Origin: Cyclobacteriaceae bacterium
GTDB taxonomy: Bacteria > Bacteroidota > Bacteroidia > Cytophagales > Cyclobacteriaceae
Assembly: GCA_019638395.1 (NCBI GenBank)
Contig: JAHBTX010000003.1
Coordinates: 248,001 to 312,000, forward strand
Direction: 5' to 3'
DNA length: 64,000 nt
Below, piece by piece: positions 1 to 64,000 of this stretch (positions within the stretch are counted from its first letter, which is position 1; each line of letters starts with the position of its first letter). Made by a program: the position numbers and the translations under genes. The notes below the pieces were generated by a model. That model had not been told where the DNA came from and searched no databases. It was given only the letters and a program-made list of their open reading frames with translations.

Positions 1-2
1 TG

Positions 3-137
3 AGTGGCTTTCCCTTTGAGCTTCTAAAAATTATCCAAGGCTCTGACACGCTTTTACTAAAGGATAAAAATGAAATTTTGGGAAAGTTTATTAAGGAGGA
101 AGGCACCAATCGTTATCGGCTTTCTTTGAAGCCCTAG
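3..137 (+). CDS. C-terminal fragment of an unidentified protein
   Basis: An open reading frame enters the window from the left and ends at TAG (135-137), leaving 44 visible codons. The fragment is mixed charged and hydrophobic, ends in RLSLKP, and has no motif I recognise. Only the C-terminus is visible, so no function is proposed. The reading is supported by normal codon use and by the hairpin that follows at 167-188. Confidence 0.6.
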   Translation, partial: SGFPFELLKIIQGSDTLLLKDKNEILGKFIKEEGTNRYRLSLKP

Positions 138-166
138 AAAGTGTGAGAGCAAAATATTGATTCGAG

Positions 167-188
167 GCTAAGCATACGCCTGCTTAGC
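167..188 (+). terminator. Possible weak terminator hairpin
   Basis: GCTAAGCA and TGCTTAGC form a perfect 8-bp stem around a 6-base loop, about 30 bases after the stop codon at 137. No good T-run follows (only TTTGG), so this is a weak candidate. The rest of 138-400 holds no gene that I can support. Confidence 0.3.
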
Positions 189-402
189 TTTGGCATCCCG
201 CAGTAGCGAATCGAGCACTTTGTAAATCACTGTCTCGTCCTAAAATAAGTTTACAGTTTTAGTGCTTATCCAGCAATAGATTAACGATTTGTGCAAATCT
301 ATTTCATGACTTGACAGGCTTTGAATAGAAAACACTAACACGTGCGGTGAATTAACCAAAATTTGATACTTAAGTTGTACCTATTTTAACTATCGAATTT
401 TG

Positions 403-410
403 TACCTTTT
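403..410 (+). promoter_or_regulatory. Candidate -7 box, TACCTTTT
   Basis: TACCTTTT matches the Bacteroidota -7 consensus TAnnTTTG at 7 of 8 positions. It lies 4 bases before the GTG start at 415, so transcription would begin at or next to the start codon. No clear TTG lies 19 bases upstream, which keeps confidence low. Confidence 0.35.
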
Positions 411-414
411 CCTT

Positions 415-1911
415 GTGAAACAAGTGCTTTTTTTATTGGTGCTTTTAATAACTGGTTCGGCCCAGGCCCGACAGGTGGATAGCCTGTTAAACAAATTAAA
501 CCCCGATAGCCTCCTCACTTTAAAAGCCGATACGTTACTCACCAATAAAATCCAAAAAGCCGATTCAATTACCCGCGCCTTTCAGTCGGGCGTGGATAGT
601 GTGAAGGCAGATTATCAAAAACAGATTAATGCCATTAATAACGCACGCACTAAAGTGCAGCACAAAATAGATAGTCTTAATAACCTGCAAGTACCCACAC
701 AGCAGCTTACACAACAGTTAGACAGCCTCAACCGCTTGCAAACCGAAAAGCTGCAAGCGGCTACCACCAAAATCAACAATCTCAAATCAAAAGCAACCCA
801 GTCATTAGATGCCATTCAACTCCCCACCGAATTGCAAGGCCCGGTCAATAACCTGAAACAATCCATTAACGGTTTTGGAGTGTCCGGAATCAATACCCAG
901 AATTTATCAATCGGTAACGTGGATTTACCCAGTCTTACCAATGCCCAATTGCCTACACTCACCGATCAGATCAAGCTCGATCCCAACCTGAAAAACTTTT
1001 CAAGCGAACTGAATCAACTCAATGGCTTAGGCTACAACCTTGGCACCTATGCGCAAGATGTAAAGCAACTCACACAAGGCAACCTGAATGAAATAAAAAG
1101 TGTAGATAAACTTATCGAGAACAAAGTTTCTGGCATAGAAGGCATGGAGCAGTTGCAGGAAGGCAAGGCGCTGATGGATAAAGCCAAACCCGATTCGGCC
1201 GCATTAGCGAACATGGCTAAGGAACAAATTCTGAATGCAGCACAAGATCACTTTGCAGGCAAAGAAGCGGTATTGCAACAAGCGATGGATAAGATGAGCA
1301 AACTCAAGAATAGATACTCCGAAGTAAAGAGTTTAGCAGAGTTGCCCAAGCGTTTGCCTAATCCGCTCAAGGGTAAACCGTTTATCGAGCGGTTAATTCC
1401 CGGTGTCTCTTTTCAGATACAGAAGTCGCAGTTTTTGTTAGTGGACGTAAATCCAAACGTGCTCTATAAAATCCGACCCCGCTTATCAGCGGGTGCGGGT
1501 TGGAATGAACGCCTGCCCTTCGATGGCTGGAAGATTCAAGGCGGCAATGAGCGGGTGTATGGTCCACGGATGATCGTTCAGTTTTTGTGGACGAAGGGAA
1601 TTAATCTCCGGTTACAACCCGAAGTAATGAATACCACCATTCCACCACTCTTAGCCAGTCGTTTGGGATTCGATCCATCTTACCGCACGTGGATTACGAG
1701 TGTGTTTGCAGGAATAAAAAAAGAATTTACCGTTTTTAAATCTATAAAAGGAAACAGCGAACTACTTTATAACTTTCGGGATAAGGACGGCATGAGCCCC
1801 TATGCAGACAAAGTGAATGTGCGGTTTGGGTTTGAGTTTCCGATGAAGAAGAGCAAACCACTAGTCATCAACCGTACGGGTAAAAGGTTGACATTGTGTA
1901 TAAAGAGTTAG
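415..1911 (+). CDS. Exported coiled-coil protein of unknown function
   Basis: This 498-residue protein begins with a signal peptide (MKQVLFLLVLLITGSAQA). I chose the GTG at 415 over the in-frame TTG at 400 because it gives a normal signal peptide. Residues about 20-325 are rich in Gln, Asn, Lys, Leu and Ser with long helical stretches, including repeated DSL segments. The last 170 residues look like a beta-rich outer-membrane domain (PGVSFQIQKSQFLLVDVNPN, then paired aromatic strands). I do not recognise the family. The stop codon is provided by the left end of the MITE at 1908-2077, so the native C-terminus may have been slightly altered. Confidence 0.75.
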   Translation: MKQVLFLLVLLITGSAQARQVDSLLNKLNPDSLLTLKADTLLTNKIQKADSITRAFQSGVDSVKADYQKQINAINNARTKVQHKIDSLNNLQVPTQQLTQQLDSLNRLQTEKLQAATTKINNLKSKATQSLDAIQLPTELQGPVNNLKQSINGFGVSGINTQNLSIGNVDLPSLTNAQLPTLTDQIKLDPNLKNFSSELNQLNGLGYNLGTYAQDVKQLTQGNLNEIKSVDKLIENKVSGIEGMEQLQEGKALMDKAKPDSAALANMAKEQILNAAQDHFAGKEAVLQQAMDKMSKLKNRYSEVKSLAELPKRLPNPLKGKPFIERLIPGVSFQIQKSQFLLVDVNPNVLYKIRPRLSAGAGWNERLPFDGWKIQGGNERVYGPRMIVQFLWTKGINLRLQPEVMNTTIPPLLASRLGFDPSYRTWITSVFAGIKKEFTVFKSIKGNSELLYNFRDKDGMSPYADKVNVRFGFEFPMKKSKPLVINRTGKRLTLCIKS

Positions 1912-2077
1912 AACCCATCTCAAAAATAGATTTTGAAGAAATTTTCAAGTATTAGGCTATTATGCAAGGCGGCTTTTGCGGCCCATACCAGAGGGAGTCT
2001 GGGCAAAAAAGCCAACGCAGTAGAATAGCCAAAGACGCAGAAAATTTCCAGAAGGTATTTTTGAGATGGGTTCTAAT
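1908..2077. mobile_element. MITE-like element with 21-bp perfect inverted ends
   Basis: The left end TTAGAACCCATCTCAAAAATA (21 bp at 1908-1928) is repeated perfectly as its reverse complement at 2057-2077. The arms continue imperfectly inward: GAAATTTTC, GGCTATT and GGCTTTT segments recur inverted on both sides, so the 170-bp unit is nearly a whole palindrome. It encodes no transposase. If the true ends are GAACCC...GGGTTC, a TA dinucleotide flanks both sides, which would fit an IS630/Tc1-type target duplication. The family assignment is inference. Confidence 0.7.
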
Positions 2078-2105
2078 TATTAAAAACACAGCAATGGCGC
2101 CTAAA

Positions 2106-2166
2106 ATAGTTGGTCCACTTCCCAGCGGAGTCTCCCGTTTCGGGGACTCCGCGTTAATAGTTGGTC
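2106..2166. repeat. REP-like palindrome between 10-bp direct repeats
   Basis: The sequence ATAGTTGGTC occurs at 2106-2115 and again at 2157-2166. Between the copies lies a GC-rich hairpin (2125-2152) whose arms GCGGAGTC and GACTCCGC are joined through CCCG-TTT-CGGG, with one bulged base. The direct repeats could be a target duplication made by insertion of the 41-bp palindromic unit. The hairpin could also act as a terminator for the gene on the minus strand, which ends at 2188. Together with the MITE it fills the 1912-2187 gap. Confidence 0.55.
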
Positions 2167-2187
2167 TCTTGTTTCTTATGCAAAAAA

Positions 2188-3171
2188 TCAAGGAATCAAC
2201 ACCGTTGGATTAACAATCGTTACAGGTTTACCTGTTTGATAATAAGAAATGATATTTTCGGCAGCCAGCCGCGCCATACCGGTACGGGCTTCTACAGTAG
2301 CCGAACCTATGTGTGGCAACACGGCCACGCTGGACATTTCCAGTAATGGATTAGTTGCTTGCATCGGTTCGGGATTAGTTACATCTAACCCTGCACCCCA
2401 GATAGTTCCGTTTTGCAAGGCTTCAATCAAATCAGCTTCGTTGTGTACAGCACCGCGCGAGGTGTTAATAAATACTGCGGTGGTTTTCATTTTTGCAAAA
2501 GCTTGTTTGTTGAATAATCCTTTGGTTTCATCGGTCAACGCACTGTGTACCGAAAGTATATCGCTGTCGCGCAGCAGCGTATTGAAGTCAACGTACTGTG
2601 CGCCAAGTTCAGTTTCTGCCTTTGGGTTTCGGGTGCGATTGTGATAAATAACCTTCATACCATAAGCACCTTTGCAACGCTGCGCCATAATGCTGCCAAT
2701 GCGGCCTAAACCAAAAATGCCGAGTGTTTTGCCGGTTAACTCAAAGCCGAGATTTTTCAAAGGCTCGAATTGTTTCCATTCGCCCTTCTGAATCAACTTG
2801 TGGTGATAAAACATTTTGCGCGAAACGTTAATCATCAAAGCAAAAGCAACATCGGCAGTTGCTTCGCTCAATACATCGGGTGTATTACAAACCGGAATTT
2901 TATAATCGGTCGCGGCAGCGACATCTATATTATCGAACCCAACAGCAAACTGCGATACGATTTCCAAATGCTTGCAGGTTTCGAAGAATGAACGATCGAG
3001 TTTATTGGAGCCCAGCGAGAGTAATATGTTTGCCTGACGTGCGTATTGAGTCAGTTCATCTTTTGTCATGGCACGATCGCCTTGCCATACGGTTACATCA
3101 AAACCCGCTTGCTTCAGCATGTCTTCGGCAATGCCTGGGATAATACGGGTAACGAGTACTTTCTTTGACAT
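2188..3171 (-). CDS. D-2-hydroxyacid dehydrogenase (glyoxylate/hydroxypyruvate reductase type)
   Basis: This 327-residue cytosolic enzyme belongs to the D-isomer-specific 2-hydroxyacid dehydrogenase family, which reduces 2-oxoacids such as glyoxylate or hydroxypyruvate with NAD(P)H. The Rossmann motif GLGRIG is at residues 154-159. The catalytic Arg is at about 239 (NTSRG), Glu at 268 (NPEP) and His at 287 (LPHIGSAT). Length is normal for the family. It starts 4 bases after the M28 peptidase gene, so it is probably the last gene of that operon. The exact substrate cannot be read from sequence. Confidence 0.9.
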   Translation of the reverse strand: MSKKVLVTRIIPGIAEDMLKQAGFDVTVWQGDRAMTKDELTQYARQANILLSLGSNKLDRSFFETCKHLEIVSQFAVGFDNIDVAAATDYKIPVCNTPDVLSEATADVAFALMINVSRKMFYHHKLIQKGEWKQFEPLKNLGFELTGKTLGIFGLGRIGSIMAQRCKGAYGMKVIYHNRTRNPKAETELGAQYVDFNTLLRDSDILSVHSALTDETKGLFNKQAFAKMKTTAVFINTSRGAVHNEADLIEALQNGTIWGAGLDVTNPEPMQATNPLLEMSSVAVLPHIGSATVEARTGMARLAAENIISYYQTGKPVTIVNPTVLIP

Positions 3172-3175
3172 GAAA

Positions 3176-5257
3176 TTATTTCGCTAATGTTGTAATGTTC
3201 TCTAACTTATTCTTTAAACGTGTAATAGCCGCTAAATATTTTTGCTCCCACTTAGTTAAGTTGGCTGTTGACTTATTGGCTACTTCATATTGAAAGCCCG
3301 GCAAGATAGCAGAAGCGTAGCCACTGTACGGATCGGGCGATGCATACAATGATTTATACCAGTGGCCAAACGGCATTCCTTCCTGATCAATCCATTGCCT
3401 TTCCAATAACAACAACTCGGCATTAATGGTTTTCAGTTGCGCTGTATTGGCAGACTTTAATGCTGCCTCGCAAGCCTCACCAACTTTCTTTAATTCATCG
3501 GAAGCTTTCAATAATGTTTCGAATGAAAATTTGTTTTCGGATTTATCGTAAGCAGCAATGGCTTTTTGGATGCCTTCGAAGTGGGTGCGCAAATCGGTTC
3601 CGTACCGACTAACATTATACGGTATCACATCGGCATTAGCCAAACGCAAAGCGGCAATACCAAATACCCGTTCCACTAATGGTCCCATGTTAAATTGCGG
3701 ATCAGAAAATTTTTCATAGAAATAAAAGGTATCATGATTAGAATGATACATAGATGGGCCGCCCGTGCCACCACTCCACGAAGGAATGCCCACGTGTGTG
3801 TAGAAGGCAATGTGATCGGAACCACCACCTAAGTTGCCAATAGGAGGAGCCGGGCTTTGTTTGCGCCAATGATCGTAAACACTTTTTGCTGAATCGGGAT
3901 ACGGAATCACTTTCGTGGATTCGATAATCAATCCTTTCAACGATGGGCTTGATGCTCCGCCAAAGTTTCGTCCACTAACGGCACCATCGGCATTAAAATA
4001 CGCTACACCTTTTGCATTCAACTCATCCCGAAATTGTTCTACCCATTCGGTTGAGCCAATTACGCCTTGCTCTTCGGCATCCCAGTGTGCAATCTTAATT
4101 GTGCGTTTGGGTTTGTAACCCGCTTGAGAAAGTTTACCGAGCGATTCACTTAATGACAATAACATGGCGGTGCCACTGTTCGGATCGGTTGCTCCGTGAC
4201 CCCATGCATCGTAATGCGAGCCGGCAATAATCCATTCGTTGGGCGATTCAGAACCAACTAACGTACCTACAACATTATATACCCGTTGAATTTTTCTTTC
4301 TTGCTGCACACTCACTCTTACCTTTAAATCAGATCCGCCTTCTAATCGGTAGGTATAAGGTAAACCACCTTGCCAACCTGCCGGAACAACTTTACCCTTC
4401 ATGCGCTCAAAAATTTCTTTGGCCGAACCATAAGGAAGAGGTAACACCGGAATAGAATGCATGCCGCTTACTTCTTCCGGTTTTTTACGAACAATTTTTT
4501 TCTTGCCATCAATGGGTAATGCCGGTTCAAATGGTGTGAGCGGATCGCCCGTCCAATCGGCTGTAAGTAACGAGCCGCGTTGAATACTGCTTTCATTAAA
4601 GTACGGGCCTTCCGGATACACCAACCCTTTGGTATAACCGCTATCGCCCGGATCGGTAAAGATGATTAAGCCTGCTGCCCCAGCCGCTTGTGCATACTTG
4701 GCTTTGTACCCGCGAAAGTTTCCGCCATAGCGGGCAATTACAATTTTACCTTTTACGGAGATGCCCATCGCGGCAAGCTTTTCAAAATCTTCCCTGCGAC
4801 CATAGTTGGCATACACCACTTCAGCGGTTACATCGCCCGAGCCGGTGTAGGCATTAAAGCCTACCGGTAAATCCGGATTGGCCGTAAACGGATCTTCGTG
4901 GTGGATGTATTCTTTGTTGTTAAGCGGAATGCGCACCGGTTCTACAACTTCCGCGTATGCGGTGCCGGGCATTACCGGTAAATAAATATCGTATGGAAAA
5001 ATTTCTACTTGAAAGCCCGCTTTACGCATGACTTCGGCCATGTAATCGCGCACGCGCTCGTTGGCTTTGCTTCCGGCAATGTGCGGTTCTTTGGTAAGTT
5101 CTTTTAAATGATTTTTGTAGCGCTCGCTCTGCTGTTGTTGCAGAAAAACTTCTTCGGCTTTGGTTTGCTTAGAAGAACTGGTGGGTGAAAAGCCATAGTA
5201 GGTTTGGCTGAAAGCCGGAAGAGATAATACTAAAAACAAGCCGAAAAGAGTTTTCAT
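3176..5257 (-). CDS. Secreted M28 peptidase, glutamate carboxypeptidase II (PSMA) type
   Basis: The 693-residue protein starts with a signal peptide (MKTLFGLFLVLSLPAFSQ); an upstream ATG at 5278 would only add residues before it. The order is an N-terminal segment, a protease-associated insert (about 110-340), the M28 zinc peptidase core, and a C-terminal transferrin-receptor-like dimerisation domain. Zinc ligands are visible in HYDAWGHGATDPNSG, WDAEEQGVIGSTEW, GGGSDHIAF and YHSNHDTFYFYEKF, which parallel PSMA closely. It probably removes C-terminal acidic residues or cleaves small peptides in the periplasm. The gene lies 78 bases after the lipoprotein gene and 4 bases before the dehydrogenase. 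Confidence 0.9.
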   Translation of the reverse strand: MKTLFGLFLVLSLPAFSQTYYGFSPTSSSKQTKAEEVFLQQQQSERYKNHLKELTKEPHIAGSKANERVRDYMAEVMRKAGFQVEIFPYDIYLPVMPGTAYAEVVEPVRIPLNNKEYIHHEDPFTANPDLPVGFNAYTGSGDVTAEVVYANYGRREDFEKLAAMGISVKGKIVIARYGGNFRGYKAKYAQAAGAAGLIIFTDPGDSGYTKGLVYPEGPYFNESSIQRGSLLTADWTGDPLTPFEPALPIDGKKKIVRKKPEEVSGMHSIPVLPLPYGSAKEIFERMKGKVVPAGWQGGLPYTYRLEGGSDLKVRVSVQQERKIQRVYNVVGTLVGSESPNEWIIAGSHYDAWGHGATDPNSGTAMLLSLSESLGKLSQAGYKPKRTIKIAHWDAEEQGVIGSTEWVEQFRDELNAKGVAYFNADGAVSGRNFGGASSPSLKGLIIESTKVIPYPDSAKSVYDHWRKQSPAPPIGNLGGGSDHIAFYTHVGIPSWSGGTGGPSMYHSNHDTFYFYEKFSDPQFNMGPLVERVFGIAALRLANADVIPYNVSRYGTDLRTHFEGIQKAIAAYDKSENKFSFETLLKASDELKKVGEACEAALKSANTAQLKTINAELLLLERQWIDQEGMPFGHWYKSLYASPDPYSGYASAILPGFQYEVANKSTANLTKWEQKYLAAITRLKNKLENITTLAK

Positions 5258-5335
5258 GTATATATGATTTAGTCTCAAAAGAAATAAAATCTTTTGATTG
5301 AAACTTATTACTTTCTTTTAGTGGTTGAAAGAATT

Positions 5336-6529
5336 CTAATTTATAGTTTGAACCTTATTTTTCCTCACCAATATATAATGCTGCTTGGCTGAGCCCCAAT
5401 GGTAGCCCAACGAGAATGGGAGTTTTTGTCGTGTGGTGGAGGCTTTGAATGCTGAGTCCAAATCGGGTTGGTAACGGGCATCGCCAAAATCTTTAACAGG
5501 CTTTACATACTCACCATAAAACTGAACTTCAAAACCGAGATTCTTTTTAAAGTCTTTGTACGGAATGCCGGTATCGTCCTGAAACAGATTTTCGGTATGT
5601 GCCAGAATCAAGTCTTTGATACTTGTAAAATGTGTGTTGTGCATCAGGTAACTGGCCGATTTTACAAATGTATTGAAAGGTGCATGATTGGTTACAAACG
5701 TTACAAAGCCTGGTCGCTCCGTTAAGCCGCCATTGGAAATGCTAACCGAGAAGTAATACAAAGTTTTGATTTGCTGTGTGGCAAGATTGCGAATAACAAG
5801 TTTTACACCCGGTGTTTTTTGCCAATGCAATTTTTTAATGTCCACTTCGGTTTCGTTGCCTGTGCTATCAATGGCAATAAAGCTTTGCGAGATAAACTCA
5901 TGGCCGGAGCGTTGAATAAAAAAGTAAAGTGGTGGCAATACACCTTTTACTTGTTTCAGATCGGTCTTCATGTGTTTGGTAATGAAATAACTTTTCTGAA
6001 AGATGTCGCGCAGGGAGGCGCCTAATGTATCTAAAAATTTATCGCGGTCGATAAGTGGCAACGTATCCAATTGCGGAAAGGCAGCGATAGGTTCGAGCGC
6101 AGCTAAAATATACGTGGAGGCATGTGGATAGAGATAGTTCGCATGTAAAAAATCAGGTCCTGAGAATGGATAAAATAAGGTTAACGAATCGTGGTGCGTG
6201 GCTAAGGTACTATCGCGCCAGCCAGTCATCTTACTTAAACGCGTTTCAAACATTTTATCCCAGTTTTTGTCCATTGCCGTTTTATACTCCTGCCAGTAGT
6301 GATCGCTTTCCAATACCGAGAAAGAATTAGAATCGAGTTGGGGCAACCCTGCAACAAAGCGAGCAAGATTATCCAAGGCAGAGTCTTTGTAAATAACAGG
6401 TGGAGGTGGGGCAACCACTGTCATTGTATCTACTGCGAGTGTATCGGTTTCTATTGCTTCGGTTTTTTCAGTAGTAGGTGTGCACGCATAAAGTGCTGCT
6501 GCCAGCAGGCAGGTAAAAAATATTCTCAT
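5336..6529 (-). CDS. Lipoprotein of unknown function
   Basis: The 397-residue product has a lipoprotein signal with lipobox LYAC (Cys16), followed by a Thr/Pro-rich linker. A folded domain holds the segments LFYPFSGPDFLHANYLYPHA and YFFIQRSGHEFISQSF. It matches a pattern I associate with a conserved Bacteroidota family of unknown role, but I cannot name a domain. Its ATG overlaps the permease stop by 4 bases (ATGA), so the two are translationally coupled. It may assist uptake or sensing of the permease substrate, but that is inference. Confidence 0.8.
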   Translation of the reverse strand: MRIFFTCLLAAALYACTPTTEKTEAIETDTLAVDTMTVVAPPPPVIYKDSALDNLARFVAGLPQLDSNSFSVLESDHYWQEYKTAMDKNWDKMFETRLSKMTGWRDSTLATHHDSLTLFYPFSGPDFLHANYLYPHASTYILAALEPIAAFPQLDTLPLIDRDKFLDTLGASLRDIFQKSYFITKHMKTDLKQVKGVLPPLYFFIQRSGHEFISQSFIAIDSTGNETEVDIKKLHWQKTPGVKLVIRNLATQQIKTLYYFSVSISNGGLTERPGFVTFVTNHAPFNTFVKSASYLMHNTHFTSIKDLILAHTENLFQDDTGIPYKDFKKNLGFEVQFYGEYVKPVKDFGDARYQPDLDSAFKASTTRQKLPFSLGYHWGSAKQHYILVRKNKVQTIN

Positions 6530-7836
6530 AAATGGGTGGGGTGTTTGCGATTGTAACGATTGGCAAATAAGTATAAAATATAGCCGGGTACTAATGTGGC
6601 TAAGGAGTAAATCAAAATCTTCGGATCATCGGCAGCCACATAATAAATCATCCACAACGTACAACCCATAAAGATGAGTGGTGCTATTGGATAGAATGGT
6701 ACTTTGTATGCATCGGCATTTGGGTGTTGTTTGCGTAACCAAAAAATCCCGATTACAGTAATCATCGAAAAGATGGAAAGACTTACGGAGATGTATTGAA
6801 TAATCTCTTTGAATGAACTAACCATCACCAAAAAGATAGCCCAGGCACCTTGTGCCAGAATGGCGAGATACGGCATTTCATATTTATTTTTTATCGTGAA
6901 GGATTTAAGTAAATCGTAATCTTCGCCCATGGCTTCAGTAACGCGCGGCCCCGCAATGGTCATGGCGCTGAGAGTAGATAACAATGCCACGCTAAAAATG
7001 CCAGAGAAAATAAATCCGATTTTTTCACCAAAGAGTTTATTGGCCACCACATTGCCAATATCATTCTGGCCATCCAACTCCGCAAAGGCTGCTGAGTACA
7101 TAAACATCGCATTCAGCAAAAGATAAATTACAACTACAATGCCGGTACCAGCCACGAGTGAAAGCGGTAAATTACGTTTAGGATTTTCTAAGTTGCCGGC
7201 AATGTAAGCTGAGGCATTCCAACCCGTATAGGCATACACCACAAACACCAACGAGGTTGCAAATCCTGAGCTTAAGATAAGATCAAGATCGCCCGGCTGG
7301 GGAAGAAAGTTTACAGGTGCACTGGAGTCGGCAACAAAGAAGGGTGCAATACAAAAAAAAGTAATGAGGCTTAACTTTAAGGTGGTGAGAATGGTTTGGG
7401 CAATGCCTCCGGTTTTTACTCCAAACCAATGGATGGTTGACACCAACACAATAGCACCTATAGCAATCAACTCTGTTGAAACGCCCAGGGCTTCAGTAGC
7501 ATAGGCACCAATGGCAATGGCTACGGCAGATATAGCTCCGGCAAAACCTACTACGGCACTCATCCACCCGCTTAAAAAACCAAGTGTGGGATGAAATATT
7601 TTAGCCAGGTACAAATACTCGCCACCCGATCGCTTTAAAGTAGTAGCAATCTCGGCATAGGTAAATGCACCCGATAATGCTACTACACCGCCTACCAACC
7701 ACAAAACCAAAATCACAAACCCCGAAGGCAGCGGCCCAACCTGGTAACCCAAAGAGGTGAATACTCCTGTACCAATCATGTTGGCAATTACCAGCATAAT
7801 GGCTACCGAGAGGGTGTACTTGCGTGCTGTCTCCAT
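6526..7836 (-). CDS. APC-family amino acid permease
   Basis: This 436-residue inner-membrane protein has about 12 hydrophobic segments and the APC superfamily start MLVIANMIGTGVFTSLG, where the GTGVF loop lies in the broken first helix. SGGEYLYLAKIFHP and VYAYTGWNASAYIAGNLENP are also typical of the amino acid/polyamine/organocation family. It would import amino acids by ion symport or exchange. It is the first gene of a minus-strand group with a lipoprotein, an M28 peptidase and a hydroxyacid dehydrogenase, which suggests uptake of peptide-derived amino acids. Confidence 0.88.
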   Translation of the reverse strand: METARKYTLSVAIMLVIANMIGTGVFTSLGYQVGPLPSGFVILVLWLVGGVVALSGAFTYAEIATTLKRSGGEYLYLAKIFHPTLGFLSGWMSAVVGFAGAISAVAIAIGAYATEALGVSTELIAIGAIVLVSTIHWFGVKTGGIAQTILTTLKLSLITFFCIAPFFVADSSAPVNFLPQPGDLDLILSSGFATSLVFVVYAYTGWNASAYIAGNLENPKRNLPLSLVAGTGIVVVIYLLLNAMFMYSAAFAELDGQNDIGNVVANKLFGEKIGFIFSGIFSVALLSTLSAMTIAGPRVTEAMGEDYDLLKSFTIKNKYEMPYLAILAQGAWAIFLVMVSSFKEIIQYISVSLSIFSMITVIGIFWLRKQHPNADAYKVPFYPIAPLIFMGCTLWMIYYVAADDPKILIYSLATLVPGYILYLFANRYNRKHPTHL

Positions 7837-7891
7837 GTTGGAGGTGATTGTATTTGGTTAAACTTTGGAGTTAGATGTCCAGCAGAATAAG

Positions 7892-8242
7892 TTAAAGATC
7901 CTTTATTTTTTTGAATGCTTTGTCAGCAGTTAGCAAAGGCAAACCCAGATAGATAGCTGTTGCAGCAATAATGGTATCCGGGAGTTTCAAAGTAGTACTT
8001 TGCTGAAGATCCTTAGTAATTTCCTTTATGCCAGGAAGCAGATCGGCAACAAAACAACTGTTAAGCAATGACTTTACTTCTCGTTTATCTTGTGTAGTAA
8101 GATTTCGCTTTCCAAATAGTTCCAACTCTGTTATTACAGAAATCCAACATTCTTTACCATCCAGGTGATTTCCTACCTGTTCACTTCCATTTAAGAGGTA
8201 CACCAGAGGATTGGTGTCCGCAACAATTCTAATCCCACTCAT
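7892..8242 (-). CDS. PIN-domain toxin (VapC type)
   Basis: The 116-residue protein is a PIN ribonuclease. Acidic residues expected in the Mg2+ site are visible: Asp9 (VADTNPLVYLL), Glu39 or Glu41 (VITELELFG), Asp89 (LPDTIIAAT) and Asp107 (LLTADKAF). The start at 8242 was chosen because MSGIRIVADTN puts the first strand at the N-terminus; a longer frame only extends into the antitoxin. It overlaps the antitoxin end by 14 bases. Family knowledge suggests cleavage of tRNA or other RNA when the antitoxin is lost. Confidence 0.85.
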   Translation of the reverse strand: MSGIRIVADTNPLVYLLNGSEQVGNHLDGKECWISVITELELFGKRNLTTQDKREVKSLLNSCFVADLLPGIKEITKDLQQSTTLKLPDTIIAATAIYLGLPLLTADKAFKKIKDL

Positions 8243-8393
8243 TTCGCTTAGGTTTTTGATAGGTAAGCGCATCTTCTCCCCACTTTACTTTACCCAGATG
8301 CTTTTTAGCCTGAATAACCTTAGCAGGCTTACGGTTGAGCAGTTTCTCGTTAAGTTGCTTAGGTGAGAGGCCTTTTTTTAGTTTGATTACCAT
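8229..8393 (-). CDS. Small antitoxin partner of the PIN toxin
   Basis: This 54-residue basic protein (MVIKLKKGLSPKQLNEKLL...) lies immediately upstream of, and overlaps, the PIN toxin, the usual position of the antitoxin. Length and charge fit, but I do not see a clear ribbon-helix-helix, AbrB or Phd fold. The ATG at 8393 was preferred to the one at 8477, which would add a hydrophobic stretch that is probably the untranslated leader. A role in neutralising the toxin and autorepression is inferred from context only. Confidence 0.7.
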   Translation of the reverse strand: MVIKLKKGLSPKQLNEKLLNRKPAKVIQAKKHLGKVKWGEDALTYQKPKRNEWD

Positions 8394-8414
8394 AAATGCC
8401 GAAAGGAACAGAGT

Positions 8415-8422
8415 CAAATATA
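8415..8422 (-). promoter_or_regulatory. Candidate -7 box for the PIN toxin-antitoxin pair
   Basis: Read on the minus strand this is TATATTTG, a full match to TAnnTTTG, 21 bases before the antitoxin start. A TTG lies upstream, but only 15 bases away instead of 19, so the call is tentative. The 8394-8529 gap also separates the divergent hydrolase gene at 8530. Confidence 0.35.
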
Positions 8423-8529
8423 AATAATAATTTATTTCAAGGGACCCAACAAAATTCAAACACGCAATAAAAACCATTGTACATGCATTGCCTTATCACT
8501 ACTTTTCAGGCTACTGAAATTTAAATTGT

Positions 8530-10425
8530 ATGAAACAACTTTTTGCCTTTTTGCTTGTGGCTCTTGCTGGTTCGGCCAGTGCCCAGATTGATTCGGTTTA
8601 CATGCGCACCCACTACGACCTTACGGAGGTGCAAATTCCAATGCGCGATGGGGTTAAGCTCTTTGCAGTTGTTTATACACCCAAAAACCAATCGCAGAAG
8701 CATCCGATTTTATTAAACCGTACCTGCTACAATGCTTCCAACTATAGCAATTATAAAACCGGTGGTTATCCGTCACCTTATCTCATTAAGGATAAATACA
8801 TTTTGGTTTACCAGGATGTGCGCGGTCGCTACATGAGCGAGGGAACGTTCGATAACATGCGGCCTAATATTCCCGGCAACGACCGTAAGAATAAAAAAGA
8901 CATTGACGAAAGTTCTGACACGTGGGATACCATTGATTGGTTGGTGAAGAATCTGAAAAACAATAATGGTCGCGTGGGTATGTACGGAATTTCATATCCG
9001 GGTTTTTATACGGCTGCCGCTATTCCCGATGCACACCCGGCTTTAAAAGCATCATCGCCACAAGCACCCATTTCCGATTTCTGGTTCGATGACTTTCACC
9101 ACAACGGTGCTTACCTGCAAAGCTATACCGTAGCTTTCGGTGTGTTTGGCTATCAGAAAGAAGGCCAGACCAAACAAGATTGGTTTATGGATGAGATTAT
9201 GCGATTCTATAAAGATGCACCAAAAGATGGTTATCAATTTAACCTCGACCTCGGCCCATTAAAGAACGTAACCGAAAAATACCATCATGATAATTTTTTC
9301 TGGCAACAAATTGTGGATCATCCCAACTATGACGACTTCTGGCAAAAACGAAACCTGTTACCGCATCTTACCAATGTAAAACATGCCGTGATGACGGTGG
9401 GCGGTTGGTACGATGCAGAAGATTTGTATGGCCCGCTTAATATTTATAAAAAAATTGAAGCGAGTAGTCCCGCAGCACAAAACATCATTGTGATGGGGCC
9501 CTGGAGCCATGGCGATTGGGCCCGAGAATCTGGCTTTCAGGCAGTAAATCATATTTATTTTGGCGATAGCCTTTCAACTTTTTACCAACGTGAAATTGAG
9601 CGGAAGTTTTTTAATTCTTTGCTGAAAGAAAATGCAAGTCCCGGTTTACCGGAAGCGTATATGTTTGATTGCGGATTGAAGACCTGGAACAAGTTTGATC
9701 AATGGCCACCCAGAGGAATTCCACCCATTAAACTTTACTTTGGTGAAAACGGAAAACTATCAGTTAACCAACCGTTGAAACCCGATGCATCTTTTGAGTA
9801 TGTGAGCGATCCGGCCAAGCCTGTGCCGTATGTTTCGCAAACAGAAGGCTTAACCTTTACCCCCCGCAGGTTTATGACGGACGATCAGCGTCATGCGGCA
9901 ACCCGCCCCGATGTAATTACATTCGAAACCGATGTGCTAACAGATAATATCACCCTTGCCGGTGAGATTATGGCAAAATTAAAAGTGGCCATATCCAGTA
10001 CCGATGCCGATTTTATTGTAAAGTTGATTGATGTCTATCCGAACGATCATCCCAACTATAAACACAATCCCAATAATATTATCATGGGGGGCTACCAGCA
10101 ATTGGTACGGCACGAAGTATTTCGCGGCCGGTGGCGCAATAGTTTTGAAAAACCCGAACCCTTTAAACCCGGTGAAATAACCGATGTGAACATTACGCTG
10201 CAGGATATACTGCACACCTTTAAGAAAGGCCATAAAATAATGCTGCAGATTCACAGCACGTGGTTTCCATACATCGATCGCAATCCACAGAAGTATGTAG
10301 ATAATATCTATAAAGCCAATGCCGAAGATTTTATCAAGGCTTCTATCAAGGTATATGGCTCATCGGTAGTAGAAATTGGCGGTGGCGAAAAGTTGAACAC
10401 AAAAATCGATACCTTTAAAAAATGA
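8530..10425 (+). CDS. Secreted CocE/NonD-type S15 hydrolase
   Basis: The 631-residue protein has a signal peptide ending ...SASAQ. It is an alpha/beta hydrolase of the CocE/NonD, X-Pro dipeptidyl-peptidase S15 group. The early motif RDGVKLFAVVYTP and DVRGRYMSEG are family hallmarks; the nucleophile is Ser155 in GISYPG, with Asp in GGWYDAEDLYG and His in GPWSHGDWA. The C-terminal third is the jelly-roll domain (about 430-631). It hydrolyses an ester or a peptide bond after proline in the periplasm; which one is uncertain. It overlaps the next gene by 4 bases. Confidence 0.9.
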   Translation: MKQLFAFLLVALAGSASAQIDSVYMRTHYDLTEVQIPMRDGVKLFAVVYTPKNQSQKHPILLNRTCYNASNYSNYKTGGYPSPYLIKDKYILVYQDVRGRYMSEGTFDNMRPNIPGNDRKNKKDIDESSDTWDTIDWLVKNLKNNNGRVGMYGISYPGFYTAAAIPDAHPALKASSPQAPISDFWFDDFHHNGAYLQSYTVAFGVFGYQKEGQTKQDWFMDEIMRFYKDAPKDGYQFNLDLGPLKNVTEKYHHDNFFWQQIVDHPNYDDFWQKRNLLPHLTNVKHAVMTVGGWYDAEDLYGPLNIYKKIEASSPAAQNIIVMGPWSHGDWARESGFQAVNHIYFGDSLSTFYQREIERKFFNSLLKENASPGLPEAYMFDCGLKTWNKFDQWPPRGIPPIKLYFGENGKLSVNQPLKPDASFEYVSDPAKPVPYVSQTEGLTFTPRRFMTDDQRHAATRPDVITFETDVLTDNITLAGEIMAKLKVAISSTDADFIVKLIDVYPNDHPNYKHNPNNIIMGGYQQLVRHEVFRGRWRNSFEKPEPFKPGEITDVNITLQDILHTFKKGHKIMLQIHSTWFPYIDRNPQKYVDNIYKANAEDFIKASIKVYGSSVVEIGGGEKLNTKIDTFKK

Positions 10426-11096
10426 AGTGGATTACAGTACTGCTGCTGGCAGTTGGTTCAATAAATTCTTTCGCCCAAAAGCGCCCGTATGATACCATTC
10501 CCAACATGCCCGAACATTATTGGGTACGGATGGAGAAATTCAAAAAGGAACCGGTGGTGCCGGGTAAAATTGTATTTCTGGGTAATAGTATTACCGAAGG
10601 TGGCAAATGGAAACAATTACTGAAAGACTCAACCGTTATTAACCGGGGTATTTCGGGCGATAATACGTTTGGGGTACTGGCGCGTTTAGATGAAATTATA
10701 AAACTGAAACCATCATCACTGTTTATACTAATCGGTACCAACGATTTATCGAAGAAAATTCCGGATGAAGTTGTTCTGGAAAACATGTTCACCATAATTT
10801 CTAAGATAAAGTCAGGAACGCCTAAAACAAAAATTTTAATTCAGAGTATTCTTCCGGTTAACGAAACGGTAGAACGGTTTCCGCAGCAGTTTAATAACAG
10901 CACGCATATCAACACCATCAACGACCAGTTGGCACGGTATGCCACGCGGTTGCGCTACACCTATGTGGACTTGTACAGTAAGTTTATTGATAGCCAGGGA
11001 AGACTGGACGTGAAGTACACCTTCGATGGACTGCACCTCAATGCCAAAGGGTATCAACATTGGGTTGAAGTATTAAAGGAACTTAAGCATCTATAA
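10422..11096 (+). CDS. Secreted SGNH/GDSL esterase
   Basis: The 224-residue protein has a signal peptide (MKWITVLLLAVGSINSFAQ) and a compact SGNH hydrolase fold. Block I is FLGNSITEGG with Ser56; block II is RGISGD with Gly77; block III is IGTNDL with Asn107; block V is FDGLHLNAKGY with Asp202 and His205. Such enzymes remove acetyl or other acyl groups from sugars or lipids. Its start overlaps the S15 gene (ATGA) and it ends 4 bases before the BNR protein, so the three are co-transcribed. Confidence 0.9.
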   Translation: MKWITVLLLAVGSINSFAQKRPYDTIPNMPEHYWVRMEKFKKEPVVPGKIVFLGNSITEGGKWKQLLKDSTVINRGISGDNTFGVLARLDEIIKLKPSSLFILIGTNDLSKKIPDEVVLENMFTIISKIKSGTPKTKILIQSILPVNETVERFPQQFNNSTHINTINDQLARYATRLRYTYVDLYSKFIDSQGRLDVKYTFDGLHLNAKGYQHWVEVLKELKHL

Positions 11097-11100
11097 CGAA

Positions 11101-12399
11101 ATGAGCAGACTGATTTTTGCATTGATGATTTTAATGAACACAGCCTACGTTCAGGCTCAGTTTAAAAACCTTGTACTGGCCACGCAGGTAGATGGTATCT
11201 ATCCGCCATTGGAGCCCAGCATTGCAATAAGCCGTAAAAATCCGAAAAATATTGTGGCCGGTGTGGTGTTAGATAAGGCCATTTATACTAAAGACGGAGG
11301 CTTAAGTTGGAAAACCACTACGCTCAAGTCGCGCTATGGAGTGTATGGCGACCCGGCTCTGATCAGCGATGTGAAGGGGCACTTTTATTATTTTCATTTG
11401 GCCGACCCCAGTGGTGAAGGTCGCAGCAACGAAGCGTGGCTTGATCGTATCGTGGTACAAAAATCAACCGATGGTGGTGAATCGTGGAACGATGGCGAAT
11501 CGATTGGGTATAACCCACCGGCCGACCAGGATAAAGAATGGCCCGCGGTGCATCCGCGCAAGCAATATATTTATACCACGTGGACACAGTTTGATAAGTA
11601 CGGATTAACCGATCCGAATTGTCACTCCAACATTCTGTTTAGCATGTCAACCAATGCCGGAAAAAAATGGAGCAAAGCGGTACAAATCAATCAAACTCCG
11701 GGCGATTGTGTGGACGATGATAATACAGCCGAAGGTGCTGTACCGGCAGTAGATGCAAGAGGCCGCGTATTTGTAGCGTGGTCAAATCAAGGCACCATCT
11801 TTTTAGATCGCTCGTTTGATGGTGGTAAAACCTGGCTTACCAACGACCTGGCCATTGCCAAACAAGAAGGGGGTTGGGCTATGAAAATACCCGGCCTTAG
11901 CCGAAGCAATGGCATGCCGGTTTTGAAAATAGATAACAGCAAAGGCAGGTTGAATGGAAGCTTGTACTTAGTGTGGGCCGACCAACGAAATGGCGAAGAT
12001 GATACCGACATCTGGTTTATGCGTTCTACTAATCAAGGCGACTTTTGGACACAACCGCTACGCATCAATCAGGATGAAGCCGGCAAACATCAGTTTTTGC
12101 CCTGGCTGGCTGTGGATGATGAAACCGGATACATTTATATTGTGTATTACGATCGCAGGGCGTATGATGATTTACAAACCGATGTGTACCTGGCATACTC
12201 CATAGATGGTGGCGCATCTTTTAAAGAACAAAAGATAAGCGAAGCACCTTTTATTCCTACCGAAGAAAAGTTCTTTGGCGATTACACCAACATCGATGCC
12301 TTTAAAGGAATGATCACCCCCATTTGGACGCGGATGGACGATGGAAGAACCAGTGTACTCACAACGGTGATAAAAGATTCGGAATTGATAAAGAAGTAA
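11101..12399 (+). CDS. Secreted sialidase-like BNR-repeat protein
   Basis: This 432-residue exported protein (signal peptide ending AYVQA) is built of Asp-box (BNR) blades: DGGLSWK, DGGESWNDG, DGGKTWLTND, NQGDFWTQP and DGGASFKEQ. The arrangement fits a six-bladed propeller of the exo-alpha-sialidase type. I cannot confirm the arginine triad and Tyr/Glu pair of true sialidases, so it may act on another sugar or only bind. It is the third gene of the tight hydrolase group starting at 8530. Confidence 0.8.
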   Translation: MSRLIFALMILMNTAYVQAQFKNLVLATQVDGIYPPLEPSIAISRKNPKNIVAGVVLDKAIYTKDGGLSWKTTTLKSRYGVYGDPALISDVKGHFYYFHLADPSGEGRSNEAWLDRIVVQKSTDGGESWNDGESIGYNPPADQDKEWPAVHPRKQYIYTTWTQFDKYGLTDPNCHSNILFSMSTNAGKKWSKAVQINQTPGDCVDDDNTAEGAVPAVDARGRVFVAWSNQGTIFLDRSFDGGKTWLTNDLAIAKQEGGWAMKIPGLSRSNGMPVLKIDNSKGRLNGSLYLVWADQRNGEDDTDIWFMRSTNQGDFWTQPLRINQDEAGKHQFLPWLAVDDETGYIYIVYYDRRAYDDLQTDVYLAYSIDGGASFKEQKISEAPFIPTEEKFFGDYTNIDAFKGMITPIWTRMDDGRTSVLTTVIKDSELIKK

Positions 12400-12506
12400 G
12401 TCTTTTTTTTCATGCTTATAAGTTTAAGGATTTTACTGTGAATGGATGAGGGTAAACTTTTGTGTAACAATTCCCAGCAACGCCTCCTGTTGGCAGGTAT
12501 TGCGGG

Positions 12507-12531
12507 CTACACCAAAATATTTTTGGTGTAG
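12507..12531 (+). terminator. Terminator after the first hydrolase group
   Basis: CTACACCAAAA and TTTTGGTGTAG form a perfect 11-bp stem around the loop TAT, followed by ATTTTACT. It ends the 8530-12399 group. The rest of the 12400-12756 gap contains no convincing gene; the 11-mer GATTTTACTGT occurs twice in it (from about 12429 and 12531). Confidence 0.65.
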
Positions 12532-12756
12532 ATTTTACTGTCGAACATTGGCTTAGTTGGCGAAGGCATTTAATCAAAAAACAAACCACCAGTTATCACC
12601 CTGCCGGCACAAGTTAACGTAAGGTTCGCTGTGCAAAGTAAAACCTGAACCCACTGGTAAATATTAAGTTGCTTCCCTGCCGATTATTCTACATTTTCGT
12701 TGTTCACTTCAACTAAGACAAATTGTACTTTGCTAATACCTAAAATTCTTTTACGC

Positions 12757-13608
12757 ATGAAGCTTCTAACCTTTTTGCTACTATTTACAAATGTTGTGGT
12801 TGCACAATCCGGAAAAGTGCTTGACAATGAATCCATGCCCAGCAAAATCCTGGGTGGCACGCGCAAATATGCTGTGTATCTGCCACCCGATTATGAAAGT
12901 TCCAAACGTAGCTACCCGGTTTTGTATTTGTTACACGGTGCCGGTGACGACCAAACCGGTTGGGTGCAGTTTGGGGAGGTGCTGAATATAACCGATAAGG
13001 CCATTGCAAACGGCACCGCTACACCCATGATTATTATTATGCCCGATGCCAAAACCGGCCAGATGGGATATTTTAACAACATTAAAAACGACTGGCGTTA
13101 CGAAGATTTCTTTTTCGAAGAGTTTATTCCATACATCGAAAAAACCTATCGTATAAAAAGCGAAAAGCGCTACCGTGCTGTTGCCGGACTATCGATGGGT
13201 GGCGGGGGCTCATTTATGTATGCCTTGCACCATCCTGAAATGTTTTCTTCAGCTTGTCCGCTAAGTGCATATGTGGGGCCGTTAACGATTGACGATGTAA
13301 AAAATTTTATGACCCGCACCAATCAAAAGGCTACTGATGCTGAACTGGAAACTTATTTCAAAAAACATAATGCCATCAATCTCGTAAACGACATAAAAGA
13401 TGATCAGAAGAAAGCTGTGCGGTGGTACATTGATTGCGGTGATGATGATTTTTTATATGAAGGTAATTCACTGATTCACATTGCCATGAAGAAGAAAGAA
13501 ATTCCGCACGAATTTCGGGTGCGCGATGGAGGCCACACCTGGACCTATTGGCGCACAGCGTTACCCGATGTGTTGCGATTTGTGTCGGAAGCCTTTCATC
13601 AGTATTGA
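12757..13608 (+). CDS. Secreted esterase, esterase D / feruloyl esterase-like
   Basis: The 283-residue alpha/beta hydrolase begins with a signal peptide (MKLLTFLLLFTNVVVAQ); this ATG was preferred to the one at 12700, which would precede the signal with a polar tail. The oxyanion region is YLLHGAGDDQTGW, the nucleophile is Ser146 in GLSMGG, the acid is probably in DCGDDDFLYEGN, and the His is in RDGGHTW. It belongs to the putative esterase family (carbohydrate esterase 1-like). It is followed by the TldD-like gene after 23 bases. Confidence 0.88.
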   Translation: MKLLTFLLLFTNVVVAQSGKVLDNESMPSKILGGTRKYAVYLPPDYESSKRSYPVLYLLHGAGDDQTGWVQFGEVLNITDKAIANGTATPMIIIMPDAKTGQMGYFNNIKNDWRYEDFFFEEFIPYIEKTYRIKSEKRYRAVAGLSMGGGGSFMYALHHPEMFSSACPLSAYVGPLTIDDVKNFMTRTNQKATDAELETYFKKHNAINLVNDIKDDQKKAVRWYIDCGDDDFLYEGNSLIHIAMKKKEIPHEFRVRDGGHTWTYWRTALPDVLRFVSEAFHQY

Positions 13609-13631
13609 ACTTTATTGTTTATAGTTAGCTC

Positions 13632-15305
13632 ATGAGGAAAATTCTTTTTGTTTTGCTGCTGGCCGGAACGGGCGTTTCTGCACAGGATGTGTTGTTGGAT
13701 GTGTTAACGGAAGAGCTCAACCGCGAGGTAAAAGCTTTTGCTAAAATCGAAAGCCCTCCTTATTACCTGGCCTACCGGGTAAACGATATTTCCTATACAC
13801 AAATTGAATCTTCCTTCGGTAGTTTGGTACAATCGTACAGCAATCGTAACCGGCTTTTATTTACTACTGTGCGCGTAGGCGATTACCAGTTTGATAATAC
13901 ACATCCGGCCGAAGGCGGACGTTGGGGCGGATACAATGAAGGTGCTGCCGGAGGTAACGCAGTACCCATTCCGGTTGATGATTCGCCTGAAGCAATCCGC
14001 TACTCCATTTGGCGTGTAACCCAAAACAGTTACAAACAAGCCCGCGAAACCCTCAAGTCGTTAAAGAACAGTGCTGCCAGCACAAAAAATAAACTCGAAG
14101 ATTTTTCCAAAGCCAGCCCCGAAAAATTTATCGAGCCTGCTCTTACCGAAAATTGGTTTAACCTGGCCGAGTGGCAAGACAAGGTGCGAAGGTATTCGGC
14201 TCCGTTTCAAAAAAATGCCGACATGGTTTCAGGCGATGTGAGTTTGCAATTGGTAAGCGAACGAAAATATTTTGTTTCGTCCGAAGGTAGCAGTGTAGTG
14301 CAAAATCAACGCTACGTGTATTTGATGATTAACGGAAACATACGCGCAAAAGATGGCGACATTGTACCCTTGCATAAATCATTCTTTGCATTTACTCCGG
14401 AAGGTTTACCCAATGATGAGGTCGTTCTGCAGGAAGTAGATAAGTTGATCAGCATTTTAACAAAACTGAAAGATGCACCTTTAGCTGAACCCTATACCGG
14501 GCCTGCCATTCTGGATGCCCAGGTAGCCGGAGTTTTCTTTCATGAGATTTTTGGCCACCGGGTGGAGGGTGAAAGGCTGCGCAACGATATGGACAGTCAA
14601 ACTTTCAAGGAAAAAATTAATCAACAGGTGCTCAACAAAAATTTGAGTGTGATTTTCGACCCGACTTTAAAGGAATTTCAAGGCAAACCTTTAAATGGAT
14701 TTTATAAGTATGATGATGAGGGTGTGAAAGCACAGCGTGTGGTTGTGGTTGACAACGGAATATTAAAAACCTTTTTGATGTCGCGCACCCCCCTTGAATC
14801 AGTGAAAACATCGAATGGTCATGGCCGGGCCGATGCCAGCAGCGACCCCGTATCGCGGCAATCTAACCTGATCGTGCAGCCAACCAAGTCAGTTACCTTT
14901 CAGGATTTAAGAAAACTCTTAATACAAGAGGCAAAAAAACAGGGCAAGCCGTATGGCTATTATTTTAAAGATGTGGTAGGTGGTTTTACTACTACTGATC
15001 GTTATAATCCTAATGCCTTCAATATTTTTCCAACGGAAGTATATCGTGTATATGCCGATGGCCGGCCCGATGAATTGGTGCGGGGTGTGGATCTGATCGG
15101 AACCCCGTTGGCAATGTTTGCCGAAATAACTGCTGCCGATAAACAAGCCGCTATCTTTACCGGATTTTGTGGTGCCGAGTCAGGTAGTATTCCGGTTACC
15201 GCCATTTCACCTTCGCTGTTTGTGCGCAGAATCGAAACTCAAAAGAAACCACAGGCAGATATTGAAACTACTGTTTTGAAAACCCCCACCACTAACGAAT
15301 ATTAA
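13632..15305 (+). CDS. Exported TldD-like metallopeptidase (catalytic subunit type)
   Basis: The 557-residue protein has the TldD/PmbA fold and carries the catalytic HEIFGH motif (HExxxH, residues 304-309) and a Cys near the C-terminus in FCGAESGSIP, which fits the TldD zinc site. Unusually for the classic family, which is cytosolic, it starts with a signal peptide (MRKILFVLLLAGTGVSAQ). In TldD/TldE complexes the pair degrades unfolded peptides threaded into a narrow chamber. Here the partner follows 2 bases later and lacks the zinc motif, so an exported heteromer is likely. Confidence 0.88.
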   Translation: MRKILFVLLLAGTGVSAQDVLLDVLTEELNREVKAFAKIESPPYYLAYRVNDISYTQIESSFGSLVQSYSNRNRLLFTTVRVGDYQFDNTHPAEGGRWGGYNEGAAGGNAVPIPVDDSPEAIRYSIWRVTQNSYKQARETLKSLKNSAASTKNKLEDFSKASPEKFIEPALTENWFNLAEWQDKVRRYSAPFQKNADMVSGDVSLQLVSERKYFVSSEGSSVVQNQRYVYLMINGNIRAKDGDIVPLHKSFFAFTPEGLPNDEVVLQEVDKLISILTKLKDAPLAEPYTGPAILDAQVAGVFFHEIFGHRVEGERLRNDMDSQTFKEKINQQVLNKNLSVIFDPTLKEFQGKPLNGFYKYDDEGVKAQRVVVVDNGILKTFLMSRTPLESVKTSNGHGRADASSDPVSRQSNLIVQPTKSVTFQDLRKLLIQEAKKQGKPYGYYFKDVVGGFTTTDRYNPNAFNIFPTEVYRVYADGRPDELVRGVDLIGTPLAMFAEITAADKQAAIFTGFCGAESGSIPVTAISPSLFVRRIETQKKPQADIETTVLKTPTTNEY

Positions 15306-15307
15306 TA

Positions 15308-17056
15308 ATGCGTTTTAGTGTGCTGGCAAATGCATTTAACTTTAATACGTATAAGCACGTAGCTATGGATAACCACAAATATGTAATGCTCCTTTCATCA
15401 CTAACAACTAAAAACACAAAGCACATCTGCTTTTTTGTTGTATTTACAATACTAACACAAATCAGTTTGGCACAACCAAACGTAATTCAGAAAGCCATGC
15501 AAGATGAAATTGATCGCAGCATGAAGGAATTGCAGTTAGATACCTTGCAGAAGCCTTGTTACGTAAGTTGTTCGATCAACGATTTTACCATGTATTCCAT
15601 TTCAGCAATGCTAGGGGGTATTGTTAACTCAAACGAACTGAATAGCAGAGCAAAAGGAAACCGGGTGTTGGTGGGCACGTACGAATTAAATGATGAAAGC
15701 CTCGATAACAATTTATTTTCATCGCCCGAGATGAACGATATTCAGGTACCGTTAGACGATGATTACCTGGGTGTGCGCAGGGCACTTTGGGTTTCGATTG
15801 ATAATGTTTATAAAAATGCTGCCCGCCAACACGCCAAAAATGTAGAAACCTGGAAAGAACAGAAGAAGCCATTGGAAGAAATTCCACATCGTGTATTTGC
15901 TAAACAACCGGCTATAAAAATTCAAACTACGCATACGTTTGCCACTTTCGATAAAAAGCAATGGGAAGCAAACCTGCGGCAACTTTCGCACCGATTTGTA
16001 AAATCTGCTTTTCCGGCTTCCAATCTTTCGCTCAACTATATGCGTGGTTATAATTATTTTGAAAGCAGCGAAGGTACTTCGTTGAAGTTACCCATTGAGC
16101 GTGTAATCCTCCAGTTGGCCATTATTGGGCGCGATGAAACCGGTGAGCTTGTGTTTGATCAGGCTGTATGGGCCGCAGCACAGCCCAACGAGTTGCCAAC
16201 AGTAGCCCAATTAGAAACGGAAATTGATGCTCGTCTGAAAAAGTTGGAAGCGCAAAAGGAGTCGGTAAAATTTGATGATAATTATACCGGTCCGGTTTTA
16301 ATGGAAGGAAGTTCTGTACCTGATTTTATGGCGGGGGTTTTGTTTATGGGGCGCGAGCGCTTGATGTACGATAATACTATTCCCAGCCTTACGGGATTCA
16401 GAAACGATACACGCAACTCGATGGAATCCAGAGTGGGAAAGAACATTGCGTCAACAGCGCTTACCGTAAAAGCATTGGCTCATACCAAATTGCACAAAGG
16501 TGTAAAATTGCTGGGTGCCTTCGAGGCTGATTCGGAAGGAGTAGTACCACCTGCTGAATTAACGCTTATTGATAAAGGTATTTTAAAAGATTTACTAAAC
16601 GACCGAAGCCTTACCTCCACCACACAAACAGCCAATGGCCATCGCGATGGGCCCGGTGTTATTCAGGTTTCTATTAGCGATCAAGCCACTATAAAACAGT
16701 TAAAAGATAAATTGATTGCGCAGGCAAAGGAGCAAGGGCTCGATTATGCCATCATTATCCGTAACGAAAACTTTGGCCGTATTGGCATGTTCAATGTTTT
16801 TAAAGTAAACCTGCAAACAGGTGCAGAAGAGTTTCAGCGGCAGGCACGTTTTAACCAGCTTAATTTTCGAAACCTGCGGAAGATTTGGGCTACTGCTGAA
16901 GATGTTGCCTACAACTTGCCGGGTTATGGAGCTGATGGCGCATTTACTTCGTACATTGTTCCACAAGCAATGTTAATTGGTGAAGTTGAGGTTGTGCGGG
17001 CTGAAATTCCATCGTATAAAGAAGATGAGTTTGTGAAAGACCCTCTTAAACAATAG
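15308..17056 (+). CDS. Exported TldE/PmbA-like partner without the zinc motif
   Basis: The 582-residue product is a diverged paralogue of the preceding TldD-like protein with the same layout. Where the partner has HEIFGH, this one reads DFMAGVLFMGRERLM, so it is probably non-catalytic, as TldE is in other species. A hydrophobic export segment (CFFVVFTILTQISLAQ) ends near residue 56. Start choice is uncertain: ATGs at 15308, 15365 and 15386 are in frame, and 15386 gives the most normal signal peptide. It is 2 bases after the previous stop. Confidence 0.82.
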   Translation: MRFSVLANAFNFNTYKHVAMDNHKYVMLLSSLTTKNTKHICFFVVFTILTQISLAQPNVIQKAMQDEIDRSMKELQLDTLQKPCYVSCSINDFTMYSISAMLGGIVNSNELNSRAKGNRVLVGTYELNDESLDNNLFSSPEMNDIQVPLDDDYLGVRRALWVSIDNVYKNAARQHAKNVETWKEQKKPLEEIPHRVFAKQPAIKIQTTHTFATFDKKQWEANLRQLSHRFVKSAFPASNLSLNYMRGYNYFESSEGTSLKLPIERVILQLAIIGRDETGELVFDQAVWAAAQPNELPTVAQLETEIDARLKKLEAQKESVKFDDNYTGPVLMEGSSVPDFMAGVLFMGRERLMYDNTIPSLTGFRNDTRNSMESRVGKNIASTALTVKALAHTKLHKGVKLLGAFEADSEGVVPPAELTLIDKGILKDLLNDRSLTSTTQTANGHRDGPGVIQVSISDQATIKQLKDKLIAQAKEQGLDYAIIIRNENFGRIGMFNVFKVNLQTGAEEFQRQARFNQLNFRNLRKIWATAEDVAYNLPGYGADGAFTSYIVPQAMLIGEVEVVRAEIPSYKEDEFVKDPLKQ

Positions 17057-17256
17057 TCGATTCGAAATTTCAGTGAAGATATCTTATCAGGATTGTTTTA
17101 TCTTATAGGTTAATAAACTCATAATCAGTAAACCCACTTTAAATTATTGTTTTGCAGCATAGATAAACTTTGCTCAACAACATTCAAGTCTTTTTAATGA
17201 GCAATCAACAGTTAAATATCCCGCTAAACGGTTTACGCCTGCTATTCAATCTCTGC

Positions 17257-17264
17257 TAACTTTA
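17257..17264 (+). promoter_or_regulatory. Candidate -7 box, TAACTTTA
   Basis: TAACTTTA matches TAnnTTTG at 7 of 8 positions and lies 4 bases (CGGT) before the ATG at 17269. The -33 position carries only TTTACG. The rest of 17057-17256 shows no gene. Confidence 0.4.
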
Positions 17265-17268
17265 CGGT

Positions 17269-19863
17269 ATGAAGTTTAGATTGAATTTGTGGTTGGTTCT
17301 GGGAGGCTTGCTATTCAACACAATTTCTTCATTTGCGCAACTCAACCAGGCACGTATGGCCCAAAGCCGGTTGCAGGCCGGAAAGTGGGATCGTGCCTAT
17401 CGCATGCTAAAAAAATCTGTACGCAAGGATTCTACCGACATAGAAAGTCAGGTGGGATTAACCCAATGGTTTTTGGCAACCGGCAATCCGGCTTATCATG
17501 TCGATTCTGCAGACTTTTATTTACGTAAATCAACTACCCGGTTTAGTGCGCTTACATTGCGCGAGCGCGAGCGGGTACAGCGCTTTCCGGTTGATAGTGT
17601 AGTGCTGGCTTCGCTGCGCGCACACATTGATAGTGTGGCTTTTGAACAGGCCAAACAGGTTAACAACGAATTGGTTTATGTACGGTACCTAAGCAGGTTT
17701 TCGGGAGCAAAACAAACACAGCAAGCTATTGAACTGCGCGATGAAGTAAGCTACCTGAACGCCTTGCGCGAAAACACAGTGGAAGCCTTTCAAGCTTATT
17801 TGCAAAAGTACCCGCACGCATTGCGGGCAGCAGAAGCCAAAACGCGTTACGATAAGTTGCTGTTTGAAGAAAAAACCCGCGATAAAAAACTAACCAGTTA
17901 CCGGCAGTTTGTAAATCAATATCCAACCAGCCCTTACCAGGCGCAGGTACATCAACAGATATTTGAAATTATAACGGCATCTGGTCAGCCAGAAAGTTTC
18001 CTTCAATACATGGCAGCCTACCCGGCTACCCCGTATGCGCAACAAGCCCGCAATATTTTATTTCACTTGTATAAAGAGTGGGATGAAAAAATTCCTGACA
18101 TCATTCTTACCGATTCATTAAAACATGTTGTAACAATCGACAAACAAAGTTGGATTGCCATTTTTAAAAACGGATTGTTTGGATTTATGGATCAAACAGG
18201 AAATGAAGTACTCCCACCCCAGTTTGAAAACATGGAAGGAGATTACAAATGCGAAGCGGTTCAGGATGATGTGCTCGAATTAAAGTCGGGTGTATTTAGC
18301 AGAACCGGAAAAAAAATAGCTGAAGCAGGAACATCCATTACTTCCTTGGGTTTTGGTTTTTTAAAAGCCAGTCGTAAAACTTGTACACAGGTAATTCACA
18401 AATCGGGTATTCATATAATTTCGGGTTGTTATGATGATTATAAGGTTGTGGGTGGAAACTTTATTGTGGGCTATCGCGAAGGTACTGTTGATTTATTTAC
18501 GCTTACCGGTCGGTTATTGCCCATAACAGGATTAACCGAAGTGCGCGAGATTGAAGATGTATTAATTCTATTGCGTCTGGGGAAAAAAGTGTTGGTTACC
18601 CCACAGCAAGTAGCTGCTGTTGCCGATGGATTACCCTTGTCGGATCAGTTTGTGTTTGATGATGTAATTGCGCTTTCGAAAGGCCTTTTGTTGGTACGAA
18701 ATGGTGTATTGGAGGGTGTAATTAATAGTAACTTACAATTTACCATTCCGCTGGGCAGGCACACCCTTGTGCAAACACCGTTTGCATTATTGGAAACGCG
18801 CCCAACCGGAACCCTCGTTCATGGCCTTTCTGACGATTTGAAAGGAATGGAGTGGTACAAGGTATCGTACCATCAACAATGGTTAGTGCTTACTTCGGGT
18901 GGCCGCACCCAGTTATATCATGTGCCTTCAAAAAAAATGGCAACAGCAAAAGCCGACAGTGTTTGGTTTAACCAACGGCTGGCATTTGTACAAACCGGTG
19001 CCCAGGTTCGGGTGTTTTTATCGGCCACGCGTTCGCTTGATCTGCCACCCGATTCAAAAATAAAATTTGTAGCAGCCCGCGATTCGGTGCGCTATTTCTA
19101 TACCGAAAACAAAAATAAACGCAGTGTATTTAACCTTGCCGATGGTGAACAAAAGTTTGTAACCGAGTTTGAACTGGCGGAATCTATTGGCGATTATTTT
19201 ATTGTGGAAAAGGCAAACCGGAAAGGTTTGTTAAATAGTTTGGGCAAAGAAGTGGTGCCGGTTGAAATGGAAACGCTTGTATTGAATCCGAATGGCCAGC
19301 TTTCAGTGTTGAAAAACCGTAAGTTTGGCTTGTATGATTTCAATCAACGTAAGTTTATTAAGCCCGATTATGAACGCAACCTTGTTCCGCTTAACACCCA
19401 ATACCTCATTGCCTTTCGCGATGGTAAATTTGGTATTATTGGTTGGGATACAAAACCCGTTACTCCTTTTGATTATGATGAAGTTATTCCCTGGCAGGGC
19501 GATTGGATCTGGATCAAACAAAACCGGCAATGGGTATTATTAAATTTTAAAACCCACGAAATACAAATGGATAAAGTACAGGCCTTTTCCTGGTTTAGAA
19601 AAGGAACAGGCGAAAACATTATCCGCATACAGCGCGAGAATTTTTTTGGAGTACTAAGCAGTACCCGAGGCTTGATTATTCAACCTACATTCCACCAGAT
19701 CATTAATTTAGGTACACCCGATTCGCCCTTCTACTTTACCGAAAAGCAAGTGGAGGAAGCGGGTATTTATGTGGTAATCTACTACAATGCCGAAGGTAAA
19801 TTAATACGCAGGCAAGCATTAGAAGAAGATGAATACGATGCATTAATGTGCGATTCAAATTGA
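17269..19863 (+). CDS. Secreted WG-repeat protein
   Basis: The 864-residue protein has a signal peptide ending ...ISSFAQ. Residues about 25-260 are helical with tetratricopeptide-like spacing (AGKWDRAYRMLKKSVRKDST, then repeated YLQKYP and QFVNQYPTSPY units). From about 290 on come WG-type repeats, recognisable as GLFGFMDQTGNEVLPPQFE, RKFGLYDFNQRKFIKPDYE and GKFGIIGWDTKPVTPFDYDE. WG repeats are probably propeller or solenoid protein-binding modules. No catalytic residues are seen. It stands alone, 67 bases before the phosphatase leader. Confidence 0.85.
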   Translation: MKFRLNLWLVLGGLLFNTISSFAQLNQARMAQSRLQAGKWDRAYRMLKKSVRKDSTDIESQVGLTQWFLATGNPAYHVDSADFYLRKSTTRFSALTLRERERVQRFPVDSVVLASLRAHIDSVAFEQAKQVNNELVYVRYLSRFSGAKQTQQAIELRDEVSYLNALRENTVEAFQAYLQKYPHALRAAEAKTRYDKLLFEEKTRDKKLTSYRQFVNQYPTSPYQAQVHQQIFEIITASGQPESFLQYMAAYPATPYAQQARNILFHLYKEWDEKIPDIILTDSLKHVVTIDKQSWIAIFKNGLFGFMDQTGNEVLPPQFENMEGDYKCEAVQDDVLELKSGVFSRTGKKIAEAGTSITSLGFGFLKASRKTCTQVIHKSGIHIISGCYDDYKVVGGNFIVGYREGTVDLFTLTGRLLPITGLTEVREIEDVLILLRLGKKVLVTPQQVAAVADGLPLSDQFVFDDVIALSKGLLLVRNGVLEGVINSNLQFTIPLGRHTLVQTPFALLETRPTGTLVHGLSDDLKGMEWYKVSYHQQWLVLTSGGRTQLYHVPSKKMATAKADSVWFNQRLAFVQTGAQVRVFLSATRSLDLPPDSKIKFVAARDSVRYFYTENKNKRSVFNLADGEQKFVTEFELAESIGDYFIVEKANRKGLLNSLGKEVVPVEMETLVLNPNGQLSVLKNRKFGLYDFNQRKFIKPDYERNLVPLNTQYLIAFRDGKFGIIGWDTKPVTPFDYDEVIPWQGDWIWIKQNRQWVLLNFKTHEIQMDKVQAFSWFRKGTGENIIRIQRENFFGVLSSTRGLIIQPTFHQIINLGTPDSPFYFTEKQVEEAGIYVVIYYNAEGKLIRRQALEEDEYDALMCDSN

Positions 19864-19957
19864 GTGCATAGAAGTTAAACTAAACCATTACATACCTTTT
19901 ACAAAAGTTTAATTTACTTAAACGTGCTTTGTGCGTATTATTGAAAAAAATAAAGTT

Positions 19958-21592
19958 ATGAGGTGCCTGGCCCTGATCCTTTTTGTGGGAATTTTACCCT
20001 TGTGTGGAGTAGCTCAAAATCAACCTAAGCTGGTTGTAGGCATTGTGGTAGATCAAATGCGTCAAGAATATTTATACCGCTACGAATCGAAGTTTAGCCC
20101 TGGTGGTTTTAACCGGTTGGTAAGCCAGGGTTTTATGCTGCGCAATGCTCACTATAATTATGTTCCTACCGAAACGGGTCCTGGTCATGCATCGATTTAT
20201 ACCGGCACAACACCGGCCATTCATGGTATTGTTGCGAACGATTGGTACGATCGTACTCTCAAAAAAGATGTGAATTGCGTGGGCGATGATCAACAGACAC
20301 CCGTGGGGTCAACTAAAGGCGGAAAGGTATCACCAGCCCGCATGATAACCACCACAATAACGGATGAACTAAAATTTGCTACACAAATGCGGGCTAAAGT
20401 AGTTGGTGTTTCCATTAAAGACCGGGGTGCCGTATTACCTACCGGCCACATGCCCGATGGTGCTTATTGGTACGATGGTTCATCCGGAAATTTTATTACC
20501 AGCACGTATTACAAAACGGAGTTGCCCGCATGGGCACAAAAGTTCAATCAGCAAAAACTGGCCGATCAATACCTGGCACTTGAATGGAAACCTTTATTGC
20601 CAATTGAACAATATACCGAAGTGAGTGTAGATGATTCACCTTACGAGTGGAAATGGAAGGGAAAAGAAAAAGCAACCTTCCCGTATAAACTAAGTGAGTT
20701 GCGAAAGGAAAATGGAAACTATGATCTGGTTGCCAATACACCTTGGGGTAATACCATTGTAGCCGAAATGGCCAAAGCTGCGGTTGCTGGTGAAAGCCTG
20801 GGTAAAGATGAGATTACCGATTTTCTGGCTATATCTTTTTCAAGTACCGATCGCATCGGGCATGGTACAGGCCCCAACTCAATCGAGTTGGCCGATACGT
20901 ACTTGCGATTGGATAAAACGTTGGAAGATTTTTTTACTTACCTCGATAAGGAAGTAGGCAAGGGAAATTATACAGTGTTTCTAACTGCCGACCATGGCGT
21001 GGCCGAAGTTGCCCAATACATGAAAGATAAACGGGTGCCTGCAGGTTATTTCAGACCTGCTTATGTAGAAGCCGGACTGAATGAATATCTGCAAAAATAT
21101 TTTCCAGGTAAAACTATTGTCGAAAAAATAACAACTGAACAGGTTTACATTAATCAGCAGGCATTTGAAGGCGACCCCCGCGCAACCGGAATCGATTTAT
21201 TGGTAGCCACCGACTTGATAACAAAGTATTTGCTTTCAACTGATGGCATAGCACAGGTTTACACGCTCAATACACTGCGTCAGGCCAGTTTTGATGAAGA
21301 TGGAATTCGCGGAAAGGTGGTGCGAGGGTTTCACCCCAAGCGTTGTGGCGATATAGCTTTTGTATTAGAACCCGGTTGGTATTCATGGGGAGGTGTTACC
21401 GGTTCTACACACGGTTCGGCATATACATACGATACCCACATTCCAATCGTGTTCTATGGAGCTGGTATCAAACCCGGGGCATCCGCTCAATTCCATACAA
21501 TCACAGATATCGCACCCACGCTTTCGGTATTGCTTAAAATTAAATTTCCAAATGGTGCTACCGGTCAGCCGATAACAGAAATTCTCGATTAA
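19958..21592 (+). CDS. pafA: PafA-like alkaline phosphatase
   Basis: The 544-residue exported protein belongs to the alkaline phosphatase superfamily and resembles the phosphate-irrepressible monoesterase PafA of Bacteroidota. Metal ligands and the nucleophile are visible: Asp32 (GIVVDQMRQEY), probable nucleophile Thr73 (TETGPGHASIYTGT), DRIGHG, TADHGVAEV and the late STHGSAY His. The K-x-R pair typical of PafA monoesterases is present (SIKDRGAVLPTGH). ATG 19958 was chosen over GTG 19931 because it begins the signal peptide. A strong terminator follows. Confidence 0.88.
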   Translation: MRCLALILFVGILPLCGVAQNQPKLVVGIVVDQMRQEYLYRYESKFSPGGFNRLVSQGFMLRNAHYNYVPTETGPGHASIYTGTTPAIHGIVANDWYDRTLKKDVNCVGDDQQTPVGSTKGGKVSPARMITTTITDELKFATQMRAKVVGVSIKDRGAVLPTGHMPDGAYWYDGSSGNFITSTYYKTELPAWAQKFNQQKLADQYLALEWKPLLPIEQYTEVSVDDSPYEWKWKGKEKATFPYKLSELRKENGNYDLVANTPWGNTIVAEMAKAAVAGESLGKDEITDFLAISFSSTDRIGHGTGPNSIELADTYLRLDKTLEDFFTYLDKEVGKGNYTVFLTADHGVAEVAQYMKDKRVPAGYFRPAYVEAGLNEYLQKYFPGKTIVEKITTEQVYINQQAFEGDPRATGIDLLVATDLITKYLLSTDGIAQVYTLNTLRQASFDEDGIRGKVVRGFHPKRCGDIAFVLEPGWYSWGGVTGSTHGSAYTYDTHIPIVFYGAGIKPGASAQFHTITDIAPTLSVLLKIKFPNGATGQPITEILD

Positions 21593-21599
21593 CTTTTTC

Positions 21600-21655
21600 A
21601 GACCTTCCAGGTCTTTTAAAATAGTATAAAGACCTGGAAGGTCTTAGTCTTTTTT
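21600..21655 (+). terminator. Strong intrinsic terminator with a 17-bp perfect stem
   Basis: AGACCTTCCAGGTCTTT (21600-21616) pairs perfectly with AAAGACCTGGAAGGTCT (21628-21644) around an 11-base loop, and a T-run follows at 21650-21655. Each arm is itself a small palindrome (AGACCT-TCC-AGGTCT), so the unit may also be a repetitive palindrome recruited as a terminator. It separates the phosphatase gene from nuoA. Confidence 0.85.
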
Positions 21656-21668
21656 CCTTGCGAGTGAG

Positions 21669-21676
21669 TACTTTTG
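21669..21676 (+). promoter_or_regulatory. -7 box of the nuo operon, TACTTTTG
   Basis: TACTTTTG is a perfect match to TAnnTTTG and lies 3 bases before the nuoA ATG, just after the preceding terminator. No clear TTG sits 19 bases upstream. The position implies a leaderless or nearly leaderless transcript. Confidence 0.5.
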
Positions 21677-21679
21677 GGT

Positions 21680-22162
21680 ATGCTTTCCACTTCCGATGGT
21701 TTTTTGCTTCAATTCATTTTCTTCCTGGCAGGTGGTTTGGGTTTTGTGCTTGTTGCATTATTTGTATCACGCCTTATTCGTCCACATCGCCCCAGCGTAC
21801 AAAAGCAAATGCCTTATGAAAGTGGCGAGATGCCCCAAGGCCCCGCCTGGGTTCAATTCAATTTAAGGTTTTATGTGCTGGCGTTAATCTTCATACTCTT
21901 CGAAGTAGAAGTAGTGTTTATGTTTCCATGGGCAGTTGTGTTTGGCGATGCGGGCTTACACGAACAGACAAATGGAAGCTGGGGTTGGTTTGCGTTGGTT
22001 GAAATGTTGATCTTTATAGTAATATTGATATTAGGCTTGGTTTATGCGTGGCGGCTGGGGCACCTCGATTGGGTAAAATCAAAACCAACTGTACGCGATG
22101 TAGAGTCGCCTGTGCCACCTGATCTTTATAAAGCAGTCAATGAAAAGTACCGCAAAGCATGA
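21680..22162 (+). CDS. nuoA: NADH-quinone oxidoreductase subunit A
   Basis: The 160-residue protein has three membrane helices and the conserved NuoA segments [14 protein letters not shown] (the loop carrying the ESG motif) and [12 protein letters not shown]. NuoA is a membrane subunit of complex I next to the quinone site. The ATG at 21680 was chosen over the TTG two codons earlier. Its C-terminal tail after the last helix is somewhat long. The stop overlaps the nuoB start by 4 bases. Confidence 0.95.
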
Positions 22163-22680
22163 AGGGTTTACTTGATCGGCAATTTGAAAATGGAGGTGTA
22201 ATCATTACCCGCGTGGATGATTTACTTAACTGGTCGCGGTTGTCGTCTCTTTTTCCCATGACGTTCGGGTTGGCTTGTTGTGCGATAGAATTTATGAGTA
22301 CCGGTACAACTGTGTATGATATGGATCGTTTCGGTATGGCCCCGCGCGCTACACCCCGGCAGTCCGATTTAATGATCGTTTCAGGTACGGTAACGTTTAA
22401 GATGGCCGATCGCATCCGGCAGTTGTATGAACAAATGGCCGAACCGCGCTATGTTATTTCCATGGGCTCGTGTTCCAATTGTGGCGGCCCTTACTGGCAG
22501 CACGGGTATCACGTGGTGAAAGGCGTTGATCGTATTGTACCCGTTGATGTATATGTGCCTGGTTGTCCGCCCCGCCCCGAAGCTTTGATCGGGGGCATTC
22601 TGAAACTGCATGAGAAAATCCGAAATGAGAGTAGAGTGAAGCCAACAGCGTTGGAGAACCTAATCGCAAAAAATGGATAA
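22159..22680 (+). CDS. nuoB: NADH-quinone oxidoreductase subunit B
   Basis: The 173-residue subunit carries the ligands for the terminal iron-sulfur cluster N2: Cys40 and Cys41 (GLACCAIEF), Cys105 (GSCSNCGG) and Cys136 (VPGCPPRPE). It sits at the junction of the peripheral and membrane arms, where electrons pass to quinone. It overlaps nuoA by 4 and nuoC by 8 bases, so translation is coupled. Confidence 0.97.
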
Positions 22681-23146
22681 TGCACGATTGATAGAATTGG
22701 TTAGTCAGGTGGCTGGCAATGCAGATGAACTCAAGAACGCAATGCCATTAACGTTGGTAATTGATGCAGCTACGCTAACACAAGTTTGTGAACGGCTCCA
22801 CAAAAACCCCGAAACCTATTTCGATATGCTCACCTGCATAACCGGAGTAGATAATGGGCCAGAGACTAATACGATGGAAGTGATCTATCATTTGTATTCT
22901 ATTCCATTCCATCAATCGCTGATGCTGAAAGTAATAGTACCTCGCCAAAATCCAGAAGTAGAAACAGTAACTCCTATCTGGAAATCCGCCAATTGGTTGG
23001 AGCGCGAAGTGTTCGATATGTTTGGTATCGTTTTTAAAAATCATCCTGACTTACGTAGAATTCTGATGCCGGCCGATTGGCAAGGTTACCCACTGCGTAA
23101 AGACTACAAGCACGAAGAAACTTATCGGGGAATAGAAATCGACTAA
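22673..23146 (+). CDS. nuoC: NADH-quinone oxidoreductase subunit C
   Basis: The 157-residue subunit contains the 30-kDa complex I signature [19 protein letters not shown], followed by [18 protein letters not shown]. It is a separate gene, not fused to nuoD as in enterobacteria. Length is close to the short form found in Bacteroidota. Its start overlaps nuoB, and nuoD begins 3 bases later. Confidence 0.96.
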
Positions 23147-23149
23147 GCG

Positions 23150-24364
23150 TTGAAGGATCAGCAGTATATATACAAGGAAAGTAACCTAGTCGACTCCGAA
23201 CCCAATAAGTTCGATGCGTCTAAGTTGAAATCGGAAGAGATGATCATCAACCTCGGCCCGCAGCATCCTTCCACACATGGTGTGTTGCGGTTGGAAGTGT
23301 TGAGCGATGGCGAGATCATTAAAGATGTTGTTCCGCACATCGGCTATCTGCACCGGTGTTTTGAAAAACATGCCGAGAGTCTGCCCTACAATCAGATTAT
23401 TCCATTTGTTGACCGGATGGATTACCTCGCTGCCATGAATTCCGAACATGCTTATGCCATGGGCGTGGAACGAATGCTCGGCATAACCAGTCAGATACCG
23501 AAACGAGTAGAGTACATTCGGGTGCTGGTGGCAGAACTAAATAGAATTGCTTCCCACTTAATTGCAATCGGAACATTTGGCTTAGACCTCGGTGCGTTCA
23601 CACCTTTTTTCTGGATCATGCGCGACCGTGAACATATTCTGCGTTTGCTGGAGTGGGCCAGCGGTGCCCGCATGTTGTATAACTACATTTGGATAGGGGG
23701 CTTGTTTTATGATTTACCGGTTGGCTTTGAACAACGCTGCCGCGAATTCATAACCTACTTTAAACCGAAAGCCATCGAGTTGGAGCAGTTGCTGGTGGAT
23801 AACAAAATTTTTATTGATCGCACAGCAAAGGTAGGTGTGTTACCCTTAAACCTCGCGATTAATAGTGGTGCTACGGGCCCCATGTTGCGTGGTTCAGGAT
23901 TGCGTTTCGATTTGCGAAAAGTGGATCGCTATTCCATTTACCCCGAACTTGATTTTGACATTCCGGTTGGTGAAGGTAAGATGGGTTCAGTGGGCGATTG
24001 CTGGGATCGCACCTGGGTGCGCATACGCGAGATTCATGAATCGTTGAACATCATGCAACAATGCCTGGATAAATTAGAGGGTGATCACAAACGTACACGT
24101 GATTTTGATCCGCAGGCAATTGTTCCTAAAAAGATTAGACCGCAAGCGCAGGAAATTTATGTGCGAGCTGAAAATCCAAAAGGGGAGTTGGGATTTTATT
24201 TTCGGGCCGATGGTAAAAATGATATTCCTTTCCGTTGCAAGGTGCGCGCTTGTTCTTTTGTAAACCTTTCCATTCTGCCAGAACTTTGCAAAGGCGTATT
24301 GATAGCTGACTTGATTGCCATACTCGGCTCCATTGATATTGTTTTGGGAGAAGTAGATCGATAA
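23150..24364 (+). CDS. nuoD: NADH-quinone oxidoreductase subunit D
   Basis: The 404-residue 49-kDa subunit shows [17 protein letters not shown] near the N-terminus and the characteristic [26 protein letters not shown] and C-terminal [13 protein letters not shown]. It forms much of the quinone cavity together with NuoB. The start is probably the TTG at 23150, 3 bases after nuoC; the first ATG would remove about 30 residues that precede the conserved domain. It is the last nuo gene here, since nnr follows instead of nuoE. Confidence 0.95.
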
Positions 24365-24369
24365 ATGTT

Positions 24370-25857
24370 GTGCTAAAACTTTTCACATCCGATCAGATTA
24401 AAGCATGGGATGCAGCCACCATTCGCGAAAGCAAGATTACGTCTTTCGAGTTAATGCAACGCGCTTGTAAATCATTTGTAACCTGGTTTACGGAGCGCTA
24501 CGATACTTCGCACCAGGTATATGTAGTGTGTGGTACCGGCAATAATGGAGGCGATGGATTGGGTATAGCCTTACTGCTGCATGAATGGAATTACAGCATT
24601 CAGGTTTTAATTGTTCGTGGTACCAACACAACCCCTGACTTTGATGCCGGTTTAAAATTGATCGATGGAAAAATTGAGATAAAGGAGGTAACAACTCCCG
24701 AACTGGAAATTACTTCGGGGTCGATTGTAATTGATGCGATGTTTGGTACAGGTTTATCACGAATATTAACCGGCCTGCATGCCGAAATAATTAGCAAGCT
24801 TAATGCACTTGATGTTACCAGAATAGCGGTAGATGTTCCATCCGGATTACGACTGGATGCACCTGCAACAGGCGAAATTTTCAAAGCCCATCATACCGTA
24901 ACCTTTCAAGCTCCCAAACTTTGTTTTTTTCTTCCTAACAGCAGTGCTTTTGTCGGTCAATGGCATGTGGTGGACATTGGTTTGAGTAAAAACTTTGTGA
25001 AGGGAACAAAGACTAATCATTTTCTGGTGACATTAAAATCCGTAAAACGATTACTTAAACCACGCCTGCAGTTTACTCATAAAGGGAGTTATGGTCATGC
25101 ATTGTTGATTGCAGGTTCAACAGGAAAGATGGGAGCAGCGGTGCTTGCAGCGCGCGCAGCCTTGCGTGGCGGAGTTGGGCTATTAACAGTGCATGTTCCT
25201 GCCAACGGAAATGCAATTATGCAAACAGCCGTACCCGAAGCAATGACTTCCCAAGACGAGGCCCTTGATTTTTTTTCGAATAGCGAAATTGAAAGCTTTT
25301 ATACTGCAATAGGTATTGGTCCCGGCCTCGGCCAGGCAGCAGAAACGGTTAATGGTTTAAAAAACCTGCTTATGAGTACATCTCATCCATTGGTGTTGGA
25401 TGCCGATGCATTAAATCTTCTCGCGTCTGATCCTGAACTGCAAACTAAAATTCCGCATGGAAGTATTCTTACACCGCATCCGGGTGAATTTAAAAGACTG
25501 GTGGGTGAGTGGTTGGATGATTTTGATAAGCTCCGGAAACAACAGGCACTTTCTGCAACAACAAAATCGGTTGTGGTAGTGAAGGGTGCTTTTACAGCAA
25601 TTGCATTGCCCGATGGTAGTGTTTATTTTAATTCAACGGGTAATCCCGGAATGGCAACCGGGGGTAGTGGCGATGTGCTTACCGGAATTATTACTGCATT
25701 AATGGCGCAAGGTTATGCTGCTGCCGAAGCAGCAATACTGGGGGTGTATGTACATGGGCTTGCGGGCGATTTAGCTGTAAGAGAGATCGGTGAAATCGCG
25801 TTAATTGCCGGTGATCTGGTAAGTTATCTTCCTGCCGCGTTTAAGAGGCTGAGTTAA
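24370..25857 (+). CDS. nnr: Bifunctional NAD(P)H-hydrate epimerase / dehydratase
   Basis: The 495-residue enzyme repairs hydrated NADH and NADPH. The N-terminal YjeF-type epimerase domain (about 1-215) contains CGTGNNGGDGLGIAL at residues 54-68. The C-terminal ADP/ATP-dependent dehydratase domain has KGSYGHALLIAGSTGKMGAA, LTPHPGEFKRL and NPGMATGGSGDVLTGI with the catalytic Asp at about 435. It starts with GTG 5 bases after nuoD, so it is probably co-transcribed with the NADH-oxidising complex. Confidence 0.95.
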   Translation: MLKLFTSDQIKAWDAATIRESKITSFELMQRACKSFVTWFTERYDTSHQVYVVCGTGNNGGDGLGIALLLHEWNYSIQVLIVRGTNTTPDFDAGLKLIDGKIEIKEVTTPELEITSGSIVIDAMFGTGLSRILTGLHAEIISKLNALDVTRIAVDVPSGLRLDAPATGEIFKAHHTVTFQAPKLCFFLPNSSAFVGQWHVVDIGLSKNFVKGTKTNHFLVTLKSVKRLLKPRLQFTHKGSYGHALLIAGSTGKMGAAVLAARAALRGGVGLLTVHVPANGNAIMQTAVPEAMTSQDEALDFFSNSEIESFYTAIGIGPGLGQAAETVNGLKNLLMSTSHPLVLDADALNLLASDPELQTKIPHGSILTPHPGEFKRLVGEWLDDFDKLRKQQALSATTKSVVVVKGAFTAIALPDGSVYFNSTGNPGMATGGSGDVLTGIITALMAQGYAAAEAAILGVYVHGLAGDLAVREIGEIALIAGDLVSYLPAAFKRLS

Positions 25858-25945
25858 CTTACTTTTTGAAAAAAAATTGTGGTGCCTGTTAAACTTTTGG
25901 CCTACAACTTGCATCTAAATCGTACTAATTCGCGTAAAAGCCTTT

Positions 25946-26302
25946 ATGAACCTGAAGAAAGCCATATTTCTGATCGCCCTCGCAACGGTAGCGCATCTTA
26001 GCTATGGCCAGCAACGAGAAGAAAATTTCGGCCTGCATGCACCCGATCCAATTAAGCAGGTTCAGGTTTATCCTAATCCGGCTATTGAATTTTTAAATTT
26101 AAAGTTTGAAGCTCCTCAGGCAAAAAAAGTGCGGTTAACGGTTCACAACATTCTGGGTAACACATTAGAGGTTGAATCTGAAATTGTGGATGAACACGAG
26201 ATCAAACTGAAAGTAAAAGAACTGGCTACCGGCTATTACTTTGTTTCGGTACGCGATGAACAAGCCAACCTACGTGGCACCTATAAGTTCCTGAAAAGGT
26301 AA
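25946..26302 (+). CDS. Small exported protein consisting of a type IX sorting domain
   Basis: The 118-residue protein has a signal peptide (MNLKKAIFLIALATVAHLSYGQ) and then little except a domain like the type A C-terminal sorting domain of the type IX secretion system: VQVYPNPAIEFLNLKF, VRLTVHNILGNTL, LKVKELATGYYFVSVRDE and a basic end. Normally this domain is the tail of a large cargo. Here the cargo portion is only about 15 residues, so the gene may be a remnant or a small surface protein with its own role. Confidence 0.8.
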   Translation: MNLKKAIFLIALATVAHLSYGQQREENFGLHAPDPIKQVQVYPNPAIEFLNLKFEAPQAKKVRLTVHNILGNTLEVESEIVDEHEIKLKVKELATGYYFVSVRDEQANLRGTYKFLKR

Positions 26303-26357
26303 TTCTAACACAATTAATTTCTCCGCTTTTCCTATTTTCAAGGCTTAACTTAAGCCA

Positions 26358-27809
26358 TTGAAACAAATTGTTATAGCAATAGATATAGGTACCACCAGCA
26401 CAAAAGCCTTGGGTGTTTTGTCAACCGGTGTGGTGCTTGCCCAGCACCAGGTGTTTTATCCAACACATTATCCAAGGCCTGGCTATGCTGAGCAGGATGC
26501 TACCGAAATTCTTAATGCAGTAATCACCTCGCTGCAAGCGGTTGCTACCCAAATTCATTTAACCAATGTAAAGGCCATTTGCTTTAGCAGCGCCATGCAC
26601 AGTTTAGTGGCGGTTGATGCTTTGGGCAATGCACTAACGCCTTTAATTACATGGGCTGATACCCGAAGTTCAACTCAGGCTAAAGAATTAAAAAGTACTT
26701 CTGTTGCTCTGCAATTACATCACGAAACAGGAACACCTGTTCATCCTATGTCGCCCTTGTGTAAGTTAATTTGGTTGCGTGAAAGGGCCCGTGAAATATT
26801 TAATACAGCGCATAAATTTATTTCTATAAAAGAGTTTGTCTGGTTTCATCTTACAGGTGAGTTTAAGGTAGATTATTCCATTGCCTCGGCAACAGGTTTA
26901 TTTGATATTCATCGATTAACGTGGAGTAATCGTGCGTTAGCAATAGCCGGTATTACCACGGGTCAACTTTCGGAGGTAGTTCCGGCCACCTACACCTACC
27001 AGTCATCCATTTCTTTGCCTGTATTAAAGGATTGGCACCCCATACCTGTTGTGATTGGAGCCAGTGATGGTTGCCTGGCGCAATTAGGTAGCAATGCCAT
27101 GCAGCCCGGTGTCCTTACGATAACCTTAGGCACCAGCGGAGCAGTAAGACGATCAGCCACACGGCAGTTATACGATCCTGCCGGCCGGTTGTTTAATTAC
27201 TTGTTACTTGGTGATGAGACGGTTGCCGGTGGGGCCACCAATAATGGTACGGCCGTAATGGATTGGTTTATACGCGAACTGATTGAACCGGGAACAAGTT
27301 TACAGCAAACTATTTCCAATGTTTGCACACATGTACAAGCCGGTAGCAATGGATTACTTGCTTTACCTTTTCTTCAAGGAGAAAGAGCACCAATCTATAA
27401 TCCGGACGCGCGGGGAGTTTTTTTTTACATCGGTATGCAACATACCCGCCATCATTTTGCACGTGCTTTACTGGAAGCTATTTGTTACGAATTGAAATGG
27501 ATTACAGCAAGCGTGGAATCGGTGTGTGGGCCATCTTCTAAAATAGTAGTAAGTGGAGGTATTACCCATTTTCCCGAATGGATACAGATGCTGGCCAATG
27601 TACTTAATCGCGAGTTGCTTGTAAGGGCTGATCATGATGCATCGGCTATTGGAGCCGCACGCCTGGTGTTTCAGTCGGAAGGAATAGCCTTCCAAGACGA
27701 AGGTCTTAAATCCAATCATTTTAAGCCGGAGTTAGCCCAAGCCCAAATCTATGATGAAGGTTATATCCGGTTCATAAAGTTGTACCAGGCTGTACAATCT
27801 TTATTTTGA
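26358..27809 (+). CDS. gntK: Gluconokinase, FGGY family
   Basis: The 483-residue cytosolic kinase has the FGGY/actin-like ATPase motifs: AIDIGTTSTKALGVL at the N-terminus, TLGTSGAVRR for phosphate binding, and SGGITHFPEWIQMLANVL near the adenosine site. Substrate choice as gluconate rests on overall likeness (GTPVHPMSPLCKLIWLRE) and on the following 6-phosphogluconate dehydrogenase; xylulose or another sugar cannot be excluded. The start is the TTG at 26358, since no ATG precedes the first strand. A weak TAACTTAA box lies 4 bases upstream. Confidence 0.85.
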   Translation: MKQIVIAIDIGTTSTKALGVLSTGVVLAQHQVFYPTHYPRPGYAEQDATEILNAVITSLQAVATQIHLTNVKAICFSSAMHSLVAVDALGNALTPLITWADTRSSTQAKELKSTSVALQLHHETGTPVHPMSPLCKLIWLRERAREIFNTAHKFISIKEFVWFHLTGEFKVDYSIASATGLFDIHRLTWSNRALAIAGITTGQLSEVVPATYTYQSSISLPVLKDWHPIPVVIGASDGCLAQLGSNAMQPGVLTITLGTSGAVRRSATRQLYDPAGRLFNYLLLGDETVAGGATNNGTAVMDWFIRELIEPGTSLQQTISNVCTHVQAGSNGLLALPFLQGERAPIYNPDARGVFFYIGMQHTRHHFARALLEAICYELKWITASVESVCGPSSKIVVSGGITHFPEWIQMLANVLNRELLVRADHDASAIGAARLVFQSEGIAFQDEGLKSNHFKPELAQAQIYDEGYIRFIKLYQAVQSLF

Positions 27810-27969
27810 GATCATTTTTTTATCTAATAAACGCGATTTGGACGCTAATCAAACGGTTGCAGAACAAGAAACTTCGAAATCCTCCAAAACCGGGTTTCCG
27901 TTGTGTGCCCATATGGTTTACTTTGTTTTTAACCATACATAACTTCTGATCAACAAAACTCTTTAAAGA

Positions 27970-28866
27970 ATGCAAATAGGACTAATTGGATTGGGTAAAA
28001 TGGGTTATAACCTCGCACTCAATTTTAAAAGCAAAGGGCATGCAGTAGTGGCGTTTGATGTGAATAAATCGGCAATGGAAAAAATTGCCTTGGAACAAGT
28101 TGATACTGCACCCTCCATTGGTGATCTGGCATTAGCGCTAAGTGGTCGCAAGGTGGTTTGGATAATGGTACCAGCCGGCAATGTGGTAGATGTAGTACTC
28201 AGTAATCTCAAGTATCATTTAGCAGCCGATGATATTGTAATAGATGGTGGTAATTCGCACTTTAAAGATACCCTTACACGTGCCCGCGATCTGGAGAAGT
28301 TGGGCATTCATTACTTAGATTGTGGTACCAGTGGGGGTGTTACCGGTGCGTTGCATGGTGTTTGTACCATGATTGGTGGCAAAAAAGAAGTATTCGATTA
28401 TTGCGAAGAGTTATTCAAATCCATTTCAGTACCCAATGGTTACTTGTACTGTGGCAAATGTGGAAATGGCCACTTTACCAAGATGGTACACAATGGAATT
28501 GAGTATGGCATGATGCAGGCTATTGCTGAAGGTATGGAAGTATTGCATCGGCAAGATCCGGAAATGGATTTGGCGGCTGTTTCAAAAGTATGGAACCATG
28601 GCTCGGTGGTGCGTAGTTGGTTAATGGAACTTACACAACGGGCACTCGAAAAAGATAAAAACCTGGAATCGATAAAGGGTGTAATGCATTCTTCAGGTGA
28701 AGGTAAGTGGACGGTAGAAACAGCCCTGGAAATGGGTGTGCCCACACCCGTTATTACCATGAGTTTATTAATGCGCTACCGATCGCAGGTGGAAGATACC
28801 TTCTCGGGTAAAATTGTGGCTGCTTTACGCAATGAATTTGGCGGCCATGCAGTGGAGAAAAAGTAA
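27970..28866 (+). CDS. gnd: 6-phosphogluconate dehydrogenase, decarboxylating (short form)
   Basis: The 298-residue enzyme converts 6-phosphogluconate to ribulose 5-phosphate and CO2. The Rossmann motif GLIGLGKMG opens the protein; substrate motifs are DGGNSHFKDT, DCGTSGGVTGA and the catalytic Lys region GHFTKMVHNGIEYG. It is the short YqeC/GndA-like form, about 170 residues shorter than the classic dimeric enzyme and often NAD-dependent. It follows gluconokinase by 160 bases that hold no gene, so it may have its own promoter. Confidence 0.92.
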   Translation: MQIGLIGLGKMGYNLALNFKSKGHAVVAFDVNKSAMEKIALEQVDTAPSIGDLALALSGRKVVWIMVPAGNVVDVVLSNLKYHLAADDIVIDGGNSHFKDTLTRARDLEKLGIHYLDCGTSGGVTGALHGVCTMIGGKKEVFDYCEELFKSISVPNGYLYCGKCGNGHFTKMVHNGIEYGMMQAIAEGMEVLHRQDPEMDLAAVSKVWNHGSVVRSWLMELTQRALEKDKNLESIKGVMHSSGEGKWTVETALEMGVPTPVITMSLLMRYRSQVEDTFSGKIVAALRNEFGGHAVEKK

Positions 28867-28874
28867 ATTCCTTT

Positions 28875-28925
28875 AAGCCAAATAAAAAAGCGCTAGCAGA
28901 ATATTTACCTGGCACTTTTTTATTG
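28875..28925. terminator. Imperfect bidirectional terminator
   Basis: Between the convergent gnd and M28 genes, AAAAAAGCGC and a downstream GGCACTTTTTT form an imperfect stem with A- and T-runs on the outside, which suits termination in both directions. Pairing has at least one mismatch and a bulge. Confidence 0.45.
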
Positions 28926-28931
28926 TACGAT

Positions 28932-30134
28932 TTAGAATGTTACTGATAAAGACAACGTTTCGTTCTTGCGTTTCACTTTAACTGGTACCGTTTGGCCTTT
29001 TTCGAATTGGCCCAACGCGGCCATGTAGTCGTTAATGTCTTTAATTTCAAGTTCACCAATCTGAACAATCACATCACCAGTTTGAATACCGGCTTGTTGT
29101 GCGGGCCGGCCATCGGTTACTCCGTCCACCAACAAGCCCGGTTGATCAGATGTATAACTGGGCATTACTCCCAACGTAACTTTAAATGAAGTGCGTGCTG
29201 ACATAGTTTTTTGTTTTGTAGTAAGAAAAGTAAGTTTAGGTGCTGCATCTAATTTTTCAATTACCTGTATAATCAATTCCAATACTTCTTTTTCGCCACC
29301 GTAATTTATTTTATCAGCATCATCGGTTGGCTTGTGATAATCGCTGTGCGAGCCGGTAAAGAAATGCAAGGCGGGAATATTCTTCAGGTAAAACGATGCA
29401 TGGTCAGAAGGCCCCATACCCGATGAATCGGTTTTGATGGTTAACGGTGTTGACACATTTTTTAAAAGTGGCTCCCATACCGGGCTGGTTCCTGTTCCGC
29501 TAATCGAAATAACTTTATTATCCGGTAAACGACCAATCATATCCATATTAATCATAAAGCTAACTTTACTCATATCGATGGTAGGATTTTCCGTGAAGTA
29601 TTTCGATCCGTAAAGGCCTAACTCTTCGCCACTAAAGCAGATAAACAAGAAGTTACTTTTTTCCTTCACTTTGTTTTGAGAAAAATAACGAGCGAGTTCC
29701 AAAACACCGGCCACACCCGAGGCATTATCATCGGCACCGTTGTGAATTTTGCCTTTTGGATTGGCATCCAATGAACTACCATTTTCGCCAAAACCCAAAT
29801 GGTCGTAGTGTGCACCGATTATAATTGTTTTATCGGCCTGGTTATCCAGATAAGCAATGGCATTGTGAGCCTTGCCTTCATCGCCCGTACCATGTACTCC
29901 GGCTTTAAACGGAAACTGTTGTTGAAATGCTTGTTCACCTTTGGGAGTAAGTTTCAGAGCTTTAAATTCTTTCTCGAGGTATTGCAGTGCTTTCTGTTCA
30001 CCTTTTGAACCTGAAAACCGACCTTCCATATCATCGGCAGCTAATACCGTAATGTGCGATTTAATTTTTTTCTCTTCAATCTTTTGGGCAAACCCGCATG
30101 TTGGTATCAGCAAAGCAAATATGAATAAGCGCAT
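28932..30134 (-). CDS. Secreted M28 aminopeptidase with C-terminal PDZ domain
   Basis: The 400-residue protein begins with a signal peptide (MRLFIFALLIPTCGFAQ); the ATG at 30134 was chosen over 30263, which would add a long non-signal leader. The M28 core shows GAHYDHLGFG, NGADDNASGV, CFSGEELGLYGS and HSDYHKPTDDADKINY, which supply the two-zinc site. Residues about 305-400 are a PDZ domain (GLLVDGVTDGRPAQQAGIQT, GDVIVQIGELEIKD). It probably acts as a periplasmic aminopeptidase with the PDZ domain guiding substrates. Confidence 0.9.
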   Translation of the reverse strand: MRLFIFALLIPTCGFAQKIEEKKIKSHITVLAADDMEGRFSGSKGEQKALQYLEKEFKALKLTPKGEQAFQQQFPFKAGVHGTGDEGKAHNAIAYLDNQADKTIIIGAHYDHLGFGENGSSLDANPKGKIHNGADDNASGVAGVLELARYFSQNKVKEKSNFLFICFSGEELGLYGSKYFTENPTIDMSKVSFMINMDMIGRLPDNKVISISGTGTSPVWEPLLKNVSTPLTIKTDSSGMGPSDHASFYLKNIPALHFFTGSHSDYHKPTDDADKINYGGEKEVLELIIQVIEKLDAAPKLTFLTTKQKTMSARTSFKVTLGVMPSYTSDQPGLLVDGVTDGRPAQQAGIQTGDVIVQIGELEIKDINDYMAALGQFEKGQTVPVKVKRKNETLSLSVTF

Positions 30135-30257
30135 TTTAGTCTTTCGTTTTAAGGATGCACAAAGTAACTTCCATTTCCATAACAAAATTACCTCTGGCAG
30201 GAGTTTTTTTAGGGATATAACACCAAACGCATTATTTTTGATAACCTTGAATTTATA

Positions 30258-31100
30258 ATGCATCCAATGAAAGCACCCAACCTTGTATTGCTCACTGATT
30301 TTTCACCACTTTCTAAAGTGGCTATGTTGTACGCGCTTAAAATGGCGGCTCCGCTGGGTGCAAATTTTACTATACTTAACATTGTTCGGGTAGATGGCAT
30401 CCCCAAGGCCAATCTGAAGGCCAAACAACTTGAAAAAACCATTACGGCTATTGCGCAGGAAGAAGGCGATAACCTGGTGGCCGAATTGCGGGCTCAGGTT
30501 AAGGGTAACTACACGCTTACCTTTAAACCTATTAAAGCCCGTACTGTAGCCGAAATGGTTCGGAAGTATGTTAGTAATAATCCTACTAACATGGTGGTAA
30601 TGGGTTTACAAGGAGCATCGGCATTAAAGAAAATGGGCCGGTTGGGAGGTACCACTGTTTCTGTGATTGATGAGTGCCCCGTGCCGGTGTTGGCTATTCC
30701 GGCCTTTGCCAAATACAGCAACATGAAAAATATGGTGTATGCCACCGATATGAAACATGTTAAAAAGGAGCTCGATATAATTGTTGAATTTGCCAAAATA
30801 TTCGGCTCGTTTGTGCACATGATTCACGTGGCACCAACTATCGATAAAAAAATTGAAGCAGCAGGTTTAGCTGTAGATGAAATCGTACAGAAGTATGCCT
30901 ACGATAAAGTAAAATTCGAACTGATTCTGGAGGACGATATTACCAAGGCAATTGGAAACTATATTCAGAAAACCAATGCCGATGTACTAACCACGTTTAC
31001 TCATAAACTAAGCCTGGAAGAGAAAATTTTTGGCAAGAGTGTTACGCGTAAACTGGCTTATCAGGGAACAATACCGTTGCTGGCCGTTAAGCGGAAGTAG
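30258..31100 (+). CDS. Universal stress protein, tandem UspA domains
   Basis: The 280-residue cytosolic protein contains two Usp domains. The first begins NLVLLTDFSPLSKVAMLYAL and carries the nucleotide-loop-like VVMGLQGASALKKMGRLGG. The second begins MKNMVYATDMKHVKKELD but lacks the glycine-rich loop (TFTHKLSLEEKIFGKS), so only the first may bind ATP. The start could also be the ATG at 30267. Upstream are TATTTTTG and TAACCTTG, both candidate -7 boxes. It is transcribed divergently from the M28-PDZ gene. Confidence 0.85.
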   Translation: MHPMKAPNLVLLTDFSPLSKVAMLYALKMAAPLGANFTILNIVRVDGIPKANLKAKQLEKTITAIAQEEGDNLVAELRAQVKGNYTLTFKPIKARTVAEMVRKYVSNNPTNMVVMGLQGASALKKMGRLGGTTVSVIDECPVPVLAIPAFAKYSNMKNMVYATDMKHVKKELDIIVEFAKIFGSFVHMIHVAPTIDKKIEAAGLAVDEIVQKYAYDKVKFELILEDDITKAIGNYIQKTNADVLTTFTHKLSLEEKIFGKSVTRKLAYQGTIPLLAVKRK

Positions 31101-31202
31101 TATTAACCTTTTGCCTGAGGCAATTAAAGGCAATCGGATTTAATCATAATACCTGTAGTATATTCAGATGCTGGGTACAGTTTTCAAAAACACAATATTG
31201 GT

Positions 31203-32639
31203 TTAAAACTCCGCATTACCCGGAAAGCGTGGATACGGAATCACATCGCGGATGTTGGTCATACCTGTTACAAACAAAATCAAGCGCTCAAAGCCTAATC
31301 CAAAGCCGCTGTGTGGTGCCGAGCCAAACTTGCGCAGGTCTAAATACCACCACAAATCTTTTTCGGGCAAGTTCATTTCCTGCACGCGTTTTAATAACCG
31401 ATCGTACCGTTCTTCGCGCTGCGAGCCACCTATAATTTCTCCAATGCCCGGAAACAAAACATCCATAGCCGCTACGGTCTTATTGTCATCGTTCTGGCGC
31501 ATGTAAAATGCTTTTATATCCTTGGGATAATTGTAGAGAATTACCGGTTTCTTAAAGTGTTTTTCTACTAAGTATCGTTCATGTTCCGACTGCAAATCAA
31601 CACCCCACTGATCGATCAGGTATTGAAATTTTTTCTTCTTGTTAGGATTAGAGTTTTTCAGAATCTCAATTGCTTCGGTATAACTCAGTTTCTGAAATTC
31701 ATTTTCGGTAACAAAACGCAGGCGTTCCAATAAGCTTAACTCACTGCGCTGATCTTGCGGCTTGGTATTCTCTTCATCTTGCGCCCGCTTGTGCAAAAAC
31801 TCAAGGTCATCGTTGCAATTATCCAACGCGTACTTTACTAAGTATTGCAACAGGTCAGTAGCCAACTGCATGTTGTCCTGAATATCGTAGAAAGCCATTT
31901 CTGGTTCTATCATCCAGAACTCGGCCAAGTGCCGCGTGGTGTTTGAGTTTTCAGCCCGAAATGTTGGGCCAAACGTATAAATTTCGCTTAGTGCTAATGC
32001 ATAGGTTTCGCCTTCTAACTGGCCCGAAACTGTAAGATTGGTTTCCTTGCCAAAAAAATCTTCTTTATGGTTAATGTGTCCATGTTCATCGCGGGGTGGA
32101 TTGTTTGCATCCAATGTAGTAACCCGAAACATAGCCCCGGCACCTTCGGCATCCGATCCGGTAATAACCGGTGTGTGTATGTAAAAGAACCCCCGATCGT
32201 TAAAAAACTTATGTATCGCGAAAGCCATAGCATGCCGCACACGCATGACAGCGCCAAATGTATTGGTGCGCGAACGCAGGTGTGCAATCTCCCGCAGATA
32301 TTCTAAACTGGGGCGATTCTTCAATTGCAGTGGATAAACTTCTGGATCGCAGTCGCCCAAAATAGTAAGTTCTTTCACTTTCACCTCTACAGCCTGGCCT
32401 TTACCCAACGAAGCAATCAATTCGCCTCTTACTGAAACACATGCACCGGTAGTAATGCGCTTTAACGTGGCTTCATCCAGCGAGTTAAGTTCAACAACCG
32501 CTTGCAGGTTTTGAATGGTTGATCCATCATTAATGGAAATAAACTGGCTGTTGCGGAAGGTGCGAACCCAGCCTTCTGCTTTTACCTGTTGGCCAGTTGG
32601 TTGCGTGGCCAGCAGTGCGTTGATTTTGGTACGTTTCAT
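31203..32639 (-). CDS. asnS: Asparaginyl-tRNA synthetase
   Basis: The 478-residue class IIb enzyme charges tRNA-Asn. The N-terminal OB-fold anticodon-binding domain spans about 1-115 ([20 protein letters not shown]). Class II motif 2 is [20 protein letters not shown] and motif 3 is [16 protein letters not shown], near the C-terminal end IPYPRFPG. Length is typical. It is a single gene facing away from rpoN, with about 100 bases of no recognised content after its stop. Confidence 0.97.
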
Positions 32640-32678
32640 CTGTAGGAATACCCTCGTTTTGGGTTGGCAAAAAACGAC

Positions 32679-32700
32679 ATTTTGATTTTTTAATCAAAAT
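32679..32700. promoter_or_regulatory. Perfect inverted repeat between asnS and rpoN
   Basis: ATTTTGATT and AATCAAAAT form a perfect 9-bp inverted repeat around TTTT in the divergent gap. It could be a binding site for a dimeric regulator affecting asnS (start 39 bases away) or rpoN. It resembles an FNR-type TTGAT/ATCAA pair, but the spacing is 6 instead of 4. Function is not established. Confidence 0.35.
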
Positions 32701-32768
32701 CTAAAATCACCCTACTTTACAAGGCCCGAAATGAAGCCGCATACCTTTTTACATAGCATTTGAAGTGG

Positions 32769-32776
32769 TAAATTTG
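32769..32776 (+). promoter_or_regulatory. -7 box of rpoN, TAAATTTG
   Basis: TAAATTTG is a perfect match to TAnnTTTG, 13 bases before the rpoN ATG. The -33 position has only a T-run, so the match is partial. Confidence 0.5.
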
Positions 32777-32789
32777 ACCGAATTATTAC

Positions 32790-34265
32790 ATGCAAAAACT
32801 TAGTTTAAATCAGAGCCTGCAACAGAAACTGTCGCCCCAGCAAATACAGTTTATTAAACTGTTGCAAGTGCCCACAGCCGAGCTTGAAAGCCGAATTGAA
32901 GAAGAGTTGGAGTTGAACCCGGTACTGGAAGAAGGTTCGGATGAGCAACAGGACGAGGCTGATCAGGCTGAACAATCAGATGAACAAGCCGAATCGGAGC
33001 AAACCGAAACAGAAGTTACCAACGATGAGGTGGATATTAAAGACTACCTGCGCGATGACGATTACAACAGCTACAAAACGCAATCGGATGGCGATGGCGA
33101 TGATGATGATGATCGCGAAATGCCTATACCTATGGGTACCTCATTGCACGAAACGCTCCTTACCCAATTGGGATTTCTGGGATTGGATGAACGCCAAACC
33201 AATATTGGCAAGCAACTTATAGGCAGTATTGAAGGCGATGGCTACATCCGCAGAGAACTGGAATCCATTGTAAATGATCTGGCCTTTTCGCAGGGTATTG
33301 AAACCAACCTGAACGAGGTAGAATCTATATTGAAAAAAATTCAAACGTTTGATCCGGCCGGCATTGCAGCACGAAATTTACAAGAGTGTTTGTTATTGCA
33401 ATTGGACCGTATGGACGATGGACAGGATGTAGATGTAATTGTTGGCAAGCGGATTATTGCTGAGTGTTACGAGGAGTTTACCAAAAAACATTATACTAAA
33501 ATTCTAAAGAAGCTCGATCTGGACGATGAAGATTACATTAAAGATGCCATTGAGTTAATTGTAAGACTTAACCCGAAGCCGGGTGGTGAAACCAATACCA
33601 GTGGCGTTAAAAATCAGTATGTAATTCCGGATTTTATTCTAACCAACAACAATGGAAAATTGGAGTTAGCACTTAACTCGCGTAATGCACCCGAACTCCG
33701 GATAAGCCGCTCCTACACCGAAATGTTTAACGCATACGATAAGAGCGATAAGAAAGATAAGAAACTAAAAGAGGCGGTATCATTTGTAAAACAAAAATTA
33801 GATGCAGCCAAATGGTTTATTGATGCTATCAAACAACGGCAGCATACGTTGTTGCGCACCATGCGCGCCATCCTGGAGTTTCAATACGATTATTTTTTGG
33901 AGGGCGATGAAACCAAACTGCGACCCATGATTTTAAAAGACATTGCGCAGATGATTAACATGGATATTTCTACCGTAAGCCGGGTGGCCAGCAGTAAAAC
34001 CATTCAAACCGATTTTGGTGTATTTCCGCTCAAGTATTTTTTCTCAGAAGGTATCAGCACCGATTCGGGCGAGGAGGTAAGCAGCAGGGAAGTAAAACAG
34101 ATTATCAAAGATTTGATTGAAGCCGAAGATAAAAATAAACCTTACTCTGATGATAAACTGGAAGACCTGCTCAATCAAAAAGGATATAACATTGCCAGGC
34201 GCACCGTAGCAAAGTATCGCGAACAATTAAACATACCTGTAGCCCGTTTAAGAAAAGAAATGTGA
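32790..34265 (+). CDS. rpoN: RNA polymerase sigma-54 factor
   Basis: The 491-residue factor has the three expected regions. Region I is Gln/Leu-rich (LNQSLQQKLSPQQIQFIKLL, then IEEELELNPVLEE) and contacts activators. Region II (about 50-115) is strongly acidic. Region III has the core-binding part, the helix-turn-helix (AQMINMDISTVSRVASS) and the RpoN box ARRTVAKYRE near the C-terminus. Transcription by this factor needs enhancer-binding ATPases, none of which are encoded here. The stop overlaps the next gene by 4 bases. Confidence 0.97.
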   Translation: MQKLSLNQSLQQKLSPQQIQFIKLLQVPTAELESRIEEELELNPVLEEGSDEQQDEADQAEQSDEQAESEQTETEVTNDEVDIKDYLRDDDYNSYKTQSDGDGDDDDDREMPIPMGTSLHETLLTQLGFLGLDERQTNIGKQLIGSIEGDGYIRRELESIVNDLAFSQGIETNLNEVESILKKIQTFDPAGIAARNLQECLLLQLDRMDDGQDVDVIVGKRIIAECYEEFTKKHYTKILKKLDLDDEDYIKDAIELIVRLNPKPGGETNTSGVKNQYVIPDFILTNNNGKLELALNSRNAPELRISRSYTEMFNAYDKSDKKDKKLKEAVSFVKQKLDAAKWFIDAIKQRQHTLLRTMRAILEFQYDYFLEGDETKLRPMILKDIAQMINMDISTVSRVASSKTIQTDFGVFPLKYFFSEGISTDSGEEVSSREVKQIIKDLIEAEDKNKPYSDDKLEDLLNQKGYNIARRTVAKYREQLNIPVARLRKEM

Positions 34266-34876
34266 AAGCTGCCGCTACTATTGTTTCCATAATTTTTCAC
34301 CCCTTGTTGCTTACCACTTACATGGTTATGCTATTGGGTACCTTCTTTCCGACTTTGTTAATGATTGCCCCCCAAAACCTGCGGGTGATGACGGCATTTA
34401 TTTTTTGCTTTACATTTTTATTGCCGGTAGTAAACCTGATTATGTTTCGCATGTTCGGTACCATAAGTTCTTACACATTAGAGAACCGAGCGGAACGTAT
34501 AATACCCTTTATAGCCATTGCCCTTATATATATGGTAACTGCACTTTTATTTTTTATTAAACTTCGGTTTTCGGTTTACTTCAATTACCTGTTATTGATT
34601 GTTGCCATGTTAGTTATGGCTGCCGTAGTGCTGAACTTTTTTTTGAAAGTGAGTGTGCATGCGCTGGCAGCCTGGGGTGGTATTGGTATTTTACTTCCAC
34701 TTAACAAAGCGGTTGAACAGCCCGATTTATTATGGCCAACAGCAGGTGCCATTCTGGCTGCAGGGTTTGTAATGGCGGCACGCTTATACCTGAATGCCCA
34801 CACCCCGCGCGAAATGCTGGTGGGCAGCATCACAGGCTTCTCGATTGGTTTTTTTGGAGTACTGTATTTTTTCTAA
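34262..34876 (+). CDS. PAP2-like integral membrane protein
   Basis: The 204-residue protein has about six membrane helices. Late motifs resemble the PAP2 phosphatase family: K129-V-S-V-H133 in place of PSGH, and R174, five residues, H180, three residues, E184 in ARLYLNAHTPRE, like the third PAP2 motif but with Glu for Asp. It may act on a lipid phosphate, or be an inactive relative. It starts with GTG inside the rpoN stop (GTGA), so it is translationally coupled to sigma-54. Confidence 0.7.
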   Translation: MKAAATIVSIIFHPLLLTTYMVMLLGTFFPTLLMIAPQNLRVMTAFIFCFTFLLPVVNLIMFRMFGTISSYTLENRAERIIPFIAIALIYMVTALLFFIKLRFSVYFNYLLLIVAMLVMAAVVLNFFLKVSVHALAAWGGIGILLPLNKAVEQPDLLWPTAGAILAAGFVMAARLYLNAHTPREMLVGSITGFSIGFFGVLYFF

Positions 34877-34893
34877 ACGTAACTACCACATGT

Positions 34894-35676
34894 ATGGAAT
34901 TTAAACATCTGTTGTATTCAGTTGCCAATGGTGTTGCTACCATTACACTCAACCGACCTGAAGTATATAACGCATTGAATGATGAATTAACGTATGAGCT
35001 TCAGGATGCATGGAAGGCTTGTGCAAAAGATGAACAGGTGCGGGTAGTGGTGCTTACCGGTGCCGGAAAAGCATTTTGTTCCGGTCAGGATTTGAAAGCT
35101 GCATCGGGCAAAGAAAAAAGATCATTTATGGAGTCGCTGCATAAACGCTACAATCCAATCATTCGCGCTATGCGCACATTACCCAAACCCATTATAGGCA
35201 GGATAAATGGTGTGGCGGCAGGGGCGGGGTGTTCGCTTGCACTTGCGTGCGATGTGTTGGTAGCTGCTGAAGAAGCGAGTTTGATTGAGGTGTTTATCAA
35301 TATCGGTTTGGTACCCGATTCCGGCTCAGCTTATTTTCTGCCTCGCCTGGTAGGCATAGCCAAAGCGTTTGAACTTTGTTCTACCGGAAGGAAAGTGCCT
35401 GCTGCCGAAGCTTTACAACTTGGATTAGTAAATAAGGTGGTTCCTTTAGCCCAGTTAGATGAAGCCGTAAAAAGTTACACCGATTATTATGCTAATGCAC
35501 CTACTCAGTCGATTGGGTTAATCAAAAGAATGTTGAATAAATCCACCCAGGCATCTTTAGATGAAATGTTGGATTATGAAGCTTATTGCCAGGAAATAGC
35601 CGGAGCCTCTGCCGATTACAAAGAAGGTGTAACTGCGTTTCTGGAAAAACGGAAAGCCGAGTTTAAAGGTCGTTAA
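34894..35676 (+). CDS. Enoyl-CoA hydratase/isomerase family protein (PaaG-like)
   Basis: The 260-residue crotonase-fold enzyme shows the oxyanion-hole segments AFCSGQDLKA (about 60-69) and NGVAAGAGCSLALACD (105-120). The active-site Asp142 in GLVPDSGSAYFLPR matches PaaG, which isomerises the ring epoxide of phenylacetyl-CoA or shifts double bonds in enoyl-CoAs. I chose ATG 34894; a longer frame from 34732 runs antiparallel to known family starts and overlaps the membrane protein. No other phenylacetate genes are nearby, so the true substrate is open. Confidence 0.88.
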   Translation: MEFKHLLYSVANGVATITLNRPEVYNALNDELTYELQDAWKACAKDEQVRVVVLTGAGKAFCSGQDLKAASGKEKRSFMESLHKRYNPIIRAMRTLPKPIIGRINGVAAGAGCSLALACDVLVAAEEASLIEVFINIGLVPDSGSAYFLPRLVGIAKAFELCSTGRKVPAAEALQLGLVNKVVPLAQLDEAVKSYTDYYANAPTQSIGLIKRMLNKSTQASLDEMLDYEAYCQEIAGASADYKEGVTAFLEKRKAEFKGR

Positions 35677-36425
35677 AATCCGTTAATCGAAATACCTACT
35701 GTAAGCGTATTGATATCCAGACCTTGCGGCCCCTTACCTTTCTCAAACATTTCACTAAGGTTGTAGAAAGCAAACCAGCTAAAACCGCCTATCCCAATGC
35801 GGGTATAAACTCCATAGCGAAAATCATTCAACCCAAAACTTTGCTTGTCCTTTACCTTAACGTTTTCGCCACCGTCTTTATACTTCACTTTGGTAAACGA
35901 ATTCATTCGTAACCCCACCCGGCCACCAATGGCTACATTAAAACTGCGGGCAATGTCCTCAGGTTTAGTGTCAAACCGGAACTCTATCGGCATTTCAAGG
36001 TAGTTGGTAACAAACATGGATTTTCGAGCCAGGTTCTGATAAACCCGGGTAGGACTTAACAGATTATATTGTTCAACCTGCACGGCTGCGGCAGCTCCGT
36101 TCGGAAAACTAACCAACTCAGTGGTATCAATTAACATGGCACCATTGGTAAACTTCCAGCGTTCCATACTTAAACCTATACCCGGATTAAAACTGAACTT
36201 AGTTCTGCCAAAGCGGATAGGATATTGATAGTACATGTTAACTGTGCGAGAACCCCAAAAGCCTTGTTTCCAGGTTGAGCCGGCATTTAGAGCGCGGTTA
36301 ACGCCCAAGTCAACCAAAAAAGTACCGGGAATGGAAGGCCGTTTTGTTTTAGTAACCGTTTCGTATTGGGCAAAGGCTGCGGTGGTTAGCAGCACAAAAA
36401 GCAAGGTGTTTAGCGAAGACTTCAT
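35673..36425 (-). CDS. Exported outer-membrane beta-barrel-like protein
   Basis: The 250-residue protein has a signal peptide (MKSSLNTLLFVLLTTAAFAQ) and alternating aromatic strands (WGSRTVNMYYQYPIRFG, SFNPGIGLSMERWKF, FRYGVYTRIGIGGFSWFAFY) typical of small Bacteroidota outer-membrane barrels. The end TLTVGISINGF fits a terminal strand with aromatic last residue. Its function is unknown. Its stop overlaps that of the convergent crotonase gene. Confidence 0.78.
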   Translation of the reverse strand: MKSSLNTLLFVLLTTAAFAQYETVTKTKRPSIPGTFLVDLGVNRALNAGSTWKQGFWGSRTVNMYYQYPIRFGRTKFSFNPGIGLSMERWKFTNGAMLIDTTELVSFPNGAAAAVQVEQYNLLSPTRVYQNLARKSMFVTNYLEMPIEFRFDTKPEDIARSFNVAIGGRVGLRMNSFTKVKYKDGGENVKVKDKQSFGLNDFRYGVYTRIGIGGFSWFAFYNLSEMFEKGKGPQGLDINTLTVGISINGF

Positions 36426-36479
36426 TGTTCAGATTTAGCTCTTTAACGATGGATGCAGGCCAAAATTAGTTTTATAAAT

Positions 36480-36509
36480 AAAAATCCTAACCCGCATGAT
36501 GAGTTAGGA
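36480..36509 (-). terminator. Terminator of tRNA-Arg
   Basis: Read on the minus strand, TCCTAAC and GTTAGGA form a 7-bp stem with an 11-base loop, followed by TTTTTAT. It lies 14 bases after the mature 3' end of the tRNA. Confidence 0.75.
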
Positions 36510-36522
36510 AGGTTAAAATTAG

Positions 36523-36596
36523 TGGGCCCGGAGGGATTCAAACCCCCAACCTTCTGATCCGTAGTCAGATGCTCTATTCAGTTAAGCTACGGGCCC
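36523..36596 (-). tRNA. tRNA-Arg (anticodon ACG)
   Basis: The cloverleaf is complete on the minus strand: acceptor GGGCCCG/CGGGCCC with discriminator A, D-arm GCTTAACTGAATAGAGC, anticodon stem TCTGA/TCAGA with loop CTACGGA (anticodon ACG, read as ICG after editing), and T-arm with loop TTTGAAT. The CCA end is not encoded. A consensus promoter lies just upstream and a terminator just downstream, so it is a single-gene unit. Confidence 0.96.
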
Positions 36597-36607
36597 AAAA
36601 AGGTGTG

Positions 36608-36638
36608 CAAAGGTAATTAAATAATGATTTTTGCCAAA
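36608..36638 (-). promoter_or_regulatory. Consensus promoter of tRNA-Arg
   Basis: On the minus strand the sequence reads TTTG (TTG core), 19 bases, TACCTTTG. Both boxes match the Bacteroidota housekeeping consensus perfectly. The -7 box ends 11 bases before the mature tRNA 5' end. It is one of the two best promoter matches in the window and serves as an internal standard for the others. Confidence 0.85.
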
Positions 36639-36749
36639 TCTCTGGAATGAGAAAGCCGGCCATAACCTCTTAAAGGATTTTTAGGGCATTCAAGATCATT
36701 TCACTTTCTGTTTGTTTGGTATTATCTTACCAACAATAAAAATTTTCAG

Positions 36750-38098
36750 ATGCTGAAATTAGTAGATGACGAAATAGGGTTAAATCCTTCAATAATTGGA
36801 ACATCCGAAATAAAAGATTGGGGAACATTCAAGGATTCACTTAGGGCTCCAGTCCATAGATGGTTCACGTACCCTGCGGGATTCTCATATAAAGCTGTAG
36901 AAGCAAGTATAAACCTCTACGGAATAGATGAAGGTGATGTCATATATGATCCATTTATGGGAAGTGCAACAACAAATGTTGTAGCTAAAACTATGGGAAT
37001 AAATTCTTACGGAGTAGAGGCACATCCATTTGTATATAAATAGCTAAGGCTAAATTAGAATGGTCTTTGAACCAAGATGAAATTTCAGAGGGGCTAAGTA
37101 AAATTGAAAAAAGTGTTATTTCTGGAAGCAAAAAATTTGATGATGAAAAGAAATGCCTCAAAGATATTTTTCCTGAATTAATTCTTAAATGTTTTGATGA
37201 TCGAAAGCTGTTTGAACTTCTATTAATAAGAAATACTATAAACTCATCAAGTCTTAGTTCAAAAACAAAAAACTTTCTATTTGTCGCACTGGTATCATTG
37301 CTGAGAGAGGTTTCAAGTGCTGCAACTGGTTGGCCCTATATTGCGCCTAAAAAGATCAAAACGTCATCAAAGTCAAAAGATGTTTTAAGAGAATATAGAC
37401 GTTAGGTGAATTCTATGATGGAGGACATTTTTTTCATAAAACTTACGGCTTCTCCACTATCCGATCAAACTTCTCAAACTATTTTGAATGGCGACTCCAG
37501 GGATACAAGCCACACCATTAATAGTTTATCTGTTGATCATGTGTTTACTTCTCCTCCTTACTTAAATAATTTTGATTATGCAGATAGGACACGTCTAGAA
37601 ATGTATTTCTTTGGAGAAGCTCAAAATTGGTCTGACATAACTAAAACTGTCAGGTCTAAACTTATAACATCTGCAACAACCCAAATTTCGAGAAGTGATT
37701 TAAAATATATCTTATCTGATAAAATTAGAGACGCAAGCCCTGAGGTTTATGCTTTCCTAAATCAATCAATCTTTAGATTAGGGGAGTTGAGAAAGCAAAA
37801 GGGTGGAAAAAAGAGTTATGACCATCTTGTATCAGGTTACTTCAATGATATGTTTTTAGTTTTAGCCGATGTTTACAGGGTACTAAAAAATGGGAAGGTT
37901 GCTGTTTTTGTATTAGGTGATTCAGCTCCCTATGGGGTTCATATTCCAACTGACGAAATGCTTGGAAAGCTTGGTTGCTCGATTGGATTTAAGAGGTTTG
38001 AAATCCAATTGCTGCGAACTCGGGGAGGTAAGTGGAGCGGCAATACACAACGTCATCACGTTGGTTTACGGGAAACAATTTTAACGTTATACAAATAA
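36750..38098 (+). pseudogene. Broken DNA methyltransferase of a restriction-modification system
   Basis: Three pieces of one methyltransferase lie in a row. The first (36750-37043) holds the cofactor motif DPFMGSATT (residues 67-75) and stops at TAG 37041. Adding one A to the AAA before it restores IAKAKLEWSL, the expected helix after motif I, so one base appears deleted. The middle piece continues to an in-frame TAG at 37403-37405, after which the same frame goes on through the catalytic SPPY motif (37550-37561) to 38098. Motif order (cofactor first, then SPPY) suggests an N4-cytosine or N6-adenine enzyme. The region is clearly more AT-rich than its neighbours, a sign of transfer. Confidence 0.8.
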
Positions 38099-38875
38099 TG
38101 GCTAATCACGCAAGTGCAATAGGTGAAGCTGTTGGCAATTTAATAGAGTCTGAAGTTAAGAATATAGTTCAAAATGCTTTAGTAGGAACGGAGTTCTATG
38201 TTGATATTGGCGGTATCAGACGAGGGGTTAGGGATCATTCCAAGCTTTTATTGGTGAATGATACAGGTAACTCGTATCAAATTGACGTTGTAGTAGAAGA
38301 TAAAGAAAAAAAATCCCATTGTACTTATTGAGTGTAAATATATTAGATATAAAAAGCATAATAGAGATAAAGCGTCTTGGACATGTGTAGCTCATTATAA
38401 ACTACGTACAACTTATCCAACTGTAAAGAAGAGTATTGCTGTATTAATTGGGGATTAGACAGCGCCTTCAAAAAAACTAATGAAGAGTTTTGGGGTTGAG
38501 TGTATAGAGATACCATTTCAAAATTTATCTTCAATTTTGAAAAAGTACGGGGTAAATTTTGAGTGGGATGAAAAAGATAGGATTACCCCTGAGAAAAGTT
38601 TGAAAGCATTTAGAAGTCTCTCAGAGACTAAAAAGAAGAATATTGCTAAAGAATGCTTAACTCCTTTCTCAGGTCAGCTAGTAGATAAAATTAAAACAGC
38701 CGTTGCTGCGTCTGAGATTCTTCCTCGGAATGTGCAGCAAATCGAGTTGTTGGTTAAGACAGATAAAGATGAATATGTATTGAAGAAATTCCTAAACGTA
38801 ACAGAGGTCATTCATTATCTACTTTCTCTAACGGATCAAAAGAAAGATGTTGGAAGGATTATAGGTAAAAATTAG
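38098..38875 (+). pseudogene. Broken PD-(D/E)xK restriction endonuclease
   Basis: The gene starts at ATG 38098, overlapping the methyltransferase stop (TAATG). Frame 1 runs through YQIDVVVED and is broken in a run of eight A at 38306-38313. Removing one A continues as NPIVLIECKYIRYKKHNRDK, where Asp (38284-38286) and E-C-K (38330-38338) form a PD-(D/E)xK nuclease site. A second lesion, an in-frame TAG at 38456-38458 (IGD*TAPSKKL), may have been TGG. The C-terminal part continues to 38875. With both breaks repaired it would be about 258 residues. It pairs with the upstream methyltransferase as a type II-like system. Confidence 0.78.
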
Positions 38876-38899
38876 TCAATGCAAACCTTTGATACTAAA

Positions 38900-39574
38900 T
38901 CAATTCAAAACAAAATTCAAAGGTAAGGTCATTCTTACTTTTACTGGCTTGCCCCGCTGACGGCCCGGTTGCCATTTAGTTAAAGCCAGCACCCGCATCG
39001 CTTCTTCATCGCAACCACCGCCAATGCCTTTAATCACTTTCATATCTGTTACCTGGCCATTTTTATCAATAATAAATTCTACAAAAACTTTGCCCTGGGT
39101 GTTGGCATACTGCGCGCGCTTAGGATACTTCAGGTTTTTACCCACGAATTTGTAAAAACCTTCAAAGCCACCCTCGGGTATTGGTGCTACTTCGGGGGCA
39201 ATCAAAGGTTCGTCCGTGGGTTCTGTTACAAGCACTGCTGAATCAATGCCAATTGAAACAACAGGTTGATCGATGGTAATAGCATCCGGCATAGCTGCTG
39301 TTGTTTCAATAGTAGTAACAAAGTTTACAACAGGTTTAATAACGATTGGATTAGGTTGTTTAACCTTAGGTTGCGCTGCGGGTAGTAACTCAGCTTGAAG
39401 CTCGAATGTTCCATCATAAATGGGATCATCGAATGCGCATATTATGGATTCTTTCTTTTTGCTGCGCCATTCAAACGCCATTATGGCTAATGCAACACTT
39501 AGTGTTAACCCAATCAGAAAAAATTTTCCCGATTGCCGATGTAGATCTTGTTTCGGATTCTTCTTGGCTTCCAT
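38900..39574 (-). CDS. TonB-family energy transducer
   Basis: The 224-residue protein has a short cytoplasmic N-terminus, one membrane helix (FFLIGLTLSVALAIMAF, about 18-34), a periplasmic linker rich in Pro, Val and Ile, and a C-terminal TonB domain (LKYPKRAQYANTQGKVFVEF, DMKVIKGIGGGCDEEAMRVL). TonB proteins pass proton-motive energy to outer-membrane transporters. No exbB or exbD is nearby. It is 46 bases after a tiny membrane protein and an ECF sigma gene, so it may belong to their regulon. Confidence 0.88.
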   Translation of the reverse strand: MEAKKNPKQDLHRQSGKFFLIGLTLSVALAIMAFEWRSKKKESIICAFDDPIYDGTFELQAELLPAAQPKVKQPNPIVIKPVVNFVTTIETTAAMPDAITIDQPVVSIGIDSAVLVTEPTDEPLIAPEVAPIPEGGFEGFYKFVGKNLKYPKRAQYANTQGKVFVEFIIDKNGQVTDMKVIKGIGGGCDEEAMRVLALTKWQPGRQRGKPVKVRMTLPLNFVLN

Positions 39575-39620
39575 AGTAAGGTTTAAGTTTGGTTATGCCT
39601 TACTAATGCAAAGAACTGCA

Positions 39621-39869
39621 TCACGTCACAACAGCTGTACTATTTGTTTTAGTTTGTGGTTTAGATGGTTGTTTTTTCTCCCACCTTGTAATGGCCATAA
39701 AAATGATTACGATCAGCGCAATCAATAACAAGAAAGTAAAGATGCGTGTAATTTGTTTAAACCGTTTTTCATTTCCATGCTGCTTTAACACAGCATTGTA
39801 ATTCCGGTACCGATCGCTACCGCGGGCACTCATGCGTTGTCTGCGCAATCGTATTTCATGCTTACCCAT
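39621..39869 (-). CDS. Small single-pass membrane protein after an ECF sigma factor
   Basis: The 82-residue protein has a very basic N-terminal 40 residues (MGKHEIRLRRQRMSARG...), one membrane helix at about 44-62 (FTFLLLIALIVIIFMAI) and a short polar tail. Its start overlaps the sigma gene by 8 bases, so it is translated with it. Anti-sigma factors often occupy this position, but the cytoplasmic part is too short and too basic for a known zinc anti-sigma domain. A role in holding or tuning the sigma factor is inference. Confidence 0.75.
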   Translation of the reverse strand: MGKHEIRLRRQRMSARGSDRYRNYNAVLKQHGNEKRFKQITRIFTFLLLIALIVIIFMAITRWEKKQPSKPQTKTNSTAVVT

Positions 39870-40422
39870 CGTACTTCACCTTTAAATTAAAATTTGTGCG
39901 CAGTTTATCCAGCGCCCGATAGGTGCGCATTTTAGCTCCGCTCTCTGTCATATCCAGAATAAATGCAATTTCTTTAAAATCCTTGTCTTCAAAAAAACGA
40001 AGTTCAAGTACCTGAATCATATCGGTGGGCAACTCATTCATATACCGCAGCAACCGGGTAATCATCTCTTCGTCCCACTCTTCGGCAGCTTGTTCTACCA
40101 ACTCGCGCACTTTTAGTTCTTCAATGCTAAATATTTTATTGCCTTTGTTTTTTCGGTAGTGTTTGTTCACTTCATTGCCTGCAATTTTATAAAGCCATGC
40201 CGAAAACGGAAAGCCCCTGAATTCGTATCGGTTTATATTATGCAGGGCATTAACAAAGGTTTGCGAGCAAAGGTCGCCTGCCAGTTCTTCATCATCGGTT
40301 TGCCTTAGGATGTAGTTAAAAATCCGGTCGAAGTATTTTTCATACAATTCGCCAAAGGCATGGGGGTCTTTTTTCGAGCGCTCGATTATTTGTTCTTCTT
40401 TCCGGATTTCATCTTCCGACAT
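39862..40422 (-). CDS. ECF-type RNA polymerase sigma factor
   Basis: The 186-residue protein has sigma region 2 (AFGELYEKYFDRIFNYILRQ, then SQTFVNALHNINRYEF and FSAWLYKIAGNEVNKHYRK) and region 4 (MNELPTDMIQVLELRFFEDK, FKEIAFILDMTESGAKMRTY). It lacks the middle regions of housekeeping sigma factors and so is of the ECF type. The genes after it encode a mini membrane protein and a TonB-like protein, suggesting control of envelope transport. It is divergent from the metalloprotease at 40557. Confidence 0.92.
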   Translation of the reverse strand: MSEDEIRKEEQIIERSKKDPHAFGELYEKYFDRIFNYILRQTDDEELAGDLCSQTFVNALHNINRYEFRGFPFSAWLYKIAGNEVNKHYRKNKGNKIFSIEELKVRELVEQAAEEWDEEMITRLLRYMNELPTDMIQVLELRFFEDKDFKEIAFILDMTESGAKMRTYRALDKLRTNFNLKVKYDG

Positions 40423-40556
40423 GCGGTTTCAGGTTAAAGCCTACCGGTTACGCACATAATAATCCGAAGGTTTTCAGAAAGTCACAAGCGTTATAATTTC
40501 TATTGTACCCTGTTCGGGAAATCTTTAGCTTTCCTCATCTGAAAACCAAACATACC

Positions 40557-43028
40557 ATGAACTATTTCTTCCTTTTAGCTTCGCTTTTTGTTTCGATTGC
40601 AGGCTGGAGCCAACGAAAAAAAGATACACCTCAAACACCAGAACCGGTTGTAAAGGCTGCCTCGCCCATCGAGGCAAAAATTGCAGGTCTGAAAAAATAT
40701 CCCGGTTTTCTGGAATTTTATTATGACGAGAAACAAGACAAGGTTTTGATGTTGATAGATAAATTGAACAGCGAGTTATTGTATGTTGAATCGCTGACAG
40801 CCGGTGTAGGCTCAAACGATTTAGGGCTTGATCGTAATAAACTAGGTGGTGAACATGTGGTAAAATTTGAAAAGCGTGGCCCTAAGGTATTAATGATTGA
40901 ACCTAATTATTCCTTCCGCGCTATCTCGAACGATGCTGCTGAGCGAAGGGCAGTTGAAGAGGCCTTTGCACAATCAGTACTTTGGGGGTTTGCTGTGCTG
41001 GCAGAAGAAGGTGGTAAGGTGCTGGTAGATGCTACAGATTTTCTTTTGCAAGATGTACACAACGTAATTGGTACTTTACGCAATACACAACAAGGAAATT
41101 ATTCGTTGGATAAGTCGCGCTCTGCATTTTATTTACCTCGCACTAAAAATTTTCCGCAGAACACCGAGTTTGAGGTTACCCTTACCTTTACCGGGCAGCC
41201 CACCGGTGGGTTTATTCGCAGTGTTGCCCCTACACCTTCCAGTGTAACGGTTCGCGAACATCATTCATTTGTACAGTTGCCTGATAACAACTATAAACCA
41301 CGCAAGGCCGACCCGCGTGCCGGTTACTTCGGTATTTCCTATTATGATTATGCCACACCCATAAGTGAGCCGATTGTAAAACGTTTTATTGCGCGGCATC
41401 GGCTCGAAAAGAAAGATCCGCGTGTAGCCGTGAGTGAAGCAATTAAGCCTATTATTTATTATATGGATCCGGGTGCACCGGAACCCATTCGTTCTGCTTT
41501 AATGGATGGTGCACGTTGGTGGAACCAGGCCTTTGAGGCTGCTGGTTATAAAGATGCATTTCAGGTAAAGGTATTACCCGAAGATGCCGACCCAATGGAT
41601 GTGCGCTACAATGTAATTAACTGGGTGCATCGTTCTACCCGTGGCTGGTCTTACGGATCATCTGTAACTGATCCACGTACCGGTGAAATTATCAAAGGGC
41701 ATGTAACATTGGGCTCGTTACGGGTGCGCCAAGATTTTTTGATTGCGGAAGGATTACTCGCTCCCTATGAAGAAGGAAAGCCGGTTTCAAAAGCGATGGA
41801 AGAAATGGCCTTGGCTCGTTTACGCCAACTGGCAGCACACGAAGTTGGCCATACCATTGGTATTGCGCATGCCTATTCATCCAGTACCGAAAACCTGGCA
41901 TCGGTAATGGATTATCCCCACCCTATAGCCATATTGAAGGACGGCAAAATTGATTTGAGCAAAGCGTATGATGATAAGATTGGGGAACTGGATAAAGTAA
42001 TGGTAGTTTATGGCTACCAGCATTTTCCTGAAGGTACTGATGAGGATAAAGCATTGAATGAGATTGTTCAAAACTCGCTGAAAGCCGGGTTAACATTTTT
42101 ATCCGACCAGGATGCACGGCCGGTTGGTGGCGCACATCCCTATGCCCATTTGTGGGATAATGGCAAAGATCCGGTGGCGGAGTTGGATCGTGTAATGGAA
42201 GTGCGCACTGTAGCATTGAAAAATTTTGGTGAGCGAAACATCAAACCGGGTGCCCCCATGGCTACTTTGGAAGAAGCACTTGTGCCTGTTTATTTCTTCC
42301 ATCGCTACCAGGCAGAAGCTGCCGTAAAAATTATTGGTGGATTGAACTACCGGTATGCGTTGCGGGGCGATGGTCAACCTATTGCTGAATTGCTAACACC
42401 ACAGGTGGAGCTTAAAGCGTTGGAATCGCTTTTGAAAACTGTGCAGCCTGCTGCGCTTGCATTGCCCGAAAGTTTATTAAAACAAATTCCACCGCGGCCG
42501 CTGGGCTACACACGCCACCGCGAGTTGTTAAAAGGAAAAACCGATTTAACGTTCGATCCACTTGCAGCAGCCGAAACGGCAGCCGATATGACATTTGGTT
42601 TAATATTACATCCGGCTCGCGCCAATAGAGTATTTGAACATCACTCGCGTGATGCACGGTTGCCCAGTTTGGAAAGTGTTATCGATAAAATGATAGCCAC
42701 AACCTTCAAGGCTCCGGCTCGTGGCGGGTATGAGGGCGCAATACAAATGAGCATTAACTATGCATTGTTTACTAACCTAACCAAACTGGCAATGAATAAA
42801 GATGCTTCCGCACCCACGCGGGCAATTGTTACTGTAAAACTGGATCAGTTGAAAGCTTGGTTGCAAACGCGCCCGGCTACAGACGAATCGTGGAAGGCTT
42901 ATAACACATACCTCGCTCAACTGGTGCTCAAGTTTCAGCAAAACCCTGATGAGTTTAAACAAGATATTCTGTTAGCAGCACCTCCGGGTATGCCGATTGG
43001 AAGCACCGAAGAAGCATGCGGTAACTGA
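40557..43028 (+). CDS. Secreted zinc metalloprotease (DUF5117/DUF4953 type)
   Basis: The 823-residue protein has a signal peptide (MNYFFLLASLFVSIAGWSQ); this ATG was preferred to the frame start at 40503. The metzincin-like zinc motif HEVGHTIGIAH occurs about midway (AAHEVGHTIGIAHAYSS), followed by ASVMDYPHP, which could be the Met-turn. The N-terminal domain (about 40-240) has the pattern of DUF5117 (GFLEFYYDEKQDKVLMLI) and the C-terminal third that of DUF4953. Such proteins are common in Bacteroidota; their substrates are unknown. It stands alone and is ended by a clear terminator. Confidence 0.9.
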   Translation: MNYFFLLASLFVSIAGWSQRKKDTPQTPEPVVKAASPIEAKIAGLKKYPGFLEFYYDEKQDKVLMLIDKLNSELLYVESLTAGVGSNDLGLDRNKLGGEHVVKFEKRGPKVLMIEPNYSFRAISNDAAERRAVEEAFAQSVLWGFAVLAEEGGKVLVDATDFLLQDVHNVIGTLRNTQQGNYSLDKSRSAFYLPRTKNFPQNTEFEVTLTFTGQPTGGFIRSVAPTPSSVTVREHHSFVQLPDNNYKPRKADPRAGYFGISYYDYATPISEPIVKRFIARHRLEKKDPRVAVSEAIKPIIYYMDPGAPEPIRSALMDGARWWNQAFEAAGYKDAFQVKVLPEDADPMDVRYNVINWVHRSTRGWSYGSSVTDPRTGEIIKGHVTLGSLRVRQDFLIAEGLLAPYEEGKPVSKAMEEMALARLRQLAAHEVGHTIGIAHAYSSSTENLASVMDYPHPIAILKDGKIDLSKAYDDKIGELDKVMVVYGYQHFPEGTDEDKALNEIVQNSLKAGLTFLSDQDARPVGGAHPYAHLWDNGKDPVAELDRVMEVRTVALKNFGERNIKPGAPMATLEEALVPVYFFHRYQAEAAVKIIGGLNYRYALRGDGQPIAELLTPQVELKALESLLKTVQPAALALPESLLKQIPPRPLGYTRHRELLKGKTDLTFDPLAAAETAADMTFGLILHPARANRVFEHHSRDARLPSLESVIDKMIATTFKAPARGGYEGAIQMSINYALFTNLTKLAMNKDASAPTRAIVTVKLDQLKAWLQTRPATDESWKAYNTYLAQLVLKFQQNPDEFKQDILLAAPPGMPIGSTEEACGN

Positions 43029-43054
43029 ATCAATAGTTGCCCTTTAAAAGCAGG

Positions 43055-43075
43055 GGCAGAACCAGTGGTTCTGCC
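43055..43075. terminator. Bidirectional terminator
   Basis: GGCAGAACC and GGTTCTGCC pair perfectly around AGT. It lies between the convergent metalloprotease and transporter genes; a T-rich stretch follows on both strands, weaker on the plus strand (GCCTTGTTATT). Confidence 0.7.
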
Positions 43076-43104
43076 GCCTTGTTATTACCTGTATTTCTAT
43101 TGGT

Positions 43105-44475
43105 CTAAATAATTCCCACCGTACTTAACAACACCAGGCCAATAACTAACGGGCAAACAAATCGGATAAAAAATATCCAGATTTGTGCTGGTGTAATTCC
43201 GGCCACTAAAGGCCTTGAGAAGAATAGTGAACCTTGTTCAATTTCGTTGCTAACGGTTTTAATATTAATAACCCAGCCGGTGTAAAGGCAAGTCATAAGC
43301 GCCACAATTACTATAAACAGGCCGCCAAATAAAGCATCCATTATATCCAGAAATCCCGTTTTGGTTTCGCCAAATAAATTAAGCGACATGCTGGTGAAAA
43401 ATTCAGACGATCCTCCCGATAATGCCGAAGGTATTCCTACTAAAAAGGCTAGTATGCCCACTACCCAGGAAGCCTTTTTTCTATTCCATTTTTTCTCATC
43501 GATAAGATAAGAACCAGGTACTTCAATCATAGAGATGGAAGAGGTGAGGGCCGCAACACACAATAACAAAAAGAATGAGGCTCCTACAATTTGACCTCCG
43601 GCAGGTAATGAGTTAAAAATTTCAGGTAGCACGTTGAATACAAGCGCAGTTCCTTCCGAAGGATTTTTTCCAAAAGCAAACACAGCCGGAAAAATCATTA
43701 ATCCTGAAAAGAAGGCGACTGCGGTATCCATTACACCAATCCAGGCACCGCTGCTTACAATGTTTTGGTCTTTGGGAAGGTAAGAACCATAGGTAATAAG
43801 AATACCCCAACCTACTGATAAGGAGAAGAAGGCCTGACCAAGTGCAGAAAGAATTACGCGGCCATTAATCTTGGTAAAATCCGGAGTGAGATAATATTTA
43901 ACACCTTCCATGGCACCATCCAGCGTAAGGCTTCTGAACATAACAGCAAACAACAGTACAAATAAAACGGGCATCAGAATTTTAGATGCTTTCTCGATAC
44001 CGCCCGAAATACCACCCAATACAATTGCCACTGAGGCAAGCATAAAAACAGCAAAGAACGGAATTACATATCCTGGTGAACTTCTGAAAGTTTCGAAGTT
44101 GGAAATGAAATCAGTGAACTCGCTGATGATATAGCCAATAGTCCAGCCAGCAATTACACCGTAATAGCTCAGTACAAAAAAGCTAACACATAATGCCAGC
44201 ACAGCCCCGGTATAAATCCAGAATTTATTTGCCCCTGTGCTTTTGAAAGCACCCACCGTATTGCGCGCAGTCATGCGGCCTAAGGCAACCTCATTGTAAA
44301 TAAGGGGCAGGCCAATAAGTACCACACAAACAATATAAACAAACACAAAGGCACCACCACCGTTTTGCCCTACCACATAAGGGAAGCGCCAGATATTACC
44401 CAGGCCAACAGCCGAGCCGGCTGCAGCCATAATAAAACCAAACTTGGAACCGAATTGACCTCTGTTAGCTGACAT
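43105..44475 (-). CDS. Sodium-dependent transporter, NSS/SNF family
   Basis: The 456-residue inner-membrane protein has about 11-12 helices and the family signature AAAGSAVGLGNIWRFPY at residues 17-33, whose unwound helix binds Na+ and substrate. It belongs to the neurotransmitter:sodium symporter family, whose bacterial members import amino acids such as tryptophan, tyrosine or leucine. The exact substrate cannot be told. It stands alone with a terminator after it. Confidence 0.92.
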   Translation of the reverse strand: MSANRGQFGSKFGFIMAAAGSAVGLGNIWRFPYVVGQNGGGAFVFVYIVCVVLIGLPLIYNEVALGRMTARNTVGAFKSTGANKFWIYTGAVLALCVSFFVLSYYGVIAGWTIGYIISEFTDFISNFETFRSSPGYVIPFFAVFMLASVAIVLGGISGGIEKASKILMPVLFVLLFAVMFRSLTLDGAMEGVKYYLTPDFTKINGRVILSALGQAFFSLSVGWGILITYGSYLPKDQNIVSSGAWIGVMDTAVAFFSGLMIFPAVFAFGKNPSEGTALVFNVLPEIFNSLPAGGQIVGASFFLLLCVAALTSSISMIEVPGSYLIDEKKWNRKKASWVVGILAFLVGIPSALSGGSSEFFTSMSLNLFGETKTGFLDIMDALFGGLFIVIVALMTCLYTGWVINIKTVSNEIEQGSLFFSRPLVAGITPAQIWIFFIRFVCPLVIGLVLLSTVGII

Positions 44476-44559
44476 AAAAGAGCGATATTAAATTAATGTT
44501 AACCGCGAAGATGGTAAATTAATTGTACTGCCCAATAGGAGTTGGGGTGGGTGGCATAA

Positions 44560-45456
44560 TTACCTGCCCGCTTGTGCGGCCAATAAAGCAAGACCTTCGG
44601 TAAAAGTGTGAGGCTTATAACCCAATTCAGCCTGGGCTTTGGTAATGATAAATCCGGTTTTGGGTGGTCGCCTGGCGGGCTGTGTAAAGGTAGAACTATC
44701 GGCAGGTTTGATTAACGAAACATTCAGTTTAAAAAAATTGGCAGTGGCCATCGCAATGTCAAATGGGGTCATCATCTCGCTACCGGAAATATGAAAGATT
44801 CCCTTTGCCTTTTGTGATGCAGCAAGAAAGCAACCAACGGCCAGATCTTCGGCTAACGTTGGTGTGCGCCACTGATCGTTTACCACATTAATGGTTTTTC
44901 CTTCTTCCAGACTTTTCTTTACCCACAACACAATGTTGCTACGACTCATATCGGGTGTAACGCCATATACTAATACAGTGCGCAAAATAGCCCAACTGAT
45001 TTTACTTTGTTGAATTAGCTTTTCACCGGCCAGTTTACTTTCGCCATAAAAATTAACTGGGTTGGGAACAGCGGTTTCATCTAATGGGCCGTAGGTACCA
45101 TCAAAAATAAAATCGGTGGAAACATGAACCAGGTGTGCATTGGCTTGCGAGCAGGCTTCTATAATATGCCCTACGCCCGTTACGTTTGTAAGCCAACACT
45201 TATCGCGTTCGGTTTCGCATTGGTCAACTTGCGTCATAGCTGCTGTGTGAATAACAACATCTGGTTTGGCTGCAGCGATTACTTCGGAAGTTTGTTGCTG
45301 GTTGGTAATATCTAATTCTAAAAACTGTACAGCAGTTGGAAGGTCGGCAGGTTTTTTTCGGGCAGTTGCGATGGTTGTTACATCAGGTTTTGAACCCAGT
45401 AATTGCACGAGCTTATAACCTAATAATCCATTTGCTCCTGTAATAAGAATGCGCAT
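44560..45456 (-). CDS. SDR-family reductase, dTDP-4-dehydrorhamnose reductase (RmlD)-like
   Basis: The 298-residue enzyme has the NAD(P)-binding start MRILITGANGLLGYKLVQLL (GxxGxxG) and the catalytic YxxxK in VNFYGESKLAGEKL, preceded by STDFIFDGTYGP. These match RmlD, which makes dTDP-L-rhamnose, and related SAM-independent sugar reductases. No other rhamnose genes are nearby, so the sugar is uncertain. Its ATG overlaps the stop of the cyclophilin gene by one base. Confidence 0.88.
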   Translation of the reverse strand: MRILITGANGLLGYKLVQLLGSKPDVTTIATARKKPADLPTAVQFLELDITNQQQTSEVIAAAKPDVVIHTAAMTQVDQCETERDKCWLTNVTGVGHIIEACSQANAHLVHVSTDFIFDGTYGPLDETAVPNPVNFYGESKLAGEKLIQQSKISWAILRTVLVYGVTPDMSRSNIVLWVKKSLEEGKTINVVNDQWRTPTLAEDLAVGCFLAASQKAKGIFHISGSEMMTPFDIAMATANFFKLNVSLIKPADSSTFTQPARRPPKTGFIITKAQAELGYKPHTFTEGLALLAAQAGR

Positions 45457-46325
45457 TACTGATTGGGGTATATATAACCGTAAAGTTCTGTAATTTTTTT
45501 GCGCGGAAGTTCTTCAACGGTAACCGTCATACGCACGTCTTCAACGGGGCGCTCTTGTTGCGTGGGCACGGCTGCAATTTTATCAATTACATCCAGGCCA
45601 CTGATAACTTTCCCAAATACGGTGTACTCACCATCTAAGTGGGGAGCACCCCCAACTGTTGTGTAAGCTTTTAATTTTTCAGGTGATACTTCTTTATATA
45701 TTTTTTGCCCGGTCATTTTCTCCAGCCGTGGCACCAGGCTGTTGATTTTAGTTTGATAGGCTTGCATATCGCCTGTCATATAAATTTGATTCAGTGTATC
45801 AATAAGCGGTTGATTTTTCGGATCGCGGAGTATGGTTTGAAAGGCCGCATTCATTTTGTACTGATCGATTCGGAGTGCATCGGCATTAGCTTCAGGAATA
45901 ACCGTTCCTTGCACAATATAAAATTGACTGCCGCTGGAAGCCTTTGAAGGATTTTGGCCATCGCCTAATCGGGCTGCTGATAAGGCTCCTTTTTCATGAA
46001 AAAACTTAGCGTTGAATTCAGCAGGAACCGTATAACCCGGCCCGCCCATACCCAATGGTTGGCCGGGTGTTGCATTTTTAGAATCCGGATCGCCTCCTTG
46101 AATCATAAACCCTTGTATGATTCTGTGAAATAACAAATCGTTATAAAAGCCTTCTTTAGCCAGCTTAATAAAATTTTCTTTGTGCTTGGGCGTTTCATCA
46201 AACAATACAGCAATCATATCACCATAACTGGTTTTTATAATTACTACCGTATCGGTTTTACTGTTTGTGCATTGGGTAAATGCGAACACGCAACACCATG
46301 CCAGCAGGATAAATACTTTTTTCAT
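45456..46325 (-). CDS. Cyclophilin-type peptidyl-prolyl isomerase, lipoprotein
   Basis: The 289-residue protein has a lipoprotein signal (FAFTQC, Cys19) and so is probably tethered in the periplasm. Cyclophilin motifs are FHRIIQGFMIQGGDP, GALSAARLGDGQNPSKASSG and GSQFYIVQG, then EYTVFGKVISGLDVIDKI. Between SQFYIV and the last part is an extra block of about 95 residues that ordinary cyclophilins lack; it is helical and charged. The domain catalyses proline isomerisation during folding of exported proteins. It follows holB by 12 bases. Confidence 0.9.
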   Translation of the reverse strand: MKKVFILLAWCCVFAFTQCTNSKTDTVVIIKTSYGDMIAVLFDETPKHKENFIKLAKEGFYNDLLFHRIIQGFMIQGGDPDSKNATPGQPLGMGGPGYTVPAEFNAKFFHEKGALSAARLGDGQNPSKASSGSQFYIVQGTVIPEANADALRIDQYKMNAAFQTILRDPKNQPLIDTLNQIYMTGDMQAYQTKINSLVPRLEKMTGQKIYKEVSPEKLKAYTTVGGAPHLDGEYTVFGKVISGLDVIDKIAAVPTQQERPVEDVRMTVTVEELPRKKITELYGYIYPNQ

Positions 46326-46337
46326 AAGAGTTTACTT

Positions 46338-47462
46338 TCAGGATTTTAAAACGTTGGCTATTTGTAAGGATAAATCTAAAAAAATCATTTTGGCACTTCC
46401 GTTTCTTTCGAGATGATAATGTGCCGTGCTGATGAGTGTGTTAACAGCGGCAATTTTTTCCACCGTCATTACTTTGCTAAAATCTTTTACGAATTTTAGT
46501 TCTCCACTCTTGGCCCGGCTAATGGCTTCAGCTCCGCTTCGGTGTAACAATGTTTCGCGCATTAGGCCTAACCCGTATTGAAATAGGTTTCGCTGATTAA
46601 GTTTATCTAAGTCGTGGAAATCATCGGCAAACGTTACCAGTTTTTTATAGTCGCGTTTAAAGCACGATCGCATCCAATCGGCAAAGCGATCGGCATAATG
46701 GTCATCCTCACTTTCAATAAGGTTAATGGCTAAGTTCAGGTTGCCATCAGCTAACTGAATAATTTCTGCTCTTCGTGCTTCGGGTACTTTGTGGGTTTCG
46801 CTAAGAAAAATATCAATCTCTGCATCGGTAGATAAAGGTACCTGCACTAATTGTGTGCGCGAAAGAACAGTGGGAAGTAACCGTTCGGCAGCGTTACTTA
46901 CCAGCAGAAAAAATGTATTGGGTGGTGGTTCTTCCAGAATTTTAAGAATGCCGTTGGCTGCCGATGGATGCATGAGCTCCGGCTGCCAGATCAGCATTAC
47001 CTTGTATTTGCTCTCAAAGGGTTTCAGCGAAAGCGTGCGAATAATTTCACGACTTGTTTCGACTGAAATAGAAGCGGGTTTGTCTTCACCCTCGTAGGTA
47101 TTTATCCAGCCACTTAAATCATCGAAGGGTTGATTTAATAAAAAGTTGCGCCATTGCTTAAGTGTTTCTGCTTTTACCTGATCGGCATCTTCGCTTTTCG
47201 GGATGGATCGGAACGGAAACACAAAACTGGTATCGGGGTGTATGTACTTCAGATTTTTACTGCACGCTGCACATGTTCCGCACGAATCATGTTCGCCTTT
47301 GTTTTCGCAGTGCAGGTACGTAGCGTATGCCAATGCCAATGGCAGATTAAGTGCTCCGGCTTTTCCTAAAAACAATTGGGCATGGGCAATATGGTTTTGT
47401 TTCACCGAATCTATGAGCCGGGCTTTAATATCTGCCAATCCTGGAATGTCAGCGAACTTCAC
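46338..47462 (-). CDS. holB: DNA polymerase III delta-prime subunit
   Basis: The 374-residue protein is a clamp-loader subunit. It begins FADIPGLADIKARLIDSVKQ and has a degenerate P-loop (FLGKAGALNLPLALA), the zinc-binding CENKGEHDSCGTCAAC, and the segment ILKILEEPPPNTFFLLVSN typical of DnaX/HolB. I prefer the GTG at 47462 over a GTG at 47492, because the shorter form starts at the conserved N-terminus and leaves an 11-base gap to the preceding gene. Confidence 0.9.
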   Translation of the reverse strand: MKFADIPGLADIKARLIDSVKQNHIAHAQLFLGKAGALNLPLALAYATYLHCENKGEHDSCGTCAACSKNLKYIHPDTSFVFPFRSIPKSEDADQVKAETLKQWRNFLLNQPFDDLSGWINTYEGEDKPASISVETSREIIRTLSLKPFESKYKVMLIWQPELMHPSAANGILKILEEPPPNTFFLLVSNAAERLLPTVLSRTQLVQVPLSTDAEIDIFLSETHKVPEARRAEIIQLADGNLNLAINLIESEDDHYADRFADWMRSCFKRDYKKLVTFADDFHDLDKLNQRNLFQYGLGLMRETLLHRSGAEAISRAKSGELKFVKDFSKVMTVEKIAAVNTLISTAHYHLERNGSAKMIFLDLSLQIANVLKS

Positions 47463-47473
47463 ATTGAATAGGG

Positions 47474-48661
47474 TTATGATTTCTTTTCCCACACTCTGTA
47501 TTGTGCAGAATCTTCAAATACTTTTTTAAGAATAGATTTTTCAATTTCGTTCAATTCCAGGTTTCTCCGTTCCATTGCCTTAGCGGCTGTGTCAAGTGCT
47601 TTGCTAAGTTGATAGGTTGTAAACCCGGCAGCTCCACCCCATGCAAATGAGGGTATGAAATTACGGGGATAGCCATCGCCAAAAATACTGGCACTTACAC
47701 CCACTACGGTGCCGGAGTTAAACATGGTGTTAATGCCACATTTACTATGATCGCCAAACATTAATCCACAAAACATAAGGCCGGTGTCTTTAAAGCCGCC
47801 TTTGGCATAGCTCCACAGTTTTATGTTTTCGTAATTGTTTTTAAGGTTTGATGTATTGGTATCCGCACCAATGTTACACCACTCGCCCAACACAGAATTA
47901 CCCAAAAAGCCATCGTGCGCTTTATTACTATAACCGAAAATTACCGAGTTACTCACCTCGCCACCAATTTTAGAGTAAGGCCCCACAGTAGTATCGCCTC
48001 GTACCTTGGCACCCATATTTACATGCGATTCTTCGCATAATGCAAACGGCCCGCGAATAAGTGCGCCCTCTTGTACAAAGGAATTTTTCCCAAGATAAAT
48101 CGGACCGTTCTCTGCGTTTAAAACTGCAGCCCTTACTTTGGCACCTTCTTCCAGGAATATATGCGCAGGATTGTAAACGCGTGTGTGAACATCGTTAATT
48201 GCTGCAGACTTTCTATCGGCTGTTAGCAATGCAAAGTCTTCGCGAATCTGAGCCCCGTTATGTTGATAAATTTTCCAAACCTGGTCGATCAGCGTAAGCG
48301 AATTAAAAAATTCTGTTTTGATTTTACTAGGCCCGTTAAGTTGGGTTGCCGCGGTGCGCGTGGCAATAACAAACTCGTTATGAACCAACGTTTCTTCCGG
48401 TTTTAAATTAAGAACTGCTTTTGTTAGCTCAGCAGTTGGGCATACAGCACCGTTAATCCACAGGTTATCGGTAGCTACGTGCAGCGGGAATTTAGTACGC
48501 AGGTAATCTTCCGTATAAAAAGATGCCTTGGCACCGAGGTGTTTCTCCCATTTTTCTGCAATCGTAAAAATGCCAATGCGAATGGCGGCTACCGGCCGGG
48601 TAAAAGTAAAAGGTAAAAGGTTCTGTCGGATTTCCGGATGATCGAATAAGATCAGATTCAT
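47474..48661 (-). CDS. GlmU-like sugar-nucleotidyltransferase family protein
   Basis: The 395-residue protein starts MNLILFDHPEIRQNLLPFTF, a pattern of a Bacteroidota family annotated as GlmU-like. The N-terminal part resembles a nucleotidyltransferase without the standard GxGTR signature, and the C-terminal half is a left-handed beta-helix with hexapeptide repeats (GPIYLGKNSFVQEGALIRGP, GANVRGD-like turns, SVLGEWCNIGADTNTSNLKN). It may make or modify an activated amino sugar. It lies next to rpmE but is separated by that gene's terminator. Confidence 0.85.
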   Translation of the reverse strand: MNLILFDHPEIRQNLLPFTFTRPVAAIRIGIFTIAEKWEKHLGAKASFYTEDYLRTKFPLHVATDNLWINGAVCPTAELTKAVLNLKPEETLVHNEFVIATRTAATQLNGPSKIKTEFFNSLTLIDQVWKIYQHNGAQIREDFALLTADRKSAAINDVHTRVYNPAHIFLEEGAKVRAAVLNAENGPIYLGKNSFVQEGALIRGPFALCEESHVNMGAKVRGDTTVGPYSKIGGEVSNSVIFGYSNKAHDGFLGNSVLGEWCNIGADTNTSNLKNNYENIKLWSYAKGGFKDTGLMFCGLMFGDHSKCGINTMFNSGTVVGVSASIFGDGYPRNFIPSFAWGGAAGFTTYQLSKALDTAAKAMERRNLELNEIEKSILKKVFEDSAQYRVWEKKS

Positions 48662-48714
48662 GCTGCTAAAATAGGTTACCGCTTGCTATAGCCAAACCCC
48701 TAATCCAAAGAAGG

Positions 48715-48747
48715 AAAAATAAAAAGGTCTCGCGTGGGCAAGACCTT
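48715..48747 (-). terminator. Terminator of rpmE
   Basis: On the minus strand AAGGTCT and AGACCTT form a perfect 7-bp stem around a 10-base loop, followed by TTTATTTTT. It ends the rpmE transcript before the start of the GlmU-like gene. Confidence 0.85.
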
Positions 48748-48774
48748 AAAACAAAACGCGCTAAGAAGTATGCC

Positions 48775-49020
48775 TTACTTTTTACCGTATTTCTTCTGGA
48801 ATTTCTCTACACGACCGGCAGTATCTACAAACATTTTCTTGCCCGTAAAGAAAGGATGCGAAGCTGAGCTCACCTCCACTTTAATTACCGGATACTCCTT
48901 ACCGTCTTCCCACTTAATAGTTTCTTTTGGAACAGACGTAGAACGGCTCAAAAATTTGAAATCGCTTGAAGTATCCCAAAAAACAACTTCTTTATACTGA
49001 GGGTGAATACCTTTTTTCAT
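48775..49020 (-). CDS. rpmE2: 50S ribosomal protein L31, type B
   Basis: The 81-residue protein begins [20 protein letters not shown] and ends with the conserved [20 protein letters not shown]. It lacks the CxxC zinc motif of type A L31, so it is the zinc-independent form. The ATG at 49020 was chosen because it starts the conserved sequence; an upstream in-frame ATG at 49125 lies before the promoter and is not real. Confidence 0.97.
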
Positions 49021-49042
49021 ATTAATCTTGCTTAAAGGACTG

Positions 49043-49072
49043 CAAAAGTAGAAAAACCCTCCCGATTTGCAA
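49043..49072 (-). promoter_or_regulatory. Consensus promoter of rpmE
   Basis: On the minus strand TTG (49072-49070) is followed by exactly 19 bases and TACTTTTG (49050-49043), a perfect match to TAnnTTTG. The ATG is 23 bases beyond the -7 box. Confidence 0.85.
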
Positions 49073-49112
49073 GGCCAAATCAACCAATTTGGGCAAAAAA
49101 TGGAAAGGTTGT

Positions 49113-49128
49113 ATTTTGGAACCAAAAT
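49113..49128. promoter_or_regulatory. Inverted repeat before the FitAB pair, possible operator
   Basis: ATTTTGG-AA-CCAAAAT is a perfect 7-bp inverted repeat 9 bases before the antitoxin start. FitAB and VapBC complexes usually bind such palindromes to repress their own operon, so this is a good operator candidate. Confidence 0.5.
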
Positions 49129-49137
49129 GGAACCGCT

Positions 49138-49383
49138 GTGGCAAATATAACCCTCAAAAACATTCCCGATAAAACCTATGCGCTATTGAAGGATCGTGCA
49201 AAGCGCAACCAACGAAGTATTAATAGCGAAATAATAATGGCTATTAAAAACCATTTGCATTTAGAGAAGCCAAGTCCGGATGAAATTCTGGCAAAAGCCA
49301 GAGAATTCCGAAGCAAAATCAAGGTTAACTTAAGTCTTAACCCGGAAGAGATTAAAAATGCTATTAACGAGGGCCGTCCATGA
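49138..49383 (+). CDS. FitA-like ribbon-helix-helix antitoxin
   Basis: The 81-residue protein begins [20 protein letters not shown] and continues [18 protein letters not shown], the strand-helix-helix of Arc/MetJ-type antitoxins such as FitA. The C-terminal part is the expected toxin-binding tail. The start is GTG at 49138; an upstream ATG is out of frame. It overlaps the PIN toxin by 4 bases (ATGA). Confidence 0.85.
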
Positions 49384-49790
49384 TTGTGGTTGACACCAAC
49401 GTAATCAGCTATCTGTACTTTCCATCAAACGAGACTGAATTAGTGGAAAGATTGTATCAGAAGAATCCTGTGTGGTCAGTTCCCTTTTTGTGGCGAAGTG
49501 AGTTTAGAAATGTAGCAAGTTTGTATCTAAGGAAGGGAATTTTAGCGTACGAGGCAGTTAAAGATGCTACGCATCGTGCCGAAGAACTTTTGTGGGGATA
49601 TGAAGAGATGGTTGAGTCGGCAGAGGTGCTTCCCCTTGTTCAAAAATCGCGTTGTTCTGCTTATGATTGTGAGTTTGTTGCCCTCGCGTTAAGGCTGAAC
49701 ACAAACCTTATTACATACAATAAGAAGATCATCAGTGAATTTCCTGATGTGGCCCTAAAGCCTGAGCAATACCTAAAAATTGCTAAATAA
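49380..49790 (+). CDS. PIN-domain toxin (FitB/VapC type)
   Basis: The 136-residue ribonuclease has Asp5 ([14 protein letters not shown]), Glu41 (WRSEFRNVASL) and Asp96 (SAYDCEFVALA) in PIN positions. The fourth position, usually Asp in TxD, reads TYNKKI with Asn114, as in some active PIN proteins. It would cleave RNA when FitA is lost. It follows the antitoxin directly and lies 2 bases before the RemB/Wzi-like gene, so read-through into that gene is possible. Confidence 0.88.
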   Translation: MIVVDTNVISYLYFPSNETELVERLYQKNPVWSVPFLWRSEFRNVASLYLRKGILAYEAVKDATHRAEELLWGYEEMVESAEVLPLVQKSRCSAYDCEFVALALRLNTNLITYNKKIISEFPDVALKPEQYLKIAK

Positions 49791-49792
49791 GT

Positions 49793-51460
49793 ATGCGTTA
49801 CCTGATTGTTCCTTTTTTCTTTATAGGAGTGTTGGCAAAAGGCCAAAGTACCAATGCTCCGCTCAATAGCGATTATTATTATTGGCTGGATCGGTACGAA
49901 ATAAAATCCGGAAAAATCAGTTCGCAGTTATTTACAACCATAAAACCCTATAAGCGCGATGCAATAATCCGTTATGTTGATACGCTAAATACCGATGCCG
50001 AAATATTTGCGTCAAGGAGCGATCAATTCAACCTGCAGTTTTTTCGCAACGATAGCTGGGAATGGAGCCGCGCAGAAACCAACACTAGTAAAAAGCCGGT
50101 ACTAAAACATTTGTACAAAAAGAAATCGGATTTCGCTTATGTGGATATGCCCGAGTTTGATATACATGTAAATCCGGTGTTGTATTTAAGTGCCGGTAAA
50201 GACAATAACCGCGATGAACTGATTACCATTAACACACGCGGTGTGGAAATACGTGGGATGGTTGACCGCAAAATTGGCTTTTATACCTATGTGGGCGAGA
50301 ACCAGGCCGTGTTGCCCCAATATGTTGCTGATGAAGTTACCCGCAATCGTGTGGTGCCCCATGAAGGTTTTTGGAAAACATTTAAAAATACAGGTGTTGA
50401 TTTTTTTGAAGCCCGTGCCTATATAGACTTCAATTTAACCAAGCATGTTTACATGCAATTTGGTAACGATCGTACTTTTATTGGTAATGGTTACAGATCA
50501 TTGATTTTTTCAGATTACTCACCACCCAACCTCTTTTTGCGTAGCAATGTAAAAGTTTGGAAAATCAATTACCTGTTTCAACTTAACCGCATGGCTGCGG
50601 ATGCGCGCACTCCGGGCAACAAGCGTTATCCCGAAAAGTTTCTGGCGTTTCATCATGCTTCTGTAAACATTGGTAAAAAATTAAATGTTGGTTTGTTCGA
50701 ATCGGTGGTGTTTAGTCCGAAAGATTCGGTTAACAACAATACATTCGACTTTAGTTACCTCAATCCGGTAATCTTTTACCGCGCCATTGAACAGCAGTTT
50801 GGTAGCAGCGATAATGCAATACTTGGTGCCGATATTAAATGGAATGCGTTTAAAAAAGTTTCGTTTTATGGTCAGCTTGTGCTGGATGAATTTCTGTTGA
50901 AAGAAATTACGGCCGGTAATGGCTGGTGGGCCAATAAGTACGCCATTCAGGGTGGTGTAAAATATATTGATGCGTTTGGCGTCTCTAACCTGGATATTCA
51001 GGCAGAAATTAACCGCGTGCGACCTTACACCTATTCGCATTATTCGCAATACGGAAGTTACAGTAACTACCGGCAGGCATTGGCTCACCCACTGGGTGCT
51101 AACTTTAACGAGGTGCTGGGTATTGTGCGTTACCAACCTTTACCTCGTCTTAATTGTACATTGAAGGCTTTTTATGCTAAGACAGGTCGCGATAATGCCA
51201 ACGAGAACTGGGGCAGTAATATTCTGCTTGGCTACCAGGCGCGCCAGCAGGAATATGGTAATGAAATAGGGCAAGGTATTTCTAATTCCATTGTTACAAT
51301 TGATTTTAATGCTTCGTACATGTTGAAACATAATTTATTTATAGAAGTACGCCAGTTGGTAAGACAGAGTAAAAGCGATCTGGCTACGTATAATTATAAT
51401 ACCACACTTAGTTCATTAGCTTTGCGTTGGAATATTCCGCAACGATTGTACGATTTTTAA
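49793..51460 (+). CDS. Outer-membrane beta-barrel protein, RemB / capsule-assembly Wzi-like
   Basis: The 555-residue protein has a signal peptide (MRYLIVPFFFIGVLAKGQ). The part after about 110 alternates aromatic strands with turns (KIGFYTYVGENQAVLPQYV, FIGNGYRSLIFSDYSPPNLF, FFEARAYIDFNLTKHVYMQF), and ends in LALRWNIPQRLYDF, an aromatic terminal strand. This resembles the Wzi-type barrel family that includes the gliding-motility protein RemB of Flavobacterium. The assignment to motility or capsule is inference. The MsbA-like gene begins 3 bases later. Confidence 0.75.
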   Translation: MRYLIVPFFFIGVLAKGQSTNAPLNSDYYYWLDRYEIKSGKISSQLFTTIKPYKRDAIIRYVDTLNTDAEIFASRSDQFNLQFFRNDSWEWSRAETNTSKKPVLKHLYKKKSDFAYVDMPEFDIHVNPVLYLSAGKDNNRDELITINTRGVEIRGMVDRKIGFYTYVGENQAVLPQYVADEVTRNRVVPHEGFWKTFKNTGVDFFEARAYIDFNLTKHVYMQFGNDRTFIGNGYRSLIFSDYSPPNLFLRSNVKVWKINYLFQLNRMAADARTPGNKRYPEKFLAFHHASVNIGKKLNVGLFESVVFSPKDSVNNNTFDFSYLNPVIFYRAIEQQFGSSDNAILGADIKWNAFKKVSFYGQLVLDEFLLKEITAGNGWWANKYAIQGGVKYIDAFGVSNLDIQAEINRVRPYTYSHYSQYGSYSNYRQALAHPLGANFNEVLGIVRYQPLPRLNCTLKAFYAKTGRDNANENWGSNILLGYQARQQEYGNEIGQGISNSIVTIDFNASYMLKHNLFIEVRQLVRQSKSDLATYNYNTTLSSLALRWNIPQRLYDF

Positions 51461-51463
51461 ATA

Positions 51464-53290
51464 ATGAGCACTTTTCTAAGAGTTCTTGCATATGCCAATA
51501 AACTGAAAACCCGCCTGGTTTTCTTTTTCTTTTATTCCATACTGGGCGTAATTTTTGGCACCTTTAATATCGTGCTGGTTATGCCCATGCTCGATGTGCT
51601 GTTCAATCAAACCGCACAAACAGCGGTGCCTCCTATGCCGCCATTCGAGCTTACAGTTGACTTTGTAAAGGGGGCATTTAATCACACCTTTATTCAAATT
51701 GTACAGCAAGACGGACCGCTCGGGGCTTTGCTATTTGTTTGTGCGTTAATTGTTGTTTGTGTTATTCTGGCTAATCTGTTCCGCTACCTCGAGCGGGTAA
51801 TTGCAACTAAACTGCGGGTGGACCTGGTGCGCAATATCCGGCTGGATATTTTTAGTAAAGTTACACGCTTGCATATTGGTTACTTTAATAACGAGCGCAA
51901 AGGCGATCTTATTTCTCGTTTTACCAACGATGTAAACGAAGTTGAAAATGCAGTAATGAATAGCCTGAAAGTTGTGTTGAAAGAGCCTATTACTATTCTG
52001 TTCTCATTTTTTTTATTGTTTAAAATTTCGCCCCAGCTAACACTATTTACACTATTGGTACTACCCCTTACGGGAGGGGTATTAGCCGAAATAATAAAGC
52101 GATTAAAACGCCAGGCAACACAAAGCCAGGAATCGTTAGGCCGCATACTTAATATTCTGGATGAAACCTTTGGGGGCATGCGGGTTATTAAAGCTTTCAA
52201 TGCCCGCAATTTTGTAATTTCTAAAATTGAAGCTGAGAGTGGATTTTACAGAAAGACCGTAAAATCAATTGCTTATAAAAATGAACTGGCATCACCGGTT
52301 TCAGAAATTTTAGGTGTAATGATTATTGCGGGTATAATTTTTTTTGGTGGCAACATGGTATTAAATGAAAGTTCTACCTTAAAGCCTTCTGCCTTCATGA
52401 CTTTTCTGGCCGTGTTTGCATTAATTATACAGCCTGCCAAAAATTTCTCAAACGGGATAACTGCCTTGCAGCGTGGTACAGCTTCAGCCCGTAGAATTTT
52501 TGCATTGATTGATCAGGTTCCGGCTATTCAAAATAAACCCGATGCAAAAGTTTTAAAATCGTTTGAGCGTACTATTACTTTTAAAGCAGTAAGCTTTGCT
52601 TATGATACCGAAAAAGTATTACGAAACATCAACCTCACTATCGAAAAGGGAAAAACGTTAGCATTGGTAGGTCCATCGGGTGGGGGTAAATCAACCTTGG
52701 CCGATTTGGTGCCCCGCTTTTACGATCCCACCGAAGGTGAGGTATTGATTGATGGCATATCGTTAAAAGATTACGATCTGGATAGTGTGCGCCATCATAT
52801 TGGTGTTGTTACACAAGAGTCAATTTTATTTAACGATACCATCTTTAACAACATTGCATTTGGCATGCCACACGTAAACGAGGCTGATGTAATACAGGCA
52901 GCAAAAATTGCCAATGCGCACGACTTCATAACACAAACTGAAAATGGTTACCAAACTTTGATTGGCGAGCGTGGCTCCAAACTTTCGGGTGGGCAACGCC
53001 AAAGGTTAAGCATAGCCCGGGCTGTGCTTAAGAATCCACCCATTCTGATTTTGGATGAAGCTACATCGGCATTGGATTCGGAATCGGAAAAGCTGGTGCA
53101 GGAGGCACTCTTTAACCTGATGAAAAACCGAACCTCCATAGTAATTGCTCATCGCCTCAGTACCATTCAACATGCCGATGAGATTGTGGTAATTCAAAAT
53201 GGCGAGATTGCCGAGCGAGGCACACACGATCAATTAAATAACCAGAATGGGCTTTACCGCAAACTGGTGTCCATTCAAAATACCGATTAA
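51464..53290 (+). CDS. ABC exporter, MsbA-like lipid/peptide type
   Basis: The 608-residue half-transporter has a six-helix membrane domain (about 15-345) and an ATPase domain with Walker A GPSGGGKSTLADLVP, Q-loop VVTQES, signature LSGGQRQRLSIAR, Walker B ILILDEATSALD and H-loop IAHRLSTI. It works as a homodimer in the inner membrane. MsbA-type members flip lipid A core or other lipids; peptide or drug export is also possible. Confidence 0.93.
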   Translation: MSTFLRVLAYANKLKTRLVFFFFYSILGVIFGTFNIVLVMPMLDVLFNQTAQTAVPPMPPFELTVDFVKGAFNHTFIQIVQQDGPLGALLFVCALIVVCVILANLFRYLERVIATKLRVDLVRNIRLDIFSKVTRLHIGYFNNERKGDLISRFTNDVNEVENAVMNSLKVVLKEPITILFSFFLLFKISPQLTLFTLLVLPLTGGVLAEIIKRLKRQATQSQESLGRILNILDETFGGMRVIKAFNARNFVISKIEAESGFYRKTVKSIAYKNELASPVSEILGVMIIAGIIFFGGNMVLNESSTLKPSAFMTFLAVFALIIQPAKNFSNGITALQRGTASARRIFALIDQVPAIQNKPDAKVLKSFERTITFKAVSFAYDTEKVLRNINLTIEKGKTLALVGPSGGGKSTLADLVPRFYDPTEGEVLIDGISLKDYDLDSVRHHIGVVTQESILFNDTIFNNIAFGMPHVNEADVIQAAKIANAHDFITQTENGYQTLIGERGSKLSGGQRQRLSIARAVLKNPPILILDEATSALDSESEKLVQEALFNLMKNRTSIVIAHRLSTIQHADEIVVIQNGEIAERGTHDQLNNQNGLYRKLVSIQNTD

Positions 53291-53367
53291 CCCCTGCAAG
53301 GTTTTACCAACTTTTACATTTTGGCTTTACCCGAAAAAGCCTAAGTTTGTTGCATAAAATTGTTTGA

Positions 53368-53685
53368 ATGAATAAACGCAGGCTTATATTTTTTGCCATC
53401 TTCGGATTATACCACCTCTTTGTTTTCTTTTTTGTGATTTTTGTTGAATCCAGAAAAGACCTGAGCGACCTGCTGAGTTTATACAATCAACTCAAGCTTT
53501 TTAAATACGGAGCTTTATTGGGATTGATACTGCTTCTAATTGATGTGGTGTGGAATTTTATTGAAAACAAGGCGTACAAACGCGAGCACGAAACCCTTCG
53601 CCTTGAAAACAACACTTTAAAGGCCAAGGTGTATGATTTGCAACAAAAGCCTTCGGTAAAAGAAACCCCTGCATCTGGAAAATGA
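53368..53685 (+). CDS. Small two-helix membrane protein with coiled coil
   Basis: The 105-residue protein has two membrane helices (about 5-26 and 47-66) and then a charged coiled coil ([20 protein letters not shown]). I recognise no family beyond a resemblance to small Bacteroidota proteins that sit before gmhA. Its stop overlaps the gmhA ATG by 4 bases. It could be a scaffold or partner of an envelope enzyme, but no function is shown. Confidence 0.75.
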
Positions 53686-54266
53686 GTTACACTTCGCTCA
53701 TTGCTGCCGAACTAAAACAGGCTGCTGCTGTACTGGAACAATTTCTTTCAGTTGAACAAAATCTTACCAATATTGAGGTTGCTGCCAAACTGATTTCTGA
53801 ATCTATAAAAAAAAATGGTAAGGTAATTTCATGCGGCAATGGCGGTTCGCATTGCGATGCCATGCACTTTGCCGAAGAACTAACCGGCAGATACCGAGAT
53901 AGCAGAAAAGCGTTACCGGCCATTTGCATCAGCGACCCCAGCCATCTTTCCTGCGTAAGCAATGATTATGGGTATGAGTTTGTGTTCTCTCGTTATATCG
54001 AGGCATTAGGCAACAAAGACGATGTATTGTTGGGTATTAGCACCAGTGGTAATTCAATAAATGTGATTAACGCGGCACAGGCTGCAAAGGAAAAAGGAAT
54101 GACGGTCATTATCCTTTCCGGAAAAGATGGTGGTAAACTGGCACCTTTAGCCGATGTGGAAATTCGTGTACCTCACATGGGTTATGCTGATCGCATTCAG
54201 GAAGTGCATATCAAAATTATACATATTCTTATTCTCTTAATTGAGAAGGAAGTAGTGGGTCAGTGA
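53682..54266 (+). CDS. gmhA: D-sedoheptulose-7-phosphate isomerase
   Basis: The 194-residue SIS-domain enzyme makes D-glycero-heptose 7-phosphate for lipopolysaccharide core. Conserved segments are [20 protein letters not shown] (active-site loop with the His/Asp/Glu set), [16 protein letters not shown] for phosphate binding, and the C-terminal [17 protein letters not shown]. Length is normal. The rest of the heptose pathway is not in this window. Confidence 0.93.
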
Positions 54267-54344
54267 GGTGCCTTAGCCTAAAGATTCTTATCTTGGAATC
54301 ATTCTGACTTTGAGTTTAAATGTAAATTTCGATTATAAACAATC

Positions 54345-55883
54345 ATGGTTTCCAAAACCTATGGCAGTGCGGTATATGGTGTAGATGCCCGCACCATTAC
54401 CGTAGAAGTAAATGTTACACAAGGAAAAGATTTCCACATGAGTGGTTTGCCGGATACGGCCGTAAAGGAAAGCCAGCATCGGGTAGAGTCTTCGTTCAAA
54501 AGCCTGAAATACTTTATGCCTCGCAATAAAGTGGTGGTTAACCTGGCACCAGCCGATATCCGCAAAGAGGGTAGTGCCTATGATTTACCCATTGCATTAG
54601 CAGTGTTAAAAGCCAGCGGACAAATTGAAGCTGAAGCACTGGATCAGTACGTAATTATGGGCGAACTTTCGTTAGATGGGATCCTGCGCCCCATCAAAGG
54701 TGTATTGCCCATTGCTATACAAGCCCGCAAAGAAACCTTTAAAGGTTTCGTTCTTCCAAAGGCCAACATCCGCGAAGCAGCAATAGTAAACAACATCGAT
54801 GTGATTGGTGTTGAAACTTTACAGGAAGCAATTGACTTCTTTGAAAAGAAAAAAGTAATTGAACCGTTGCGCATTGATACCCGCGAAGTTTTTCAAAGCA
54901 AGTTGAATAATTACGATGCTGATTTCAAAGATGTACAAGGCCAGGAAAACATTAAACGTTCGCTGGAGATAGCAGCTGCCGGTGGCCACAACGTAATTAT
55001 GATTGGCCCGCCTGGTGCCGGCAAAACCATGTTGGCAAAACGGTTATCATCCATCTTACCACCGCTCACTTTGAATGAAGCGTTGGAGACAACCAAAATT
55101 CATTCCGTGGCCGGAAGATTAGGAGCCGATGCTACCTTACTCACCACGCGACCGTTTCGAAGTCCGCACCATACCATTAGCGATGTAGCCCTGGTAGGTG
55201 GAGGCGGGAATCCACAACCGGGTGAAATATCATTATCGCATAACGGAGTTTTGTTTCTGGATGAGTTGCCGGAATTTAAACGCACCGTGCTGGAGGTAAT
55301 GCGCCAGCCAATGGAAGAAAGGCGTGTTACCATTTCGCGGGCAAAAGTTTCGATTGATTACCCTGCTAACTTCATGTTGGTTGCGAGTATGAATCCCTGT
55401 CCGTGCGGGTATTATAATCATCCTGAAAAAGAATGCGTATGCGCACCTGGTGTGGTGCAACGCTATCTGAGTAAAGTAAGCGGCCCGTTGTTAGATCGCA
55501 TTGATCTGCATGTGGAAGTAGTGCCGGTGAGTTTCGATCAGATGACCACGCAACGGAAGAATGAAACCAGCGAAGAAATCCGTGAACGGGTGGTGAAAGC
55601 CCGCGAACTGCAGAGCGAACGGTTTAAAGGGCAAAAGAATATTTATTGCAATGCTATGATGCCGAGCAACATGGTGAAAGATATTTGTGTGATTAACGAT
55701 GCCGGTCGAACACTTTTAAAAACCGCGATGGAACGTTTGGGATTAAGTGCCCGTGCGTACGATCGCATCTTAAAAGTTTCACGTACCATTGCTGATTTGG
55801 CCGGCACTACTGAAATAAAGATTGAACACCTGGCGGAAGCCATCCAATACCGTAGTTTGGATAGGGAAGGTTGGGCAGGTTGA
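54345..55883 (+). CDS. YifB/ComM-family Mg-chelatase-like AAA ATPase
   Basis: The 512-residue protein combines an N-terminal Lon-protease-like domain (about 1-180, SGLPDTAVKESQHRVESSF) with an AAA+ core: Walker A GPPGAGKTMLAKRL, Walker B VLFLDELPEF, and SRAKVSIDYPANFMLVASMN, then the cysteine-rich CPCGYYNHPEKECVC and a C-terminal helical domain. ComM relatives are hexameric helicases promoting branch migration during natural transformation. The gene stands alone. Confidence 0.93.
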   Translation: MVSKTYGSAVYGVDARTITVEVNVTQGKDFHMSGLPDTAVKESQHRVESSFKSLKYFMPRNKVVVNLAPADIRKEGSAYDLPIALAVLKASGQIEAEALDQYVIMGELSLDGILRPIKGVLPIAIQARKETFKGFVLPKANIREAAIVNNIDVIGVETLQEAIDFFEKKKVIEPLRIDTREVFQSKLNNYDADFKDVQGQENIKRSLEIAAAGGHNVIMIGPPGAGKTMLAKRLSSILPPLTLNEALETTKIHSVAGRLGADATLLTTRPFRSPHHTISDVALVGGGGNPQPGEISLSHNGVLFLDELPEFKRTVLEVMRQPMEERRVTISRAKVSIDYPANFMLVASMNPCPCGYYNHPEKECVCAPGVVQRYLSKVSGPLLDRIDLHVEVVPVSFDQMTTQRKNETSEEIRERVVKARELQSERFKGQKNIYCNAMMPSNMVKDICVINDAGRTLLKTAMERLGLSARAYDRILKVSRTIADLAGTTEIKIEHLAEAIQYRSLDREGWAG

Positions 55884-56033
55884 CCTTTTGGCAAGTATCA
55901 TACTAACGAGTAGTTTAAACACTTTTAATTAAGAGGCTGTTGTAACAATTTTACCGATTACTCGTCTTCTCCAATTTAAAGCTGGGTGAAAAAAATTTTA
56001 CTCATGTTAGGCTGTAACAAAAATTAATGGAAG

Positions 56034-56714
56034 ATGACACACAAACAACTTATTTCAACAGCCCGCATTACCGGCATCTGGTATTTGCTTTTAGCCATTA
56101 GCGGGGTTTTAGGTTTCATGGTTTTCCATCCTCAGGTATATGTGGCCGATCCGGCCACCACGCTGGCGAACCTGACAACGAACGAAATGGTGGCCCGTAC
56201 CCGCCTGGTGTTTGAACTGCTGATTGTTGTTTCGCAGGCGTTGGTTGCTGCCTGGTTTTATAAATTGTTCAAAGAAATTAATAGTTGGGCTGCGTCCACA
56301 ATTGGTGTTTGGGGTTTGACTAATGCTATTGTGATAATGGTAAGTGCAATTTCGATGGGTGTTGCACTTGGCGTAGCAGGATCGGCCCAACCAGCAGAAG
56401 TTAAAGTTTCATTGATACAATTACTAAGTTTATTCAGTACCCATGCATGGGGTGTAGGTAGTCTTTTCTTTGGTCTTTGGCTTTTGCCAATGGGTTACCT
56501 GATCGTAACTTCAAGCCGGATGCCACGTGGAATTGGTTTTACATTAATTATAGGTGGAATCGGTTATTTACTGAGTGCATTTCTCAATTATAGTGGAGTT
56601 ACAGGTTTGTTTGTGGATGTTCTAACGATTCCAGCTACTATTGGCGAGTTTTGGATTATTGGCTATCTGTTAATTTTTGGAATTCGGGAGTCAAATGAAG
56701 ATAAGTCCGCCTAA
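56034..56714 (+). CDS. DUF4386 membrane protein
   Basis: The 226-residue protein has six hydrophobic segments and the DUF4386 look: TARITGIWYLLLAISG at the start, LANLTTNEMVARTRLVFELL, and TTHAWGVGSLFFGLWLLP-like helix 5. Function is unknown; it is typical of small accessory membrane proteins. Its stop codon lies inside the loop of the following terminator. The 150 bases before it show no gene. Confidence 0.85.
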   Translation: MTHKQLISTARITGIWYLLLAISGVLGFMVFHPQVYVADPATTLANLTTNEMVARTRLVFELLIVVSQALVAAWFYKLFKEINSWAASTIGVWGLTNAIVIMVSAISMGVALGVAGSAQPAEVKVSLIQLLSLFSTHAWGVGSLFFGLWLLPMGYLIVTSSRMPRGIGFTLIIGGIGYLLSAFLNYSGVTGLFVDVLTIPATIGEFWIIGYLLIFGIRESNEDKSA

Positions 56715-56729
56715 ACCCGAGGCGGACTT
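56703..56729. terminator. Bidirectional terminator containing a stop codon
   Basis: AAGTCCGCCT and AGGCGGACTT form a perfect 10-bp stem. A T-rich tail (TCTTATT) follows on the plus strand and the complementary A-rich run on the other. The stem begins inside the last codons of the DUF4386 gene (DKSA*), whose TAA lies in the loop region. Confidence 0.8.
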
Positions 56730-56750
56730 TCTTATTCCCCAACACCAATC

Positions 56751-57608
56751 TTACTTCTTCACTTCATATCTAACCGAACGGCCATTTTTATTAGTAAGCG
56801 TTACGAAGTTATCGCACGTGCCATCGCCATAGTCGATCGTAAGTTCTCGTACTCCATGTGTTACAAACTTTACACCACTTACAGGGATGAAGACACCTTC
56901 GGCAGCACAGGTTCTGGTATAGACAAGTGGCTCCAGAATCTCAATCGAGTAACCTCGGCCATTTCTGAAGGTGCCTTGTGCTGAGCCATAGATGATTAAA
57001 CGATCCAATAAGTTGTTTCCATTACGTTCGTGTTCGCGTCTGCGGTTTACTTCACGGGTTGCCACACGACCATCAGGCCAGGTTACGCGGCCACCAGTCA
57101 GTACAACATCAAACACAGAAAGTTCTTCGGTATAGCTTACCACCGTTACCGTGCGGTTGCCTTCAATCTGAAATTGGTTGATGGTATAATCTTCGAAAGA
57201 GATTGACCATGATGAACCTGCAATATTCCAGGCACCACTGTGTGTAACTACAATTGCACCTGTGCGCACGTTACCACGCGGATCGGTGCAACCATCACCA
57301 AAATCAATTCTTAATGTTCCGGATGTTCCGTTTCCTTCGTAGGTAATGGTAGCGCATGATAATCTTTCATCGGTAGCTTTTTTGCCGTTAGAGGCACCTT
57401 CAATTCCGGTAAATGCTTCGCCTACCAAATCATCGGCATCATCAAAATAGGAATCCTCAATAGCATCAAGCGAGGCATCTTCCGTATCTTCTGATGAGAA
57501 GTCCGGGGCTTCGTCCTGGTTGCATGCACTCAGCGTAAACAGAAACGCGGCAATGAATACATAGAACAACTGCTTGGTGTTCGTATGTAAGAACTGAAAT
57601 GTTTTCAT
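56751..57608 (-). CDS. Lipoprotein with two similar GDG-type segments
   Basis: The 285-residue product has a lipoprotein signal with lipobox LSAC (Cys at about 29), then a strongly acidic tail (EDTEDASLDAIEDSYFDDAD) that is disordered. The folded part has two similar motifs, RIDFGDGCTDPRGNVRTG and TIDYGDGTCDNFVTL, suggesting a duplicated beta module. Cys pairs could form disulfides. I do not recognise the family. Its upstream gap to 57834 holds a tandem repeat. Confidence 0.75.
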   Translation of the reverse strand: MKTFQFLHTNTKQLFYVFIAAFLFTLSACNQDEAPDFSSEDTEDASLDAIEDSYFDDADDLVGEAFTGIEGASNGKKATDERLSCATITYEGNGTSGTLRIDFGDGCTDPRGNVRTGAIVVTHSGAWNIAGSSWSISFEDYTINQFQIEGNRTVTVVSYTEELSVFDVVLTGGRVTWPDGRVATREVNRRREHERNGNNLLDRLIIYGSAQGTFRNGRGYSIEILEPLVYTRTCAAEGVFIPVSGVKFVTHGVRELTIDYGDGTCDNFVTLTNKNGRSVRYEVKK

Positions 57609-57764
57609 AGTTGTGTTAAGTTTGTTTTGGTGCTTAGAGAACCAGCTTGGATAAAAGTTTAACCGGGCTTAGATATAAATTTTAATAAAGCCCATCCATC
57701 AAATGGAAAAACCCGATTAGATGAATTAGTCTATGCAAGGTTTAATGACGGCACAAAAAATATC

Positions 57765-57822
57765 TCACCAAAGTCAATGTTCCCACAGACCTTTCACCAA
57801 AGTCTGTGTCTTCACAGACTTT
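57765..57822. repeat. Degenerate 29-bp tandem repeat with alternative hairpins
   Basis: Two adjacent 29-bp units (57765-57793 and 57794-57822) share TCACCAAAGTC and CACAGAC and agree at 23 of 29 positions. The second unit forms a perfect 10-bp hairpin AAAGTCTGTG-TCTT-CACAGACTTT, and the CACAGAC of the first unit can compete for the same strand. It lies just after the microprotein gene at 57835-57990 and may serve as its terminator. Confidence 0.6.
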
Positions 57823-57834
57823 ATCGAGAATAAA

Positions 57835-57990
57835 TCAATCTTTTTCCGACTCTTCGTTCTCCACCAATTCAATTGTGTATTCTTTCTTTTCAAAGATTTG
57901 TCTGGGTGGTGGAATACCTATCCCAGCCAATGCTAGCAAAACGAGAAATACAAGTAGTATAATTCTTAAAGTTTTTTTTAAGCGCAGCAT
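57835..57990 (-). CDS. 51-residue single-pass membrane microprotein
   Basis: The frame from ATG 57990 to TGA 57835 encodes a basic start (MLRLKKTLR), one membrane helix (IILLVFLVLLALAGIGI, about 10-26), a Pro-Pro-Pro turn and an acidic tail (YTIELVENEESEKD). The charge pattern and a proper start make it coding-like, and it resembles small Bacteroidota proteins with an ELVE tail. Its function is unknown. It has no in-frame conflict with neighbours. Confidence 0.7.
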   Translation of the reverse strand: MLRLKKTLRIILLVFLVLLALAGIGIPPPRQIFEKKEYTIELVENEESEKD

Positions 57991-58072
57991 AATCAAAGCC
58001 AAATGGGTAGTGAGTTATTATAAGATGAAAGTGAAATGAATTGCCTGTCGTGAGCGGGCAGGCTGCGGTTTG

Positions 58073-58408
58073 CTACGCGATTAATTCATCGTCCGTGCCG
58101 TACGGAATTGTTTTTTGAAGGAGTGAGCCAGGTATGAAATAATTTTGCTGCTGACTTTTAGTGATGCTTATGCATCTCAAATCAAAACGATAAGCACGTG
58201 GGTAGTGAGTAGGGCGATCAATTAACCGGTGATTTTGTTTCTTCTTCGCGGTAATTTTTGTTTTTACTTGCTGAGTTGAAACCCACTCAGTATTAATTTT
58301 AGGATGCCCGGAAAAAACTGTAGTGGAATGTCCGCTTACAGGATTTAGCAACAGACTGACTGCTATTACAGCCTGAATGAATAATTTAATGAGTTGTGGG
58401 TGTTGCAT
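58073..58408 (-). CDS. Small secreted protein of unknown function
   Basis: The 111-residue protein has a likely signal peptide (MQHPQLIKLFIQAVIAVSLL, cleavage near GHS) and a basic, Gln- and Thr-rich mature part with no known domain. It lies 22 bases after the DinB gene and may be co-transcribed. With no homologue in mind, coding status rests on the signal peptide and position. Confidence 0.55.
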   Translation of the reverse strand: MQHPQLIKLFIQAVIAVSLLLNPVSGHSTTVFSGHPKINTEWVSTQQVKTKITAKKKQNHRLIDRPTHYPRAYRFDLRCISITKSQQQNYFIPGSLLQKTIPYGTDDELIA

Positions 58409-58430
58409 CCGGTGTGAAGGTAATAAATGT

Positions 58431-58982
58431 TTAACTCTTGGTTGGCCGGATGTTGTTTATTTCCTGTGCTTGTTTAAAGTGTCGTTTTTCATGTGCCACC
58501 ATTATGTCGAAGGCGGTTTCAAGTTTATAAACAATCATTCTGTTGGCTGGCGAAGAGATAACGGTATTTTTAACGATAAGGTCATTGCTGCTGCTGACTA
58601 CTTGTTTCAATTCCGCTTGATGTTTTTCAAACTGTTTCAAAATATCACTTCGGATGGCGCTTAGTTCAGGCTCCCAAATAGGAAATGTTTTAACTTTTCT
58701 TTTTTGAGTGGGTTGCACAGAGTTTAAAATCAACTTGCCAAAAAACCGATTGATAAAACCTATTTGCCCAAAGCGCGGAACATAAAATGTGTTATTGCGA
58801 ATTTGCTCCATAATAGGATAATAAGATTCATTCACTACAATTATGTGGTGTATGATCTGCGCAACACTCCATATACTGGCATTTGGCTTCCAGTTTAGTT
58901 CATCAATAGACAACGTTCCGAAAGCCTGCTTAAAGGAATTGGTGATTTCATCAAGGTCAGAACTCCAGCGGTCAACTTTCAT
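58431..58982 (-). CDS. DinB-family protein
   Basis: The 183-residue four-helix protein has the DinB/YfiT pattern: WKPNASIWSVAQIIHHIIVV with a metal-binding His in helix 2, and a late AHEKRHFKQAQEI with two more His. The three His residues would hold a divalent metal. Family members include thiol transferases that use bacillithiol or mycothiol and many uncharacterised enzymes. The reaction here is unknown. Confidence 0.87.
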   Translation of the reverse strand: MKVDRWSSDLDEITNSFKQAFGTLSIDELNWKPNASIWSVAQIIHHIIVVNESYYPIMEQIRNNTFYVPRFGQIGFINRFFGKLILNSVQPTQKRKVKTFPIWEPELSAIRSDILKQFEKHQAELKQVVSSSNDLIVKNTVISSPANRMIVYKLETAFDIMVAHEKRHFKQAQEINNIRPTKS

Positions 58983-59011
58983 TTTGTATTCTTTTTATAA
59001 AAATACTTGAA

Positions 59012-59041
59012 TTGCGATTATCTTGCCTGCTCGTAACTTTT
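59012..59041 (+). promoter_or_regulatory. Promoter of the LytS/LytTR operon
   Basis: TTG (59012-59014) is followed by exactly 19 bases and TAACTTTT (59034-59041), 7 of 8 to consensus. The GTG start is only 6 bases beyond the -7 box, so the transcript would have almost no leader. Confidence 0.65.
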
Positions 59042-59047
59042 TTTTAA

Positions 59048-60079
59048 GTGGCTATTTCTAAAACATTACCCATTTCGCGGCTGCCCCTTGCAGGAATGGC
59101 TTTGCTATGGACTATCGCTTATGCCGCAGGGTTGCATTATTCCTTTGGTCTGGATTGGGCTACAGCCGCAACAGATTCAGTTGTGTTTAATCTGCTAACC
59201 GCAAGCGCAGCAATTTTGATTAACGCCATGATTGGATATTTACCCCATACCGGGATTTTTCAAATAACATTGGGCGTAGCACTTTTGTTTGCAATAATGT
59301 CGCAATGGCTGGCGCAGCAAGCCGCAAGTCAGTTGATAGCCGATCCACACTACCTCACCTTTCTCGGCCAGTCGATGCCCGTGCGATTTGCCATTGGATT
59401 TAGTTTGCTTATTTCGGTTGGCGTTGCCTTGATATTTTATTCACGTTGGCGCGCGTTAGCCGAAAGCAAAACCCGCGAAACAGAAACGCACTTAATAGCC
59501 CGCGATGCCGAACTGCATAAGCTTCAATTGCAATTACAGCCACACTTTTTATTTAACAGTCTCAACTCCATCAATGCATTGATATTGGTAAAACCCGATC
59601 AGGCCCGGCAAATGGTGCAACAGCTTTCCGATTTTCTTCGGTTAACGATCACGCGGGCCGATGAGCCGTGGACTACGCTCGCGCAGGAACTGGCGTATCT
59701 GGAAACCTATCTTTCTATCGAAAAGGTTCGGTTCGGGCATCGCCTTGAGATTCAAATTCAGGTTCACGATGATATAAAGTCATTTGTAATTCCATCATTG
59801 GTTTTACAACCGTTATTGGAGAATGCAATCAAGTTTGGATTGTATGGCACTACCGGAAAAATAGCCATCCGGTTTTTGGCTATGCAACAAGGCACTGATT
59901 TACAGATTGAAATTACCAATCCATATGATGCCGATATGCAACCGGCTACCGGAAGCGGATTTGGTTTAAGCGGGTTGCAACGCAGATTATATTTATTGTA
60001 TGCCCGAAATGATTTACTCACAACTTCTCGTACCAATAATTCATTCACTGTTAACCTGATAATTCCATCCCGGTTATGA
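59048..60079 (+). CDS. LytS-type sensor histidine kinase
   Basis: The 343-residue inner-membrane kinase has four membrane helices in residues about 10-135, a coiled linker, and a His_kinase domain with the phospho-acceptor His166 in LQLQPHFLFNSLNSINALI. The ATP-binding part includes LVLQPLLENAIKFGL (N box) and GSGFGLSGLQRRL (G box). It has no separate sensing domain beyond the helices. The GTG start and 4-base overlap with the regulator mark a two-gene operon. Confidence 0.92.
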   Translation: MAISKTLPISRLPLAGMALLWTIAYAAGLHYSFGLDWATAATDSVVFNLLTASAAILINAMIGYLPHTGIFQITLGVALLFAIMSQWLAQQAASQLIADPHYLTFLGQSMPVRFAIGFSLLISVGVALIFYSRWRALAESKTRETETHLIARDAELHKLQLQLQPHFLFNSLNSINALILVKPDQARQMVQQLSDFLRLTITRADEPWTTLAQELAYLETYLSIEKVRFGHRLEIQIQVHDDIKSFVIPSLVLQPLLENAIKFGLYGTTGKIAIRFLAMQQGTDLQIEITNPYDADMQPATGSGFGLSGLQRRLYLLYARNDLLTTSRTNNSFTVNLIIPSRL

Positions 60080-60810
60080 TAAAAGCAATTCTAATAGATG
60101 ATGAACCATTAAGTCGTGAGATTTTAAAAAGTTATCTGCTTCGCTTTCCGCAAATCCAGGTAGTAGAAGCATGCAACGATGGCTTTGAAGGTGTGAAGGC
60201 AATTCAACAACACCAACCCGATTTGATTTTTCTGGATATTCAAATGCCGAAGATCAATGGCTTTGAAATGCTGGAGTTGGTAAGCCCCCTGCCAGCGGTA
60301 ATTTTTATTACTGCGTTCGATGAATTTGCACTGAAAGCTTTTGAGACCAACGCAATTGATTATTTACTGAAACCGGTATCGGAAGATCGTTTTGCGAAAG
60401 CAGTCCAAAAATTTTTAGACAAAACTAACGCACCACCTGCAACAGCGGGTTTACTTGATACAATGGCGCAATCCACTTCGCAGAGCAACCGGATTGTGGT
60501 TAAAACCGGTAACAAAGTGAAGATTATACCGGTGCATGAAATACACTACTTAGAAGCAGATGATGATTTTGTTAAGATTGTAACAGCAGAAGGTACATTT
60601 CTTAAAAACAAAACTATGTCGTTTTATGAGCAAACATTAGAAGCGCACCAATTTGTGCGCGTGCATCGGTCGTACATACTACACATCAGCCAGATTACCA
60701 AAATAGAACCTTACCAAAAGGAGACACACCTGGCCGTGTTACGTAATGGACAACATATTCCCATCAGTAAAACAGGTTACAGTAAGTTGAAAAGCATACT
60801 GGGTATTTAA
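60076..60810 (+). CDS. LytTR-type response regulator
   Basis: The 244-residue regulator has a receiver domain (about 1-120) with acidic pocket IDDEP, phospho-acceptor Asp54 (IFLDIQMPKING), Thr and Lys in ITAFDEFALKAFE and YLLKPVSE. The C-terminal LytTR DNA-binding domain (about 140-240) shows IHYLEADDDFVKIVT and FVRVHRSYILHISQI. It would be phosphorylated by the kinase before it. The next gene begins inside its stop (TAATG). Confidence 0.93.
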   Translation: MIKAILIDDEPLSREILKSYLLRFPQIQVVEACNDGFEGVKAIQQHQPDLIFLDIQMPKINGFEMLELVSPLPAVIFITAFDEFALKAFETNAIDYLLKPVSEDRFAKAVQKFLDKTNAPPATAGLLDTMAQSTSQSNRIVVKTGNKVKIIPVHEIHYLEADDDFVKIVTAEGTFLKNKTMSFYEQTLEAHQFVRVHRSYILHISQITKIEPYQKETHLAVLRNGQHIPISKTGYSKLKSILGI

Positions 60811-61259
60811 TGACCTTGCGTAAAATTTTATTCAAATTGTGTTGTGCCTATGCCGATGAACGCGTGCGCATTGCATATGAAGCCATGCAGCATGCGCAGC
60901 AAGCGGCAAATGCCGAAGAAAAAAGCTCGGCAGGCGATAAGTACGAAACCGGCCGCGCCATGGCGCATCTGGAAAAAGAAAAAGCTGCCTCGCAGTTAGT
61001 GGAGGCCAATAAATTGAAAGAAGTGCTTCATAAAATAAATCCGGAAGTTTCAACTACCAAAACTTCGCTTGGTAGCGTAATTTTTACTGATAAGGGTAAT
61101 TATTACCTCGCTATTAGTTCAGGAAAACTTTATGCTGATGGGCAGGAATTTTTGGCATTGTCGCCAGCATCGCCATTGGGCGCACAACTTATCAATCGCG
61201 CACCAGGCGATAAAGTGATATTTCAGAAAAAAACCTTTTCAATTATATCAATTATTTAG
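60810..61259 (+). CDS. GreA-like small protein of Bacteroidota
   Basis: The 149-residue protein has an N-terminal helical hairpin rich in Ala, Glu and Lys (IAYEAMQHAQQAANAEEKSS, AMAHLEKEKAASQLVEANKL), followed by a small beta domain ending SPLGAQLINRAPGDKVIFQK. This two-part layout resembles the Gre factors that enter RNA polymerase and the related C-terminal domain, though the acidic tip of GreA is not clear. Databases often mislabel such proteins as 3-oxoacyl-ACP synthase, for which there is no sign here. It may link the LytTR operon to transcription. Confidence 0.7.
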   Translation: MTLRKILFKLCCAYADERVRIAYEAMQHAQQAANAEEKSSAGDKYETGRAMAHLEKEKAASQLVEANKLKEVLHKINPEVSTTKTSLGSVIFTDKGNYYLAISSGKLYADGQEFLALSPASPLGAQLINRAPGDKVIFQKKTFSIISII

Positions 61260-61283
61260 TCGATATATTTCAGTGCGCCTCTT

Positions 61284-61291
61284 TAATTTTG
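61284..61291 (+). promoter_or_regulatory. Candidate -7 box of menA, TAATTTTG
   Basis: TAATTTTG is a perfect match to TAnnTTTG, 4 bases before the menA ATG. No TTG is found 19 bases upstream. Confidence 0.45.
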
Positions 61292-61295
61292 TGGT

Positions 61296-62189
61296 ATGAC
61301 AAAAGCATGGATTCAAGCTTTCCGGTTACGCACGCTGCCGCTGTCGTTAGCGTGCATTGGCATGGCCGGGTTTCTGGCGGCAGCTGCAGGGAAATTCAAT
61401 TTTGTGTTATTTGCTTTGTGTTGCCTTACAACGGTGCTGCTTCAAATTTTATCAAACCTTGCTAACGATTATGGCGATTCGATAAACGGAGCCGATCATG
61501 CAGGACGCAAAGGACCGCAACGTGCAGTACAATCGGGTATTATTACAGCTAACCAGATGCGGGGTGCTGTTGTACTGTTTTCTTTTCTTAGCCTTGTTTG
61601 TGGTTTGTTTTTATTGTGGATAGCATTTGGTACCGATTGGAAAGCATTGCTGTTATTTCTTGGCTTGGGTCTGCTAAGCATTGCAGCAGCCATCGGCTAC
61701 ACAGTTGGTAAAAAACCCTACGGTTACATTGGCCTGGGCGATATTTCAGTGTTGTTGTTTTTCGGAATAGTAGGTGTGATGGGTTCATATTACCTGCTTA
61801 CGCAACACTTAACATGGAACGAAATGTTACCCGCACTTAGTTGTGGCTTTTTTTCTATTGCTGTGCTAAACGTAAATAACATCCGCGATATTGAATCTGA
61901 TAAGGCGGCCGGTAAATATTCCATTCCGGTGCGCATTGGCAAAGCAAAGGCTGTTGGTTACCATTGGTTTTTATTAGTAGCTGGTTTATTCAGCGCAATC
62001 CTTTACACCGTGCTCAACTTTACTTCTCCCTGGCAGTTTTTGTTTCTGGCGGTAGTACCGCTGCTGGTACGAAACGGAATGGCCGTTAGTAAAAGACCAT
62101 CGTACCAGCTCGATCCTTTTTTGAAACAAATGGCACTTTCGACCTTAATTTTTGTTCTCTTGTTTGGATTAGGATTGTTGATTGCTTGA
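61296..62189 (+). CDS. menA: 1,4-dihydroxy-2-naphthoate polyprenyltransferase
   Basis: The 297-residue inner-membrane enzyme joins a polyprenyl chain to 1,4-dihydroxy-2-naphthoate in menaquinone synthesis. The first Asp-rich motif is NLANDYGDSINGADHAGRKG and the second NVNNIRDIESDKAAGKYS, with about eight to nine helices. It supplies the quinone for complex I genes elsewhere in the window. Context: a Crp/Fnr regulator follows 30 bases later. Confidence 0.94.
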   Translation: MTKAWIQAFRLRTLPLSLACIGMAGFLAAAAGKFNFVLFALCCLTTVLLQILSNLANDYGDSINGADHAGRKGPQRAVQSGIITANQMRGAVVLFSFLSLVCGLFLLWIAFGTDWKALLLFLGLGLLSIAAAIGYTVGKKPYGYIGLGDISVLLFFGIVGVMGSYYLLTQHLTWNEMLPALSCGFFSIAVLNVNNIRDIESDKAAGKYSIPVRIGKAKAVGYHWFLLVAGLFSAILYTVLNFTSPWQFLFLAVVPLLVRNGMAVSKRPSYQLDPFLKQMALSTLIFVLLFGLGLLIA

Positions 62190-62219
62190 TTAACCCATAC
62201 AATTTAACCAACTTTAAGC

Positions 62220-62936
62220 GTGGCTAAAGTTGAATTTAACATCGCATGTTCGCTCTGCGAGCATTTAAAAGACTCGCTTTTTAATGGACTTAGTCCTGAA
62301 GACTTAAGTCGCATCAATAATCATAAAACCTGTATTCAATACAAAAAAGGTCAGAACATTTTTTACGAAGGCACACGCCCTACAGGGTTGTATTGTATGA
62401 ATGCTGGTAAGGTGAAAGTGTTTAAAAACAATGTGCAGGGCAAGGAGTTTATTATTTACATTGCCAAGCCGGGCGATTTTCTCGGTTACCGCGCATTATT
62501 AAGCGAAGAATTCTACCAGGCAACAGCCACCGTACTGGAAGATGCCAAGATTTGTTTCATCCCGAAAGAAAACTTTTTTGAAGTTTTGCAAAAGAATCCA
62601 GCGTTTATGAAGCGTGTGGTGAGGGCTGTTTGTCATGAAATGGGTGTGATGGAAGAAAAACTGGCCGAGCTTGCTCATAAATCAGTGCGCGAACGTTTGG
62701 CGGCCAACTTATTAATGTTGAAAGAAACCTACGGCATGGAAGGCGAAGGTAGTTCGCTCATTGATTTGGCGCTTTCGCGCGAAGATTTGGCAAGCATTGT
62801 AGGTACTGCTACCGAAACCGTTATCCGCTTGTTGTCCGATTTCAAGGCGGACGGATTAATTGCATTTGAGGGCAAGAAGATTCGGGTACTTGATGCTAAG
62901 AAGCTTGCCAAACAAGCCGACTTGATCGTGGCCTGA
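62220..62936 (+). CDS. Crp/Fnr-family transcription regulator
   Basis: The 238-residue protein has an N-terminal CxxC (ACSLCEHLKDSLFNGL), a cyclic-nucleotide-binding-like beta roll (KGQNIFYEGTRPTGLYCMNA, KPGDFLGYRALLSEE) and a C-terminal winged helix (ALSREDLASIVGTATETVIR). The few N-terminal Cys residues do not match the four-Cys set of E. coli FNR, so the signal may differ. The start is GTG. Two universal stress genes follow, fitting a low-oxygen or energy-stress regulon. Confidence 0.9.
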   Translation: MAKVEFNIACSLCEHLKDSLFNGLSPEDLSRINNHKTCIQYKKGQNIFYEGTRPTGLYCMNAGKVKVFKNNVQGKEFIIYIAKPGDFLGYRALLSEEFYQATATVLEDAKICFIPKENFFEVLQKNPAFMKRVVRAVCHEMGVMEEKLAELAHKSVRERLAANLLMLKETYGMEGEGSSLIDLALSREDLASIVGTATETVIRLLSDFKADGLIAFEGKKIRVLDAKKLAKQADLIVA

Positions 62937-63026
62937 TAAAAACCCAACCATCAGATTCGAAATCAAACCTGATAAAAGTCATCTTTTTGTTTGATACCCA
63001 TCATTAGCCTGCCATAAGTTCCAATC

Positions 63027-63034
63027 TACCTTTG
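63027..63034 (+). promoter_or_regulatory. -7 box of the universal stress gene, TACCTTTG
   Basis: TACCTTTG is a perfect match to TAnnTTTG, 23 bases before the ATG at 63058. The -33 position carries TTAG, a weak match. An inverted pair ATCAG (62950-62954) and CTGAT (62969-62973) upstream may be a regulator site. Confidence 0.5.
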
Positions 63035-63057
63035 GTATATCAAAAAACCACTGGTAT

Positions 63058-63888
63058 ATGAAGCGCATTTTAGTTCCTTGCGATTTTTCCGATCCGGCAG
63101 TACAGGCATTTAAGTTAGCCGTTGAAGTTGCCGGCAAAAGCGGAGGCGAAGTGATCTTACTGAATGTAATTGAACTTCCGGTAATGAGTGATAGCATATT
63201 GATGCCCTCACTTTCATTTGAAGAAGCTTTTATAAAAGATATGAAAGCGCAAGCGGAGAAGAATTTTACTAAAATGAAAAACAAGTGGGCTGGCGATGTA
63301 AAAATAACCACTGTAATTGAGTACGGCAGCACAACTCCAAGCATACGCAATTTTGTTCAAGACAATAAAATTGATTTGGTGGCCATGGGTACGCATGGAG
63401 CAACCGGAATGAAAGAATTTTTCATTGGCTCCAATACAGAAAAAATTGTGCGCACCAGCCCCGTACCGGTAATTACTCTGAAGGGTAACACCAAGGTATC
63501 GTCTATCAAAAACATAGTTTTACCCAACACGCTTGATCTGGATCAGGAAGAGTTAATGCTAAAAGTAAAGGCTCTTCAAAATTTCTTTGGGGCTTCGTTA
63601 CATGTGTTGTATGTGAATACACCTTCACGCTTCAGACGGGATGTAGAAATGAAGAAAGAGATGAAGGCTTTTGCCAAACGCTTTATGCTGAAGGACTATA
63701 CCCTTACCATTTTCAATGATTATACCGAGGAAGAGGGTTTGCGTAACTTCATTACCGAAACCAAAGCCGATCTGGTGGCAATGGCTACACACGGGCGCAG
63801 AGGACTAAATCACCTGATGAGTGGCAGCATTGCTGAGGATGCAGTTAACCATTTGCAATGCCCTATCTGGACTTATAAGATCAGTTAA
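63058..63888 (+). CDS. Universal stress protein, tandem UspA domains
   Basis: The 276-residue protein has two Usp domains. The first starts KRILVPCDFSDPAVQAFKLA and has the ATP-binding loop VAMGTHGATGMKEFFIGSNT (G, two residues, G, nine residues, G-S). The second ends with MATHGRRGLNHLMSGSIAED, also a usable loop although its first Gly is Ala. Both domains may bind ATP. It lies 121 bases after the Crp/Fnr gene and 12 bases before another Usp gene. Confidence 0.9.
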   Translation: MKRILVPCDFSDPAVQAFKLAVEVAGKSGGEVILLNVIELPVMSDSILMPSLSFEEAFIKDMKAQAEKNFTKMKNKWAGDVKITTVIEYGSTTPSIRNFVQDNKIDLVAMGTHGATGMKEFFIGSNTEKIVRTSPVPVITLKGNTKVSSIKNIVLPNTLDLDQEELMLKVKALQNFFGASLHVLYVNTPSRFRRDVEMKKEMKAFAKRFMLKDYTLTIFNDYTEEEGLRNFITETKADLVAMATHGRRGLNHLMSGSIAEDAVNHLQCPIWTYKIS

Positions 63889-63900
63889 CCGGTTGCAGGT

Positions 63901-64000
63901 GTGAAAAAGCAGATTCTTTTTCCGGTGGATTTTCAATGTGGCATGCGCCTGGCGGACTATGCACACTTACTTTCGCATATCGATAAAAAAAGTTTTGTAG
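63901..64000 (+). CDS. N-terminus of another universal stress protein
   Basis: From GTG 63901 the frame reads MKKQILFPVDFQCGMRLADY and continues to the window edge (33 codons). ILFPVDF is the typical first strand of a Usp domain. It follows the previous Usp gene by 12 bases, so the two form an operon. The rest is outside the window. Confidence 0.7.
   Translation, partial: MKKQILFPVDFQCGMRLADYAHLLSHIDKKSFV

Follow-up and report, generated by a model that had tools for sequence, protein, structure and literature searches.

Positions 36750 to 38875 of a 64,000-nucleotide stretch of a Cyclobacteriaceae bacterium genome (hereafter, the window) hold two overlapping genes on the + strand, a DNA methyltransferase followed by a PD-(D/E)xK-like nuclease, and both are broken. 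We asked what this pair once was, whether its breaks are real, and how it came to lie where it does.

Layout and identity of the two genes

The original prediction placed a decayed restriction-modification (R-M) module at this locus, with its genes joined at a TAATG and interrupted by four lesions. Our reading of the open reading frames agreed with the coordinates, the overlap, and the lesions: each gene has a single frame change and a single in-frame TAG. In the methylase, the frame of 36750 stays open as far as a TAG at 37041, and a different frame (IAKAKLEW...) takes over from 37040. This gives piece 1 (36750 to 37040, + strand, 97 aa), which carries AdoMet motif I as DPFMGSATT, and, beyond the frame change, piece 2 (37040 to 37402, + strand, 121 aa). 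The second frame meets an in-frame TAG at 37403 to 37405 (+ strand), and coding continues from 37406 as piece 3 (37406 to 38098, + strand, 230 aa), which contains the SPPY motif and runs to the natural stop TAA at 38096 to 38098. The nuclease ATG at 38098 shares one base with this TAA. Nuclease piece 1 (38098 to 38304, + strand) covers the N terminus and carries the residue presumed to be the Asp of PD-(D/E)xK; the frame then changes near a run of eight A residues (38306 to 38313). Piece 2 (38306 to 38455, + strand, 50 aa) holds the E-C-K core and is followed by a TAG at 38456 to 38458 (+ strand), and piece 3 (38459 to 38875, + strand, 138 aa) extends to the natural stop. DPFMGSATT, SPPY, and the D...E-C-K residues were all found where they had been predicted.

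We searched the six pieces one by one against Pfam, PADLOC, and NCBIfam profiles. Methylase piece 1 matched the Pfam family N6_N4_Mtase (E value 5.4e-10), as did piece 3 below the Pfam cut-off (E value 4.9e-5); piece 1 aligned with the end of the profile and piece 3 with its start, so motif I precedes SPPY. PADLOC type II profiles matched five of the six pieces. The best E values for methylase pieces 1, 2, and 3 were 1.9e-14 (an MTase_II profile), 2e-9, and 9e-37, the latter two from PDLC03306 (MTase_II), which was also the second profile for piece 1. PDLC03525 (REase_II) was the top profile for nuclease piece 1 (38098 to 38328, E value 9.2e-8) and, weakly, for nuclease piece 2 (E value 0.024). 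Nuclease piece 3 had no PADLOC match, nuclease pieces 1 and 2 had no Pfam match, methylase piece 2 had no Pfam or NCBIfam family match (best Pfam E value 0.13), and none of the six pieces matched NCBIfam above its cut-offs. A match of nuclease piece 3 to the Pfam family DUF2067 (E value 0.0011) was below the cut-off and was taken as chance. Against solved structures, a methylase profile matched eight sequences, only across the motif I region, and a nuclease profile had no credible match (three matches, best E value 0.29). Judged from these profiles and motifs, the pair would have encoded an amino-methyltransferase of the N6_N4_Mtase family and a PD-(D/E)xK-like endonuclease, presumably with type II biochemistry.

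Relatives with open frames

Methylase piece 3 was scanned against genome contigs, which yielded eight loci (L007 to L014) out of 71 candidate stretches, all in records titled MAG, with tblastn E values of about 1e-86 to 1e-98, far beyond chance. In all eight, the methylase is a single open frame of 447 to 496 aa, along which the three methylase pieces of the window align in order (61-76% identity for piece 1, 41-50% for piece 2, and 57-64% for piece 3). In all eight, a gene of 240 to 280 aa starts 1 to 3 bases past the methylase stop; the TAATG overlap is thus not conserved. This downstream gene matched nuclease pieces of the window in seven of the eight loci by tblastn, with piece 2 at 58-64% identity in seven and piece 3 at 25-31% in six. 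In the alignment to these relatives, the pieces are continuous across both frame changes, and each TAG occupies one aligned column in which the intact relatives have an ordinary residue. With intact homologous pairs at eight loci, the proposal that these genes were once whole gains the support of real counterparts.

The pairs at L008 to L014 (record titles Anaerolinea, Chloroflexi, Thiomargarita, Chloroflexus, Anaerolineales, and "bacterium") have the gene order and motifs seen in the window, but both of their genes are open and do not overlap, and their nucleases are only 22-32% identical to that of the window outside the core. The L008 methylase matches PDLC03306 over residues 22 to 443 of 450 (E value 9.1e-68) and the L008 nuclease matches PDLC03525 (E value 2.7e-10); compared with the systems that these profiles describe, the copy in the window has four breaks. 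The window has the adjacent M and R genes of a type II R-M system, in the same order as in all eight relatives, and its nuclease has D, E, and K at invariant columns, spread across two frames. Complete reading frames are absent, and AdoMet-binding and catalytic motifs, which the eight relatives combine in one protein, lie on separate fragments with an Ala for Gly in motif I. The locus is a relic rather than a working member of the class.

More distant homologues of both genes were found together on each of five plasmids of Erwinia aphidicola (NZ_CP142283.1 plus four more), on which the methylase is 31-34% identical to that of L008 and the nuclease, annotated as a hypothetical protein, is 27% identical to that of L011. 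These five plasmids are typed as mobilizable by PLSDB. Among the matches listed for viruses, phages, and plasmids, we found no close relative. Viral contigs gave at least 144 relatives, of which 80 were kept (best E value among the matches listed 5e-9, mostly short segments). Phages gave 4 records, all below 60% identity, and plasmids gave 44 records for the methylase, all below 60% identity (20 of the 44 viewed), and 5 for the nuclease.

The two genes differ in how much of the family they retain. Among the eight relatives, 181 methylase columns do not vary; the window agrees at 165 of them, differs at 15, and has a gap at one. The 15 differences include the second glycine of motif I, which is Ala in the window and Gly in all eight intact relatives. 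For the nuclease, L007 was excluded; of the 90 columns that do not vary in the other seven relatives, the window keeps 55, loses 32, and has a gap at 3, a count in which the losses are perhaps slightly overstated, as piece 1 was extended a few residues beyond the frame change in the alignment. The D, E, and K are among the residues kept and, going by the motif, would be the catalytic ones. As a yardstick, the columns invariant in the relatives other than L014 number 224 for the methylase and 116 for the nuclease; L014 retains 181 and 90 of them, and the window 197 and 61. This places the window methylase nearer to the family than that of L014 and the window nuclease further from it. Mean identity between the nuclease of the window and those of the relatives is 59% in the core and 29% and 26% in the flanking parts, compared with 83%, 62%, and 54% among the relatives themselves; the methylase pieces stand at 46-65%. 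The window nuclease (38098 to 38875) has thus diverged from the relatives much further than the methylase has; its core is conserved and its ends are variable.

The core would not have escaped neutral decay, and much of this divergence therefore probably predates inactivation. Part of it could instead be older decay, considering that only 55 of 90 invariant columns are kept. The methylase and nuclease may also have had separate histories before the decay, a divergent nuclease having been exchanged onto a conserved methylase; we consider this rather unlikely, and L007 also hints at it. If true, it would mean that the family swaps nucleases and keeps its methylase. At L007 (positions 1478 to 3546), a methylase 68% identical to that of L008 is followed by a nuclease distantly related to the usual one of the family. 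This downstream gene had no Pfam or PADLOC match, and in the single comparison with L011 it was 30% identical over 124 residues (E value 6e-17).

We also modeled the L008 nuclease, using seven relatives, and obtained a mean pLDDT of 73 and a pTM of 0.68, with two of the five models below 50. A Foldseek search of this model against the PDB placed 1y88 first (E value 1.5e-5, TM-score 0.32 by query), followed by MspJI (E value 7.1e-4, TM-score 0.24), and these were the sole matches with an E value up to 0.001. Both presumably contain a PD-(D/E)xK domain. With TM-scores this low, the predicted model supports a PD-(D/E)xK fold and no closer affiliation.

Lesions, residual activity, and timing of decay

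Broken methyltransferase genes can be artifacts. According to PMC3488263, the two annotated frameshifts of the methyltransferase MJ1209 of Methanocaldococcus jannaschii were sequencing errors, and one frame change in the window sits in the eight-A run. We therefore weighed the possibility that both genes are intact and that all four lesions are errors of sequencing or consensus. We compared the window with 70 kb of the congeneric genome G060, in which 34 of 61 primary ORFs matched the window at ≥55% identity (weaker matches were dropped). All 34 matched neighbor genes were unbroken, each in one frame and free of stops, over 37,341 bases. When overlapping ORFs were left in, stops or frames were flagged in 13 of 50 matched ORFs; all 13 overlap a longer matched ORF, 12 of them on the opposite strand. 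The contrast between four lesions within 2.1 kb and a lesion-free 37 kb makes a general error rate unlikely but carries no weight against a local one. Two of the four lesions are moreover nonsense codons rather than frame changes, and the methylase is additionally substituted at the invariant glycine of motif I. We consider sequencing error very improbable as the explanation, and the lesions are most likely real. Reading TAG as a sense codon was also rejected: TAG is the stop of 5 of the window's 48 primary ORFs with a length of 150 aa or more (this set, chosen by length, includes methylase piece 3, which ends in TAA), and recoding would leave the frame changes in place. PMC3488263 describes 74 R-M systems, drawn from REBASE, whose methyltransferase genes are corrupted by frameshifts, truncation, or premature stops and which have full-length orthologous systems elsewhere; as described there, the nuclease of those systems is full length, whereas in the window both genes are broken.

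The original prediction allowed for residual methylase activity, which the evidence does not support. Residual methylation is unlikely, since one fragment carries motif I and another carries SPPY, and motif I has Ala where all eight relatives have Gly. Separately translated fragments could in principle assemble into an active or regulatory methylase, in keeping with the 165 of 181 invariant columns retained and with piece 3 (230 aa) being an ORF that starts at a GTG directly past the TAG. A third fragment, however, separates those with motif I and SPPY, the invariant glycine of motif I is lost, and the nuclease is similarly broken, which a regulated split would not require. Nor are promoter-like sites enriched between 36400 and 39000 (7 sites, compared with 8.3 in shuffled sequence, sd 3.1). 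We regard such a split enzyme as extremely improbable and keep to the reading of an inactivated pair. Terminator-like sites in the same interval numbered 4, all on the - strand, against a shuffled mean of 1.3.

To place the decay in time, we considered how readily stops arise: 5.2% of single-base changes in the open pieces yield a stop, or 1.7% if transitions alone are counted. Two stops would then imply some 40 to 120 point changes after selection was lifted, or about 2-6% of the 2.1 kb, an estimate that is based on two events and holds to an order of magnitude only. A fairly recent decay is plausible and would be roughly bounded by these values.

Insertion site and history of the cassette

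We examined nine stretches across the site from eight congeneric genomes, picked for good flank matches, and the insert was absent from all nine. In eight of these, with both flanks aligned by blastn, homology to the window stops at 36638 to 36651 and restarts at 38854 to 38922, and the flanks lie on one contig, tens of bases apart or with overlapping ends. In L047, the remaining stretch, the TonB part is unaligned and the distance between the aligned flanks is too short for the genes. Together with the junction sequences, these alignments place the insert at approximately 36640 to 38901. Its left neighbor is a tRNA-Arg(acg) gene (36522 to 36596, - strand, ARAGORN) and its right neighbor is a TonB-like gene (38900 to 39574, - strand, Pfam TonB_C E value 6.6e-21), and both are also present at the empty site of the congeners. 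Both flanks are conserved in the genus and are not always adjacent; in G011, the left and right flank matches are ~18 kb apart on one contig.

At an E value of 1e-20, a search of 62 genomes of the genus detected the methylase in one, the window's own. At an E value of 0.001, it was found in 5 of 58 genomes, one of them the window's own and the other four (two of them congeners) weak matches of 23-30% identity. Across the class, 5 of 395 genomes had it at an E value of 1e-20, again including the window's own, with the other four 38-42% identical. From these comparisons, we interpret the locus as a lineage-specific insertion of about 2.2 kb, a horizontal gain that later decayed.

Transfer had originally been argued from AT-rich composition; the lack of the insert in congeners is a stronger argument, and the one from composition is weakened. 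The G+C content of the insert (36652 to 38878) is 35.0%, compared with a mean of 43.4% (sd 2.1) for the 48 primary ORFs, methylase piece 3 being included in that set by its length. Both R-M genes also fall below the retrieved contig stretch in G+C content at all eight loci L007 to L014, by about 6 to 20 points. Because low G+C accompanies the family in all eight relatives, it says little about the donor and is weak evidence of transfer.

We saw no further gene within the insert. Of ten flanking proteins, nine had Pfam matches, none of them to a mobile-element family, and none of the six pieces matched such a family. The features of an integrative mobile element at a tRNA, namely an integrase or transposase and a duplicated end of the tRNA, were not found, and inspection of the junction sequences by eye revealed no duplication. 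Integrase-mediated insertion at the 3' end of the tRNA was rejected, given the position of the insert at the 5' side and the lack of an integrase among the Pfam matches. A pair of 14-nt direct repeats (36510 to 36523 and 38863 to 38876, 93% identity) was attributed to chance, because the tRNA and the stretch to 36638, which lie between the copies, are common to the empty sites.

We are confident in the overall explanation that a compact type II-like R-M cassette was inserted here and was later inactivated by frame changes and nonsense mutations. Within the lineage of this species, the two-gene cassette would have entered between the tRNA-Arg gene and the TonB-like gene; no integrase or transposase gene was detected next to it. 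The intact pair would have methylated a single DNA site and cleaved foreign DNA wherever that site lacked methylation. Inactivation would have followed through two frame changes and two nonsense mutations. The nuclease was probably silenced no later than the methylase, because losing the methylase first would have left the DNA of the host itself exposed.

The locus is an ordinary decayed type II-like R-M pair, and its fate is an ordinary one for such genes. It shows cleanly how a defense cassette is gained and lost, with a placed insertion, empty sites in sister species, open-frame relatives in unrelated records, and both genes inactivated. Such a life cycle is known for R-M systems, and the value of the locus is as an example of it rather than as a discovery.
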